This document shows positions 1-45,001 of a stretch of 45,001 nucleotides of DNA, in pieces. The notes beneath the pieces were generated by a model. That model was given only the letters and a program-made list of their open reading frames with translations, did no database searches and was not told where the DNA came from. This DNA comes from Bacilli bacterium (GTDB lineage: Bacteria; Bacillota; Bacilli; Paenibacillales; KCTC-25726), in contig DASVDB010000018.1 in assembly GCA_036381315.1 (NCBI GenBank), positions 1-45,001 on the forward strand, written 5' to 3'. Position 1 is the first letter of the stretch. Each line of letters opens with the position of its first letter. The translations under genes were made by a program, and so were the position numbers.

Positions 1-120
1 GGGTGGGTTGTGCGGGGAGGCGCCCCCAATTTAGCGCTGGGCGGGAAGGTTTGTGCAGGGGGAACGCCCGCGCTGTGCAGGGAGGGGCGTGCAGTGATCG
101 TTGGGCAAGGTGGCATAACG
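1..120. repeat. Dispersed GTGCAG-rich intergenic repeat
   Basis: This non-coding stretch contains several short degenerate units built on TGTGCAGGGAGG, GTGCAGTGATCGTTG and TTTAGCGCTGGGCGGGAAGG. The same words, in reverse complement, make up the 14-bp tandem array at 29972-30055, and related words recur around 31840-31950. It therefore looks like one member of a genome-wide intergenic repeat family rather than a gene. The stretch begins at the window edge, so its full extent is unknown. Confidence 0.5.
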
Positions 121-130
121 TTAGCGGCTA

Positions 131-163
131 AAAAAGCGGCCCGAATTGCGGAGCCGCTCTTTT
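131..163 (-). terminator. Rho-independent terminator of the DUF2231 gene
   Basis: Read on the minus strand, the stem GAGCGGC/GCCGCT encloses a loop of about 12 nt and is followed by a run of six T. It starts 27 nt after the stop codon of the gene ending at 190, so it should end that two-gene transcript. Confidence 0.75.
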
Positions 164-189
164 GCCGGGATTGCCGGTTTTTTCGAATC

Positions 190-663
190 TTAAGGATGAT
201 CTTTAGAATGATCGGGCTTTTGGCCGCCGACGCCGTACCGGTAAACAAGTTCTCCTCCGTTCCATCCTCCGTACAGAAGCGCAATAAACCCCAACCCGGA
301 AAGCGCCAGGGCGATCGCCAGGATGCCGTCGCCCGGAGCCGTTTTGCCGAAACGGACAAAGAAACTGCCCGCAAACAGGGCAATCGCCGCGATCATTACC
401 ATCATATGGCGCATGGCAATGCGTTCCCGCGGCCCACCCGGCGGAATCGACACAAAATCGATCAGTCCGGTTATGAAGACAGGCAAGGAAACCACAAGGC
501 CAATCGCCAGACACCAGAACGAGAACTCCCGCCAAAACCCGCCGCCGTTCCATGCTTCCAGCACGTCCCCCAACAACGAAACAGGCAAGAGCGCCATCGG
601 AAAATGGGTGAGAAACGGATGCATAGGATGTCCCAAAAGCCTAAATTGTTTTTTCCGCGGCAT
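190..663 (-). CDS. DUF2231-type membrane protein
   Basis: This encodes a 157-residue protein with about four hydrophobic helices. The N-terminus has a GHPMHPFLTHFPMALL motif of repeated His and Pro residues in front of the first helix, which is the typical start of DUF2231 membrane proteins. Their function is not established; some are linked to haem or cytochrome-associated membrane functions, which is only a hint here. The ATG at 663 was chosen because AAAAGG precedes it and the DUF2231 motif begins directly after it; the longer open frame upstream only overlaps the neighbouring gene in another frame. It follows the membrane protein gene ending at 681 by 17 nt and is probably co-transcribed with it. 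Confidence 0.75.
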   Translation of the reverse strand: MPRKKQFRLLGHPMHPFLTHFPMALLPVSLLGDVLEAWNGGGFWREFSFWCLAIGLVVSLPVFITGLIDFVSIPPGGPRERIAMRHMMVMIAAIALFAGSFFVRFGKTAPGDGILAIALALSGLGFIALLYGGWNGGELVYRYGVGGQKPDHSKDHP

Positions 664-680
664 AAATACGACGACCTTTT

Positions 681-1019
681 TTACAAAATTCCGATAAGCA
701 ACAGCACAAACGCGACAACCGCAACCAAAGCGTGGACGGCGATAAAGGACTTCGGATGTTGTTGGTCGCGAAGATGGTAAGAAAACAGGACAAATCCGCC
801 CAACGCGGCAATGATGAAGAGAACCAGTGCGACAGTTGCCAATGTTCCCGCTTCGCCTTGCGCCACTCCGATAATCAGAAAAACGAGACCGGCGGCAGCA
901 ACCAATCCGTGAATGATCGACAACCACATCGGCATTTTTTGCCCGCGGGCCCGGAAAGAACCGAGAGCCAAGCCTCCCAACGCGGCGATCGCAAACAGGA
1001 TTGCGGATATAGCAAGCAT
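681..1019 (-). CDS. Small four-helix membrane protein
   Basis: This encodes a 112-residue, almost entirely hydrophobic protein with four predicted transmembrane helices (about residues 1-20, 33-53, 60-80 and 92-112) joined by short basic loops. I do not recognise a named family. The second ATG of the open frame (1019) is preferred because GGAGGGG lies six bases ahead of it, whereas the first ATG at 1034 has no binding site. The gene is first in a two-gene unit with the DUF2231 gene and may form a membrane complex with it. It lies directly downstream of the microcompartment operon on the same strand, so read-through is possible. Confidence 0.7.
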   Translation of the reverse strand: MLAISAILFAIAALGGLALGSFRARGQKMPMWLSIIHGLVAAAGLVFLIIGVAQGEAGTLATVALVLFIIAALGGFVLFSYHLRDQQHPKSFIAVHALVAVVAFVLLLIGIL

Positions 1020-1035
1020 CCAAATCCCCTCCATA

Positions 1036-1069
1036 TAAATGTAATTATTCTATTTTAATATTACATTTA
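1036..1069. promoter_or_regulatory. Perfect 10-bp inverted repeat, possible operator
   Basis: TAAATGTAAT at 1036-1045 is perfectly repeated in inverse at 1060-1069, separated by 14 bp of AT-rich sequence. It lies just upstream of the small membrane protein gene and 35 bp beyond the end of the microcompartment operon. The AT-only stem and absent T-run make a terminator less likely than an operator or promoter element. The binding protein is unknown. Confidence 0.4.
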
Positions 1070-1104
1070 AAGATTACCGCAATATTCATAATTGAGCAAT
1101 AAAT

Positions 1105-2097
1105 TTATTCATGCGACTTTTTCCGGTTTAAATGAACGAACGTGATGGCCAACGCCATCAGAAGCACGCAGCCTTTTATAATATCAAAAGCGTAATAGGG
1201 TAAATTCAACATGGTTAAACCATTCAGCAAAATGCCGATCAGCATCGCCCCGAAAAATGTTCCGATCACGTTCGGCTTGCCCGCCCCCAAAACGGAGTAG
1301 CCGACAAATACGGCGGCGACGGACTCCATCAATAACGGCGAGCCCGCATCGATTTGTCCCGAACCAACGCGGGCGGCAAACAAAATTCCAGCGATTGCGG
1401 CAAAGACGCCCGACAAAACATAAGCGAACAAACGCACGCGATTGACCCGAATGCCCGACAGCCGCGCGGCTTCCCGATTCCCTCCGGTAATGTACATTTG
1501 CCTGCCCCATCTTGTATAATGCAAAAACAGATGCGCAACGAGCACCGCAATCAGCATCATAATAACCGGTACCGGCACGCCCAACAATTTGCCTTGTCCG
1601 ATCCAGAGAAACGATTGGGCAAATTCTCCGGGGGCCTTTGTTCCGTCCGTCATTTGCATATGATTGTATATGGAATAGCCGTGCGTGTAAGTTTTATGCA
1701 CGCCGCCGATGATGTACATCACTGTTAAAGTTGCGAGCAAATCGGGAATACGCACTTTAACGATCAGGAACGTGTTCAGCAAACCGATTGCCGCGCCGAT
1801 TAATATGGGCACCAAAATGACGATAATGAGCGGCTGCTGGAACCAGACCATCAAGGTTGCCGTTACAACGGTCGTCAGCGATACGATGGAGCCTACGGAC
1901 AAATCGAAGCCGTCGACAATGAGCGAAAACGTAACTCCGATCGCGATAAAAGTGACGATGGATATGGAGCGCAAAATATCGGACAAGTTGTCATACGTAA
2001 AAAAATACTGGTTCACAGCCGCAAAAAACAACAGGATGATAAAAATAACGACGATCGCGCCATATTTAAATGAAAGATCCAATAAGCGATTTTTCAT
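1105..2097 (-). CDS. Ribose-type sugar ABC transporter permease
   Basis: This 330-residue permease belongs to the RbsC/branched-chain (BPD_transp_2) family, with about 8-10 transmembrane helices. Visible family signatures are the DGFDLSVGSIVSLT segment near residue 65 and a GGNREAARLSGI cytoplasmic loop that contacts the ATPase. The start at 2097 overlaps the ATPase stop as ATGA and has GGAGG just upstream; longer open-frame starts run into the ATPase gene. It is the last gene of the microcompartment operon and forms the membrane pore of the importer whose other parts lie immediately upstream. The sugar is not readable from the sequence; the operon context suggests a 5-deoxy- or 5-methylthio-pentose. 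Confidence 0.9.
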   Translation of the reverse strand: MKNRLLDLSFKYGAIVVIFIILLFFAAVNQYFFTYDNLSDILRSISIVTFIAIGVTFSLIVDGFDLSVGSIVSLTTVVTATLMVWFQQPLIIVILVPILIGAAIGLLNTFLIVKVRIPDLLATLTVMYIIGGVHKTYTHGYSIYNHMQMTDGTKAPGEFAQSFLWIGQGKLLGVPVPVIMMLIAVLVAHLFLHYTRWGRQMYITGGNREAARLSGIRVNRVRLFAYVLSGVFAAIAGILFAARVGSGQIDAGSPLLMESVAAVFVGYSVLGAGKPNVIGTFFGAMLIGILLNGLTMLNLPYYAFDIIKGCVLLMALAITFVHLNRKKSHE

Positions 2098-3602
2098 TCC
2101 TCCGTTCTCCCTTCCCCGCAAGCGTACAAAAGCAGCAAATCGCTCGTCGCTTCTTCCCGGCTCAATTCCTTCACAATTTCCCCATTGCACATGACGAGGA
2201 TTCGATCGGCAATCCCCAAAATTTCCTCGAATTCGCTGGAAAAATAAATAATCCCTTTGCCTTTTTGCGCCAATTGGCCGATCAGGCGGAAAATATCGCT
2301 TTTCGCCCCGATATCCACCCCTTTGGTCGGCTCATCGAACAAATACACTTCCGCTTCTGTCGGAAGCCATTTGCCCACCGCCACTTTCTGCTGGTTGCCG
2401 CCGCTTAAAAAAGCAACCGTCTGGCGGACATGCGGAGTTTTAATACCCAGATCCCGCACAACCGCTTCGGCATGCGTCTCTTCCAACTTCCGCCGCACAA
2501 AACCAAATCGGCTTAGTCGGCGCAAAGTGAGCAAACTTAAATTTCGCGCGACCGATTCGGCAATCAGGATTCCCTGCTTGCGCCTTTCCTCGGGCACGAG
2601 TACGATTCCCGCCCGCACGGCTTGATCCGGATGCGCGAGCTTAAGCGGTTTGCCCTTCATGTAAATCGTGCCTTTTTCCAAGCGGTCGGCTCCGAACAAA
2701 AGCCGGGACAACTCCGTTTTCCCCGCGCCGACAAAGCCGGTCACGCCGACGATTTCCCCTTCGCGCACGCGGAGTCCGACGTGTTTCACCTTGTTTCCGC
2801 GCGTCAACCCTTCCGCTTCCAAAAGCAGTTTTCCCGGCGGCACGGTGATTTTCGGAAATTCTTCCTGCAACGGCTTGCCCAGCATCAATTCCACGATCTC
2901 GGGCACATTCGTCATGGCCGTTTGCTTGGTGGCGACCCGTTTGCCGTCGCGCATCACCGTGATGCGGTCGCTTATTTGAAATACTTCAGCCAGCCTGTGG
3001 GAAATGAAAATGCAGCCTACGCCGGCGTCTTTCAATTGCGCCATGACATTGAACAGGCGGTTCGTTTCTTCGACGCCAAGCGGCGCTGTCGGCTCGTCAA
3101 AAATGATAAATTTGGCTTTTTGCAAAAGTGCACGCGCGATGACAACCATTTGCTTCTCGGCCAACGACAGCCCGCGCACAGTGCGCGCAATATCGAGCGG
3201 AAATTCCAGCCGGGCAAGTACGGACTGCGCCTCGCGCTTCAATTTGCGCCAACGGAGCCACTGCCCTTTATGGGGATCGGCCATTTGATCCAACACGATA
3301 TTTTCGCCGACTGAAAGATCGGGCACCAGCACGGCGTCGACCTCTTGATAAACGCAATGAATCCCGTGCTTGATCGCGTCAGCCGGGTTTTGAATCTCCA
3401 AACGTTTTTGCGCGATTTCAATCGTTCCTTCGTCTGGCAAATAGGCGCCTGTCAGCACCTTCATAAGCGTACTTTTCCCGGCGCCGTTTGCGCCCAATAA
3501 CGCGTGGATTTCGCCGCCTAGGGCAGCGAAATCCACGCCATCCAACGCTTTGACGCCGGGAAAAGACAGGGAGACATGCCTCATATTGAGTTCGGTTGCC
3601 AT
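2094..3602 (-). CDS. Sugar ABC transporter ATPase (RbsA-type, two NBDs)
   Basis: This 502-residue protein has two fused nucleotide-binding domains, as in RbsA/MglA/XylG. The first NBD has Walker A GANGAGKST (about residues 36-44), a signature-like LSLAEKQ and Walker B FIIFDEPTAPLG. The second has the usual degenerate Walker A GFVGAGKTE, a canonical LSGGNQQKV signature and VYLFDEPTKGVD. Degeneracy of the second site is normal in this family. It energises uptake through the permease encoded next (4-bp overlap) with the lipoprotein encoded 31 nt upstream. It belongs to the microcompartment operon and probably supplies its sugar. Confidence 0.92.
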   Translation of the reverse strand: MATELNMRHVSLSFPGVKALDGVDFAALGGEIHALLGANGAGKSTLMKVLTGAYLPDEGTIEIAQKRLEIQNPADAIKHGIHCVYQEVDAVLVPDLSVGENIVLDQMADPHKGQWLRWRKLKREAQSVLARLEFPLDIARTVRGLSLAEKQMVVIARALLQKAKFIIFDEPTAPLGVEETNRLFNVMAQLKDAGVGCIFISHRLAEVFQISDRITVMRDGKRVATKQTAMTNVPEIVELMLGKPLQEEFPKITVPPGKLLLEAEGLTRGNKVKHVGLRVREGEIVGVTGFVGAGKTELSRLLFGADRLEKGTIYMKGKPLKLAHPDQAVRAGIVLVPEERRKQGILIAESVARNLSLLTLRRLSRFGFVRRKLEETHAEAVVRDLGIKTPHVRQTVAFLSGGNQQKVAVGKWLPTEAEVYLFDEPTKGVDIGAKSDIFRLIGQLAQKGKGIIYFSSEFEEILGIADRILVMCNGEIVKELSREEATSDLLLLYACGEGRTEE

Positions 3603-3633
3603 GTTTACAACCCCTTCCCGCCGCTTGCATTCC

Positions 3634-4719
3634 TTATTTCTTTAAATATTCGTCCATCCAATCCGCATATCCCTGGTTGCTGCTTCCCCAGCCTTTCACA
3701 TATTGGGCCAGTTCGGACGTATTGATTTGCTTGTCCGGCAAATCTTCCCGTTGCACAAATACAGGCTCAAGCACAATCGTGTCCGGCACTTGGTCGCCGT
3801 GGAATCGTTGATACAGGAAACGCACCTGAACGCGCCCGATGTCTTTCGGGTCTACGGCCGCGGAGGCAATCCACGGATTGGAATCATCCTGAATCATTTG
3901 CAGGTCTTCATCGCTCATGTCGATGCCGTACAGCTTGATTTCCGTTCTGCCGGCTTGCTGAATCGCTCTGGCCGCGCCTTTGGCAAACTCATCCCAAGCC
4001 GCCCAAACAGCGGAAATCTGGCCTTTCGGATATTGTTTCAAAATGGCTTCCATTTGCGCTTGCGTATCAAGCGCGGTATTGGCGGTCGCTGCGCCGAAAC
4101 TGGCGATTTCCTTGATGTCCGGGTATTTTTTCAAGAATGCTTCATACGCGATTTGCCGGCGTTCCATCGGGGCAAAACCCGCCACCCATATTTTCACGAT
4201 GTTTCCTTGGCCGTTGATATCTTTCGCCAATCGCTCAAGCGTCATTTCCGCCATCTTCTGGTCGGCTTGCTCCAACGTCGTAACCCCGGCCAATTGCAAA
4301 GTCGAATCGAAGGCAATAACCGGAATGCCTTTGTCAACCGCTTTTTGCGCGCCTGCCTGCAACGCTTCCGCGGTTCCATGGTCCAGCAGGATGCCGTCGA
4401 CATGCTGGTTCACCGCGGCATCGAGGTTCGACGCCATTTTGCCCAAATCGCCGTCCGAAGCCATGACGGTTACTTCTCCGCCGAAAGCTTCAACTTCCGA
4501 TCGCACACCATCTATGTATTGAGCTGAAAATGTTCCAAGATTTTGCTGCATGACAAGCGCAATTTTTTTACCGGCAAGCGGTAAACTGTTGCCCGCATCG
4601 TTGTCCTGGCCGTTTTGGCCGGTTGCGTCGTTGCCGCCGTTTGCGCCGCAGCCCGCAACGATTGCCAACACGAGCACAAGTGTCATGATTAAGCTGAACA
4701 TGCGTGATAATTTTTTCAT
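3634..4719 (-). CDS. Sugar-binding lipoprotein of the ABC transporter
   Basis: This 361-residue extracytoplasmic binding protein is of the RbsB-like periplasmic-binding type 4 fold. Residues 1-24 form a lipoprotein signal with lipobox IVAGC, placing Cys24 as the lipidated residue, followed by a Gly/Asn/Asp-rich linker. The mature part has the two-lobe pattern typical of sugar binders (start at KIALVMQQNLGTF, then GILLDHG, IPVIAFDS and LYGIDMSDED). The ATG at 4719 was chosen because AGGAGGG lies 8 nt ahead; the earlier in-frame ATG at 4746 lacks a site. It follows the CoA-transferase-like beta gene after 69 nt, the largest gap in the operon, and precedes the ATPase. The ligand is unknown; a 5-deoxypentose is inferred from context. 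Confidence 0.9.
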   Translation of the reverse strand: MKKLSRMFSLIMTLVLVLAIVAGCGANGGNDATGQNGQDNDAGNSLPLAGKKIALVMQQNLGTFSAQYIDGVRSEVEAFGGEVTVMASDGDLGKMASNLDAAVNQHVDGILLDHGTAEALQAGAQKAVDKGIPVIAFDSTLQLAGVTTLEQADQKMAEMTLERLAKDINGQGNIVKIWVAGFAPMERRQIAYEAFLKKYPDIKEIASFGAATANTALDTQAQMEAILKQYPKGQISAVWAAWDEFAKGAARAIQQAGRTEIKLYGIDMSDEDLQMIQDDSNPWIASAAVDPKDIGRVQVRFLYQRFHGDQVPDTIVLEPVFVQREDLPDKQINTSELAQYVKGWGSSNQGYADWMDEYLKK

Positions 4720-4788
4720 TTGTAAAACCCTCCTATGTAAATTCATTTACTTGGGTTAACGGTTAAAAAAATTTCGCCATTTAAGCCG

Positions 4789-5505
4789 TTAAAACTCTAT
4801 ATCGCGTACGCGTGCCGGGTCTACCTTCCCGAGAGCCAGCCATTCCGCATCGTCAGGCTCCGGCGTCATGCGAACTTCGTCGTATTCCAGGGCAAAACCG
4901 GTGTTTGCCTTAACTTCATCCAAAGAGGAATAGGGATGAATGCTATCGAGCACCAAGCGGCCTTGCGTTTTCTTGAATACCGCAAGCGGCGTTACAACAT
5001 AACGAACATTGCCGGTTGACGTGACAAAATCGCACTTTTCGACAAATGTGCGTCGATCATGTTTCGTCCGCCACAAAATGGAGCTTTTGGCGGTCGGAAT
5101 AATGACCGCGCTGCCGGCGCCTCCGGGCAGCCTTACTTTCGGCCGGTTATATGGGCCGATGACGCTGTTGTTGACTTGTCCAAACCGGTCGATTTGCGCG
5201 CCGCTCAAAAAAGCGACGTCCAGTTTTCCACGGGCGCACAAATCAAATATGTCCGTCAAAGGAAAATGGGACCGCGTTCCTTTCAGCAGTTCATGTCCGA
5301 CCGTCGACTTTGGCAGCTTGGCCGGGCGCGGATTCACGCTCCCGGAAATATTCAAATACACGAGATTTGGCGCATGGAGCTCCTTGGCGAGCAAAATGGC
5401 GACCATCGGCAGCGGCGACGATAATCCGTGAAACACGGTTTGCTTATCCTGCAGCAATCTCGCCAAACAAACCGCCATCATATCGGCTGGCGTCAATTTA
5501 GCCAA
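4789..5505 (-). CDS. CoA-transferase family I beta-like subunit lacking the catalytic Glu
   Basis: This 238-residue protein resembles the beta subunit of glutaconate CoA-transferase (GctB) along its length: a HAPNLVYL strand, GGAQID-type motif (here SGAQIDRFGQVN), and a late NTGFAL segment. In GctB the active-site glutamate (Glu54) sits in VESG; here the aligned position is Ile53 in NISG, so the thioester-forming residue appears to be missing. IpdB of the steroid-ring-opening IpdAB enzyme is a known relative without this Glu, so a hydrolase/lyase-type or other CoA-thioester role is possible. The start is TTG at 5505, nine bases after a clear AGGAGG that overlaps the alpha-subunit stop. It is paired with the alpha subunit (2-nt gap) and lies inside the microcompartment operon. 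Confidence 0.85.
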   Translation of the reverse strand: MAKLTPADMMAVCLARLLQDKQTVFHGLSSPLPMVAILLAKELHAPNLVYLNISGSVNPRPAKLPKSTVGHELLKGTRSHFPLTDIFDLCARGKLDVAFLSGAQIDRFGQVNNSVIGPYNRPKVRLPGGAGSAVIIPTAKSSILWRTKHDRRTFVEKCDFVTSTGNVRYVVTPLAVFKKTQGRLVLDSIHPYSSLDEVKANTGFALEYDEVRMTPEPDDAEWLALGKVDPARVRDIEF

Positions 5506-5507
5506 GC

Positions 5508-6365
5508 CTACCACCTCCTTTCGCCGAAGGCGGTTTTCAAGCCCCGGTCTTTTTTGGCGCTTGCGGCGACGTATTCGGCAATTTCCCGCGGCTCGCGGCA
5601 TTGCAAAAAGCGGGCGATTTCGTTTTTGTCATACGGGTATAAGCCAGGGCAACTGGCCGGCAACGCCCCCTTCGGGCTGTGGACGACGGCATGCACCAAA
5701 AACCCGGGGATGTCCGTCCGCTCCGGCTGCTGCTCGAATGAATGCGAGCCGATGATTTTTTCCGCCGTTATGATGACTCGTTTCGCCGCTTTCGCCATCA
5801 GCACATCTTCAAATTTTTGCCCATAAATCCGGGAATTGCCCCATTTATCCGCCTCATGCACATGAATGACCGCCCAATCCGGTTCGATTTTGGGGATCGC
5901 CACGTATGTTTCGCCGGTATACGGATCGGCGACCTGACGAAATCCCCGCTGCGCGGGCAGATCGCTTCCCTGCAAGCCGTTCACCGGCAAAAATGATACG
6001 CCGTAACTGGCCGCGCGCAGCGAAGTAATCACCGTGTAGCAGGCGTGCTCTTTCGCCTCGACCAAACCTTGTTCAACCCGTTTGCGGTAATGCGGGCACA
6101 GGCCGAATTCATTTTCATAGCCGACAAATCCCGCGGAAACCGCGCGCAGGCATCCCGCCGCCGCCAACAGGTCGATATCGTAAGCGCCGGCCGTTTTGAC
6201 GACTTCCAGCTTTTTTTTCCCTTGTCTGGCCAGTTCGCGCACAAATGCGGATGGGCTGCGGTGCAGCACGTTGCCCCCCAATGCGAGAATATCGCCGTCT
6301 TGCACGAGCGCAGCCGCTTCTTCCAATGAAATCAATTTGTTGTTCTGCCCAGATTCCTTAAGCAT
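5508..6365 (-). CDS. CoA-transferase family I alpha-like subunit
   Basis: This 285-residue protein is related to GctA/IpdA. It has the N-terminal VQDGDILALGG nucleotide/CoA-fold motif, the GYENEFG and RVEQG segments, and a LQGSDL motif at mid-length, all typical of the alpha subunit. With the next gene it should form an alpha/beta heteromer acting on an acyl-CoA. Because the partner lacks the usual catalytic Glu, ordinary CoA transfer cannot be assumed. The ATG at 6365 has GAGGTG 8 nt upstream and follows the flavoprotein stop by 10 nt. In the operon it could process the acyl-CoA leaving the microcompartment, or a side product; the substrate is not readable from sequence. Confidence 0.85.
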   Translation of the reverse strand: MLKESGQNNKLISLEEAAALVQDGDILALGGNVLHRSPSAFVRELARQGKKKLEVVKTAGAYDIDLLAAAGCLRAVSAGFVGYENEFGLCPHYRKRVEQGLVEAKEHACYTVITSLRAASYGVSFLPVNGLQGSDLPAQRGFRQVADPYTGETYVAIPKIEPDWAVIHVHEADKWGNSRIYGQKFEDVLMAKAAKRVIITAEKIIGSHSFEQQPERTDIPGFLVHAVVHSPKGALPASCPGLYPYDKNEIARFLQCREPREIAEYVAASAKKDRGLKTAFGERRW

Positions 6366-6375
6366 TCATGTCACC

Positions 6376-7713
6376 TCATTTTGCGGCGTTGGCCGCTACC
6401 GATACGGCGTCCCACACGGTCGCGTACGGCGGAGCGTAAGCAAGATCAAGCAATCCGATATCGTCAGTGCTCATGCGGTTCGTGATCGCCGCGGCAAACA
6501 CATCGATCCGCTTGTCCACGCCGCCTGTGCCGACCATTTGCGCGCCCAGCAAAATTCGCGAGGCGGGTTGGTAGACGAGTTTGATGAAAATGGGCCTGGG
6601 GTCGGGATAATATCCGGCATGGCTGGCAGTGTTCACGGTTACCGTCTTATACGCCAAACCGTACTTGATTGCTTCCCGCTCGGAAATTCCGGTTTTCGCC
6701 ACCGTCCATTGCAAAATTTTCGCCACGCTCGTGCCAAGCACTCCCGGAAACGCTCGCCTGACGCCCGCCATATTTTCGCCCGCCAAACGGCCTTGTTTGT
6801 TGGCGATTGTCCCCAGCGCGATATGGACGGGACGATGCAGCACCAAATGATGGCTGGTCGCGCAATCGCCGGCGCCGTATATATCCGGTATGTTCGTCTC
6901 CATGTATTCGTTTGTCAGCACCGCGCCGTTCTCCCACAAGCGGATGCCGCTGTTTTTCAGGAAATCCGTATTCGGCTTTACTCCGATATTGGCAATAACC
7001 GCATCGGTCGCGTAAGTGGCTTTGTCGGTAACAACATGGGTTACGGCGGAGTTCTTCTCGATCAATTCCACTACTTTTTCGTTTGTTTGGATCGCGATTC
7101 CGCGTTCGCGCAACGATTGTGCGACGATCTCCGCCATTTCCGCGTCGAGCGGGGGCAAAATTTGCGGCTGCAATTCGATCACGCGAATATTTTTGCCCAG
7201 TTCCGCCATGGCCTCGACCAATTCCATCCCGATGTACCCGGCGCCGATGATCGTCACGTCGCGAATGGACGGGTTTTGGAAAAAGGTCTTCATCGCAATT
7301 CCGTCGGGAATCGTTTTGAGTGTAAATACGTTGGCCAGATGCTCTTTTACAAACGGCGGCTTGATCGGTGAAGCGCCCGTTGCGATCAGGAGCTTGTCGT
7401 AATGGACGATCTTCGTGCGGCCGTGCTCAAGATCCCGGACGAACACATTCCGGTCTTGCGGAAAAACGCGCAACACCTCATGCCGCAAGCAAACATCAAT
7501 GCGTTGCTTTTTGAAGTCGGCAACGCTGCGCATAAGCATCGCTTCGTAAGATTTCGTAATATCCGCGATGAAATACGGCAACCCGCACGCCCCGTAGGAA
7601 ATGAAATCGCCTTTTTCGAAAACGGTAATGTTCGCGCTTTGATCGATTCTGCGCAGCTTTGCCGCCGCGCTCATGCCTGCGGCGACGCCGCCGATAATGA
7701 CGATATCCCCCAT
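6376..7713 (-). CDS. FAD/NAD(P)H disulfide reductase, CoA-disulfide reductase type
   Basis: This 445-residue flavoprotein belongs to the CoA-disulfide reductase / NADH oxidase branch of the pyridine nucleotide-disulfide reductases. It has an FAD Rossmann motif IIGGVAAGMSAA at the N-terminus, a single redox Cys43 in SYGACGLPY (the position used by CoA-disulfide reductase), a second dinucleotide motif GAGYIGMELVEAM near residue 150, and the YGAGDCA FAD motif near residue 280. The length is that of the family without a rhodanese extension. Such enzymes reduce CoA disulfide or oxidise NAD(P)H with O2. Within this operon it could keep the CoA pool reduced or regenerate NAD+ in place of the missing alcohol dehydrogenase; this is inference. 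Confidence 0.88.
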   Translation of the reverse strand: MGDIVIIGGVAAGMSAAAKLRRIDQSANITVFEKGDFISYGACGLPYFIADITKSYEAMLMRSVADFKKQRIDVCLRHEVLRVFPQDRNVFVRDLEHGRTKIVHYDKLLIATGASPIKPPFVKEHLANVFTLKTIPDGIAMKTFFQNPSIRDVTIIGAGYIGMELVEAMAELGKNIRVIELQPQILPPLDAEMAEIVAQSLRERGIAIQTNEKVVELIEKNSAVTHVVTDKATYATDAVIANIGVKPNTDFLKNSGIRLWENGAVLTNEYMETNIPDIYGAGDCATSHHLVLHRPVHIALGTIANKQGRLAGENMAGVRRAFPGVLGTSVAKILQWTVAKTGISEREAIKYGLAYKTVTVNTASHAGYYPDPRPIFIKLVYQPASRILLGAQMVGTGGVDKRIDVFAAAITNRMSTDDIGLLDLAYAPPYATVWDAVSVAANAAK

Positions 7714-7737
7714 GCTTTCACCCCCTCCGGCGGCAAC

Positions 7738-8346
7738 TTACAGGATGTCCGTTCGCAAATGCGCGATCACTTCGGCGGTCGGATGAGCAAGGCACAATTG
7801 CCTGATCAGCGTGCCGTTATTCGCCAAATACGCTACTCCGGCGTCCAAACCTGCCTGTACGGCAGCCGTCTCGCCCTGGAAAAAGACCACCCCTTTGCCG
7901 CCAAAACGCTCGGAAAAGCGAATGTCCAGCTTGTCAACAAAGACCGTTTTGGCGACAATATCCGCCGCGGCAATCGCCGCTACCACCGTCTCCGTCTCCA
8001 GCAAACCGACCGCCCCCGCCGCAACCATGTCGACTGTATCCGGGCCGCCCGCGGAAGACGGCGCGCGCAGCGCGGCGATGACTTGCCCGCTGGGATTGCC
8101 GAGCATATACACGTCCAAAACGGAATATCCATTCGCGGAAATATGCTCGATTGCCGCCTGCACGGCGCCAAAACTGCCGGCAATCAAGAGCAAATATTTG
8201 CCGGGATTCACAACCTGTCCTCGGCGCGGTTCAACCCGGACTGTTTTCATGATCGCGTCAAGCGCCGCGATTCCTTCCACGACGCTGCCGAATTCCAACA
8301 AGCCAAGCGCCGTTTGCCGCTGTTCATGATCTGTCATTCGCTTCAT
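7738..8346 (-). CDS. BMC-T tandem-domain shell protein (PduT-like)
   Basis: This 202-residue protein consists of two consecutive BMC domains: ALGLLEFGSVVEGIAALDA from residue 13 and AVGLLETETVVAAIAAADI from about residue 110. It should form a pseudohexameric trimer in the shell. In PduT a 4Fe-4S cluster is held by Cys in CPGK; here the motif is NPGK (Asn47), so the cluster is not expected and the pore may serve metabolites. The ATG at 8346 overlaps the vertex-protein gene by 23 nt and has AAGG five to eight bases upstream; a second ATG three codons later is possible. It is the last shell gene, 24 nt ahead of the flavoprotein gene. Confidence 0.9.
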   Translation of the reverse strand: MKRMTDHEQRQTALGLLEFGSVVEGIAALDAIMKTVRVEPRRGQVVNPGKYLLLIAGSFGAVQAAIEHISANGYSVLDVYMLGNPSGQVIAALRAPSSAGGPDTVDMVAAGAVGLLETETVVAAIAAADIVAKTVFVDKLDIRFSERFGGKGVVFFQGETAAVQAGLDAGVAYLANNGTLIRQLCLAHPTAEVIAHLRTDIL

Positions 8347-8599
8347 CCAGCCTTATTTGATCAACGATTCCAACGATGATGGCATCCGCAACGGATTCGG
8401 GATTGCCCGCGGCAATGCGCGCCGAGCTTCCGGTCGAGATGATGACTTTGTCCCCGATTCCCGCCCCGATCGCGTCAACGGCCACAACAACGCCGTCCTC
8501 ATCCGTGTATAACGGCCTAACAATTAAAAACTTCGCACCTACCAATTTATCATGCTTGCGCGTGCTCACCAGGGAGCCGACAACTTTTCCCAAAATCAT
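8324..8599 (-). CDS. BMC vertex protein, EutN/CcmL family
   Basis: This 91-residue protein is of the EutN/PduN/CcmL family, whose pentamers cap the vertices of microcompartment shells. The start MILGKVVGSLVSTRKHD is the family hallmark, followed by LVGAKFLIVRPL and the VAVDAIGAGIGDKVIISTGSSAR core; length is typical. The ATG at 8599 follows AAAGGA by nine bases. It lies 35 nt after pduL and its end overlaps the BMC-T start, indicating tight co-translation. Only one vertex gene is present in the window; some shells encode three. Confidence 0.93.
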   Translation of the reverse strand: MILGKVVGSLVSTRKHDKLVGAKFLIVRPLYTDEDGVVVAVDAIGAGIGDKVIISTGSSARIAAGNPESVADAIIVGIVDQIRLDEANDRS

Positions 8600-8634
8600 G
8601 TTTACACATCCTTTGCAGGATCGGCTTCGCGCCT

Positions 8635-9306
8635 TTACTTCCGCAGCAGTTTGACGATATCGCCGGTTTTCAGTCCCAACGCGTTGGCGTCATCGGTGTC
8701 AAGATGCATCTCGACCGTATAGGTGTCTTTCACCCGCACCTGCACGTCCAGGAGAATCGCGGGCTTGGCGGAATGCTCGACCAAAACGTCCACCTTTTGA
8801 TTATGCGCAACCTGATAGCGTTTCGCTTCCGCGGGGCTAAAATGGATATGGCGATTCGCGATGATGCATCCTTCCGAAAGCCGCAATGTTCCTTTGGGGC
8901 CGACCAACGTAATCGGCGCCGATCCGGCCACATTGCCCGACTCGCGTACAGGAGGCGCAAGTCCCAAATAGCGGGCGTCGGTCGCGGACAATTCAATCTG
9001 GCAAACGGAGCGCAGCGGGCCCAAAATTCTGACCCGTTCAAGTTTCCTCCCGTTGGCTCCGACAAGCGTAACGGTTTCGTTCGCCGCAAACTCTTTGCGC
9101 ATCGACAGATCGTTGCGCTTGGTCAGTTGGTAGCCCGCGCCAAACAGCGCTTCCAACGCGTCTTTTGTCACGTGCAGATGCCTTGCCGAAACGCCGACGC
9201 GAATCTGATCGGGAATTTCCGCGCCGATATTCCCGCTTTCGGACAGCTTCAGGATTTCTTTCACGACTTCGCGCGTGATTAATTGGATCAATTCATCATC
9301 TTGCAA
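8635..9306 (-). CDS. pduL: PduL-type phosphotransacylase
   Basis: This 223-residue phosphate acyltransferase interconverts acyl-CoA and acyl phosphate inside the microcompartment, recycling CoA for the aldehyde dehydrogenase. Two PduL signature motifs holding the metal-binding histidines are visible: SARHLHV near residue 43 and ANRHIHFSPAEA near residue 150. Residues 3-20 (DDELIQLITREVVKEILK) form an amphipathic helix typical of an encapsulation peptide. The start is TTG at 9306 with GGTGAT upstream; no ATG fits the N-terminal helix. It follows the last BMC-H gene by 21 nt. The product should be acetyl phosphate if the aldehyde is acetaldehyde. Confidence 0.93.
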   Translation of the reverse strand: MQDDELIQLITREVVKEILKLSESGNIGAEIPDQIRVGVSARHLHVTKDALEALFGAGYQLTKRNDLSMRKEFAANETVTLVGANGRKLERVRILGPLRSVCQIELSATDARYLGLAPPVRESGNVAGSAPITLVGPKGTLRLSEGCIIANRHIHFSPAEAKRYQVAHNQKVDVLVEHSAKPAILLDVQVRVKDTYTVEMHLDTDDANALGLKTGDIVKLLRK

Positions 9307-9327
9307 CGATTATCACCGCGTTTACAG

Positions 9328-9606
9328 TTATTTGGCGGACGGCAAAATTTTCTCCAGATCGGCATGCGGACGCGGAATCACATGGGCGGCGATCAGTTCG
9401 CCCAACCGTTGCGCCGCTTCCGCGCCGACTTCGGTAGCCGCTTTCACGGCGCCGACATCGCCGCGGATAAAGACGCTGATCAATCCGGAGCCGATTTGCT
9501 CCTTGCCCACAACCGTAACGTTGGCTGCCTTTACCATCGCGTCGGCGGCTTCGATTGCCGCCGTCAAACCCCGCACTTCAACCATTCCCAAGCATTCCTG
9601 GCTCAT
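9328..9606 (-). CDS. BMC-H shell protein (copy 1)
   Basis: This 92-residue single-domain shell protein starts [13 protein letters not shown] and contains the canonical [19 protein letters not shown] core and the HVIPRPH motif near the C-terminus. Hexamers of such proteins tile the facets. The ATG at 9606 follows GGAGGG by seven bases and lies within the 3' end of the preceding shell gene (29-nt overlap in a different frame); the longer open frame upstream is antisense-like spill-over into that gene. It is closely similar to the shell protein at 9961-10236 and both are probably the main facet components. Confidence 0.93.
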
Positions 9607-9952
9607 CTTTTTTCCCTCCGGTTTTTTTGGCTTTGCTTTTGGATTTGCGTTTTGCTTGCTCCGATTTCGGTTTATAAATAAATTTGGCAATTTCCGGATG
9701 CGGCTTGACAATCACTTCCGCGGCGACCACTTTGCCGATTTGGCCCGCCGCGGCAATTCCCGCCGCGAGCGCCGCCTGAACGCTGCTTGCGTCTCCGTCG
9801 ACAATGACCGTCACCAGCCTGCTCCCCAGTTTTTTCTCGCAGTGCACCACATGCACCTGCGCCGCTTTCAGCATTTGATCCAACGCGTGAATCGCCGCCG
9901 CAAAGCTTTTGACTTCCAGGATAGCGATGGATTTCCCTTGCAATAAAGCCAC
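9578..9952 (-). CDS. BMC-H shell protein with Lys-rich C-terminal tail
   Basis: This 124-residue protein has a BMC domain at residues 7-90 ([19 protein letters not shown], then [14 protein letters not shown] and IVKPHPEI) and a tail of about 30 residues very rich in Lys and Ser. The tail departs from ordinary facet proteins and could bind cargo, nucleic acid or polyphosphate, or connect compartments to each other; this is inference. The start is uncertain: GTG at 9952 begins the frame, but a TTG at 9943 sits better behind GAGGTGG. The pore-region sequence differs from the other three shell paralogues, suggesting a specialised role. It is 8 nt after the preceding shell gene and overlaps the next. 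Confidence 0.88.
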
Positions 9953-9960
9953 CTCGCCTC

Positions 9961-10236
9961 TTATTTTGCCTGCGGGAGAATCGCTTCCGTTTCCTCATGC
10001 GGGCGCGGAATGACATGCACCGCAATCAATTCGCCCAATTTTTGCGCCGCTTCCGCTCCGGCTTCCGTTGCCGATTTCACGGCGCCCACGTCGCCGCGCA
10101 CCAGTATCGTCACCAATCCGGAGCCGATTTTTTCCATTCCCACCAACTCGACGTTGGCCGCTTTCAGCATCGTGTCGGCGCCTTCGATCGCCGCCACCAG
10201 GCCTTTTGTTTCGATGATTCCCAGTGCTTCTTTCAT
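9961..10236 (-). CDS. BMC-H shell protein (copy 3)
   Basis: This 91-residue facet protein of the canonical PduA/PduJ/EutM type starts with [19 protein letters not shown] and has [19 protein letters not shown] in the pore region and HVIPRPHEE near the end. It is nearly the same as the copy at 9328-9606 over the whole domain. The ATG at 10236 follows AAGGAGG by 11 bases. A 62-nt gap separates it from the upstream shell gene, the largest gap within the shell cluster. Confidence 0.94.
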
Positions 10237-10298
10237 TTTGTGTAAACCTCCTTAAAATTGGTTGATTGTATGCCAAGTTAAAACGCGACTTCCCTATT

Positions 10299-10613
10299 TT
10301 ATTGCGGCCCGACCGTAGTTCTTTTGACGATTTCATCCAACTGGCCGCTTGGACGCGGAATCACATGCGCGAGAATGCCGTCGCCGCAAATTTTTCGCGC
10401 GGCTTTCTTCCCTGCCGCCACCGCTTCCATCACGGCGGAAACTTCACCGCGCAGCTTGACCACGACCGTCACCGGAATGGCGCCGCTCTCTCCAAGCGGG
10501 CGCGTATCCTCCATGGAGAAGATTTCCACCGGGGCAACTTTGGCCGCGGCATCGGCAGCGACAAGAGCCGCCGTAAAACCGCGCACTTCAATCAAACCGA
10601 TTGCTTTGTCCAA
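10299..10613 (-). CDS. BMC-H shell protein (longer variant)
   Basis: This 104-residue single BMC-domain protein starts with MDKAIGLIEVRGFTAALVAAD. Between strands it carries a longer, acidic insertion (MEDTRPLGESGAIPV, about residues 34-48) absent from the other paralogues, and it keeps HVIPRP near the end. The insertion lies close to where the pore loop should be, so its hexamer may have a different channel. The start is TTG at 10613, five bases after GGAGGGG. It is the first shell gene, 13 nt after the aldehyde dehydrogenase gene. Confidence 0.9.
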   Translation of the reverse strand: MDKAIGLIEVRGFTAALVAADAAAKVAPVEIFSMEDTRPLGESGAIPVTVVVKLRGEVSAVMEAVAAGKKAARKICGDGILAHVIPRPSGQLDEIVKRTTVGPQ

Positions 10614-10626
10614 GTTGTCCCCTCCG

Positions 10627-12261
10627 TTACTTCACATTCAGCCCGCCGCCGCTCAGCACAAACCGGCGCTTGCGGGCAAACGATCGCGCCGAGGTTAGCC
10701 CTTCGCCCGTCGGACCGGCAATCGTATACGTGCAAAATCCTTCGCCTTCGATGCCGATCGAAGCGAACGACGGGCCGTTGGCGACAAACACGGTTGTCTG
10801 GATGCGCCGCGCAAATTCCGTGATCCGTCCGATATGGTTGGAATGAATGTGCGCCGAATGCCGGTTGCCTTTTTCCACCTTGACCGCGGCTTCCACCGCG
10901 TCGGTGAAGCTGTTCACGCGAACGACCGGCAAAATCGGCATCATCAATTCTTCCATGACGAACGGATGGTCCAGATCGGTTTCGCACAAAATGCAGCGAA
11001 TGCCGCCGTCATCTTGTACGCCGAGCGCGTTTAAAAATTTCGCGACATCCTTGCCGACCCACTCTTTCTTGATCCCGACTTCCCTTGGGTGAAGCGGAAG
11101 GACGCAGCCCGGCGCCTGCTGTTCTTTTTGCGCCGTCAGCACAAGCTCGGCAAGCTTGCGGATCTCCTCTTTCGCGGCGATATATCCGCCGTTTTTGGAA
11201 AAGTGATACAGTAGGTCATCGGCAACGTCTTGAACGACGATTACCGCTTTTTCCGAAATGCAGGGCAAATTGTTGTCGAGCGTAGCCCCTGCCAAAATAT
11301 CGCGCGCGGCTTTTTCCAAATTGGCCGTCTCGTCCACAATGACGGGCGGATTGCCGGCTCCTGCGCAAATGGTCTTTTTGCCGGATTTCAGCATCGCTTG
11401 CATCAAATTCGGCCCGCCGGTGCCGACCAGCAATTTCACCTGCGGATGGTCAAACAGCTGTTGCGATGTTGCCAGCGTCGGCTGGGCGACGGTGACCGCA
11501 ATGTTGGCGGGACCGCCGGCGCTTACGACAGCTTCGTTGATTTTGCGCACGGCGTGTTGCGATGTGCGGTTTGCGCCGGGATGCGGGTTGAAGACGACGA
11601 CATTGCCCGCCGCCAGCATGCCGATCGTGTTGCACAGAATCGTTTCGCTCGGGTTGGTCGACGGGGTAATCGCCCCGATCACGCCGTACGGCGAATATTC
11701 GATCAGCGTCACGCCAGCGTCTCCCGCAAACGTTTCCGTGGCCAAATCCGCTGTGCCCGGCGTAAGATCGGCGACGACCAAATGCTTTGTGACCTTGTCC
11801 GGAAAATTGCCCATGCCTGTTTCTTCCACGCCCATTTTGGCGAAAACTTCCGCTTCCTTACGTATCATCTCCTTGATGGCCAGGATGTACATTTCGCGTT
11901 CTTTTATCGTCCGTTTGGATAGCTCGCCGTAAGCGATCTGCGCCGCCCGGATCGCTTCTTCCATCGTGGCGAAAATTCCCGGGCCCGCATCAGGGGCGGA
12001 CGGCATGTCCCTATTTGCCTTCACGATGCCGGGCAGCGGGCCGGCCGCAGGCTTTGCGGCAGGAGCGGCGGATTGCCGAACGGCGTTTGCCGTCATGCTT
12101 TCCGCGAACGATTTCACCACTCCCGGCAGATTGTTGAATGAGGATGCGGGTTTTGGCGCCGCCGGCTCTTTTTCGGCCGGTTCGGGCTGCTCATTCAAGC
12201 TCTCCTGGATGTTCAACATCACCTTTTCGATAATCTGCTGAATTTGCGATTCACTGACCAA
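10627..12261 (-). CDS. CoA-acylating aldehyde dehydrogenase (PduP/EutE family)
   Basis: This 544-residue enzyme oxidises an aldehyde to acyl-CoA with NAD+ and CoA. Residues 1-22 form an amphipathic helix (SESQIQQIIEKVMLNIQESL) like known encapsulation peptides, followed by a Pro/Ala/Glu-rich linker of about 70 residues and then the aldehyde dehydrogenase domain from about residue 95. The catalytic cysteine is Cys334 in DNNLPCISEK; EEAIRAAQIAY and AGAGNPPVIVD are family motifs. It is about 80 residues longer than typical PduP/EutE because of the linker, which also holds two short similar segments (LPGVVK and LPGIVK). The start is TTG at 12261 with GGAG upstream. In the proposed pathway it converts acetaldehyde from the aldolase to acetyl-CoA. 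Confidence 0.94.
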   Translation of the reverse strand: MVSESQIQQIIEKVMLNIQESLNEQPEPAEKEPAAPKPASSFNNLPGVVKSFAESMTANAVRQSAAPAAKPAAGPLPGIVKANRDMPSAPDAGPGIFATMEEAIRAAQIAYGELSKRTIKEREMYILAIKEMIRKEAEVFAKMGVEETGMGNFPDKVTKHLVVADLTPGTADLATETFAGDAGVTLIEYSPYGVIGAITPSTNPSETILCNTIGMLAAGNVVVFNPHPGANRTSQHAVRKINEAVVSAGGPANIAVTVAQPTLATSQQLFDHPQVKLLVGTGGPNLMQAMLKSGKKTICAGAGNPPVIVDETANLEKAARDILAGATLDNNLPCISEKAVIVVQDVADDLLYHFSKNGGYIAAKEEIRKLAELVLTAQKEQQAPGCVLPLHPREVGIKKEWVGKDVAKFLNALGVQDDGGIRCILCETDLDHPFVMEELMMPILPVVRVNSFTDAVEAAVKVEKGNRHSAHIHSNHIGRITEFARRIQTTVFVANGPSFASIGIEGEGFCTYTIAGPTGEGLTSARSFARKRRFVLSGGGLNVK

Positions 12262-12267
12262 AACCGT

Positions 12268-13089
12268 TCACTCCTTCTTGCCCGACTTAAGCTGTTTCAG
12301 TACAGCAGCCGTTACTCTGGCGACAATTTGCTCCAGTTGTTCATTGCTGAGATGATCGGACTTGTCGGCATGTTGCGGCGGTCGGGGGAGACACGCGGAC
12401 AACTCGTCCCGGCAAGGCACCCCGGAAGGCGTTGCGCCGGGTATGCCCATCTTCTTTTTCAAATCGACCAATTGCGCAACCCGCTCCGTCGACAACTCCC
12501 GGTTGCCGCCCATTTGCCGCGCTATCCAGTTGATTTTCGCGTAAAATTCCAACGATTCCATCAAATTCGCGGCGACGGTCAAATTTTTGCCCCAAGTGAG
12601 CGCGCCGTGGTTTTCCAACAACACTCCCTGATGATTGCCGACATATTTGGCCACGGATCGGGAAAGCTCTTCCGTCGAGGGGGTGCCGTATTCCGCTACG
12701 GGAATCGTGCCCAACAGCACGATGGACTCCGGCATCAACGCCTGATCAAGCGGAATTCCGGCGACGGCGAAAGCGGTGGCGAACGGCGGATGCGCATGCA
12801 CAACGGCGCGTATTTCCGGATTTTCCCGATAAACGCCCAAATGCATCTTGATCTCGGAAGTCGGCTTTAGTCTGCCGGACAACACGTCGCCATTGCCGTT
12901 CACTTTGATCAGCATGTCGGGCTTCAACAAATTTTTGCTTACGCCGGTCGGCGTGACCCAATATTGATCGGGGCCGACTTTGACCGAAATATTTCCGTCA
13001 TTTGCCGTGACCAGGCCTTTTTCGTATATCGTTTTGCCCACCGTGCAAATATCCTGTTTGATTTTGAATTCCGACAGTTCTGGCTGCAA
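12268..13089 (-). CDS. Class II aldolase with C-terminal encapsulation-like helix
   Basis: This 273-residue protein is of the FucA/AraD class II aldolase family. Motifs: NDGN at 30-33, the catalytic acid in TSEIKMH (Glu79), metal ligands His98 and His100 in VVHAHPPF, and His161 in ENHGALTWG. The aldolase core ends near residue 218; a linker with Pro and Ser follows, then a strongly amphipathic helix at about 248-270 (SNEQLEQIVARVTAAVLKQL) resembling encapsulation peptides. TTG at 13089 is chosen because GGAGGTG lies 8 nt upstream and overlaps the mtnA stop. Following kinase and isomerase genes, the expected reaction is cleavage of 5-deoxyribulose-1-phosphate (or the methylthio analogue) to DHAP and an aldehyde. 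A fuculose- or rhamnulose-phosphate aldolase would share the fold. Confidence 0.92.
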   Translation of the reverse strand: MQPELSEFKIKQDICTVGKTIYEKGLVTANDGNISVKVGPDQYWVTPTGVSKNLLKPDMLIKVNGNGDVLSGRLKPTSEIKMHLGVYRENPEIRAVVHAHPPFATAFAVAGIPLDQALMPESIVLLGTIPVAEYGTPSTEELSRSVAKYVGNHQGVLLENHGALTWGKNLTVAANLMESLEFYAKINWIARQMGGNRELSTERVAQLVDLKKKMGIPGATPSGVPCRDELSACLPRPPQHADKSDHLSNEQLEQIVARVTAAVLKQLKSGKKE

Positions 13090-13096
13090 TTGCGGA

Positions 13097-14152
13097 TCAC
13101 CTCCCCCCGCTTTTGGCTGCCGCCAGCGCACCCATGTATGGCGGCCTGATGACGCCTTTTTCCGTGATGATGGCGGTAATCAGCTCGTGGGGCGTAACAT
13201 CGAACGCCGGATTGAACACTTTCGTGCCGACTGGCGCCGTCTGTTTGCCGAAGCCTTGCGTAATTTCTTCCGCCTTGCGTTCCTCAATCGGAATTTCCGC
13301 TCCCGACGCGATGGACATATCAACGGTGGACAACGGCGCGGCGACATAAAACGGGATGCGGTGCGCCTTGGCCAACAGCGCGAGCCCGTATGTGCCGATC
13401 TTGTTGGCCGTGTCGCCGTTTGCCGCAACGCGGTCGCAACCGACGATCACCGCCTGCACCCAGCCTTTTTGCATCACATAAGCCGCCATATTGTCCGCAA
13501 TCAGCGTTACGTCGATTCCGGCCCGCTGCAGCTCCCACGTCGTAAGTCTGGCGCCTTGCAAAAGCGGGCGCGTCTCGTCGGCGAACACCCGCACGGACCG
13601 CCCTTGCTCATGCGCCAAAAAAAGCGGAGCGAGCGCCGTGCCGTATTTCGCCGTGGCGATGCCGCCGGCGTTGCAGTGCGTCAGCACGTGCACTTCCTGC
13701 GGAAACAGCGTAAGCGCATGTTCGCCGATAGCGCGGCAGACCGCTTCGTCTTCATCGCGAATCGCATGCGCTTCTTTCTGCAAAATCGCCTTGATCCGGG
13801 GCACAGGCAAATCCTTGGCGTTTTTCGCGCAGTCTTTCATGCGGTTCAACGCCCAAAAAAGGTTGACCGCCGTCGGCCGCGAGGTCGCCAAATAATCGGC
13901 ATGCTCCTCCAACGCCCGATAAAATTCGGCAAAGCCGGTTTCCGGCGCATCCTTGATGCCAAGCAGCAAACCGTAAGCTGCCGCGATGCCGATGGCGGGA
14001 GCGCCTCTTACTTTAAGCTCTTTAATCGCCTCCCAAACGCCCTTGACCGTCGTGATCTCGATATATGTTTCGGCCAAGGGCAGTTGCGTCTGGTCCAATA
14101 TTATCAATTTTTGCCCGTCAAAACGGACGGATTGAACGGCATCATTCGGCAT
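13097..14152 (-). CDS. mtnA: MtnA-family aldose-1-phosphate isomerase
   Basis: This 351-residue protein belongs to the methylthioribose-1-phosphate isomerase family. It keeps RGAPAIG (residues 49-55), the catalytic Cys160 in LTHCNAGGIAT, the DETRPLLQGARLT segment, and catalytic Asp240 in GCDRVAANGD, matching the positions in Bacillus MtnA. It should isomerise a 5-substituted ribose-1-phosphate to the ribulose-1-phosphate. Family members are known to act on 5-methylthioribose-1-P and 5-deoxyribose-1-P. Here it sits between kinase (6-nt gap) and aldolase, with no other methionine salvage genes (mtnB, mtnW, mtnX, mtnD) in the window, favouring the aldolase-type disposal route. The ATG at 14152 follows AAAGGAG. 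Confidence 0.93.
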   Translation of the reverse strand: MPNDAVQSVRFDGQKLIILDQTQLPLAETYIEITTVKGVWEAIKELKVRGAPAIGIAAAYGLLLGIKDAPETGFAEFYRALEEHADYLATSRPTAVNLFWALNRMKDCAKNAKDLPVPRIKAILQKEAHAIRDEDEAVCRAIGEHALTLFPQEVHVLTHCNAGGIATAKYGTALAPLFLAHEQGRSVRVFADETRPLLQGARLTTWELQRAGIDVTLIADNMAAYVMQKGWVQAVIVGCDRVAANGDTANKIGTYGLALLAKAHRIPFYVAAPLSTVDMSIASGAEIPIEERKAEEITQGFGKQTAPVGTKVFNPAFDVTPHELITAIITEKGVIRPPYMGALAAAKSGGR

Positions 14153-14158
14153 GAATGC

Positions 14159-15361
14159 TCAAACTCCTTTGATCATCTCGGTCAGCATTTCGACATTCGC
14201 GATTTTTTCCCGCTTCATGATCAGCAATTGCCCGATTTTGAGCGCCAATCGTTGCGCGCTTGCGCGTTTTGCCGCATCCGGAATTTGATCGATATCCGCC
14301 ACATGCGCCAAACCGTGGATACGGCGAATCATTTTGCATCCGGCAAAACCTACGGTTTCGGCAAATACATACGACAGATAGATGTCCTGGAACCCGGGGC
14401 GGGAGAATATGTAGTCCTTGCACTCCGACAGCATCAGCCTACGGAACTTCGCATCAAATTTAAGCCAGATATCCGCGATCATGGAAAGCAGGCGTTCCCT
14501 TACTTCCCGCAGCTCCTGCGCATGATCCGCCCATCCTTCCTGCGCGCAATAATTCAGCAACAAATTGGCCAACACCGCGCCGATATCAAATCCCATCGGC
14601 CCGTAATAGGCAAACTCAGGATCGATAACTTTCAGCGCGTCTTCCTTGATGAAAATGCTGCCCGTATGCAAATCTCCGTGCAAGAGCGCATCCGCCCTCG
14701 TCATGAAGTGGTATTTCAGTTTGGCCACTTCCAGTTTTAACGGCTCATTGTCCCAGAGCGCGGCGACATCGGCGGCGATCTCCTCCGGGATATTGTTTTC
14801 CGGCGCGTCGTAATACGGTTGGGTAAAAATCAAGTCCTCGGAAATTTTGCACAACTCGGGATTGATGAACTTGCCCACATTTTCCTTTTTGGCAAACGGA
14901 GGCAAATACAAATCCGACGTGTAAAAGAGCGTTTTGGCCAAAAATTCGCTGATTTGTTCGGCAAAATGCGGATACGCGTTTTTTTCGATCAATCCTTTGC
15001 GCATAATCTTGTAATCCGACAAATCTTCCATTACAAACAAACTCATGCCGTGATCAACATGAAAAATCCGCGGAGTATATTCCGGGCAAAGCTTCGCCTG
15101 AACTTGCAGCGCTTCCGATTCGATGCGCGAACGGTCGACGGTAAGCGGCATCGATTCGCCGACGACGCGGGCGTAAGGCAGCGCCTGTTTGAGTACGACG
15201 CTTTTTCCCGTAACATCGTCTTTGATGATAAAAACAAGATTCAAGTTGCCGTCGCCGACTTCCTTGGCCGAGAGTTTCGCGCCTTGCGCAAACAATCCCG
15301 GAATTTGCCGCACATATTCAACCACTGACGGCACCGTCAATGTCCGATAATTTTCCGCCAT
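14159..15361 (-). CDS. mtnK: Methylthioribose-kinase-family sugar kinase
   Basis: This 400-residue kinase has the protein-kinase-like fold of MtnK. The catalytic loop HGDLHTGSIF places Asp230 as base, and DPEFAYYGPMGFDIG (Asp247, Glu249) binds the metal; KQALPY near residue 58 holds the ATP lysine. Length equals Bacillus MtnK (about 397). It should phosphorylate the anomeric oxygen of methylthioribose or 5-deoxyribose. It is the first gene of the microcompartment operon, with AAGGAGG eight bases before the ATG and a good sigma-A promoter upstream. No SAM riboswitch fits in the short leader, unlike the methionine-salvage mtnKA operon of Bacillus subtilis, so regulation and probably the role differ. 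Confidence 0.92.
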   Translation of the reverse strand: MAENYRTLTVPSVVEYVRQIPGLFAQGAKLSAKEVGDGNLNLVFIIKDDVTGKSVVLKQALPYARVVGESMPLTVDRSRIESEALQVQAKLCPEYTPRIFHVDHGMSLFVMEDLSDYKIMRKGLIEKNAYPHFAEQISEFLAKTLFYTSDLYLPPFAKKENVGKFINPELCKISEDLIFTQPYYDAPENNIPEEIAADVAALWDNEPLKLEVAKLKYHFMTRADALLHGDLHTGSIFIKEDALKVIDPEFAYYGPMGFDIGAVLANLLLNYCAQEGWADHAQELREVRERLLSMIADIWLKFDAKFRRLMLSECKDYIFSRPGFQDIYLSYVFAETVGFAGCKMIRRIHGLAHVADIDQIPDAAKRASAQRLALKIGQLLIMKREKIANVEMLTEMIKGV

Positions 15362-15372
15362 GTGCGATCCTC

Positions 15373-15394
15373 CTTAGCTTGATTTCCAACTAAG
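15373..15394 (-). promoter_or_regulatory. Leader hairpin next to the mtnK ribosome binding site
   Basis: On the minus strand CTTAGTTG and CAAGCTAAG can pair around a GAAAT loop with one bulged G. The 3' arm runs directly into the AGGAGG of the first operon gene, so folding could limit access to the binding site. The hairpin is short (eight pairs) and its role is only suggested by position. Confidence 0.35.
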
Positions 15395-15414
15395 TTTATA
15401 TGAAATACGACTAT

Positions 15415-15443
15415 ATCATACTCTTTGCATAGCAATCTGACAA
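15415..15443 (-). promoter_or_regulatory. Sigma-A promoter of the microcompartment operon
   Basis: On the minus strand TTGTCA (15443-15438) and TATGAT (15420-15415) are separated by exactly 17 bp. Transcription would start near 15408, giving a leader of about 45 nt before the kinase ATG at 15361. This is the only good promoter seen ahead of the 17-gene run. No clear operator or CRE-like site was recognised beside it. Confidence 0.7.
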
Positions 15444-15477
15444 TCCTTTTTCTCATTGGCGGCTATTTCAGCAACGG

Positions 15478-18400
15478 CTATTTCAACACGATTTTTGTCC
15501 GGCTGTATCCTTCCCTGGTTTTGCGCACTTCGAGCACCGCCGGCAGCGCCTCTTTCAATTCCGGAACATGGGAGATTACGCCGATCATGCGCCCCGCTCG
15601 CTGCAAATCGACCAGCGCGGCGATCGCCTTTTCCAACGATTCCGCATCGAGCGAACCGAATCCTTCATCGATGAACATCATTTCGATCGACACACCGCCT
15701 TGATGCGCTTGGATGACGTCCGTCATGCCCAACGCCAGGCAAAGCGACGCGTTAAACTTTTCGCCGCCGGACAGCGTCTTGACATCCCGGTTTTGGCCCG
15801 TATACGCGTCATACACATCGAGACCGAGGCCGCTTTGCCTGCCGCGCGCCTCCAGCCGGTCGCTCCTTTTTAGCAAAAACTGCCCGTTCGCCAGCTTCCG
15901 CAGCCTGGCGTTCGCCGCATGCAAAATTTGCTCCAAAAATTCAAGCAAAATATAGCGTTCAAAAGATATTTTCAGCGGATTATCGCCTTTTAGCAGCTGG
16001 TATATATCCAGCACCTGCGCAAGCCGCTCTTCCGCCTTTATTGCTTGTTCATTCGTGTGTTCAATCGCCTCGCCAAGACGCAATGCGTCCGCGAGATGCC
16101 GTTTTGTTTTTTGCATTTCGGCGGTTGACTGCTCCAACTCGGCTTTTAATTGCGCGATCGTTTCGGTTAAAACCGTTGTATCTACGGGCTCTTTGCCCGC
16201 CAGTTCAAGTTCCAGTTGCCCGATTTGCATTTGCAGCGCCGCCACGTTTTGGCGGTACGCGGCAATTTCTTGCCGCAGCGCTTCCCGCTCGGACACGGAA
16301 AGCCGCGCGGCCTGAAACGCGGCAAGATCGGCGAATCCCGCTTCGGCCAATTCCCGGAGAAAGCGCTCATTGGCCTGCCGCAAGGCGGCCTCGGCTTCCG
16401 CAAGCTGCCGCTTGCTCTGCATCTCGTTCGCGCGCTCCGCCGCATGGCGGGCCTCCGCTTGCTGCAGCGTTTGCTGCGCTTCGCGCCAGGCCGCATGAAG
16501 CGATTCCAAAAGCTTTTGCTGTTCGCCGATGCGCTCCGCCAACCGTGCGGGCGCTTGCAAATCAGGCGGAATTTTTTCCAACTCTGTTTGCAATAGCGAT
16601 TGCTGCGTTTGGCAAGCGACGGTTGCGGCTTGCAATTGCCCGGAATATTGCTCTTTTTGCCTGAGCAGCAAATCGATTTTTTGCTCCAACTCCGCATGCT
16701 CCTGCCGCAATTTCGGCAATGCCGTCGCTGCCAGTTGATCCAACAGGTCGGTTTCTTCCCGCAATTTTTTCCCTTCCGCCGTCACTTGCGCAAACTGTTC
16801 GGACCAATTTTCCGGTAGCAGGCCGAACGCGGCAAATTGACCGGATTTGTCGTCCAAGCCGGCTTGCGCGGCGGCGATCTGCGCTTTAACGGCGCTGCAT
16901 TCGCTTTCCATCATGCTAAGCTGCTGTTTTGCCTGCTGCAGCGCTTCACGCGTGGGCGTATCAGAGGTAGCCGCGGCTTTCCGCGGGTGATCGGTGCTGC
17001 CGCAAACCGGGCAAGCTTCGCCGTCATGCAGATGCGCCGCGAGCAAACTTGCCTGCCCTTCCAGCCAGCGCTCCTCGAGCAATTCATAGTCGCGCTTCGC
17101 TTGCCCGAGCGCCGCGGCCAATTCCGCTTCCTGCCGCCTATAGGCTTCCAGCCGTTGTCCGAGTTCTACTGTTTCTTTGAGCATTTTTGCCTTTTCCCGC
17201 AATTGCGCAAGCGCTTCTTTTTTGGCCGGCAAGTCCGCGACCCGCTCTTCAAGTTTTCGCTGTTCTTCGGCGGCTGCACGCTTTCGTTCGCGATATTCGG
17301 CCAGTTCGGCATCCACATTCCGCAGCTTTTCGGCATTGGCCCGCACTTCTTGCGCAAGCAAATCCACGTTGCGCTTTCGCTCGGCCAATTCGCGCACGAT
17401 CGGCGTCAATTCGTTCAGTCGGACAAGTTCGCGGTCTGCCGTTCTGCGTTCTTCTTCGCGGGACTGTTCCAGTTCAAACTGTTTTTGCGCTTGCAGAAAA
17501 GCTTCCTCGGCGGCTACAAATCGCCGTTGGACTGCCAAAAGCTCGCCCTGTTTCGCATCAACCGCGGTTTTGGCGGCTTGCGCCTGTTCGCCGTACGGTT
17601 CGATCCAAACCGCTTTTTCCGCGAACATAAGCTTTTTTTCCCGCTCATTCACCGTATCCGCCAACCGCTCAAGTTCCGCATACTGTCCGCGTTTAATCTC
17701 CAGTTCGGCAAATCGGCTGTTTAACTGTTCGGAAGCCCGCAGCGCCGCTTCTTGCGCGGTAAGCTGCCCGGTCAATTCCGCCTTTTTTTGTTCCGCCTGA
17801 GCGACCATGTGGCGGTAATGCGACGCCTCTTCCCGCAATCCCGCCAATATTTGCGCGGGACTGTATGGCTCCGTCCTTAATGCCTGCTGAAGCGCGCTTT
17901 CGTCGCGAAGCGGCAATATTTCCTTGACCTGTTCAAGATAAAACGTAAGCCTTGCTTGCGCTTCCTTGTAAGCGTCTTTCAACTCGCGGCTTTTTTGCTG
18001 AAACTTCTCTTCCAATTTTCGATACAGCCCGGTGCGAAAAATTCGCCGCAAAATCTCCTCTTTATTTTCCGTATCCGAAATGAGCAATTTTTGAAATTCG
18101 CCCTGCGGCAGCATCACGATCTGGCTGAATTGCTCGCGCGTTAACCCGATGATTTGCTCGAGTTTGGCGTTCACATCCGTGACATGAAACCTGTCGACAA
18201 GCGGAATTTCCCGATCGCCTTGCAATTCGTACAATTCCACCTTGCCGCCGGTCTCGCTTTTATTGTTTCCTTTTCTGTGGCCCATTTGGCGAAACACCCT
18301 AAATACCCGCTGTCCCACGGCAAAGGTGAAATCAACGAACGTATGCGTCGCATCATCGGCAAAATGGCTGCGCAGCATCCGCGGCTCCGACCGGTCCCCT

Positions 18401-18573
18401 CCGCTCGCCAGGCCGTAAAGCGCATAGCACACCGCGTCAAAAATCGTCGTTTTCCCCGCGCCCGTATTGCCCGAAATCACAAACAGCCGCCGGTCTTCCA
18501 GCAGGCTGAAATCAATCGTTTCCACATCGCGATAAGGCCCGAAAGCGGCCATCGTCAACCTGACCGGCCTCAT
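15478..18573 (-). CDS. sbcC: Exonuclease SbcC (Rad50-type ATPase)
   Basis: This 1031-residue SMC/Rad50-like ATPase works with SbcD to open and trim DNA hairpins and blocked ends. Walker A is GNTGAGKTTIFDA (residues 34-46). Long Gln/Glu/Ala-rich coiled coils flank the central zinc-hook motif ACPVCGSTDHP. The C-terminal half has the LSGGEKF signature and Walker B MMFIDEGFGSLD. The ATG at 18573 overlaps the sbcD stop as ATGA. The end lies 116 nt from the start of the microcompartment operon on the same strand with no obvious terminator between them. Confidence 0.97.
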   Translation of the reverse strand: MRPVRLTMAAFGPYRDVETIDFSLLEDRRLFVISGNTGAGKTTIFDAVCYALYGLASGGDRSEPRMLRSHFADDATHTFVDFTFAVGQRVFRVFRQMGHRKGNNKSETGGKVELYELQGDREIPLVDRFHVTDVNAKLEQIIGLTREQFSQIVMLPQGEFQKLLISDTENKEEILRRIFRTGLYRKLEEKFQQKSRELKDAYKEAQARLTFYLEQVKEILPLRDESALQQALRTEPYSPAQILAGLREEASHYRHMVAQAEQKKAELTGQLTAQEAALRASEQLNSRFAELEIKRGQYAELERLADTVNEREKKLMFAEKAVWIEPYGEQAQAAKTAVDAKQGELLAVQRRFVAAEEAFLQAQKQFELEQSREEERRTADRELVRLNELTPIVRELAERKRNVDLLAQEVRANAEKLRNVDAELAEYRERKRAAAEEQRKLEERVADLPAKKEALAQLREKAKMLKETVELGQRLEAYRRQEAELAAALGQAKRDYELLEERWLEGQASLLAAHLHDGEACPVCGSTDHPRKAAATSDTPTREALQQAKQQLSMMESECSAVKAQIAAAQAGLDDKSGQFAAFGLLPENWSEQFAQVTAEGKKLREETDLLDQLAATALPKLRQEHAELEQKIDLLLRQKEQYSGQLQAATVACQTQQSLLQTELEKIPPDLQAPARLAERIGEQQKLLESLHAAWREAQQTLQQAEARHAAERANEMQSKRQLAEAEAALRQANERFLRELAEAGFADLAAFQAARLSVSEREALRQEIAAYRQNVAALQMQIGQLELELAGKEPVDTTVLTETIAQLKAELEQSTAEMQKTKRHLADALRLGEAIEHTNEQAIKAEERLAQVLDIYQLLKGDNPLKISFERYILLEFLEQILHAANARLRKLANGQFLLKRSDRLEARGRQSGLGLDVYDAYTGQNRDVKTLSGGEKFNASLCLALGMTDVIQAHQGGVSIEMMFIDEGFGSLDAESLEKAIAALVDLQRAGRMIGVISHVPELKEALPAVLEVRKTREGYSRTKIVLK

Positions 18574-19733
18574 CCCGCCTCACCTTCCTCGCGCAGCACT
18601 TCCGCGAACGTATCGGCAAACATACGCAGCTTCGCCTCGTCCGGGGTCACTTGCAACACTTCTTGATAAAACGCGGCAAACAGCGCGGTCGGATCCGTCT
18701 CGCGCCGCCTGGCGGCAACATTTTCCCCGCCGTTTGTATCGGTGTTTGCCACCGCCACCCGGCGTTCGACATGAAGCGCATTCGGATAGACGGCGCGCAC
18801 TCGCTCCATCGGGAACAACACCGGATTATCATTCAACAGCGTAACGAAAACATAATCATCGCTGGGTGCGTGTTTTTCGATTTCGGCAATCGGGGCGGCA
18901 ATCGTGCGCATATCGCGCAACGGCGCAAAAGCGCGCTCTTCCACGCGGACATTGCCCAGTCCGTCCATTTCCACCATATAAAAACATTTACGGTGATGTT
19001 CCTCGGAAATCGAATACTTTAACGGAGAGCCGGCATAGCGGATGTTCTCCCGAAGCACGAAATGCGCCTTGTGCAGATGTCCAAGCGCCGTATAATGAAA
19101 CGGCTGAAAATATTCCGCGCGCACATGCTCCGCCCCGCCGACGGAAAGCGGACGTTCCGATTCGCTCGTATTTTCCGCCGGCTCTCCCCGCGGCGTGACA
19201 AACGCGTGTCCCACAAATACGTGGCGGGCTTGCGGATCGCTACATTTACCAATGAGCGCCGTAATTTCCCGCATCGCATCGTCATGGGTGCGAATCGCCT
19301 CATTGCCCAGGGCAAAGCGGACTTGCGCGGGATCGGCATACGGCACCAGATGAAAATGCACCTCTCCGAACTGGTCGCGCAACGCGACGGTTTTGATCTC
19401 CGGTTTAAACTGCCCGACAAGATACAGTCCGCGTCCTTCCATAATCCCGGTGGCAAATTCCAGACGATCCGGGCTGTCATGATTGCCAGATATCGCCAGC
19501 ACGGGCGTACGCATATCCACAACGATGCGTTCCAGCAATTCATCCAGCAGTTCAACCGCTTCCGTCGGCGGCACCGCGCGATCATACAGGTCACCGGCGA
19601 TGATCACCGCGTCCGGCCGCTCCGCCGCCACCGCGTCAACCAGTTGATTGAGCACATATCGTTGGTCTTCCGTCATATAAACGCCCTGCACCAGTTTTCC
19701 CAGATGCCAGTCGGCGGTATGTATGAACCTCAT
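18570..19733 (-). CDS. sbcD: Exonuclease SbcD (Mre11-type nuclease)
   Basis: This 387-residue metallophosphoesterase is the nuclease subunit of the SbcCD complex. The dimetal site motifs are visible: HTADWHLG at the N-terminus, AGDLYDRA, SGNHDSPDR and, later, GHAFVTP and ALGHLHKAH. ATG at 19733 is preferred since it gives the family's usual start MRFIHTADWHLG; a TTG three codons earlier lies too close to the GAAGGG site. It is translationally coupled with sbcC. Confidence 0.96.
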   Translation of the reverse strand: MRFIHTADWHLGKLVQGVYMTEDQRYVLNQLVDAVAAERPDAVIIAGDLYDRAVPPTEAVELLDELLERIVVDMRTPVLAISGNHDSPDRLEFATGIMEGRGLYLVGQFKPEIKTVALRDQFGEVHFHLVPYADPAQVRFALGNEAIRTHDDAMREITALIGKCSDPQARHVFVGHAFVTPRGEPAENTSESERPLSVGGAEHVRAEYFQPFHYTALGHLHKAHFVLRENIRYAGSPLKYSISEEHHRKCFYMVEMDGLGNVRVEERAFAPLRDMRTIAAPIAEIEKHAPSDDYVFVTLLNDNPVLFPMERVRAVYPNALHVERRVAVANTDTNGGENVAARRRETDPTALFAAFYQEVLQVTPDEAKLRMFADTFAEVLREEGEAG

Positions 19734-19770
19734 GATGGGCAACTTCCCTTCGCGTTCTGTTCCAATCGCG

Positions 19771-20616
19771 TCAAGCGTACGTTTTCGCTTTCAACCGCAA
19801 CGTATATCGCTCCAGCAGGGAAAATAACACGATGCTCCCCGCGCCGGCGATCATGTTTCCCCACATGTTCATGCCATTTTCCAGAATTAAAATGTGCAGT
19901 TTGTACAAGATCGCGTCGAAAAAAAACAGGACGACCATCGGCAGCAAAATTCTTAACACATTGTGCAACCGGCGAAAACACATGACGGCGAAAGCGGAAT
20001 TGAGACCGTGGTAAAATACCCCGAACAGAATGCTGTCTCTGTAAATATTGCCTGTCCAATCGGGATCGTAAAACTGCATGTCCAACAACAAAAAGCCGAT
20101 TGACGGCGTATGCAGAACAACGATGCCAATCAAAACAAACGCCGCATTCCGAATGTGGGCGTATCTCCCACGCGCAAGAACAGCATACAACTTTCTGGCG
20201 AGAAGCAAATAAAGCGATATGGCGATCAACGTCATATACAGTCTCCACCAATAATGTTCATACAACCCCGCTTTCAAAAAAAACCATTCGATGGACATGA
20301 ATACGGCAACTAATGCGGCAATCCAGCGATAACTCAAGCGGCAGGCGCCGACCAGCACCCCCGCCGTGCCCCATAAAAAAATATTGGGAATCACATGGCC
20401 GATCACATTGTTGGCAAAAGGGTCCGCAAACAGTTCTGTCTTGTATCTGTATCCTTCGAACATAAACAAAACGACGATTTCGCCGATGAACACCAAAGCG
20501 ACTTCAGCCAACCAGAAAGCAATTATATCTCCGGCGTTTTTCTTTTTATGAATGACATATATCATGATGCCGCTGCCGACAAAAATAAACATGCAGTACC
20601 AATAAATGTTTTGCAT
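19771..20616 (-). CDS. Polytopic membrane protein of unknown function
   Basis: This 281-residue protein has about eight to nine hydrophobic helices, aromatic-rich (Trp, Tyr) loops and a basic C-terminus (RYTLRLKAK). I do not recognise a characterised family. The ATG at 20616 (MQNIYWY) has GGGGGCAG upstream; the earlier in-frame ATG at 20685 has no clear site and adds a non-hydrophobic, arginine-rich extension. It lies 37 nt upstream of sbcD on the same strand and may be co-transcribed with it, but nothing in the sequence suggests a DNA-repair role. Confidence 0.7.
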   Translation of the reverse strand: MQNIYWYCMFIFVGSGIMIYVIHKKKNAGDIIAFWLAEVALVFIGEIVVLFMFEGYRYKTELFADPFANNVIGHVIPNIFLWGTAGVLVGACRLSYRWIAALVAVFMSIEWFFLKAGLYEHYWWRLYMTLIAISLYLLLARKLYAVLARGRYAHIRNAAFVLIGIVVLHTPSIGFLLLDMQFYDPDWTGNIYRDSILFGVFYHGLNSAFAVMCFRRLHNVLRILLPMVVLFFFDAILYKLHILILENGMNMWGNMIAGAGSIVLFSLLERYTLRLKAKTYA

Positions 20617-20726
20617 ACTCTGCCCCCGCACCCTGCGCATGAAAATTTTGGCTGACAAGCCGTACCTATGTATGTTTCGCCGCAAATTAGCAAATTATGA
20701 ATGCTGCGGGGGCAATCCGCTTCGGC

Positions 20727-21725
20727 CTAGCTTATTTGTTCAACGACAAAATGGCTGGATGCTTCCCAGACTTCATTCGGTTTTAGCAGGCACAAGCCGG
20801 TTGTTTCCGGCGGCAGGTCGACATTCGGCGCGTTCACCATGCCGATTTGCGGTTCCGGGCAAAAAAATTCGCGCGACGCTTTTCCGTTGTAAAGCATCCA
20901 GTGCCGGTACGCTTCGCCGACATCATAGACAAGGCGAACTTTTGCCCTGGAGTCGGCCAGTTCCATCCGATTGGAACCGTTTTGCGCATCCGCTGTATAA
21001 TGGTGGTCAAGCGCGGCGAAATACGGCGACACTCCCGTGCTTTTCATCGCCAACTCATGCTCATCGAGCGGCGCAAATTTCCCGGTAGGCAGCATGCGCT
21101 CATCAAGCTCCCACCGTTTGCCGATCGTCAGCGTAAGCGTGCAATCATCAGCCGTGCTGCCCGGCGCAAACGGAGCATTGATGGAGGTGTGAAAACCCAG
21201 CATGCAGGGCATTTCGTCCGGCCCCATATTTTTCACCGCCACATGCTGGATGAGTTTGGCTTCGGTTAATGTATAACGCAAAGTAATGGTAAAATGATGC
21301 GGGAAATAGGAATACATGCCGTGCTGTTCATTTACATGCTGCACCAGTTCCGCGCTGCTTTCCGCATCGCCGGCGTAAAACCCGGCAACTTGCCACGGAA
21401 TGTTGTACAAAAAACCGTGCAGGTGATTGCCGGTGCCGGGCTCGTTTACCGGGAGGCGATACGTTTTGCCGTTTACCGCAAACTTCCCGTCCTGATACCG
21501 GTTCGGCGGAAAAAGAACCGGAATGCCGTGAATCATCGGATATTGTTTGAATTGCTCCATTTCCTCAGGCTTCGGTTCGTGCAAAAATTGATAATGATTT
21601 TCCACATCGCGAAACGCGATCAAATTGGCGCCGATATGCGGCAATATGTACGCTTCATATTGGCCGGCCCGCAGGCAAATGGCCTGTTCCCCGTTAAAAG
21701 TTGTTGCCAAAGCATGACATGCCAT
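20727..21725 (-). CDS. Aldose 1-epimerase family protein
   Basis: This 332-residue protein has a galactose-mutarotase-like fold. Visible family features are HGIPVLFPPNRY, GNHLHGFLYNIPW with the substrate-binding His, LGFHTSINAPF, and late FCPEPQIGMVNAPN with the probable catalytic Glu. Such enzymes interconvert alpha and beta anomers of sugars in the cytoplasm. The ATG at 21725 was chosen because GGGAGGG lies six bases ahead. It stands alone, divergent from the flavoprotein gene at 21878. Confidence 0.88.
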   Translation of the reverse strand: MACHALATTFNGEQAICLRAGQYEAYILPHIGANLIAFRDVENHYQFLHEPKPEEMEQFKQYPMIHGIPVLFPPNRYQDGKFAVNGKTYRLPVNEPGTGNHLHGFLYNIPWQVAGFYAGDAESSAELVQHVNEQHGMYSYFPHHFTITLRYTLTEAKLIQHVAVKNMGPDEMPCMLGFHTSINAPFAPGSTADDCTLTLTIGKRWELDERMLPTGKFAPLDEHELAMKSTGVSPYFAALDHHYTADAQNGSNRMELADSRAKVRLVYDVGEAYRHWMLYNGKASREFFCPEPQIGMVNAPNVDLPPETTGLCLLKPNEVWEASSHFVVEQIS

Positions 21726-21792
21726 CGCATTCCCTCCCGAATCGTTTTCATCTTTTCTTATCATAATAAAGTAAATAAAGCTTGTGCAACTA

Positions 21793-21821
21793 TTGCATTT
21801 AAAGAATATATAATTTAGTAT
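21793..21821 (+). promoter_or_regulatory. Probable promoter of the mini flavoprotein gene
   Basis: TTGCAT (21793-21798) and TAGTAT (21816-21821) are 17 bp apart in an AT-rich divergent region. Overlapping the -10 and start region is a small inverted repeat (TTTTTA, five-base centre, TAAAAA, 21821-21837), which could be an operator. The ribosome binding site AAGGGAG follows 12 bases ahead of the ATG at 21878. Confidence 0.45.
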
Positions 21822-21877
21822 TTTTATTACGTAAAAATTATATTATTTAAAAATTTCTCAAAAGGGAGTGCAACGAT

Positions 21878-22453
21878 ATGTACGATGTAGCCATCGTCGG
21901 AGCAGGGCCCGCCGGCGCAAGCGCTGCCTTGTTTACGGCAAAAGCGGGAAAAAATACAATCGTGTTCGATCATGACAAGGGCTTGACCAAACGCGCCTGG
22001 ATTGAAAACCATTACGGATTCACGGGCTTGACGGGACCGGAATTGATCGCCACCGGCATCAAACAGGCGGAAAAATTCGGAGCCAAAATCGTGGGCGACC
22101 AGGTTAACAATATCGTGAAAAAAGACGACGGATTTGTTGTCCAAACCGAACAAAACGGCGAGATCGCCGCTCGCCATGTCATTTTGGCCACCGGCGCATC
22201 CGTCGAACTGGCGGAAAAAATCGGCGTCGAAACGACCGAAGGCAAAGAACCCCGCATCAAAACCGTTCTCAAAACTGCGGCGGACGGCAAAACCAATATC
22301 GCCGGGATTTGGGCTGCAGGCACTTGCGCCGGAGTGAGCGTGCATACGATTATTACCGCCGGCGACGGCGCCAAAGTCGCGATCAATTTGCTTAGCGAAA
22401 TGAACGGTCAACGCTATGTCGACCATGATGTGCTGCAGACAAAGGCGCAGTAA
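21878..22453 (+). CDS. Small thioredoxin-reductase-like flavoprotein
   Basis: This 191-residue protein has the FAD-binding motif IVGAGPAGASAALFTAKAG at the N-terminus, an ILATGAS segment near residue 105 and an IWAAGTCAG FAD motif near residue 145. These match the two halves of the FAD domain of thioredoxin reductases. The NAD(P)H-binding insertion and its CxxC pair, normally about 115 residues between these halves, are absent; full-length relatives have about 310 residues. It may be an FAD-only redox protein needing a partner or may not be a reductase at all. Start and stop are intact, the binding site is good, and a strong hairpin follows, so it is not a decayed gene. Confidence 0.82.
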   Translation: MYDVAIVGAGPAGASAALFTAKAGKNTIVFDHDKGLTKRAWIENHYGFTGLTGPELIATGIKQAEKFGAKIVGDQVNNIVKKDDGFVVQTEQNGEIAARHVILATGASVELAEKIGVETTEGKEPRIKTVLKTAADGKTNIAGIWAAGTCAGVSVHTIITAGDGAKVAINLLSEMNGQRYVDHDVLQTKAQ

Positions 22454-22476
22454 AACCGCATACCCATTTTCAAGGC

Positions 22477-22527
22477 AAGAAACTGGCCCGGAAAGGCAAT
22501 TTTCATGACTTTCCGGGCCAGTTTCTT
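22477..22527. terminator. Strong hairpin (probable terminator) after the flavoprotein gene
   Basis: A perfect 19-bp stem (arms 22477-22495 and 22509-22527) with a 13-nt loop starts 24 nt after the stop codon at 22453. The arm contains GGCCCGG bordered by A/T ends, but only a weak T-rich tract follows, so termination is likely but not certain. Confidence 0.65.
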
Positions 22528-22641
22528 TGGCTATTTTACCAAACGGCTTGGCTATACCTAACCGGGATAATATGACGTATAATGTTCATGTAGAACGATC
22601 AAGCCGTCCACGAAATACTTGCATCCTCGGGTGAATGGGAC

Positions 22642-23145
22642 ATGAACGATTTCGGCGCCAACGAGCCAAAAAATAAGCCGGATACCCCGCGCGGCAACGG
22701 GTTATTATACGCTGTCGCGTTCACATTGCTCGCCATGTTCTCGCGAGCCTTCATTGCGTTGGTCGACTCGCTTTTGCCGTTTCTGTTCAGCGACGAATTT
22801 CTTGCGCTCGCTTCCAAAAATATCATGTGGTCCGTTACGGCGCTGTTTGATTTGGCCCGATATTTGTTTTACATCGTGTTTATCCCTTATCTGGGTGTGC
22901 TGGCGCTAAAAAAAAGAAGCGGCTTTCCCAAACTTGCCGTCGTCCTGTTCGCGGCCCATGTACCGATAAGCCTGCTGGCTTACGCCGGCGCATTTGCCGC
23001 CCCCGGCAAAATAGCGGCGGATTCGGCGCAAAGCCTGCTGTTCGGCTTCATTTGTTCCGTTGTTTTTGCCCTGTTGTGGATTCCGTATCTTAACAAATCA
23101 AAACTCGTCCGACACATTTTCCGGCGACAGGCGGCGAATCGCTGA
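22642..23145 (+). CDS. DUF2569 family membrane protein
   Basis: This 167-residue protein has four hydrophobic helices (about residues 20-45, 60-85, 95-118 and 128-148). The C-terminal WIPYLNKSKLVRHIF motif is typical of DUF2569 proteins, whose function is unknown. The binding site ahead of the ATG is weak (GGGTGAATGGGAC). Its last 48 nt overlap, on opposite strands, the end of the small protein gene at 23098. Confidence 0.72.
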   Translation: MNDFGANEPKNKPDTPRGNGLLYAVAFTLLAMFSRAFIALVDSLLPFLFSDEFLALASKNIMWSVTALFDLARYLFYIVFIPYLGVLALKKRSGFPKLAVVLFAAHVPISLLAYAGAFAAPGKIAADSAQSLLFGFICSVVFALLWIPYLNKSKLVRHIFRRQAANR

Positions 23146-23319
23146 ATCGGAACGCTCGTCCCCCGCTGAGCGGATAAAGGCCCCGTCCGCCGTACCCGCC
23201 GCGTAAGCGTCGCTGAACTGTTCGCGGGTCATCCGGATGCCCGCGGCTTCCTCATCGGCAATGCGCGCGTCCATCGCCTCGTTTATATTCCCTGTGTCCG
23301 CCATTTGATTTTCTGCCAT
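23098..23319 (-). CDS. Small acidic protein, YozQ/DUF4025-like
   Basis: This 73-residue acidic hydrophilic protein carries the segment MTREQFSDAYAAGTADG, which resembles the conserved part of YozQ (DUF4025), a small Bacillales family of unknown function; the match is from memory and not searched. Residues before it are Glu/Ala-rich and the end is polar. GGCGG precedes two in-frame ATGs; 23319 gives the better spacing, while 23325 is possible. The gene is convergent with, and overlaps by 48 nt, the DUF2569 gene. Confidence 0.55.
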   Translation of the reverse strand: MAENQMADTGNINEAMDARIADEEAAGIRMTREQFSDAYAAGTADGAFIRSAGDERSDSAIRRLSPENVSDEF

Positions 23320-23384
23320 ACCCATTCCGCCTTTTTTATAGTGGAAATGGGGTTATTGTTCCGCAATGGGGAAAAAGTATGCGT

Positions 23385-24590
23385 TTAAAATCGTTCTTTC
23401 TCCAGCATATCGATCACCATGATCGCGGCGCCGTAAGCGACCGCTTCTTCTCCCAGCCTGCAGCCTGCAAACACGACCTGATATGCCGGATAATGGTACG
23501 TATTTTTAATTGCCGTTTGCGTGGCGATGCGAAAAAACAGCACATTGTCGGAAAAAACGGGCCCGCCCAAAATGACTTTCTCCGGATGCAGGATGTTGAG
23601 CAGATTAGCCAGGCCGATGCCAAAATAAACCGCCGTTTCGCGAAAAGCTTCCACCACGAGCGAATCCTGCTCTTTAAGCGCATGCAGCAAATCGGAATAG
23701 GTCAAATCAGCGTGCCGCCCCTTTGCCCGTTCCGCAAGCGCGCTATCACCGCCTACTTGCAAACGCCTTTCCACCCGCCGCAGCAAAGCGTGCAACGAAA
23801 CGCACGACTCCCAGCTTGCGCCGCCCGTCCCGTGAAGATTTCGCTCCGCCCTGATCACCATTTGCCCGACGGCGCCTTCCATATCGACCGCGCCGTACAT
23901 CAATTTGCCGTCGGCAATCATCGCCGTGCGGATCCCGATGCCGGCGTGGACATACAGCAAATGGCGGTACCGATCAACGGAACTATGCCAATATTCCCCC
24001 CACAATGCCGTGTTGGCTCCGTTATCCAATATGACCGGCAGGCCCAGCGTCTTTTCCAGTGTCGGCCCAATCACAACATGTTCCCACCCTCGCGCGGGAA
24101 ACATGGGAGGGGTCAAGATGATGCCGCTATCCCTGTCCAATGGTCCGACCGCGCCGATGCCAAGGCCCAGCAAATCCGCGGAACAAACCCCGCATTCCGC
24201 TAGCATTTCATTGACCGCTTTGGTGAGCTCGTCAAAAAGCCGATCCGGCGTGAGCGTTTCATCCATGATCCAGCGGCGCGACGCTTTTTTGGCTAACGAC
24301 ATATCGTATAAAATCAGCATGACGTGCGTCCGGGAAATATCCAACCCAAACGTATAGCCGAACTGCGGATTGATCCGGTACAGGATCGGCTTGCGGCCTC
24401 CCGTCGACGAGCCGTATCCAACCTCGCGAATGGCCTTAAGGTCGATCAGTTCCGCAAGCGTGCGCGTCAGCGTACTTGACGTCAATCCGCTTGCATTCAG
24501 CAAATCTTGCTTGGATACGGTTCCGCTCTTGCGAATCATGCCAAAAATTTTCCGGGCGTTTCGGTTGGGCAATACCCGTCGGTTCGTCAT
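23385..24590 (-). CDS. ROK-family transcriptional regulator (NagC/XylR type)
   Basis: This 401-residue protein joins an N-terminal winged helix-turn-helix (about residues 10-60, VSKQDLLNASGLTSSTLTR) to a ROK sugar-sensing domain. The sugar-kinase-like motifs LGLGIGAVGPLDRD and LDNGANTALWGE are present. However, the CxCGxxGCxE zinc motif of ROK proteins is replaced by a segment reading LHGTGGASWES, and the usual GEIGHM is GAVGQM, so it is unlikely to be an active kinase. The ATG at 24590 overlaps the stop of the chromate-transporter gene as ATGA, so the regulator is translationally coupled to it, an unusual pairing. The ligand is unknown. Confidence 0.88.
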   Translation of the reverse strand: MTNRRVLPNRNARKIFGMIRKSGTVSKQDLLNASGLTSSTLTRTLAELIDLKAIREVGYGSSTGGRKPILYRINPQFGYTFGLDISRTHVMLILYDMSLAKKASRRWIMDETLTPDRLFDELTKAVNEMLAECGVCSADLLGLGIGAVGPLDRDSGIILTPPMFPARGWEHVVIGPTLEKTLGLPVILDNGANTALWGEYWHSSVDRYRHLLYVHAGIGIRTAMIADGKLMYGAVDMEGAVGQMVIRAERNLHGTGGASWESCVSLHALLRRVERRLQVGGDSALAERAKGRHADLTYSDLLHALKEQDSLVVEAFRETAVYFGIGLANLLNILHPEKVILGGPVFSDNVLFFRIATQTAIKNTYHYPAYQVVFAGCRLGEEAVAYGAAIMVIDMLEKERF

Positions 24591-25126
24591 GCGAAAACCA
24601 CCGCGCCGGCAACCCCCGCCATGCCCAGCACGATTGCGGGATGAATCCGAAACCGGGTCAATGCCAGCAAGGCCGCGGCAAACAGCACGATTGCCCCCCC
24701 GATCCGCCACAAACGAAACGGTTCCGCTTCCACGAACTGCTGTCCGGTCGTAAATGCGGCGTAGGCGATCATCGCCGTGACAACCGGGCGCAAGCCGTAA
24801 AATGCCCCTTTAATCAGCTTGTGGCCGTCATGGCGCTGCAAAAACGTCCCCAGCAGCACAATGACAAGAAAGGAAGGAATAATCATTCCGAGCGTGGCAT
24901 ACGCCCCGCCCGGCCATCCCGACAAAAAATATCCGATAAAAGCGGCGCTATTGGTCGACACCGGCCCCGGAGCCATGCCCGCGATCGTAAGGCCCCTGAT
25001 AAATTCTTCCGCATCCATCCAATGGCGCAGCAAAGCTTCATGCTCGATAACGGGAATGATCGCGTAACCGCCGCCGAAGGAAACCAGTCCGATCTTGAAA
25101 AACGCCCAAAGCAACGTCCAAATCAT
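24587..25126 (-). CDS. chrA: Chromate transporter, short-chain CHR subunit B
   Basis: This 179-residue membrane protein has a single CHR domain. The FGGGYAIIPVIEHE motif near the start and AGMAPGPVSTNSAAFIGY are family hallmarks; six hydrophobic helices follow. Short-chain CHR proteins act as pairs encoded by adjacent genes, with opposite membrane orientation, and export chromate. It is 33 nt after its partner and overlaps the ROK gene. Substrate specificity beyond the family name is untested. Confidence 0.88.
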   Translation of the reverse strand: MIWTLLWAFFKIGLVSFGGGYAIIPVIEHEALLRHWMDAEEFIRGLTIAGMAPGPVSTNSAAFIGYFLSGWPGGAYATLGMIIPSFLVIVLLGTFLQRHDGHKLIKGAFYGLRPVVTAMIAYAAFTTGQQFVEAEPFRLWRIGGAIVLFAAALLALTRFRIHPAIVLGMAGVAGAVVFA

Positions 25127-25159
25127 AAATTTCCGTCTCCCAATATAATTGATGTCGTG

Positions 25160-25771
25160 TTAAATTCCGTCGCCGTGAAAAAATTCCCGCATTTCATCCG
25201 GCGGTTTTTTATTTTTCCGCGCAAACATCGCCGGATACACCCCCATGCCAATCACCGCGCCGATTGGAATCAACCAAATCGGGTGGATATCCGTAAACAG
25301 CAAAACGACAATGGCGCCCAATCCGGACACAAGCGTCACCCCATCGACAAACGCCGTCTTGCCCATGCGCATCGCCGCGTACATGATCAAGGCGACAACA
25401 CCGATCTGGACGCCCATTAACGCCCCGCGCACCGCCGCATATTCGGAAAAACCGTTATACAAAATAACAAGTGCGATCATAATGACAAATGTCGGCAAGG
25501 TCATGCCGATCACCGCTACCGTTGCCCCAATCATTCCGGCCAGCCGGTAACCGACCAATGTTGCGGCATTTACGCCGATGCCGCCGGGAGCCGCGCCCGC
25601 AATGGCGAAAACATTGCTCATTTCTCCGCTCGTCAACCACTTCCGTTTGGTTACAATCTCTCTTTCTATGAGCGGCAGCATGGCATAACCGCCGCCGAAC
25701 GATACCGGAGAAACCCGCAAAAATGAAATAAACAAGTCTAAAAGCAGATCGAACCCCTTCAAGTTTTTCAT
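25160..25771 (-). CDS. chrA: Chromate transporter, short-chain CHR subunit A
   Basis: This 203-residue CHR-domain membrane protein has VSFGGGYAMLPLIERE near residue 23 and AGAAPGGIGVNAATLVGYR near residue 55, the paired family motifs, followed by about five helices. The ATG at 25771 follows AAGGAAG; the longer open frame covers the operator and is not coding. It is first in a three-gene unit with the second CHR subunit and the ROK regulator, downstream of a strong palindrome at 25809-25839. Confidence 0.88.
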   Translation of the reverse strand: MKNLKGFDLLLDLFISFLRVSPVSFGGGYAMLPLIEREIVTKRKWLTSGEMSNVFAIAGAAPGGIGVNAATLVGYRLAGMIGATVAVIGMTLPTFVIMIALVILYNGFSEYAAVRGALMGVQIGVVALIMYAAMRMGKTAFVDGVTLVSGLGAIVVLLFTDIHPIWLIPIGAVIGMGVYPAMFARKNKKPPDEMREFFHGDGI

Positions 25772-25801
25772 GTTGCGCTTCCTTCTTGTCGTTTTTTGTC
25801 T

Positions 25802-25839
25802 ATTATACAATACTTTATTCCAAAATGAAATAAAGTATT
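25802..25839 (-). promoter_or_regulatory. chrA promoter with perfect 11-bp palindromic operator
   Basis: On the minus strand a TATAAT -10 box lies at 25807-25802. Immediately upstream AATACTTTATT (25809-25819) and AATAAAGTATT (25829-25839) form a perfect inverted repeat with a 9-bp centre, covering the spacer and weak -35 region (TTTCAT, 17 bp away). This arrangement suits a dimeric repressor. Candidates encoded nearby are the GbsR-type regulator (just upstream) and the ROK regulator (in the operon). Confidence 0.65.
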
Positions 25840-25890
25840 CCGGAAAAGTAAAAACGCCGCTTCCCAACGGCGCCTCCGCTTGTTTTACAG

Positions 25891-26445
25891 CTAATTTTTC
25901 GGAACCAGATTATAGATTTCGCCGGATTCAAACGTATCGATCAGCCTGCCCAACCAATGGTAATAGCCGATCGCCGCTTGCAGCTTTTCCGTATCTTTCG
26001 CTACGATGGCTTGCAAATATTCATCCTCCGGGTAGCGCGACTTCAGATCCGCCAGTTCCCGCAGCGATTTTTTCAGTGCGCTTAAATTCATTTCCATTGA
26101 TTGCCGCCATTTGATGACGAAAAAATCCGAGAAAGTCTGGTACCAATCGGGTTCCACCTCATACAAATCTTTGCGGGTGCCTTTTCCCCAAACACGGTTG
26201 ACCATCTTCAAATCCACAAGCGTTCGTACGCCGGTGCTCATGCTTGTTTTGCTCATGCCCATTTCTTCGACCATCTCGTCGAGCGTCATCGGCTCATCGC
26301 GAAAAAACATCATCCCGTACAGATGCCCCGCTGACAACGTAACGCCATACAAATCCATGTTTTTGCCGATCGTTTCAATGACGCGCTTGCGCGAACGCTC
26401 CAGTGCGGCGAGCTGCTCCTCATTCAGCCTGTCCTTCTCCAACAT
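25891..26445 (-). CDS. GbsR/OpcR-type MarR-family regulator
   Basis: This 184-residue DNA-binding protein is of the GbsR class, a MarR-like family that senses choline or glycine betaine and represses osmoprotectant genes in Bacillus. The helix-turn-helix covers about residues 54-80 (LDEMVEEMGMSKTSMSTGVR), followed by the wing VWGKGTRKDLYEVE and a long helical C-terminus. The ATG at 26445 has GGAGG eight bases upstream. It is divergent from opuAA (257 nt apart), which fits control of that operon; the chrA operator downstream is a second candidate target. Confidence 0.88.
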   Translation of the reverse strand: MLEKDRLNEEQLAALERSRKRVIETIGKNMDLYGVTLSAGHLYGMMFFRDEPMTLDEMVEEMGMSKTSMSTGVRTLVDLKMVNRVWGKGTRKDLYEVEPDWYQTFSDFFVIKWRQSMEMNLSALKKSLRELADLKSRYPEDEYLQAIVAKDTEKLQAAIGYYHWLGRLIDTFESGEIYNLVPKN

Positions 26446-26618
26446 GCTGACAAATCCTCCTTGGCTATATAAGCCGCTGCTTTATAAGGACTATTGTATG
26501 AAACGCGTGTGCCAAAGTAAAGGGAGCGGTTGGAAAGGATTTGTGCGAAAGACAGAGTATACGGTATTATTAGTTCATAAAGTTTTTTCTGTTTGTTCTT
26601 TTTGTACAGATTTGCCTT

Positions 26619-26647
26619 TTGACCATTTCCGAAGCATCTCCTACTCT
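26619..26647 (+). promoter_or_regulatory. Candidate promoter of the opuA operon
   Basis: TTGACC (26619-26624) and TACTCT (26642-26647) are 17 bp apart, about 55 nt before the opuAA start. A second possible pair further upstream is TTGTGC with TATTAT, 18 bp apart (about 26540-26570). Osmotically controlled opu operons often have two promoters, but neither is certain here. Confidence 0.4.
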
Positions 26648-26702
26648 TAAAATAGCTGAAATACACGAAATTTCGATAGCCATTCAGATATGAGGTGATG
26701 CG

Positions 26703-27905
26703 ATGCCGATCATCGAGGTGAAAAATTTAACCAAAATATTCGGCCATGATGCCAAACGCGCCATCCCCTTGTTGGCAAAAGGGTGGAGCAAGGAAAAAAT
26801 CTTCAAGGAACGGAAGCTCACCGTTGGCGTCAATCGCGCCAACTTTGCCATCAACGAGGGCGAAATTTTCGTCATCATGGGCTTGTCCGGCAGCGGAAAA
26901 TCCACTTTGGTGCGGCTGCTTAACCGCTTGATCGAGCCTACGGACGGCGAAGTGCTCGTACGCGGCAAAGACATTACGAAAATGGCGCAAGACGAACTGC
27001 GCAATGTGCGACGCAAACAAATCAGCATGGTATTTCAGCGATTCGCGCTTTTTCCGCACCGCACCGTCTTGGAAAATATTGAATTCGGTTTGGAAATTCA
27101 AGGGATTCCGAAGAAAGAACGGAAAGAAGCGGCCATGCAAGCGTTGGAGCTGGTCGGTTTATCCGGCTGGGAAAACGCAAAGCCCGGACAATTGAGCGGC
27201 GGCATGCAGCAGCGTGTCGGTTTGGCGCGCGGGCTCGCCAATAATCCCGACATTCTCTTGATGGACGAAGCGTTCAGCGCGCTCGACCCGCTCATCCGCA
27301 AAGATATGCAGGATGAATTGCTCGATCTGCAGGCGAAAATGCGCAAAACAATCGTCTTTATTACGCACGATTTGGATGAAGCGCTCAGAATCGGCGACAG
27401 AGTAGCGCTGATGAAAGACGGCGCGATCGTGCAGATCGGAACGCCGGAAAGCATCCTGATGAATCCCGCGAACGAATACGTCGAACGTTTTGTCGAGGAC
27501 ATCAACCTGTCGAAAGTGTTGACGGCTGCGCACGTCATGAAGCGCCCGGAGACGATGGGGTTGGACAAAGGCCCGCGCGTCGCCCTGGAATTGATGCGGG
27601 AGTCGGGCATTTCAACGATTTACATTGTCGACAAGGGCAAAAGATTGATCGGCGTCGTAACAGCCGAAGACGCTTCCCGCGCCGTGAAGGAAGGCGCTTC
27701 TTTGGAACAGGCGATCAAGAGAGACATCGCGGAAGTGAAGCCGGAAACGCTCCTGGCCGATTTGTTTGAAAAAGTCGCGGCGTCTCCGGTACCGGTAGCG
27801 GTTGTGGACGATGAACGACGGTTAAAAGGCGTCATCATCAAAGGGGCGATTCTGGCGGCCATGGCCGGCAACAAAAATATAGCCGGCGAAAGCGAGGGGG
27901 TATGA
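26703..27905 (+). CDS. opuAA: Glycine betaine/proline ABC transporter ATPase OpuAA
   Basis: This 400-residue ATPase is of the OpuAA/ProV family. Walker A is GLSGSGKST (near residue 60), the signature LSGGMQQRV (near 165), and Walker B ILLMDEAFSALD. The C-terminal 120 residues carry two CBS motifs (ISTIYIVDKGKRLIGVVT and VPVAVVDDERRLKGVI), which sense ionic strength in OpuA. GAGGTG lies five bases before the ATG. It opens a three-gene operon with the permease (1-nt gap) and binding protein. Confidence 0.95.
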   Translation: MPIIEVKNLTKIFGHDAKRAIPLLAKGWSKEKIFKERKLTVGVNRANFAINEGEIFVIMGLSGSGKSTLVRLLNRLIEPTDGEVLVRGKDITKMAQDELRNVRRKQISMVFQRFALFPHRTVLENIEFGLEIQGIPKKERKEAAMQALELVGLSGWENAKPGQLSGGMQQRVGLARGLANNPDILLMDEAFSALDPLIRKDMQDELLDLQAKMRKTIVFITHDLDEALRIGDRVALMKDGAIVQIGTPESILMNPANEYVERFVEDINLSKVLTAAHVMKRPETMGLDKGPRVALELMRESGISTIYIVDKGKRLIGVVTAEDASRAVKEGASLEQAIKRDIAEVKPETLLADLFEKVAASPVPVAVVDDERRLKGVIIKGAILAAMAGNKNIAGESEGV

Positions 27906-27906
27906 T

Positions 27907-28743
27907 ATGGAACTGCCGAAAATTCCGCTGGGAAACTGGATTGAAGCCGCAATCGAAGCGATTACCGTCAACCTGGAATGGTTGTTCAACGCAATCACCT
28001 TTTTGATCGAAAAGTTTATCGATTTGCAAGTGACCGTCTTTTCCTTTATTCACCCGTTTTTGTTTATTGCTTTATTGGCGCTGTTGGCATGGAAAATTTC
28101 CGGATGGAAGATCGGGCTTTTGACGCTTTTGGGACTCCTTTTGATTGACGATCTCGGCTACTGGGAACAAACCATCGATACGTTGGCGTTAGTGATTACC
28201 TCCGTATTGATATCGTTTGTGTTCGGCGTGCCCTTGGGCATATGGTCGGCGTACAGCAACACGGTAAAAAATATCGTCACGCCCATTCTTGACTTGATGC
28301 AGACGATGCCCGCTTTCGTCTATCTGATTCCGGCCATCTTCTTTTTCGGTTTGGGCACGGTTCCGGGCGTATTTGCGTCGGTCATCTTTGCGATGCCCCC
28401 CACCATCCGGTTGACCAATCTCGGCATCCGCCAGGTTTCCCGCGAATTGGTGGAAGCCGCCGATGCGTTTGGCGCAACCTCATACCAGAAACTCGTCAAA
28501 GTGCAACTGCCGCTCGCGCTGCCGACCATTATGGCGGGAATCAACCAAAGCATCATGCTGGCCTTGTCGATGGTCGTCATCGCCTCGATGATCGGCGCGC
28601 CCGGTCTGGGGGCATCCGTCTACGGCGCGGTTACGCAACTGAAGATCGGCACCGGATTCGAGGCGGGATTGTCGATTGTGATGATTGCGATCATTCTTGA
28701 CCGCATTTCCCAAAATATCAAACTTATATCAAGGAGGAAATAA
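27907..28743 (+). CDS. opuAB: Glycine betaine ABC transporter permease OpuAB
   Basis: This 278-residue permease is of the ProW/OpuAB family with about seven helices. The ATPase-contact loop is visible at LVEAADAFGATSYQKLVKVQ, and the segment TLALVITSVLISFVFGVPLG begins the transport domain. GAGGGGG lies ahead of the ATG inside the end of opuAA. It forms the membrane channel for betaine import during osmotic stress. Confidence 0.95.
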   Translation: MELPKIPLGNWIEAAIEAITVNLEWLFNAITFLIEKFIDLQVTVFSFIHPFLFIALLALLAWKISGWKIGLLTLLGLLLIDDLGYWEQTIDTLALVITSVLISFVFGVPLGIWSAYSNTVKNIVTPILDLMQTMPAFVYLIPAIFFFGLGTVPGVFASVIFAMPPTIRLTNLGIRQVSRELVEAADAFGATSYQKLVKVQLPLALPTIMAGINQSIMLALSMVVIASMIGAPGLGASVYGAVTQLKIGTGFEAGLSIVMIAIILDRISQNIKLISRRK

Positions 28744-28747
28744 GCTG

Positions 28748-29623
28748 ATGAAAAAAATCGGCGTGATTTGTTTCGCATTCGTATTGGGATTGGCATTGTT
28801 GGCAACAGGGTGCTCGGAGAAAAAAGGCGGCTCCCTGGGGGAACAGTTGGACTATAAAATAACCGGCATCGATCCCGGGGCGGGATTAATGAAAAAAACG
28901 AAGGAAGTAATGAAATCATACGGTCTGGACAAATGGCAGTTGATCGAAGGGTCCGAAGCGGCGATGATCGCATCTTTAAAAAAGGCTTACGATAAAAAAG
29001 AGCCGATCGTCGTAACCGGTTGGACACCGCATTGGATGTTTGCCAAGTTCGACCTGAAATACCTGGACGATCCGAAAAATGTTTACGGCGATGCCGAAAA
29101 CATCAATACCGTTGTTCGCCTCGGGCTGAAAGACGATGAACCGTCCGCCTATACCGTGCTTGACCAATTCGCCTGGACGCCGAAAGATATGGGCGAAGTA
29201 ATGCTGATGAACGAAGACGGCACCGACCCTGCCGAATCGGCGCAAAAATGGCTTGACAACCATCAGGACAAACTGCAGGAATGGACCAAGGGAGCGGCGA
29301 AAGTTAACGGCAACAAAATCCATCTCGTTTACGTCGCCTGGGCATCCGAGATCGCCAGCACGAACGTGGTGGCGAAAGCGCTGGAAAGCATCGGCTACAA
29401 AGTGGAATTGACGCAAGTGGACGCCGCGCCGATGTGGGCGGGAATCGCCGACGGAAGCGCGGACGCCATGGTGGCTGCCTGGTTGCCTTCAACGCATGCG
29501 GATTATTTCAACGCATACAAAGGAAAATTCGAAGACCTGGGGCCCAACTTGACAGGCACCAAACTTGGCCTGGTCGTCCCTTCGTATGTTGCGGCGAATT
29601 CAATCGAAGACTTGCAAAATTAG
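28748..29623 (+). CDS. opuAC: Glycine betaine-binding lipoprotein OpuAC
   Basis: This 291-residue substrate-binding protein has a lipoprotein signal (residues 1-22, lipobox LLATGC with Cys22). The mature part has Trp residues spread through motifs such as VTGWTPHWMFAKFDLKYL and AAWLPSTHADYF, which in OpuAC/ProX supply the aromatic cage for the trimethylammonium group. The ATG at 28748 was chosen because AAGGAGG precedes it and it starts the signal peptide; the longer frame overlaps opuAB. It ends the operon and a hairpin follows at 29662. Confidence 0.94.
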   Translation: MKKIGVICFAFVLGLALLATGCSEKKGGSLGEQLDYKITGIDPGAGLMKKTKEVMKSYGLDKWQLIEGSEAAMIASLKKAYDKKEPIVVTGWTPHWMFAKFDLKYLDDPKNVYGDAENINTVVRLGLKDDEPSAYTVLDQFAWTPKDMGEVMLMNEDGTDPAESAQKWLDNHQDKLQEWTKGAAKVNGNKIHLVYVAWASEIASTNVVAKALESIGYKVELTQVDAAPMWAGIADGSADAMVAAWLPSTHADYFNAYKGKFEDLGPNLTGTKLGLVVPSYVAANSIEDLQN

Positions 29624-29661
29624 CGTTAGGTCGACCATTGCTGAAGTAACCTTCGTCAAAA

Positions 29662-29698
29662 ACGGCCTTGGCTCGAGATTCCATCGGGCTAAGGCCGT
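29662..29698 (+). terminator. Hairpin after opuAC (probable terminator)
   Basis: ACGGCCTTGGCTCG (29662-29675) pairs with CGGGCTAAGGCCGT (29685-29698), 14 pairs including G-U wobbles, with a nine-base loop. It is preceded by an A-run and followed by AATATATATTT rather than a clean T-run, so it may terminate in either direction. Confidence 0.6.
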
Positions 29699-29760
29699 AA
29701 TATATATTTGCAAGCTATAATGCTCCCGACACAACAGGCAATGCTAGGCTTATGTATGGT

Positions 29761-29853
29761 TTACGTACAAATGCTCTTCAGCAGCGCATCCGTGTCGGTC
29801 ATTTCCGCGATCGTTCCCGGGTTTACGCCAAACATCGCATTTTTCATTTCCAT
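29761..29853 (-). pseudogene. Remnant of an fni-like 3' end (30 codons)
   Basis: On the minus strand, codons from ATG at 29853 to TAA at 29761 encode 30 residues, including NAMFGVNPGTIAEMTDTDAL. This matches the last 27 residues of the intact IPP isomerase at 32067-33110 (AAMFGIGAGTIAELAETDAL), with the DNA similarly related and one short gap. Nothing upstream continues the match; it stops where the inverted 70-bp repeat begins. It is best explained as a truncated duplicate of fni, or of a close paralogue, left by a rearrangement. Confidence 0.7.
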
Positions 29854-29911
29854 AAGCCGGATCTTAACCCACCGCCTTTAGGCGGTCAGTTTCCAGAACG
29901 TGCACTTTGTT
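29842..29911 (-). repeat. 70-bp inverted repeat, left copy
   Basis: Read on the minus strand this copy matches the right copy (31961-32030, plus strand) at 54 of 70 positions by hand count, including an identical run CGCCTAAAGGCGG in the centre, which is part of the palindrome CCGCCTAAAGGCGG. Weaker similarity continues outward to about 29955. Palindromes of this kind resemble subterminal hairpins of IS200/IS605-type elements, but no transposase remains. Confidence 0.7.
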
Positions 29912-29971
29912 AGCTTTAAGCCTCACTATCCTACGCTAAAACGGGAGATCGCCCTCCCGCCCAACGCTCCC

Positions 29972-30055
29972 TGCACAACGATCACTGCACAGCCCTCATT
30001 GCACAACCCTTCCTGCACAACGATCACTGCACAGCCCTCGTTGCATAACGCTAAA
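29972..30055. repeat. Six tandem 14-bp repeats
   Basis: Six consecutive 14-bp units start TGCACAAC, TGCACAGC, TGCACAAC, TGCACAAC, TGCACAGC and TGCATAAC, each followed by a variable six-base tail (GATCAC, CCTCAT, CCTTCC, GATCAC, CCTCGT, GCTAAA). Units 1-3 and 4-6 also form a 42-bp higher-order repeat. A degenerate unit precedes at 29958. The same words occur at the start of the window. Confidence 0.85.
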
Positions 30056-30235
30056 CGGACGTGGCAGACGCTATTTGCCGAAAAAAGCCTGCTTTGAAAT
30101 TGTAACGGTCACAGTGGACGCTAATGATCGTTTCAATGCTCGAATATCAGGAAAAAGGAAAGAATAGGCGCTCCCACGACCGTTAAGATCAAAATATTGG
30201 CAATTTGCACAAAATAAGCGCTCCTACGATCGTAA
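30053..30235. repeat. Dispersed ~25-bp repeat copies left of the hydrolase gene
   Basis: Copies of a motif approximating TAACGGACGTAGGNGCGCTTATTT occur at 30053-30077 (plus), 30163-30185 and 30213-30235 (both minus, reading AATARGCGCTCCYACGAYCG on the plus strand). The last two are 50 bp apart. No open frame or other signal was seen between 29700 and 30370 apart from the repeats and the fni remnant. Confidence 0.6.
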
Positions 30236-30370
30236 AAGGTTGCAAGCCGCTGTAATTACCCGAAAAGCGATGAAGTGTACAATGTGATGTTACGAAATCA
30301 GCCCCCCGGTTGAAAAAGAGATTCGATAACGGAATAATAAAGAAGTGAACGATGGATGGGGGCATTTACG

Positions 30371-31636
30371 ATGTGGAGATTTTTGTTTGGAACATTATTC
30401 ATTATTACGGCAGCCGTAATTTCGCTAATTGTGGGCGTTGTTACAATACTCGCAGTTGCTATTGCGACCACTAAACCCGTCTTGTTTGTTTCAGCTGGGG
30501 CTCTAGCATACATAATCGTATTTGCGTTGACGATGAAGTGGTTTGTTGGCCGGGCAAAATCACGGATATATTTTACTGTTTGCGCTTATTCAATAGGTTT
30601 GTTGTTTTTTGCAGCGATAGCCATTACGCTTTTAAAGCCGCTGGACATCCCGCAATACCATTCGGATTCACTCAAGAAGCAATACTGGGATCTACCGACC
30701 GGCTCTTCGATAGCTTATGTTCACTTGCCCGGTATCGGAGTGAAGAAACCGGAGCCGATAATCTTCCTTCATGGAGGTCCCGGAACGCCAGACATGGAAG
30801 GGGATGCCCGATATTTCAACAAGCTGACGGAAGACGGATACGATGTGTATATTTATGACGAACTGGGCACCGGACATTCTATGAGGTTGAACGATCCAAG
30901 AGGGTATGGGATTAAGCGGGATGTTGCCGATCTTGAGGCGATCCGCAACAAGATCGGCATCGATCGCATGATTTTAATCGGCCATTCTTATGGCGGTGAG
31001 ATCGCCGCCGACTATTTGGTTCATTATGGGCAGCATGTGTCCAAAGCGGTCTTTTCTTCACCGGGTCCAATAGATCCGTCCGATCACAGCGATACTCAGT
31101 TGATAGCCCGATTGTCAAATAGCGAGCGATGGAAGTTATACGGCCATTTGATGTATCCCCGCTCTTTGATGGCGTATCTTTTGCTGCAAGTTAATCCGCT
31201 GGCCGCCCATACATTTGCGGGGGACGAGGAAATGGATGCCGAGTTTGATCGCATCTATGCCATCACGGAACCGGCGCTTCATGCGGAAGGCAAACATTAT
31301 GATCTTCCGTTGCATCATCTTGGATTTTATGCCAACCAAATGCCGCAATCCCGAATGGCCGCTCCCAAACCGGACTTGCGTGTGCCGCTTTCCGCCTGGG
31401 ATGGGCCGGCTCTTATATTGAAAGGCTCTGACGATTATTTATCTTGGGCATCGGCGATGGACTATCGAAACGCATTGCGAAATTCACAGCTTATTTATCT
31501 TGAACAGGCAGGGCATAACGAGTATCAGGATCAGCCGGAACTCGTCATGAACATCATACGTTCGTTTCTGGCTGATCGTCCTCTTCCGGTAAGCGCATAT
31601 AACGAGGATACTCCGCCACCGACGTTCCAACGATAA
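30371..31636 (+). CDS. Membrane-anchored alpha/beta hydrolase (proline iminopeptidase-like)
   Basis: This 421-residue protein has three N-terminal transmembrane helices (about residues 2-30, 38-60 and 68-90) and a C-terminal alpha/beta hydrolase domain. The oxyanion motif HGGPGTPD, nucleophile elbow GHSYGG (Ser), a GSDD acid and QAGHNEY (His) are all present, so it should be active. HGGPG and the general layout resemble S33 proline iminopeptidases; the true substrate is unknown. ATG at 30371 has GGGGG eight bases ahead; an earlier in-frame ATG at 30356 is possible. Repeats surround it on both sides, so it may have moved as a unit. Its base use looks more AT-rich than its neighbours. Confidence 0.88.
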   Translation: MWRFLFGTLFIITAAVISLIVGVVTILAVAIATTKPVLFVSAGALAYIIVFALTMKWFVGRAKSRIYFTVCAYSIGLLFFAAIAITLLKPLDIPQYHSDSLKKQYWDLPTGSSIAYVHLPGIGVKKPEPIIFLHGGPGTPDMEGDARYFNKLTEDGYDVYIYDELGTGHSMRLNDPRGYGIKRDVADLEAIRNKIGIDRMILIGHSYGGEIAADYLVHYGQHVSKAVFSSPGPIDPSDHSDTQLIARLSNSERWKLYGHLMYPRSLMAYLLLQVNPLAAHTFAGDEEMDAEFDRIYAITEPALHAEGKHYDLPLHHLGFYANQMPQSRMAAPKPDLRVPLSAWDGPALILKGSDDYLSWASAMDYRNALRNSQLIYLEQAGHNEYQDQPELVMNIIRSFLADRPLPVSAYNEDTPPPTFQR

Positions 31637-31661
31637 TCGTGAGAACGTGAAGGTTCAGATC

Positions 31662-31850
31662 TAACGGGCGTGACAGAGGCTATTTTGGGTTTACGCCCCG
31701 TTTTCAAGTTTAACGGACGTAGGCGCGCTTATTTTAGCACTTTGTGCGGTATTCAGGCAAAAATAAGGCGAATAGCAGCTGTGGCGTCCGTTAAATTTTT
31801 TGAACAGCCTTTTTCCGGCAAATAGCGTCTCCTGCGCCCGTTAGCGCTGG
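31662..31850. repeat. Dispersed ~25-bp repeat copies right of the hydrolase gene
   Basis: Further copies of the TAACGGACGTAGG-type motif lie at 31662-31686 (plus), 31711-31735 (plus), 31771-31795 (minus) and about 31805-31840 (minus). The middle pair forms a perfect 11-bp inverted repeat, TTTAACGGACG (31709-31719) with CGTCCGTTAAA (31785-31795), plus an inner CTTATTTT/AAAATAAG match, so the RNA could fold into a long imperfect hairpin. The rest of the 31637-32066 gap holds GTGCAG/TTTAGCG-type words and the 70-bp repeat, with no gene. Confidence 0.65.
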
Positions 31851-31960
31851 GCGAGGGGCGTTGTGCCGGAAGGCGATCCCCCTTTTTAGCGCCGGTGTAG
31901 TGAGCGCTGCGCAAAGAGGCGGCCCACCCGTTTTAGCGTTGGGCGATGAGGTTTAACGTT

Positions 31961-32030
31961 TACAAAGTGCAGTCGCTGTTGGCTGATCGCCTAAAGGCGG
32001 CGGGTTTAGACCCGGCATATGGAAACTAAA
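31961..32030 (+). repeat. 70-bp inverted repeat, right copy
   Basis: This is the plus-strand partner of the copy at 29842-29911. It contains the CGCCTAAAGGCG palindrome followed by GGGTTTAGACCCGG, itself an inverted repeat. It ends 37 nt from the stop codon of fni, while the left copy abuts the fni remnant. Confidence 0.7.
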
Positions 32031-32066
32031 GGCGCGGGGCTGCCAACCGCAACAACCCGCAACAAC

Positions 32067-33110
32067 CTATGTACACTTCCGCAACGCGTCTGTTTCGGCC
32101 AACTCCGCGATCGTTCCCGCGCCGATGCCGAACATCGCGGCCTTCAGTTCGAATTCCGCGCGGGCGAACCGTTCGTCGAGCGCTTCCGCCGACGAGACGG
32201 CGTCGGCAAGCAATGATCGGCCGAAGCCGGCCAAACTCGCGCCCAGGGCGATCGCTTTGGCCGCTTCGACGCCGCTTGCGATGCCGCCGCTCGCAATAAC
32301 CGGAATGTGCGGCACGGCCGCCCTCACCTCGATGAGGCTTTCCGCCGTCGGTATGCCCCAACCGGCAAAGGCGTCGGCGGCTTCGCGCCGCAACCCGTCG
32401 TGCGCGCGGTATTTCTCCACCAGCGCCCAGGAAGTTCCGCCGGCGCCTGCGACGTCGATGAAAGAAACGCCGGCGTCGGCAAGCCTGCGTGCCACCGCAC
32501 CGCTGATGCCCCACCCGACTTCTTTCACTCCGACGGGAACCGCAAGCGCGTGGGCGACTTTCTCTATCTTCCCAAGCAGCCCGGAAAAATTCGTATCGCC
32601 CTCCGGCTGAAACACTTCCTGCAAACTGTTGAGATGCAAAATGAGGCCGTCCGCTTCGATCATTTCCACCGCTTTGCGGCATTCATCCACCCCGTAGCCG
32701 TAATTCAGCTGCACTGCTCCCAAATTGGCGAACAAGGGGATTGACGGAGCATACCGGCGCACAATGTATGTGTGTCGCAACTCCGCATGTTCCAGCACCG
32801 CGCGCATCGAGCCTAATCCCATGGCCCAGCCTCGCCGCTCGGCCGTTGTGGCGAGGCGCTTGTTGATCTCCGCGGAAAGCTCCGCCCCGCCGGTCATGGA
32901 ACTGACCAGCAATGGGAAGCGCAGCTTTTTTCCGAAAAATACCGTGGAAGTGTCAATCGCCGTAAAATCCAGTTCGGGCAGCGCGTTATGCCAAAACCGA
33001 TAGCGCTCCAGCCCGCTGGTGATGTTGGCGCCTGACACCTGTTCGTTTAGCACGATGGATATATGTTCCGCCTTGCGTTTTTTTAACAGGTCTTCGGATT
33101 CTCCGGCCAT
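32067..33110 (-). CDS. fni: Type 2 isopentenyl-diphosphate isomerase
   Basis: This 347-residue FMN-dependent enzyme interconverts IPP and DMAPP for isoprenoid synthesis. Signature segments are RKAEHISIVL at the N-terminus, LVSSMTGG, ANLGAVQLNYG, LHLNSLQEVFQPEGD, GVKEVGWGIS, DVAGAGGTSWA and IASGGIASGVEAAKAIALGA, spanning the TIM-barrel flavin and substrate sites. The ATG at 33110 has AGGAGGCGG upstream. It lies 60 nt after the LtaS-type gene on the same strand. A second, truncated copy of its last 30 codons lies at 29761-29853. Confidence 0.96.
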   Translation of the reverse strand: MAGESEDLLKKRKAEHISIVLNEQVSGANITSGLERYRFWHNALPELDFTAIDTSTVFFGKKLRFPLLVSSMTGGAELSAEINKRLATTAERRGWAMGLGSMRAVLEHAELRHTYIVRRYAPSIPLFANLGAVQLNYGYGVDECRKAVEMIEADGLILHLNSLQEVFQPEGDTNFSGLLGKIEKVAHALAVPVGVKEVGWGISGAVARRLADAGVSFIDVAGAGGTSWALVEKYRAHDGLRREAADAFAGWGIPTAESLIEVRAAVPHIPVIASGGIASGVEAAKAIALGASLAGFGRSLLADAVSSAEALDERFARAEFELKAAMFGIGAGTIAELAETDALRKCT

Positions 33111-33170
33111 TATGCCGCCTCCTCGCTAACCTTTTGTCGCTTTTCCGGCTGCAATATTTTCCGCAATATG

Positions 33171-35024
33171 TTATGGCTTGTGTTCCGGCAAGGAATTTAC
33201 ATAGCTGTCCGACATGAGCAAAAGTTTCAACGCCCGCTGAAAATCATCCTTGTCCTCGCTTCTGCTGCCTCCCAATTTGCCGTCTTTCAGACCGATCGTG
33301 GTGCCGTCCTGAAATGACACGCCGGGAATATAAATCACATCGTCGTTGATAAACGATCCCGTCGGCAAATAATAACGCTCCGGCAGCAAATTGTGCCGGT
33401 GGTTCAGCAGATCCTGCCCGAAATATACTTGATTGTCAATAGAAACTCCCAGCAGATTGGCGATCGTCGGCATAAAATCGATTTGACCGCCCACCTGCGC
33501 GAACGTCGTTTGCTTGCTTACGCCCGGAATCGTAACGATAAGCGGAATATTCATCATCGTATTATAGCGGTACGTTTTGCCAAGCATGCTCCGCAGCAAT
33601 TTTTTGTCCTGATGATCCAGCGAATTGATCGGCAAACCCATATGGTCACCGTACAGAAACAGCATGGATTTGTCCCACAGGCCCTCCTTTTGCAAATCGG
33701 CAATCAGTTCGCCCAGAGCGTAATCCGCATAATTGACCGCATACAGGTAATTCCCGACGAACGTATCGTCGTATTCCGCCGGGAGTTTGATTTTTCGTTT
33801 GTTCACCGGCAGATCGAACGGATGGTGGCTGGACATGGAAATTATGCTGGCGTATACTTTTTCGCCCGCCTTGTCCAATCGGGACAATTCCTCCACCGTT
33901 TTGCGGTACAGCACTTCATCGGAGGCGCCGAACATGACGAAATCGTCATGGCCGAAATAGTCGTCATCGTAATACTTGTCAAACCCCAGGGCGCTGTACA
34001 ATTGCTGCCGGTTCCAGAACACGATGTCGTTCGTGTGGAACGTCCGCGCGGTGTACCCGTGCGCCTTCAGCAGCTTCGGCAGGCTGGGCAGCTCTTTTCC
34101 GCCGTATGTTTGGCTGGACGCGCCATGCGGAGCCGTGTACAGCGACGTGTTGGTTATAAATTCGGCGTCCGCGGTGTTCCCCTGCCCGACCATCATGTAC
34201 ACGTGCGGAAAATAGAAGCTGTCTTGGAGCAGCTTGTTCAAATTTGGCGTTATCTCCTGTCCTCCGACTTTCAGTCCGAGCGGAAAGTTTTGCAGCGCCT
34301 CGATCTGCAGCACCAATAAATGCCGGCCTTGCGCTACGGCCCAGTAATTCCGCGAGTTTTCGCCGGCAATTCCCTTTTCCTGCTCGATGGCCGCCCTTGT
34401 GATCGTCGCCGGGTCCAGATAATCCTGATGCATATCGGCAAAAATCGTATACACCTCATAGTTGATCAAGCCCATTTTTTCCGCGCGCTTGATATCGTTT
34501 ACGATATTGGCATGCGCAGTTACGTTGAACAGGCTTAACGCCAGCGAAACGCACAAAATGACCGACGCCGCGAGCGGGCGCACGCGGATCGCATTTTTTC
34601 CCCACCTGCGCATCGGTTTGACAAAAACAAGCAAAGCAAAAAGCAAAACAATATCCGTAAAAATGAAAAGAAAATAAGGATGCAAAAGCTGCATCACGCT
34701 CGGTTTGACTTCCATTACCTGGTTGGCCTGCTGCAGCGCGCGATAGGTGACCACTACGCCAAAATACTTATTGTACATAATAGCGGCAAAATAGACAGCG
34801 GTAATGACAAAATCGACAACGATATAGATGAGCACCTTGCCCTTGTGCGCAAGCCATTCGATCAGCGAAAAAACGATGAACAGCGACGGAAGTTCAACCA
34901 ATGCGGATTGGAACAAATTGGAGTCTTGAAAGATGATCAGTCGGGCAAAGTAAAGCTTGATGAGCATGATCAGGAAAAAGGCAAAGAAAGGGCTCGTCAA
35001 AAAAGGCTTCCATTTCAACGGCAA
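33171..35024 (-). CDS. LtaS-type glycerol phosphate transferase
   Basis: This roughly 617-residue membrane enzyme resembles lipoteichoic acid synthase: five N-terminal transmembrane helices (to about residue 170) followed by an extracellular sulfatase-like domain. Visible active-site parts are LQIEALQ (metal Glu), GQGNTADAEF with the catalytic Thr near residue 284 (LtaS usually has GKTS here), SMSSHHPF and LYGDHMG. It would polymerise or transfer glycerol phosphate from phosphatidylglycerol. TTG at 35024 is favoured by AGGGGGG five bases ahead; an ATG at 35057 lacks a site and lies only a few bases after a likely transcription start. Its role could instead be LTA primase- or YvgJ-like. Confidence 0.9.
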   Translation of the reverse strand: MPLKWKPFLTSPFFAFFLIMLIKLYFARLIIFQDSNLFQSALVELPSLFIVFSLIEWLAHKGKVLIYIVVDFVITAVYFAAIMYNKYFGVVVTYRALQQANQVMEVKPSVMQLLHPYFLFIFTDIVLLFALLVFVKPMRRWGKNAIRVRPLAASVILCVSLALSLFNVTAHANIVNDIKRAEKMGLINYEVYTIFADMHQDYLDPATITRAAIEQEKGIAGENSRNYWAVAQGRHLLVLQIEALQNFPLGLKVGGQEITPNLNKLLQDSFYFPHVYMMVGQGNTADAEFITNTSLYTAPHGASSQTYGGKELPSLPKLLKAHGYTARTFHTNDIVFWNRQQLYSALGFDKYYDDDYFGHDDFVMFGASDEVLYRKTVEELSRLDKAGEKVYASIISMSSHHPFDLPVNKRKIKLPAEYDDTFVGNYLYAVNYADYALGELIADLQKEGLWDKSMLFLYGDHMGLPINSLDHQDKKLLRSMLGKTYRYNTMMNIPLIVTIPGVSKQTTFAQVGGQIDFMPTIANLLGVSIDNQVYFGQDLLNHRHNLLPERYYLPTGSFINDDVIYIPGVSFQDGTTIGLKDGKLGGSRSEDKDDFQRALKLLLMSDSYVNSLPEHKP

Positions 35025-35112
35025 AATATCCCCCCTGCTGGCTAGCTTGTCTATCATCCATGCGGCTTATCGATACCTATCATACCACAAGTTGCCGAAA
35101 GCTACGAATGGG

Positions 35113-36393
35113 CTATCCGAAATAGCGCAAATACAAATAAACCGAACTTGCCGCTAGCGAAATCAGCATAACCGGAAACCCGATAAGCAAAAATCTGGCA
35201 AAGGAAATATGTACGCCTTCTTTTGCGGCCATGGCGGAAACGACCACATTGGCGCTGGCACCGATCAATGTGCCGTTGCCCCCCAAACAGGCGCCCAGCG
35301 ACAAACTCCACCATACGGGGTCCAATTGGGTTAAACCCAGCTTGCCCATTTCTTTAATCAGCGGAATCATGGCCGCAACAAGCGGAATATTGTCGACGAA
35401 TGCCGAGGCGAGCCCGCTGAACCATAATATTAAAAATGAAGTGTTTAGCGTGCTGCCCCCCGTAAGGGCAAGCGCCTCGCGGGCCAATCCGGCAATCACC
35501 CCGGTCTTGACCAATCCGGAAACCAGCACAAACAAACCGATAAAGAAAAAGATGGTCGGCCACTCGACCCCCGCAAAAGCGCGCTCCAGCGACTTTCCGC
35601 CAGTCAAAAGCAAAAGCAGGAAAGCCCCGATCAGCGCAATCGTCGCCGTTTCCATGTGCAGCCATTGATGCGCGAAAAATCCGCCGATTGTCAAACATAA
35701 TACAAACAGGCATTTTATAAGCAAAACTTTATCCGTAATCTCCTCTTTGGCGTCAAGACTGGCCAAGTTCAAATGCCTGTCTTTTGCGGAGCGCAATTGT
35801 TTGCGGTACAGCAAGGCCACGAATAAAAACACCAATGCGAGAATGATCAGACAAATGATCGAAAGATTATCCAAAAAAGCCATAAACGTCAGTTCCCGAT
35901 TGGCGCTCCCGATCATCAGGTTGGGGGGATCGCCGATAAGCGTCGCCGTGCCGCCGATATTCGAGGCGAATATTTCCATCAGCAAAAAAGGCAGCGGCGA
36001 TATGCCGAGCATCCGGCAAATGCTGAATGTAACCGGGACGATGAGCAGCACGGTTGTAACATTGTCCAAAAAAGCCGAGGCGAACGCCGTGATCAGACAA
36101 AACGCAGCAAGCGCCAAAAGCGGCTTGCCGCGCGTCTTTTTGACCGTCCAAATGGCCGCGAAGCGAAACAATCCCGTCTCCGCCGTGATCGCGACAATCA
36201 TCATCATGCCGATCAGCAAGCCCAGCGTATTGAAATCAATCGCCCGCACTGCTTCCGTCTGGTCTGTAATACCGAAAATGAAGAGAAACGACGCGCCCAA
36301 TATGGCGGCAATCGTGCGATGAATTTTCTCGGAAACAATCAGAGCGTATACCGCCAAAAAAATAACAACTGCCAACTCTGCCGCGTATGCCAC
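35113..36393 (-). CDS. ArsB/NhaD-type ion transporter (IT superfamily)
   Basis: This 426-residue protein with about 11-12 helices belongs to the ArsB/NhaD/P-permease group. Two repeated, inverted halves are visible, each with a conserved hairpin motif: FLDNVTTVLLIVPVTFSIC with SNIGGTATLIGDPPN in the first half and FVDNIPLVAAMIPLI with GGNGTLIGASANVV in the second. It probably exports anions such as arsenite or exchanges Na+ and H+; the sequence does not separate these. The start is GTG at 36393 with GGAAGGTG upstream. No arsenic regulator or reductase gene is adjacent. Confidence 0.85.
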   Translation of the reverse strand: MAYAAELAVVIFLAVYALIVSEKIHRTIAAILGASFLFIFGITDQTEAVRAIDFNTLGLLIGMMMIVAITAETGLFRFAAIWTVKKTRGKPLLALAAFCLITAFASAFLDNVTTVLLIVPVTFSICRMLGISPLPFLLMEIFASNIGGTATLIGDPPNLMIGSANRELTFMAFLDNLSIICLIILALVFLFVALLYRKQLRSAKDRHLNLASLDAKEEITDKVLLIKCLFVLCLTIGGFFAHQWLHMETATIALIGAFLLLLLTGGKSLERAFAGVEWPTIFFFIGLFVLVSGLVKTGVIAGLAREALALTGGSTLNTSFLILWFSGLASAFVDNIPLVAAMIPLIKEMGKLGLTQLDPVWWSLSLGACLGGNGTLIGASANVVVSAMAAKEGVHISFARFLLIGFPVMLISLAASSVYLYLRYFG

Positions 36394-36528
36394 GCCAACA
36401 CCTTCCGTCTGTCGTTTAACGCACCATTTTGTCGTTTGACCTTATATTACTCCAAACGAATCCCCAATCACAACCAACCGCATAGGCTGATAACATCCTG
36501 GTATGGTTTGGGCGGGTGGCAAAGGCGT

Positions 36529-37002
36529 ATGTTATATGGCGAAAGCAAGGCGGGCGTAGTTTGCAGGCATATTCATATCGGCAGTATCGACACCGTCTCG
36601 GGAGTTTTCATCGGAACGAACCAATGCATCGGGTGGAGCAGCCACAACAAATACAACAACGGCATCGGCCGGGCGGCGAATGTGCGTTTGACCGGCAACA
36701 TCATCCTGATTCGCGATAACGATGTGCTGGATATACCGGTTGACGATCGCGACGTTTACCTCAATCAAGAAAGCCGTACGTTATCCAACAATGAAATCGA
36801 CTTCACACAAATATCCGTCAATGCGATCAACCGCAACTCGACCATATCCGTCGGCGAAAACGGCCAGCACAATTGGAGCGCCCACGGCAAAAACAACTAC
36901 GGGCTGGGAAAGATTACCGGGCTCAATAGTGTCAGGCAAAATGCCAATGCCATAAACGACAGCGACATGATCGACTCTCCGATCGAAGACAAGGAAATCT
37001 GA
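36529..37002 (+). CDS. Protein with two WSxHxKxN repeats, function unknown
   Basis: This roughly 157-residue protein has an internal duplication. Repeat 1 (about residues 25-75) has IGTNQCIGWSSHNKYNNGIG followed by IRDNDVLDIPVDDRDV; repeat 2 (about 104-157) has VGENGQHNWSAHGKNNYGLG followed by INDSDMIDSPIEDKEI. The shared pattern is Gly-x-Asn, Trp-Ser-x-His-x-Lys-x-Asn, Gly-x-Gly and a late acidic DxDxxDxPxxD that could bind metal. It lacks a signal peptide or membrane helix and is rich in Asn. I do not recognise a characterised family. ATG at 36529 follows GGGTGG, but the site is weak and the true start may differ. It ends next to the convergent CBS gene. Confidence 0.62.
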   Translation: MLYGESKAGVVCRHIHIGSIDTVSGVFIGTNQCIGWSSHNKYNNGIGRAANVRLTGNIILIRDNDVLDIPVDDRDVYLNQESRTLSNNEIDFTQISVNAINRNSTISVGENGQHNWSAHGKNNYGLGKITGLNSVRQNANAINDSDMIDSPIEDKEI

Positions 37003-37407
37003 TCAACGAAACAACTGCTTGTGGCAGTAATCAATAATATCGCTGCGCTTGATGATGCCGATAAAAACGCCTTTATCGTCGTTGACCGGCACAAAGTTTT
37101 GCACTTTGGCAAGACCGATCAAATCCTCAATTTCCGCATCGACTTGCGCCGTCTTGTTGTTCATTCGCTGTGGCACATCCCGCAGCGTATATTGATGCGC
37201 ATTCGCAAAAGTCAAATCGGGCGTGTTTTTCAATTTCCACAACAAATCGCCTTCCGTTATCGTGCCGGCATAGCGCCCGTGTTCGTCGACAAGCGGAACG
37301 GCGGAATAGCGATGGTATTCCATCTTTTCCAGCGCCTGGCGCAATGTCGAGTCCGGAGACAATGTGACAACCTCCTGTTTTGGCGTCAAGAAAAATGCGA
37401 TATTCAT
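37003..37407 (-). CDS. CBS-domain protein
   Basis: This roughly 134-residue protein consists of two CBS motifs: residues about 1-60 (DSTLRQALEKMEYHRYSAVP, then GTITEGDLLWKL) and 75-134 (VQNFVPVNDDKGVFIGIIKR). Paired CBS domains bind adenine nucleotides or SAM and regulate partner proteins. ATG at 37407 gives the natural domain start; an ATG at 37434 is in frame but has no better site. A -10 box TATAAT lies on the minus strand at 37469-37464. It is divergent from the antiporter gene and convergent, stop to stop, with the repeat protein. Confidence 0.85.
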   Translation of the reverse strand: MNIAFFLTPKQEVVTLSPDSTLRQALEKMEYHRYSAVPLVDEHGRYAGTITEGDLLWKLKNTPDLTFANAHQYTLRDVPQRMNNKTAQVDAEIEDLIGLAKVQNFVPVNDDKGVFIGIIKRSDIIDYCHKQLFR

Positions 37408-37579
37408 CGGGTCATCTGTCCTTTTACGAATCATGATTATGGTGTAAAACCTTCCGCATCCCTATTATACGATGCGCGCCGGGCCAAAGTTGCCTTTTTT
37501 TGCGCGGGCGGCATAGTTTTCGGCGTTCGGATTCAAACTACTAACGGCTTTTGCAAACTGTTTTTCATGCGGGAGTGGT

Positions 37580-39013
37580 TTGGACGTGCACGGTTCATGG
37601 GTCGCATTGATCCCGTTTTTGCTGGTGATTCCCATCTCGATTTGGACAAAACAAGTGCTCCCCGGTTTGTTTATCGCGCTTCTGGTCGGATGTTATCTGA
37701 AAGAACCTTCGTTTCTAGGCGGCATCAAGCAAGTGTTAGCTTACGTTGACCAAAATTTGGTGAAGTCAAGCAATATCCGCATCATCATTTTCCTGTACGC
37801 TTTCGCCGGATTGGTCAGCATGGCCAAACTGACGGGGGGCATCAAAGGCTTTGTCCACCTGATCAGCAAAAAGGTCAAAACCAAAAGGAGCGCCATGTTT
37901 TTAACCTGGCTCACGACAATGGGGACGTTCAGCGATCCGGATTTTCGCATTGTTACCGTCGCCCCGATCATGAAGGCGTTGCGCAACCGGTTGAAGATGT
38001 CCAATCAACAGGTCGGGTTTACGATCGAAGTGACCTCCAATCCCATCGTCGGCTTGATCCCGATCGCCACCGCTTTTGTCGGCTACATGGTATCGGTAAT
38101 CGACATGTCGCTCAAAGAAAACAACATTCATGAAAAAGCTTATACCGTCTATGTGCAAAGCATCCCCTTCAACTTTTATTCGTTTGCCATTATTGCGATC
38201 GGCATCTATTACAGTTTTTTCAAACGGGCAAAAGCGAAAAACGCAAAAGCGGACAATGATCAACTAAACCCGAACGAACAGCAGGGAGAGGAAGCGTTGA
38301 ACGAGTGCACGCGCGCCTATGAGAAAGACACCCCGATCAAACCGTGGAATTTAATTTTGCCGCTCGTCGTTGTGCTGGTATTGACATTGTTTTTAAGCTG
38401 GTGGGACGGACACACGAAAGCTAAAAGCTTTTTCGACGCTTTTTTGCACAGCGATGCGCTGGGCGTCATGCTGGAGGCGCTGTTGATCGGGATTGTCATT
38501 GCGCTGGCCTTTTATTTGGCGCAACGATTTCCGGTCGGGCAGCTGATCACCCACTTTTTGAAAGGCGGCAATGAGCTGATGTCGGTCATCCTGATGCTTG
38601 CGCTCATTTGGTCGGTTTCCGCGGTTTCGGAAGATCTCGGCTTCTCCTCCTATATCACCGAACATGTAAAAGGATGGATCCCCCATTTCTTCATCGCTCC
38701 GGTCATTTTTTTGCTGGGCGGGGTGATTTCATATTTTATCGGATCCTCATGGGGAACATGGGGATTATTGATGCCGTTGGCGGTGACGCTCGCGCATCAG
38801 GCGGATGCCAATATCCTGCTGGTTATCGGCGCCGTGTTCGCCAGCGGAACGTTCGGCGCCTTTACTTCCCCTCTGAGCGACAATTCCGTCACGTTATGCA
38901 CCATCATGGATATGCCGGTGATCAAATACTCGCGGACCAAGTTGCTCCCTTCGCTCATCGCTGCCGGAATCAGCACGGTGCTGTTTGGTGTTGCCGCTTT
39001 TCTTTTGAAATGA
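37580..39013 (+). CDS. NhaC-family Na+/H+ antiporter
   Basis: This 477-residue protein with about 11-12 transmembrane helices is of the NhaC/SLC-like antiporter family. Family-type motifs include LTTMGTFSDPDFRIVTVAPI near residue 113 and IGSSWGTWGLLMPLAVTLA near residue 390, followed by FTSPLSDNSVTLCT. A charged cytoplasmic loop covers about 215-255. It may exchange Na+ for H+ or carry malate/lactate or amino acids as some NhaC relatives do. The start is TTG at 37580 behind GGGAGTGG. A strong promoter for the next gene follows its stop. Confidence 0.87.
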   Translation: MDVHGSWVALIPFLLVIPISIWTKQVLPGLFIALLVGCYLKEPSFLGGIKQVLAYVDQNLVKSSNIRIIIFLYAFAGLVSMAKLTGGIKGFVHLISKKVKTKRSAMFLTWLTTMGTFSDPDFRIVTVAPIMKALRNRLKMSNQQVGFTIEVTSNPIVGLIPIATAFVGYMVSVIDMSLKENNIHEKAYTVYVQSIPFNFYSFAIIAIGIYYSFFKRAKAKNAKADNDQLNPNEQQGEEALNECTRAYEKDTPIKPWNLILPLVVVLVLTLFLSWWDGHTKAKSFFDAFLHSDALGVMLEALLIGIVIALAFYLAQRFPVGQLITHFLKGGNELMSVILMLALIWSVSAVSEDLGFSSYITEHVKGWIPHFFIAPVIFLLGGVISYFIGSSWGTWGLLMPLAVTLAHQADANILLVIGAVFASGTFGAFTSPLSDNSVTLCTIMDMPVIKYSRTKLLPSLIAAGISTVLFGVAAFLLK

Positions 39014-39032
39014 AGAATTTGGAAAAAAACAA

Positions 39033-39061
39033 TTGACATTCCGCACACGCAACCATAAAAT
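39033..39061 (+). promoter_or_regulatory. Strong sigma-A promoter of the GGDEF/EAL gene
   Basis: TTGACA (39033-39038) and TAAAAT (39056-39061) are 17 bp apart, close to consensus. The leader of about 65 nt shows no clear riboswitch. The binding site GGGGG sits ahead of the ATG at 39133. Confidence 0.75.
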
Positions 39062-39132
39062 TTTAGCTATAGTCCTTAAGTCCCATATTTCGTCTTTATG
39101 CGCCAAATTATTTTGTTTGACGGGGGTACCCC

Positions 39133-41646
39133 ATGATCAAACGGTTTTTACGGTTTTGGAACGCGGACGCCCGCGGGCAGGAACAAGTAACGGTGACGGT
39201 TGTCGTCATTGCGCTCATCGCTTTTTTTACGCTTTTGTCCGTCGGCACGCTCCCCTTCTATAAACCGTCCCAAAACTTGATCTGGCATACCGTTGCCGAA
39301 TTTTTCAGCGTCATCGTATCACTATCCATCGCGTTGCAGGGATGGATTATTTTGCCGTATACAAAATCGTTGCGTCGTCTTTTGATCGCCGCTTTATTTC
39401 TGCCCATCGGCATTTTGGACTTGACCCATACGCTCACCTACCCGGGGCTCCTGGAAATTTGGGATAACCGCATATCCGAATGGTTTTGGATTTTGGCGCG
39501 CGTCATTGAAGCGTTAGGACTTTTGACCATCTTTGCGTTGCCGGAGCGGATCATCGCGCGAAAGTCGCGCGTAAAAGTGTTGACGTGGTCGCTTGTTTTT
39601 ACCTTCCTCACGTTTTGGGTACTCGTCATTTATGCCGATCATCTTCCGCTTCCGCAGTCTGCCAATTCCCGCTTTCCGCTCGCCAATATGCTGGAAATCG
39701 CCGTTTCCGCCTTGCGCTTGCTAACGGTTGGCATGCTGGTTTGGCAATATTTCCGGCAGAAGCAAATCGCTCAGCTCACGATCATTAAAGCGACGGTGTT
39801 TCTCTTTTTGGGCGAACTTTTTTTCGTCATCACGCAACATTACTTCGACACTTACAATATAACCGGTCATCTGTTCAAGGATTTCGGCTATTTTGGACTG
39901 TTAAAAGGCATTTACATGACGGCCATGAACGAGCCGTACAACTTGCAAATCATGACGGAAAAGGAATTGACCGAAACAAAATTTCGCCTGGAGGAAAGCG
40001 ATCAGCGATATAAATCGTTGTTTGATTATAACCCCGACCTGATCTTTTCCATGAATTTGGATGGCGACTTTCTAAGCGTAAACGCCGCTGGCGAAGCGGT
40101 CATCGGTTACGGCGACCAAGACGTGGCCGCCGTTCACTTTTCCGCAATCGTGCATCCCGATGACCGCAGGAAAGCGATCCTCCATTTTCAGAAAACGGTG
40201 CAAGGCGTACCGCAGCATTATGAAACGCGAGTATTGCATAAAAACGGCGATGTCAGGCTGCTGTCGGTCGTCAATGTGCCGATTGTTGTTAATCAGGAAG
40301 TGGTGGGCATATACGGAATCGCCCGGGATATTACGCAAAACCGCCGCAAAGAGGAAGAAATCAATTATCTTGCCTATCATGACGATCTGACAGGGCTGCC
40401 TAACCGCAGAAAGTTTCAGGAGGAGTTGCAAAAATGTCTGAAGCAGGCGCAGGCGAAAAATGCCCGCATGGCAGTGCTGTTTTTGGACATTGACCGGTTT
40501 AAAAATCTCAACGATTCGCTCGGGCACGCGTTCGGCGATCTGATCCTAAAGCAAATTGCCGACCGGCTCAAAAACGCGGTTACCGACCGCCAGATGATTT
40601 CGCGCATGGGCGGGGATGAATTCACCATCCTGATCCCCGAGTTTCGCGATGCGAATGAACTGGAATCCGTCTGCCAGGCGATCTTTCGCAACTTCGAAGC
40701 TCCATTTTCCATTGCGGAAATGGAATACCGGATCACGCCAAGCATTGGAATCGCGGCATTTCCCGATAATGGCAACGACATCGATGCGCTGATGAAAAAC
40801 GCCGATATTGCCATGTACCGCGCCAAGGAGCGCCGCAGCAAATACGAGTTTTACAACCCCGGCATGCATGCCGCCACCAAGGAAAATTTGATGCTGGAAA
40901 ACGATTTGCGCAAAGCGCTGGATTTACGCCAATTTTCGTTGCACATGCAGCCGCAAATCGATACGCGAACCGGCGAAGTGATCGGGGCCGAGGCTCTATT
41001 GCGCTGGAACCACCCGACAAAAGGCGTCATCGCCCCGACACAGTTTATCCCGCTGGCCGAAGATACCGGGCTGATCATTCCGATCGGCGAATGGGTGGTG
41101 CGGGAAGCGTGCAAACAGGCAAGCCGCATCCATTCACGCAAAAAAGTCGGCATGCGGATCGCCGTCAACTTGTCGATGCGGCAATTTTTTCAGCACGATC
41201 TGGTCAACAAAATTGCCGACATTTTGCAGGAAACAAAAACCGAACCGGGCCTGCTGGAGATTGAAATTACGGAAAGCATGGCAATGGACGTCGAGTATGC
41301 CGTCGCGCATCTGAAACGGCTGAAACAACTGGGTGTCTGGATCAGCATCGATGATTTCGGCACCGGTTACAGCTCGCTCAGTTATTTGAAATCATTGCCG
41401 ATCGACCGCCTGAAAATCGACCGGACATTTGTGCGGGATATATCGGGCGATGCCAGCAATGCCGCAATCGTCGCCGCGATCATCGCAATTGCGCATCATC
41501 TCAATTTGGATGTTGTCGCCGAAGGAGTCGAAACAAAAGAGCAAATCGAATTTTTAAACCAATACGGCTGCTTCAAGGCGCAAGGTTTTTACTACAGCAA
41601 GCCGCTCAATCTTCCGCGCTTTGAATCATTATTTGCGATATCGTGA
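39133..41646 (+). CDS. MASE3-like/PAS/GGDEF/EAL cyclic-di-GMP enzyme
   Basis: This 837-residue protein may make and break cyclic di-GMP. Residues 20-260 contain about seven helices resembling a MASE3 sensor (LTHTLTYPG and WILARVIEALG are visible). A PAS domain follows (about 295-415), then GGDEF (about 420-580) with an intact MGGDEFTI active site, and EAL (about 590-837) with intact AEALLRW and DDFGTGYSS. Both catalytic sites appear competent, so the net output depends on sensing. It probably links a membrane or redox signal to motility, adhesion or sporulation. A strong promoter lies directly upstream. Confidence 0.95.
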   Translation: MIKRFLRFWNADARGQEQVTVTVVVIALIAFFTLLSVGTLPFYKPSQNLIWHTVAEFFSVIVSLSIALQGWIILPYTKSLRRLLIAALFLPIGILDLTHTLTYPGLLEIWDNRISEWFWILARVIEALGLLTIFALPERIIARKSRVKVLTWSLVFTFLTFWVLVIYADHLPLPQSANSRFPLANMLEIAVSALRLLTVGMLVWQYFRQKQIAQLTIIKATVFLFLGELFFVITQHYFDTYNITGHLFKDFGYFGLLKGIYMTAMNEPYNLQIMTEKELTETKFRLEESDQRYKSLFDYNPDLIFSMNLDGDFLSVNAAGEAVIGYGDQDVAAVHFSAIVHPDDRRKAILHFQKTVQGVPQHYETRVLHKNGDVRLLSVVNVPIVVNQEVVGIYGIARDITQNRRKEEEINYLAYHDDLTGLPNRRKFQEELQKCLKQAQAKNARMAVLFLDIDRFKNLNDSLGHAFGDLILKQIADRLKNAVTDRQMISRMGGDEFTILIPEFRDANELESVCQAIFRNFEAPFSIAEMEYRITPSIGIAAFPDNGNDIDALMKNADIAMYRAKERRSKYEFYNPGMHAATKENLMLENDLRKALDLRQFSLHMQPQIDTRTGEVIGAEALLRWNHPTKGVIAPTQFIPLAEDTGLIIPIGEWVVREACKQASRIHSRKKVGMRIAVNLSMRQFFQHDLVNKIADILQETKTEPGLLEIEITESMAMDVEYAVAHLKRLKQLGVWISIDDFGTGYSSLSYLKSLPIDRLKIDRTFVRDISGDASNAAIVAAIIAIAHHLNLDVVAEGVETKEQIEFLNQYGCFKAQGFYYSKPLNLPRFESLFAIS

Positions 41647-41724
41647 TAGGCATCAGTTGATTCGCCGCCGCGCCAGCCGGAATACACTAAAAGAGACACT
41701 TCCCAATACAGGAGCTGCACGGTG

Positions 41725-41799
41725 ATGGATCAGAAGTTTGGGGTTATCGTCTTGGTGCTTTTTCTCCTTTTGGTTATTGTATTGCTGTTTTGCTTGTAG
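41725..41799 (+). CDS. Tiny YjcZ-like hydrophobic protein (24 residues)
   Basis: This 24-residue ORF begins MDQKFGVIVLVLFLLL and is almost entirely hydrophobic, ending with a Cys near the C-terminus. Its form resembles YjcZ-family sporulation micro-proteins, which share a single LIVVLFILL-type helix. AGGAG lies about ten bases ahead, and a GTG one codon earlier (41722) is an alternative start. Its last 26 nt overlap, on the opposite strand, the end of the penicillin-binding protein gene. Confidence 0.6.
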   Translation: MDQKFGVIVLVLFLLLVIVLLFCL

Positions 41800-43525
41800 C
41801 GGCCATATCGGCGACGATCATGCCGGTTACGTGAAGCGCCGCATTCGCGGGCTGTTTTGGCATGTTTTTTATGAGCACACTGATGATGTAGCGCGGTTTA
41901 TCCGCAGGAAAATATCCGACAAACCACTGATTCGTTTTTTCCTTCCCCTGTGAAAAAACTTGCGCGGTTCCGGTCTTTCCGGCAATTTTCCAAGCAGACT
42001 TCCGCAGTTTAGCGCCCGTTCCGGTCGCGACAACCTTTTGCATGTCTTTCAACAGTTCCTGCGAAGCGGCCGAGGAAATCGGCGTTCCCGCCAACGCCGC
42101 CCGCCGATAGGGGAATTTTTCTTTCAAAAGGCCGTTGGCATAGCGAATTTCGCTAGCGATGCGCGGCCTGTTGACGTTTTTGCCATGCAACAATACGGAT
42201 ACCATAAAAGCTCCTTGCAGCGGGGTCATGCGCACATCCCGCTGCCCAATCGCCGTTTGCACCATCGCCCCTTCATCCACCACAGTCTTCGAGTCAAACA
42301 CCTGCCCCGAATTTTCTCCGGCAAATTGTCGAAACGTGCCCACTTTACCGGATTGCTCTCCGGCCCAGCCAATCGGTTGCCCGATCCCGAACGCGGAAGC
42401 CGCCGCCACGATTTGTTGCGGTTTTAACCGCTCCGCCACGTTGGCAAAGACAATATTGCAGGATTCGGCATAGGCTTCGGCAAAGTTGATGCGGCCGTGC
42501 CCATTCTTCTTCCAACAGGAAAAATGGAATTTTCCAAGCTCGCCGCCGCAGAAAAACTGTTCCTGCGGCTGGACGACATGAGCATCCAACGCCGCCGCCG
42601 CAATCACGGTTTTGAATATCGAACCGGGCGCGGTAGCGGAAAGCGCGCGGTTTTGCCATTTTCCGTCTGCGGGATCGACGCTGTACGGATTAAACCGGGG
42701 GCGGCTGGCCATGGCCAACACATCGTTGTTTTGGGCATCGAGCAATACGACGGCGCCTTCCTGCACTTGCGCCTCATCCAACGCTTCTTCGACAATCGTT
42801 TGCATGCCCGCGTCGAGTGTGGTGATGATTTTTAGCGGATAATACCGGTTGTCCGGGGCGCTTATCCGCAGTCCAAGCCCTTGCAGCGGATTATTTCGTC
42901 CATCCGTATAAATGATTGCTTTCTCTTGGCCTATTCCGCGCAAATATGCGTCGAACGTTCGTTCCAGTCCGGATGCGCCGACCTGTTGGCGGCTCCGTTC
43001 GTTTTTGTCGGGATCTTCCGCGATAAAGCCAATCACATGTTGCGCGGGCATATTTTCCGGGTAACGTACGGTGACTGGCAGCACATGAAGAAAGGGAAGC
43101 TTCAGCCCGGCCAGCGCCTGCGCCTCTTCCGGGGAAAGCAGATAGGGACGTTTTGCGTAGGCGGCGGTCCAGAACTTCGGAGCTTTCAGCCCGTCAACAA
43201 ATGCCGACCACGCGGCGCGATTGATTTTCAAAATTTGCGCGATGCTTGCCGCCGCCTGCTCGCCGCGGAAATCGCCAACGGGAAAAACGGCCAATCCCTT
43301 GCCGACTTCCCCGGTAATGGGGCTTGCATCGCGGAAATAAAAATGGCCCCTGCCCGCATCCAGCACAAGCGCGTGTTCCCGCTGGGAAACCGCGCCGCGG
43401 GCAAGCCCGGTCTTTGCACCGGACAAAACACCCGAAGCGATCAGCTGCAAATACAACAGCCTGATTAGCAGAACAAGAAACCCCATGGAAAAGGCAAGCA
43501 ACAATAAAAATATGCGCCGCTGCAT
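41774..43525 (-). CDS. Class B penicillin-binding protein (transpeptidase)
   Basis: This 583-residue protein has one N-terminal membrane helix (residues 4-24), a dimerisation domain and a transpeptidase domain. Catalytic motifs are SIFK (Ser302, in TAPGSIFKT), SCN (Ser355) and KTG in AGKTGTAQ. It cross-links peptidoglycan in division, elongation or sporulation; it lacks PASTA domains, unlike SpoVD/PBP2x. ATG at 43525 has GGGGTGA five bases upstream; earlier in-frame starts have no site and would place a terminator-containing leader inside the coding region. A weak promoter (TTTGAA, 17 bp, TAATGG) lies just upstream. Confidence 0.92.
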   Translation of the reverse strand: MQRRIFLLLLAFSMGFLVLLIRLLYLQLIASGVLSGAKTGLARGAVSQREHALVLDAGRGHFYFRDASPITGEVGKGLAVFPVGDFRGEQAAASIAQILKINRAAWSAFVDGLKAPKFWTAAYAKRPYLLSPEEAQALAGLKLPFLHVLPVTVRYPENMPAQHVIGFIAEDPDKNERSRQQVGASGLERTFDAYLRGIGQEKAIIYTDGRNNPLQGLGLRISAPDNRYYPLKIITTLDAGMQTIVEEALDEAQVQEGAVVLLDAQNNDVLAMASRPRFNPYSVDPADGKWQNRALSATAPGSIFKTVIAAAALDAHVVQPQEQFFCGGELGKFHFSCWKKNGHGRINFAEAYAESCNIVFANVAERLKPQQIVAAASAFGIGQPIGWAGEQSGKVGTFRQFAGENSGQVFDSKTVVDEGAMVQTAIGQRDVRMTPLQGAFMVSVLLHGKNVNRPRIASEIRYANGLLKEKFPYRRAALAGTPISSAASQELLKDMQKVVATGTGAKLRKSAWKIAGKTGTAQVFSQGKEKTNQWFVGYFPADKPRYIISVLIKNMPKQPANAALHVTGMIVADMAATSKTAIQ

Positions 43526-43584
43526 CGGATTCACCCCAAAAACACGCTTCTTTTCCATTATTGCCCGGATGGGCATATTCAAAC

Positions 43585-43611
43585 AAAAAAGCCTCCCATA
43601 CACTGGGAGGC
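43585..43611 (-). terminator. Rho-independent terminator of the chemotaxis gene
   Basis: On the minus strand GCCTCCCA (43611-43604) pairs with TGGGAGGC (43598-43591) around a five-base loop and is followed by six T. It comes 29 nt after the stop of the methyl-accepting protein gene and separates it from the penicillin-binding protein gene. Confidence 0.9.
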
Positions 43612-43639
43612 CAATTTTTACTGGATGGAAATATGCCGT

Positions 43640-45001
43640 TTAGATCACAAACTTGGTAAGTGACTCTTTGAGCGTATTCGACAGGGAGTCAAGCTTATCC
43701 GACAACTGCACCAGCTCTTCGCTCACTCTGAGCTGCTCCTGGCTCAATGATGCTACCTCTTCCGAAGTGGCCGAAGATTGTTGCGAAATGGCGCTGACAC
43801 TGCCCATCGCTTCCGATAAAATCTCCTGTGATTCCTCCAATTTTTGGATGGAACCCGAGACATTGTCCAGTTGCACAATGAAATTGCTCATATTTTTATG
43901 CACATCTTTGAAGATGCGATCCGCTTCTTTCACCGAGGCGATCTGTTCCTGGAACAACGGATACGCTTCCGACAAAACTTGCACGGTCTCATCAATTTCA
44001 TTTTGAATGGATTCGGTGATTTGCCCGACCACGTCAATCGATTGCCGCGATTGATCCGCCAATTTGCGGATTTCATCCGCGACCACCATGAATCCTTTGC
44101 CGGCCGCGCCGGCGCGCGCAGCTTCAATCGTCGCATTCAACGACAAAATATTGGTCTGTTTCGTAATGCCGTTTAACATATCCAAAATTTTGCGAATCGA
44201 GTTGGTGCTTTCTTTTAACTTATCGACTTTTTCGACCATCGACCGGGTCATCTCTTCGGTCGAATTTGTCTTCGTAATCAACTCCGCCATATAGGTAATG
44301 CCCTGTTCGCTGACGGTGCGAACCTGTGCGGCGGAAATGCCCATTTTTTCATTTTCGTCGATCACGAGCGCCATCTGTTTGCCGATATGCTGCGTCAAAT
44401 CATTTCCCCGCTCCGCATCCACTGCGAGCGTAGAGGCGCCATTGGCGATTTCCTCGGTGGCGATCGATATTTCTTTGGCCGACGTAGCCGTATTTTTCGA
44501 CGCTTCATTTAACAAGGCTGACGTAGCCAACACTTCCTGGGCGGAAACGTTCGTCTGCTTAACGAGCAGCGTGATTTGCTCCATCATTTCATTGAAGCTG
44601 CGCGATAATTGCCCGATTTCATCCTTGGACTTCACTTTGGTGCGAACCTGCAGATTCCCTTGCGCGCCTTCTTTCATCAAGCCGCTTAATTGCACGAGCG
44701 GCGTGGCGACGAAGCGGATAATCAGAAGGCCGATCACGACGGCCAAAACGGCAGCGACCAAAGCCAAAATAAGCGTCCAGACAAATATCTTGTTCGATCC
44801 GCTGGTTAAATCGCTGATTGGCGTTACGCCGACCAACGACCATCCCGTCACTCCCGATTTGCTGTGGACAATCAGTTCACTGTCGGTTTCTAAGGACCCG
44901 ATCTGTTTCTTGAGGTCAAGCTTTTGTCCCAGTTTTTTGCCGATCAACTCCGGTTTGGACGCGAAGACAATGTCTCCATCCGCAGTAACGACCTGCACAC
45001 T
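43640..45001 (-). CDS. Methyl-accepting chemotaxis protein (N-terminus beyond window)
   Basis: This partial gene encodes at least 452 residues. The end of an extracellular Cache-type sensor domain ([14 protein letters not shown] and [13 protein letters not shown]) is followed by a transmembrane helix (about 73-98), a HAMP domain and a long cytoplasmic signalling coiled coil. The conserved tip is [20 protein letters not shown] followed by [12 protein letters not shown]. It would pass ligand binding to CheA/CheW. The open frame continues through the window edge, so the first codons and sensor are missing. Its terminator is at 43585-43611. Confidence 0.93.

Follow-up and report, generated by a model that had tools for sequence, protein, structure and literature searches.

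A class II aldolase with a predicted C-terminal encapsulation peptide in a putative DHAP-shunt metabolosome of Bacilli

Described systems and the locus under study

A class II aldolase with a C-terminal encapsulation peptide has been reported before, namely the pfam00596 aldolase of the ACI type of bacterial microcompartment (BMC; Sutter et al. 2021, PMC8217296). The aldolase described here shares with ACI the enzyme family, the protein end bearing the tail and the proposed role of the latter; however, ACI is found in Acidobacteria only, with its aldehyde dehydrogenase (AldDH) on a satellite locus, a hydroxyacid dehydrogenase and a substrate that is not known, whereas in the window (the whole 45,001-nucleotide stretch of a Bacilli bacterium that was analysed) MtnK, MtnA, AldDH and PduL are encoded in one operon of a member of the Bacillota.

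The second system to be considered is the DHAP shunt (DrdK-DrdI-DrdA or MtnK-MtnA-Ald2), known in a cytosolic form: MtnK/DrdK phosphorylates 5-deoxyribose or 5-methylthioribose, MtnA/DrdI isomerises, and cleavage by DrdA/Ald2 yields DHAP plus acetaldehyde or methylthioacetaldehyde (PMC6079011, PMC10986504). The trio of kinase, isomerase and class II aldolase, which in the shunt is sometimes accompanied by sugar transporters, recurs in the window locus, and the products would be the same; yet the shunt enzymes are described as soluble, tail-less relatives of the aldolase stop at the core, and no link to microcompartments was found in the DHAP-shunt papers searched.

Two further likenesses concern the fate of the aldehyde. 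In SPU microcompartments (PMC8217296) an aldolase frees acetaldehyde and a triose phosphate and AldDH takes the aldehyde, but the enzymes are a class I DeoC and RpiB working on 2-deoxyribose-5-P; neither belongs to the window locus, there being no DeoC-type pfam01791 aldolase and no RpiB (pfam02502) among the ORFs of the operon. In the PVM and GRM5 types (fucose/rhamnose; PMC3557285, PMC6325248) a class II aldolase feeds an encapsulated AldDH/PduL core, but lactaldehyde is made from L-fuculose-P or L-rhamnulose-P, and GRM5 needs a glycyl radical diol dehydratase; no ORF of the window operon has the size or family of that enzyme or its activase. Among the papers searched, the only one joining microcompartments with thioribose, MtnK, the DHAP shunt or deoxypentose is a study of Acetobacterium woodii, where mtnK neighbouring BMC genes was called unrelated to BMC function (PMC7593272). 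An unnamed entry in the supplementary tables of the BMC catalogue (MIC, MUF or PVM-like) may already hold the present locus.

Here, I propose that the aldolase tail is a C-terminal encapsulation peptide, by which the enzyme enters the microcompartment whose shell genes share its operon, and that this compartment is a DHAP-shunt metabolosome; from homology, motif and gene content I give this reading a probability of about 0.82. What looks new is the building of the MtnK-MtnA-aldolase shunt, that is 5-deoxyribose/5-methylthioribose salvage, into a microcompartment. The proposal assigns a site to the release of the reactive aldehyde in the shunt and suggests a reason for the shell, which would keep acetaldehyde or methylthioacetaldehyde, arising from the salvage of radical-SAM and polyamine by-products, off the cytosol. 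If true, metabolosomes reach beyond dietary and cell-wall substrates, to the salvage of toxic by-products of the cell itself (or of its dead neighbours).

The window operon and the aldolase tail

The operon lies on the minus strand. The aldolase gene (12268-13089, minus strand; 273 aa) starts with a TTG at 13089, preceded by a good Shine-Dalgarno sequence (AGGTGA), and ends at 12268. Its DrdA/FucA-like core (residues 1-216; 12442..13089, minus strand) contains the Pfam Aldolase_II domain at residues 12-187 (E 1e-51), and by Foldseek its AlphaFold2 model resembles L-fuculose-1-P aldolase (4c24) and the 5-deoxyribulose-1-phosphate aldolase DrdA of B. thuringiensis (6btg, 6btd); the overlap covers about 210 residues and leaves the tail outside the common fold. 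H98, H100 and H161 are invariant and E79 is nearly so; by homology to FucA these are the predicted metal-binding Glu and three His. The class II fold and the clustering with MtnK and MtnA (window 13097-15361) are those of a DHAP-shunt aldolase (DrdA/Ald2, EC 4.1.2.62). Two other class II aldolase-family genes occur in the same genome, both on other contigs.

On one side of the aldolase lie MtnK (14159..15361, minus strand; TIGR01767, 535 bits) and the 5-methylthioribose/5-deoxyribose-1-P isomerase MtnA (13097..14152, minus strand; TIGR00512, 464 bits). On the other side, always on the minus strand, the CoA-acylating AldDH (10627..12261; NF011927, 618 bits), with its N-terminal encapsulation-peptide helix MVSESQIQQIIEKVMLNIQESL at 12202-12258, is followed by four BMC-H shell proteins (PF00936) at 10299..10613, 9961..10236 (PduA-like, 105 bits), 9578..9952 and 9328..9606 (PduA-like, 98 bits; its start was picked by alignment, the ORF extending upstream to 9711). 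The third of these has a Lys-rich C-terminal extension of 25-30 residues. Then come the phosphotransacylase PduL (8635..9306; PF06130), with an N-terminal encapsulation-peptide helix at 9244-9303, the pentamer protein BMC-P (8324..8599; PF03319, E 6e-27) and a BMC-T protein with two PF00936 domains in tandem (7738..8346). All six shell domains detected in the genome sit in this locus. A flavoprotein resembling CoA-disulfide reductase/NADH oxidase (6376..7713; NF007123 above cut-off) and a two-subunit CoA-transferase (4789..6365; PF01144 twice), together at 4789-7713, are conserved at the end of the BMC operon, also in relatives, and both are untagged; a CUT2-type sugar ABC importer of permease, ATPase and binding protein (1105..4746; RbsA/AraG-like ATPase and RbsB-like binding-protein models) lies downstream in the window. 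Since none of the operon genes was recognised as an alcohol dehydrogenase and the flavoprotein and CoA-transferase are untagged, cofactor recycling may differ from that of classical metabolosomes. No acireductone dioxygenase scored above cut-off in the genome, hence MtnK and MtnA are unlikely to serve classical methionine salvage.

The preliminary description had put the aldolase at about 55 residues more than the usual core, with a Pro/Ser-rich linker and a tail helix at about 248-270, and closer analysis bears this out. Relatives from the same order that have no shell genes and no tail stop at ..RSFYGM, i.e. at residue 216 of the window aldolase, which extends 57 residues further. The linker (residues 217-248; 12346..12441, minus strand) counts 6 Pro and 4 Ser among its 32 residues and is modelled with low confidence (pLDDT 60-66, and below 50 at residues 239-242), and among 31 tail-bearing sequences it is poorly conserved, with a mean column entropy of 2.65 bits vs 1.11 for the core. 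The helix that AlphaFold2 predicts after it, NEQLEQIVARVTAAVLKQLKS (residues 249-269; 12283..12345, minus strand), has block-mean pLDDT values of 92-94.

The helix had also been credited with the hydrophobic spacing of BMC cargo peptides. Its helical moment is 0.43, as against 0.22+-0.11 for shuffles (p 0.036), and similar to those of the N-termini of AldDH (0.41) and PduL (0.45) from the same operon; as sole evidence for a tag, the moment was dropped, the p value being only about 0.03. The moment alone being weak evidence, a 16-column motif was therefore built, for which aldehyde-dehydrogenase N-termini of related shell loci were the sole training set, and applied to other termini. The aldolase tail matches it with z 4.2 (p 0.00065 vs 20,000 shuffles). 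When both ends of ten operon proteins were scored, only the N-terminus of AldDH (itself part of the training set), the N-terminus of PduL (p 0.009) and the C-terminus of the aldolase (p 0.001 in this comparison) stood out; the termini of MtnK, MtnA, the CoA-disulfide reductase, both CoA-transferase subunits, BMC-P and BMC-T did not score beyond chance. In the 31 tail-bearing sequences I255, V256, V259, T260, V263, L264 and L267 are conserved, lie on one helix face with i, i+3/4 spacing and have variable neighbours; Thr260 is invariant. Motif score and one-sided conservation, rather than the moment, are the stronger evidence for a tag, and with them the claimed spacing is upheld. The consensus IVAxVTxxVLxxL at a C-terminus could serve as a sequence marker predicting compartmentalised class II aldolases. 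What is expected of an encapsulation peptide was found here, namely a terminal amphipathic helix (usually of 15-20 residues), a flexible and variable linker, a motif common to other cargo tags and an association with shells (see below); the prediction that the tail is one is well supported.

Tail and shell genes across genomes

A scan of 84,980 species genomes returned 80 loci, each of which was annotated with a BMC profile and with the window proteins. Wherever the retrieved stretch contains shell genes, the related aldolase has the tail (61 of 61, in 60 different genomes). Eight tail-bearing genes lack shell genes in the retrieved stretch; on checking whole genomes, shell proteins were found elsewhere in seven and none in the eighth (G124, locus L045). 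A ninth such case, G048 (locus L032), has no shell protein in its whole genome either. The six tail-less genes from the scan are all in genomes without any shell protein, and of 17 genomes of the same order with tail-less aldolases 12 have no shell proteins and 5 do. By genome, the tail thus occurs with shell proteins in 67 and without them in 2, while tail-less aldolases occur with shell proteins in 5 and without them in 18; the Fisher p of about 1e-12 overstates the evidence, because the rows are related and were collected by similarity to tail-bearing queries. Not included in these counts are the tail-bearing genes L051, L064, L077, L085, L097 and L106, all six of them on short contigs, and L057, apparently tail-less in a shell-bearing genome, whose gene runs off the contig end.

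On a tree built from the aldolase core alone, with the tail columns excluded, the tail-less and shell-free members (L062/L098, L117, L119, L069, L083) are scattered among tail-bearing ones, which is the pattern expected from repeated loss together with the shell. The tree calls for 8 tail changes, 3 of them forced by well-supported branches, many branches being weakly supported; apparently, the tail was lost several separate times along with the shell. A peculiarity confined to a single clade was rejected as an explanation of the tail, as tail-less members recur within tail-bearing groups, in shell-free genomes.

The locus itself is found in at least seven further species, and the tail, whose absence from such loci would have spoken against targeting, is present in every homologue found with the same locus. 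The order importer, mtnK, mtnA, aldolase, AldDH, BMC genes, pduL, BMC-P, CoA-disulfide reductase and CoA-transferase A/B is kept in Paenibacillus albiflavus (L065), P. dendritiformis (L072), Clostridium bovifaecis (L073), Bacillus sp. P14.5 (L108) and Salipaludibacillus daqingensis (L112), and is partial or rearranged in P. profundus (L067, at a contig end), a Clostridia MAG (L111) and an Erysipelothrix MAG (L061, where MtnK/MtnA were not found). In the loci of Paenibacillus, Bacillus, Salipaludibacillus and C. bovifaecis the same three importer genes stand ahead of mtnK, and a DeoR-family regulator adjoins the operon in the three relatives checked.

Shell loci that lack MtnK/MtnA but encode an aldolase with this tail occur in many gut Clostridia. 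The one that was inspected (L091:9130-13460) encodes an RpiB-like isomerase and the aldolase, then AldDH and a zinc alcohol dehydrogenase, and is possibly of the PVM-like type; MtnK/MtnA were not found there, and the idea of an MtnK/MtnA pathway common to all tail-bearing Clostridia loci is unsupported.

Proposed pathway and alternative readings

From the computed tail, helix, motif, conservation and shell link, I infer the lumenal location of the aldolase, its substrate and the passage of sugar phosphate and DHAP through the shell, along the following route. The importer would take up a 5-deoxypentose, which cytosolic MtnK and MtnA would convert into 5-deoxyribulose-1-P (or 5-methylthioribulose-1-P). 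The sugar phosphate would pass through the shell into the lumen, where the tagged aldolase would cleave it into DHAP and acetaldehyde (or methylthioacetaldehyde); tagged AldDH and PduL would then carry the aldehyde on to acyl-CoA and acyl-phosphate, while DHAP would exit the shell. With the cleavage enzyme as the only one of the three shunt enzymes in the lumen, the aldehyde would appear beside tagged AldDH and PduL.

The suggestion of the preliminary description that aldehyde is generated inside the shell is thus supported by homology, motif and gene-content tests, whereas its corollary, a physical link of the MtnK and MtnA steps to the compartment, did not stand: neither protein has an encapsulation-peptide-like terminus, nor a long extension past its family model. 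Given that they carry no tag, the simplest layout is that both are cytosolic and that sugar phosphate is fed through the shell; the lumen would probably host only aldol cleavage, AldDH and PduL. Such a layout would divide the pathway clearly by function, with the tagged trio in the shell, whereas the kinase, the isomerase and the CoA-transferase would stay outside it.

The proposed binding site of encapsulation peptides is the groove between shell hexamers, and the A63R change in PduA blocks peptide binding (PMC11157265). Against the targeting reading count the residues at the groove position, the two shell-free genomes with a tailed aldolase, the five shell-bearing ones with a tail-less aldolase and the helical moment, which alone reaches only p 0.036. 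As for the groove, the residue aligned with PduA position 63 is Glu in 2 of the 4 window BMC-H proteins and Lys in a third; groove details may therefore differ.

The same two shell-free genomes lend some weight to the view that the helix binds other tagged enzymes, condensing the aldolase with AldDH and PduL into a core that would recruit a shell only secondarily or not at all; moreover, the encapsulation peptides of PduP and PduD bind one another in trimeric bundles and drive the formation of condensates (PMC12339742). Nonetheless, tail and shell genes are strongly associated and the tail is repeatedly missing in genomes that have no shell, which implies that its use is tied to shells, and condensation would operate inside the same organelle, so that it hardly competes with the preferred reading; as a separate explanation I consider it unlikely. 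About as improbable is that the locus is a fucose/rhamnose compartment (PVM or GRM5) in which the tail would still be an encapsulation peptide and MtnK/MtnA incidental neighbours. PVM, GRM5, PVM-like and MIC types do use class II aldolases (PMC4207490, PMC8217296, PMC8156839) and the aldolase core is close to L-fuculose-1-P aldolase, but MtnK and MtnA adjoin the aldolase, an arrangement repeated with the importer in unrelated genomes, and neither a glycyl radical enzyme nor a fucose/rhamnose gene was seen in the window operon. Less likely still is the reading that makes the tail an oligomerisation or active-site element of the aldolase, unrelated to targeting. In E. coli FucA, the active site does include portions of the C-terminus; here, however, the tail sits past the catalytic fold, separated from it by a variable linker, and is missing from close relatives, and its motif is that of the N-termini of AldDH, a protein of a different fold.

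The odds seem even that the locus represents a distinct microcompartment class for 5-deoxysugar by-products of SAM chemistry, with a portable tagged aldolase that may also dock in trans into the EUT or SPU shells of Brevibacillus, Neobacillus and Paenibacillus faecalis. Among the species with a tailed aldolase encoded away from shell genes, two shell loci of the ethanolamine (EutB) type are present in Brevibacillus laterosporus and one in P. faecalis, which also has a glycyl-radical locus, whereas Neobacillus vireti and N. novalis each have an SPU locus that includes DeoC, RpiB and triosephosphate isomerase. Acetaldehyde, which cleavage of 5-deoxyribulose-1-P should yield, is handled by EUT and SPU compartments alike, which makes recruitment in trans plausible; the distribution of these genes suggests it. 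In G048, in whose complete genome no shell protein was found, the tail may either be a remnant or have a function that needs no shell. The gene stands there in a phosphorylase-type DHAP-shunt operon (L032:9370-14264) composed of nucleoside phosphorylase, GntR regulator, MtnA, transporter and tailed aldolase. In the Neobacillus SPU loci (L126:8112-13218 and L131:6175-11281), triosephosphate isomerase is encoded among the BMC-P genes, and the same genomes encode the tailed DHAP-shunt aldolase separately.
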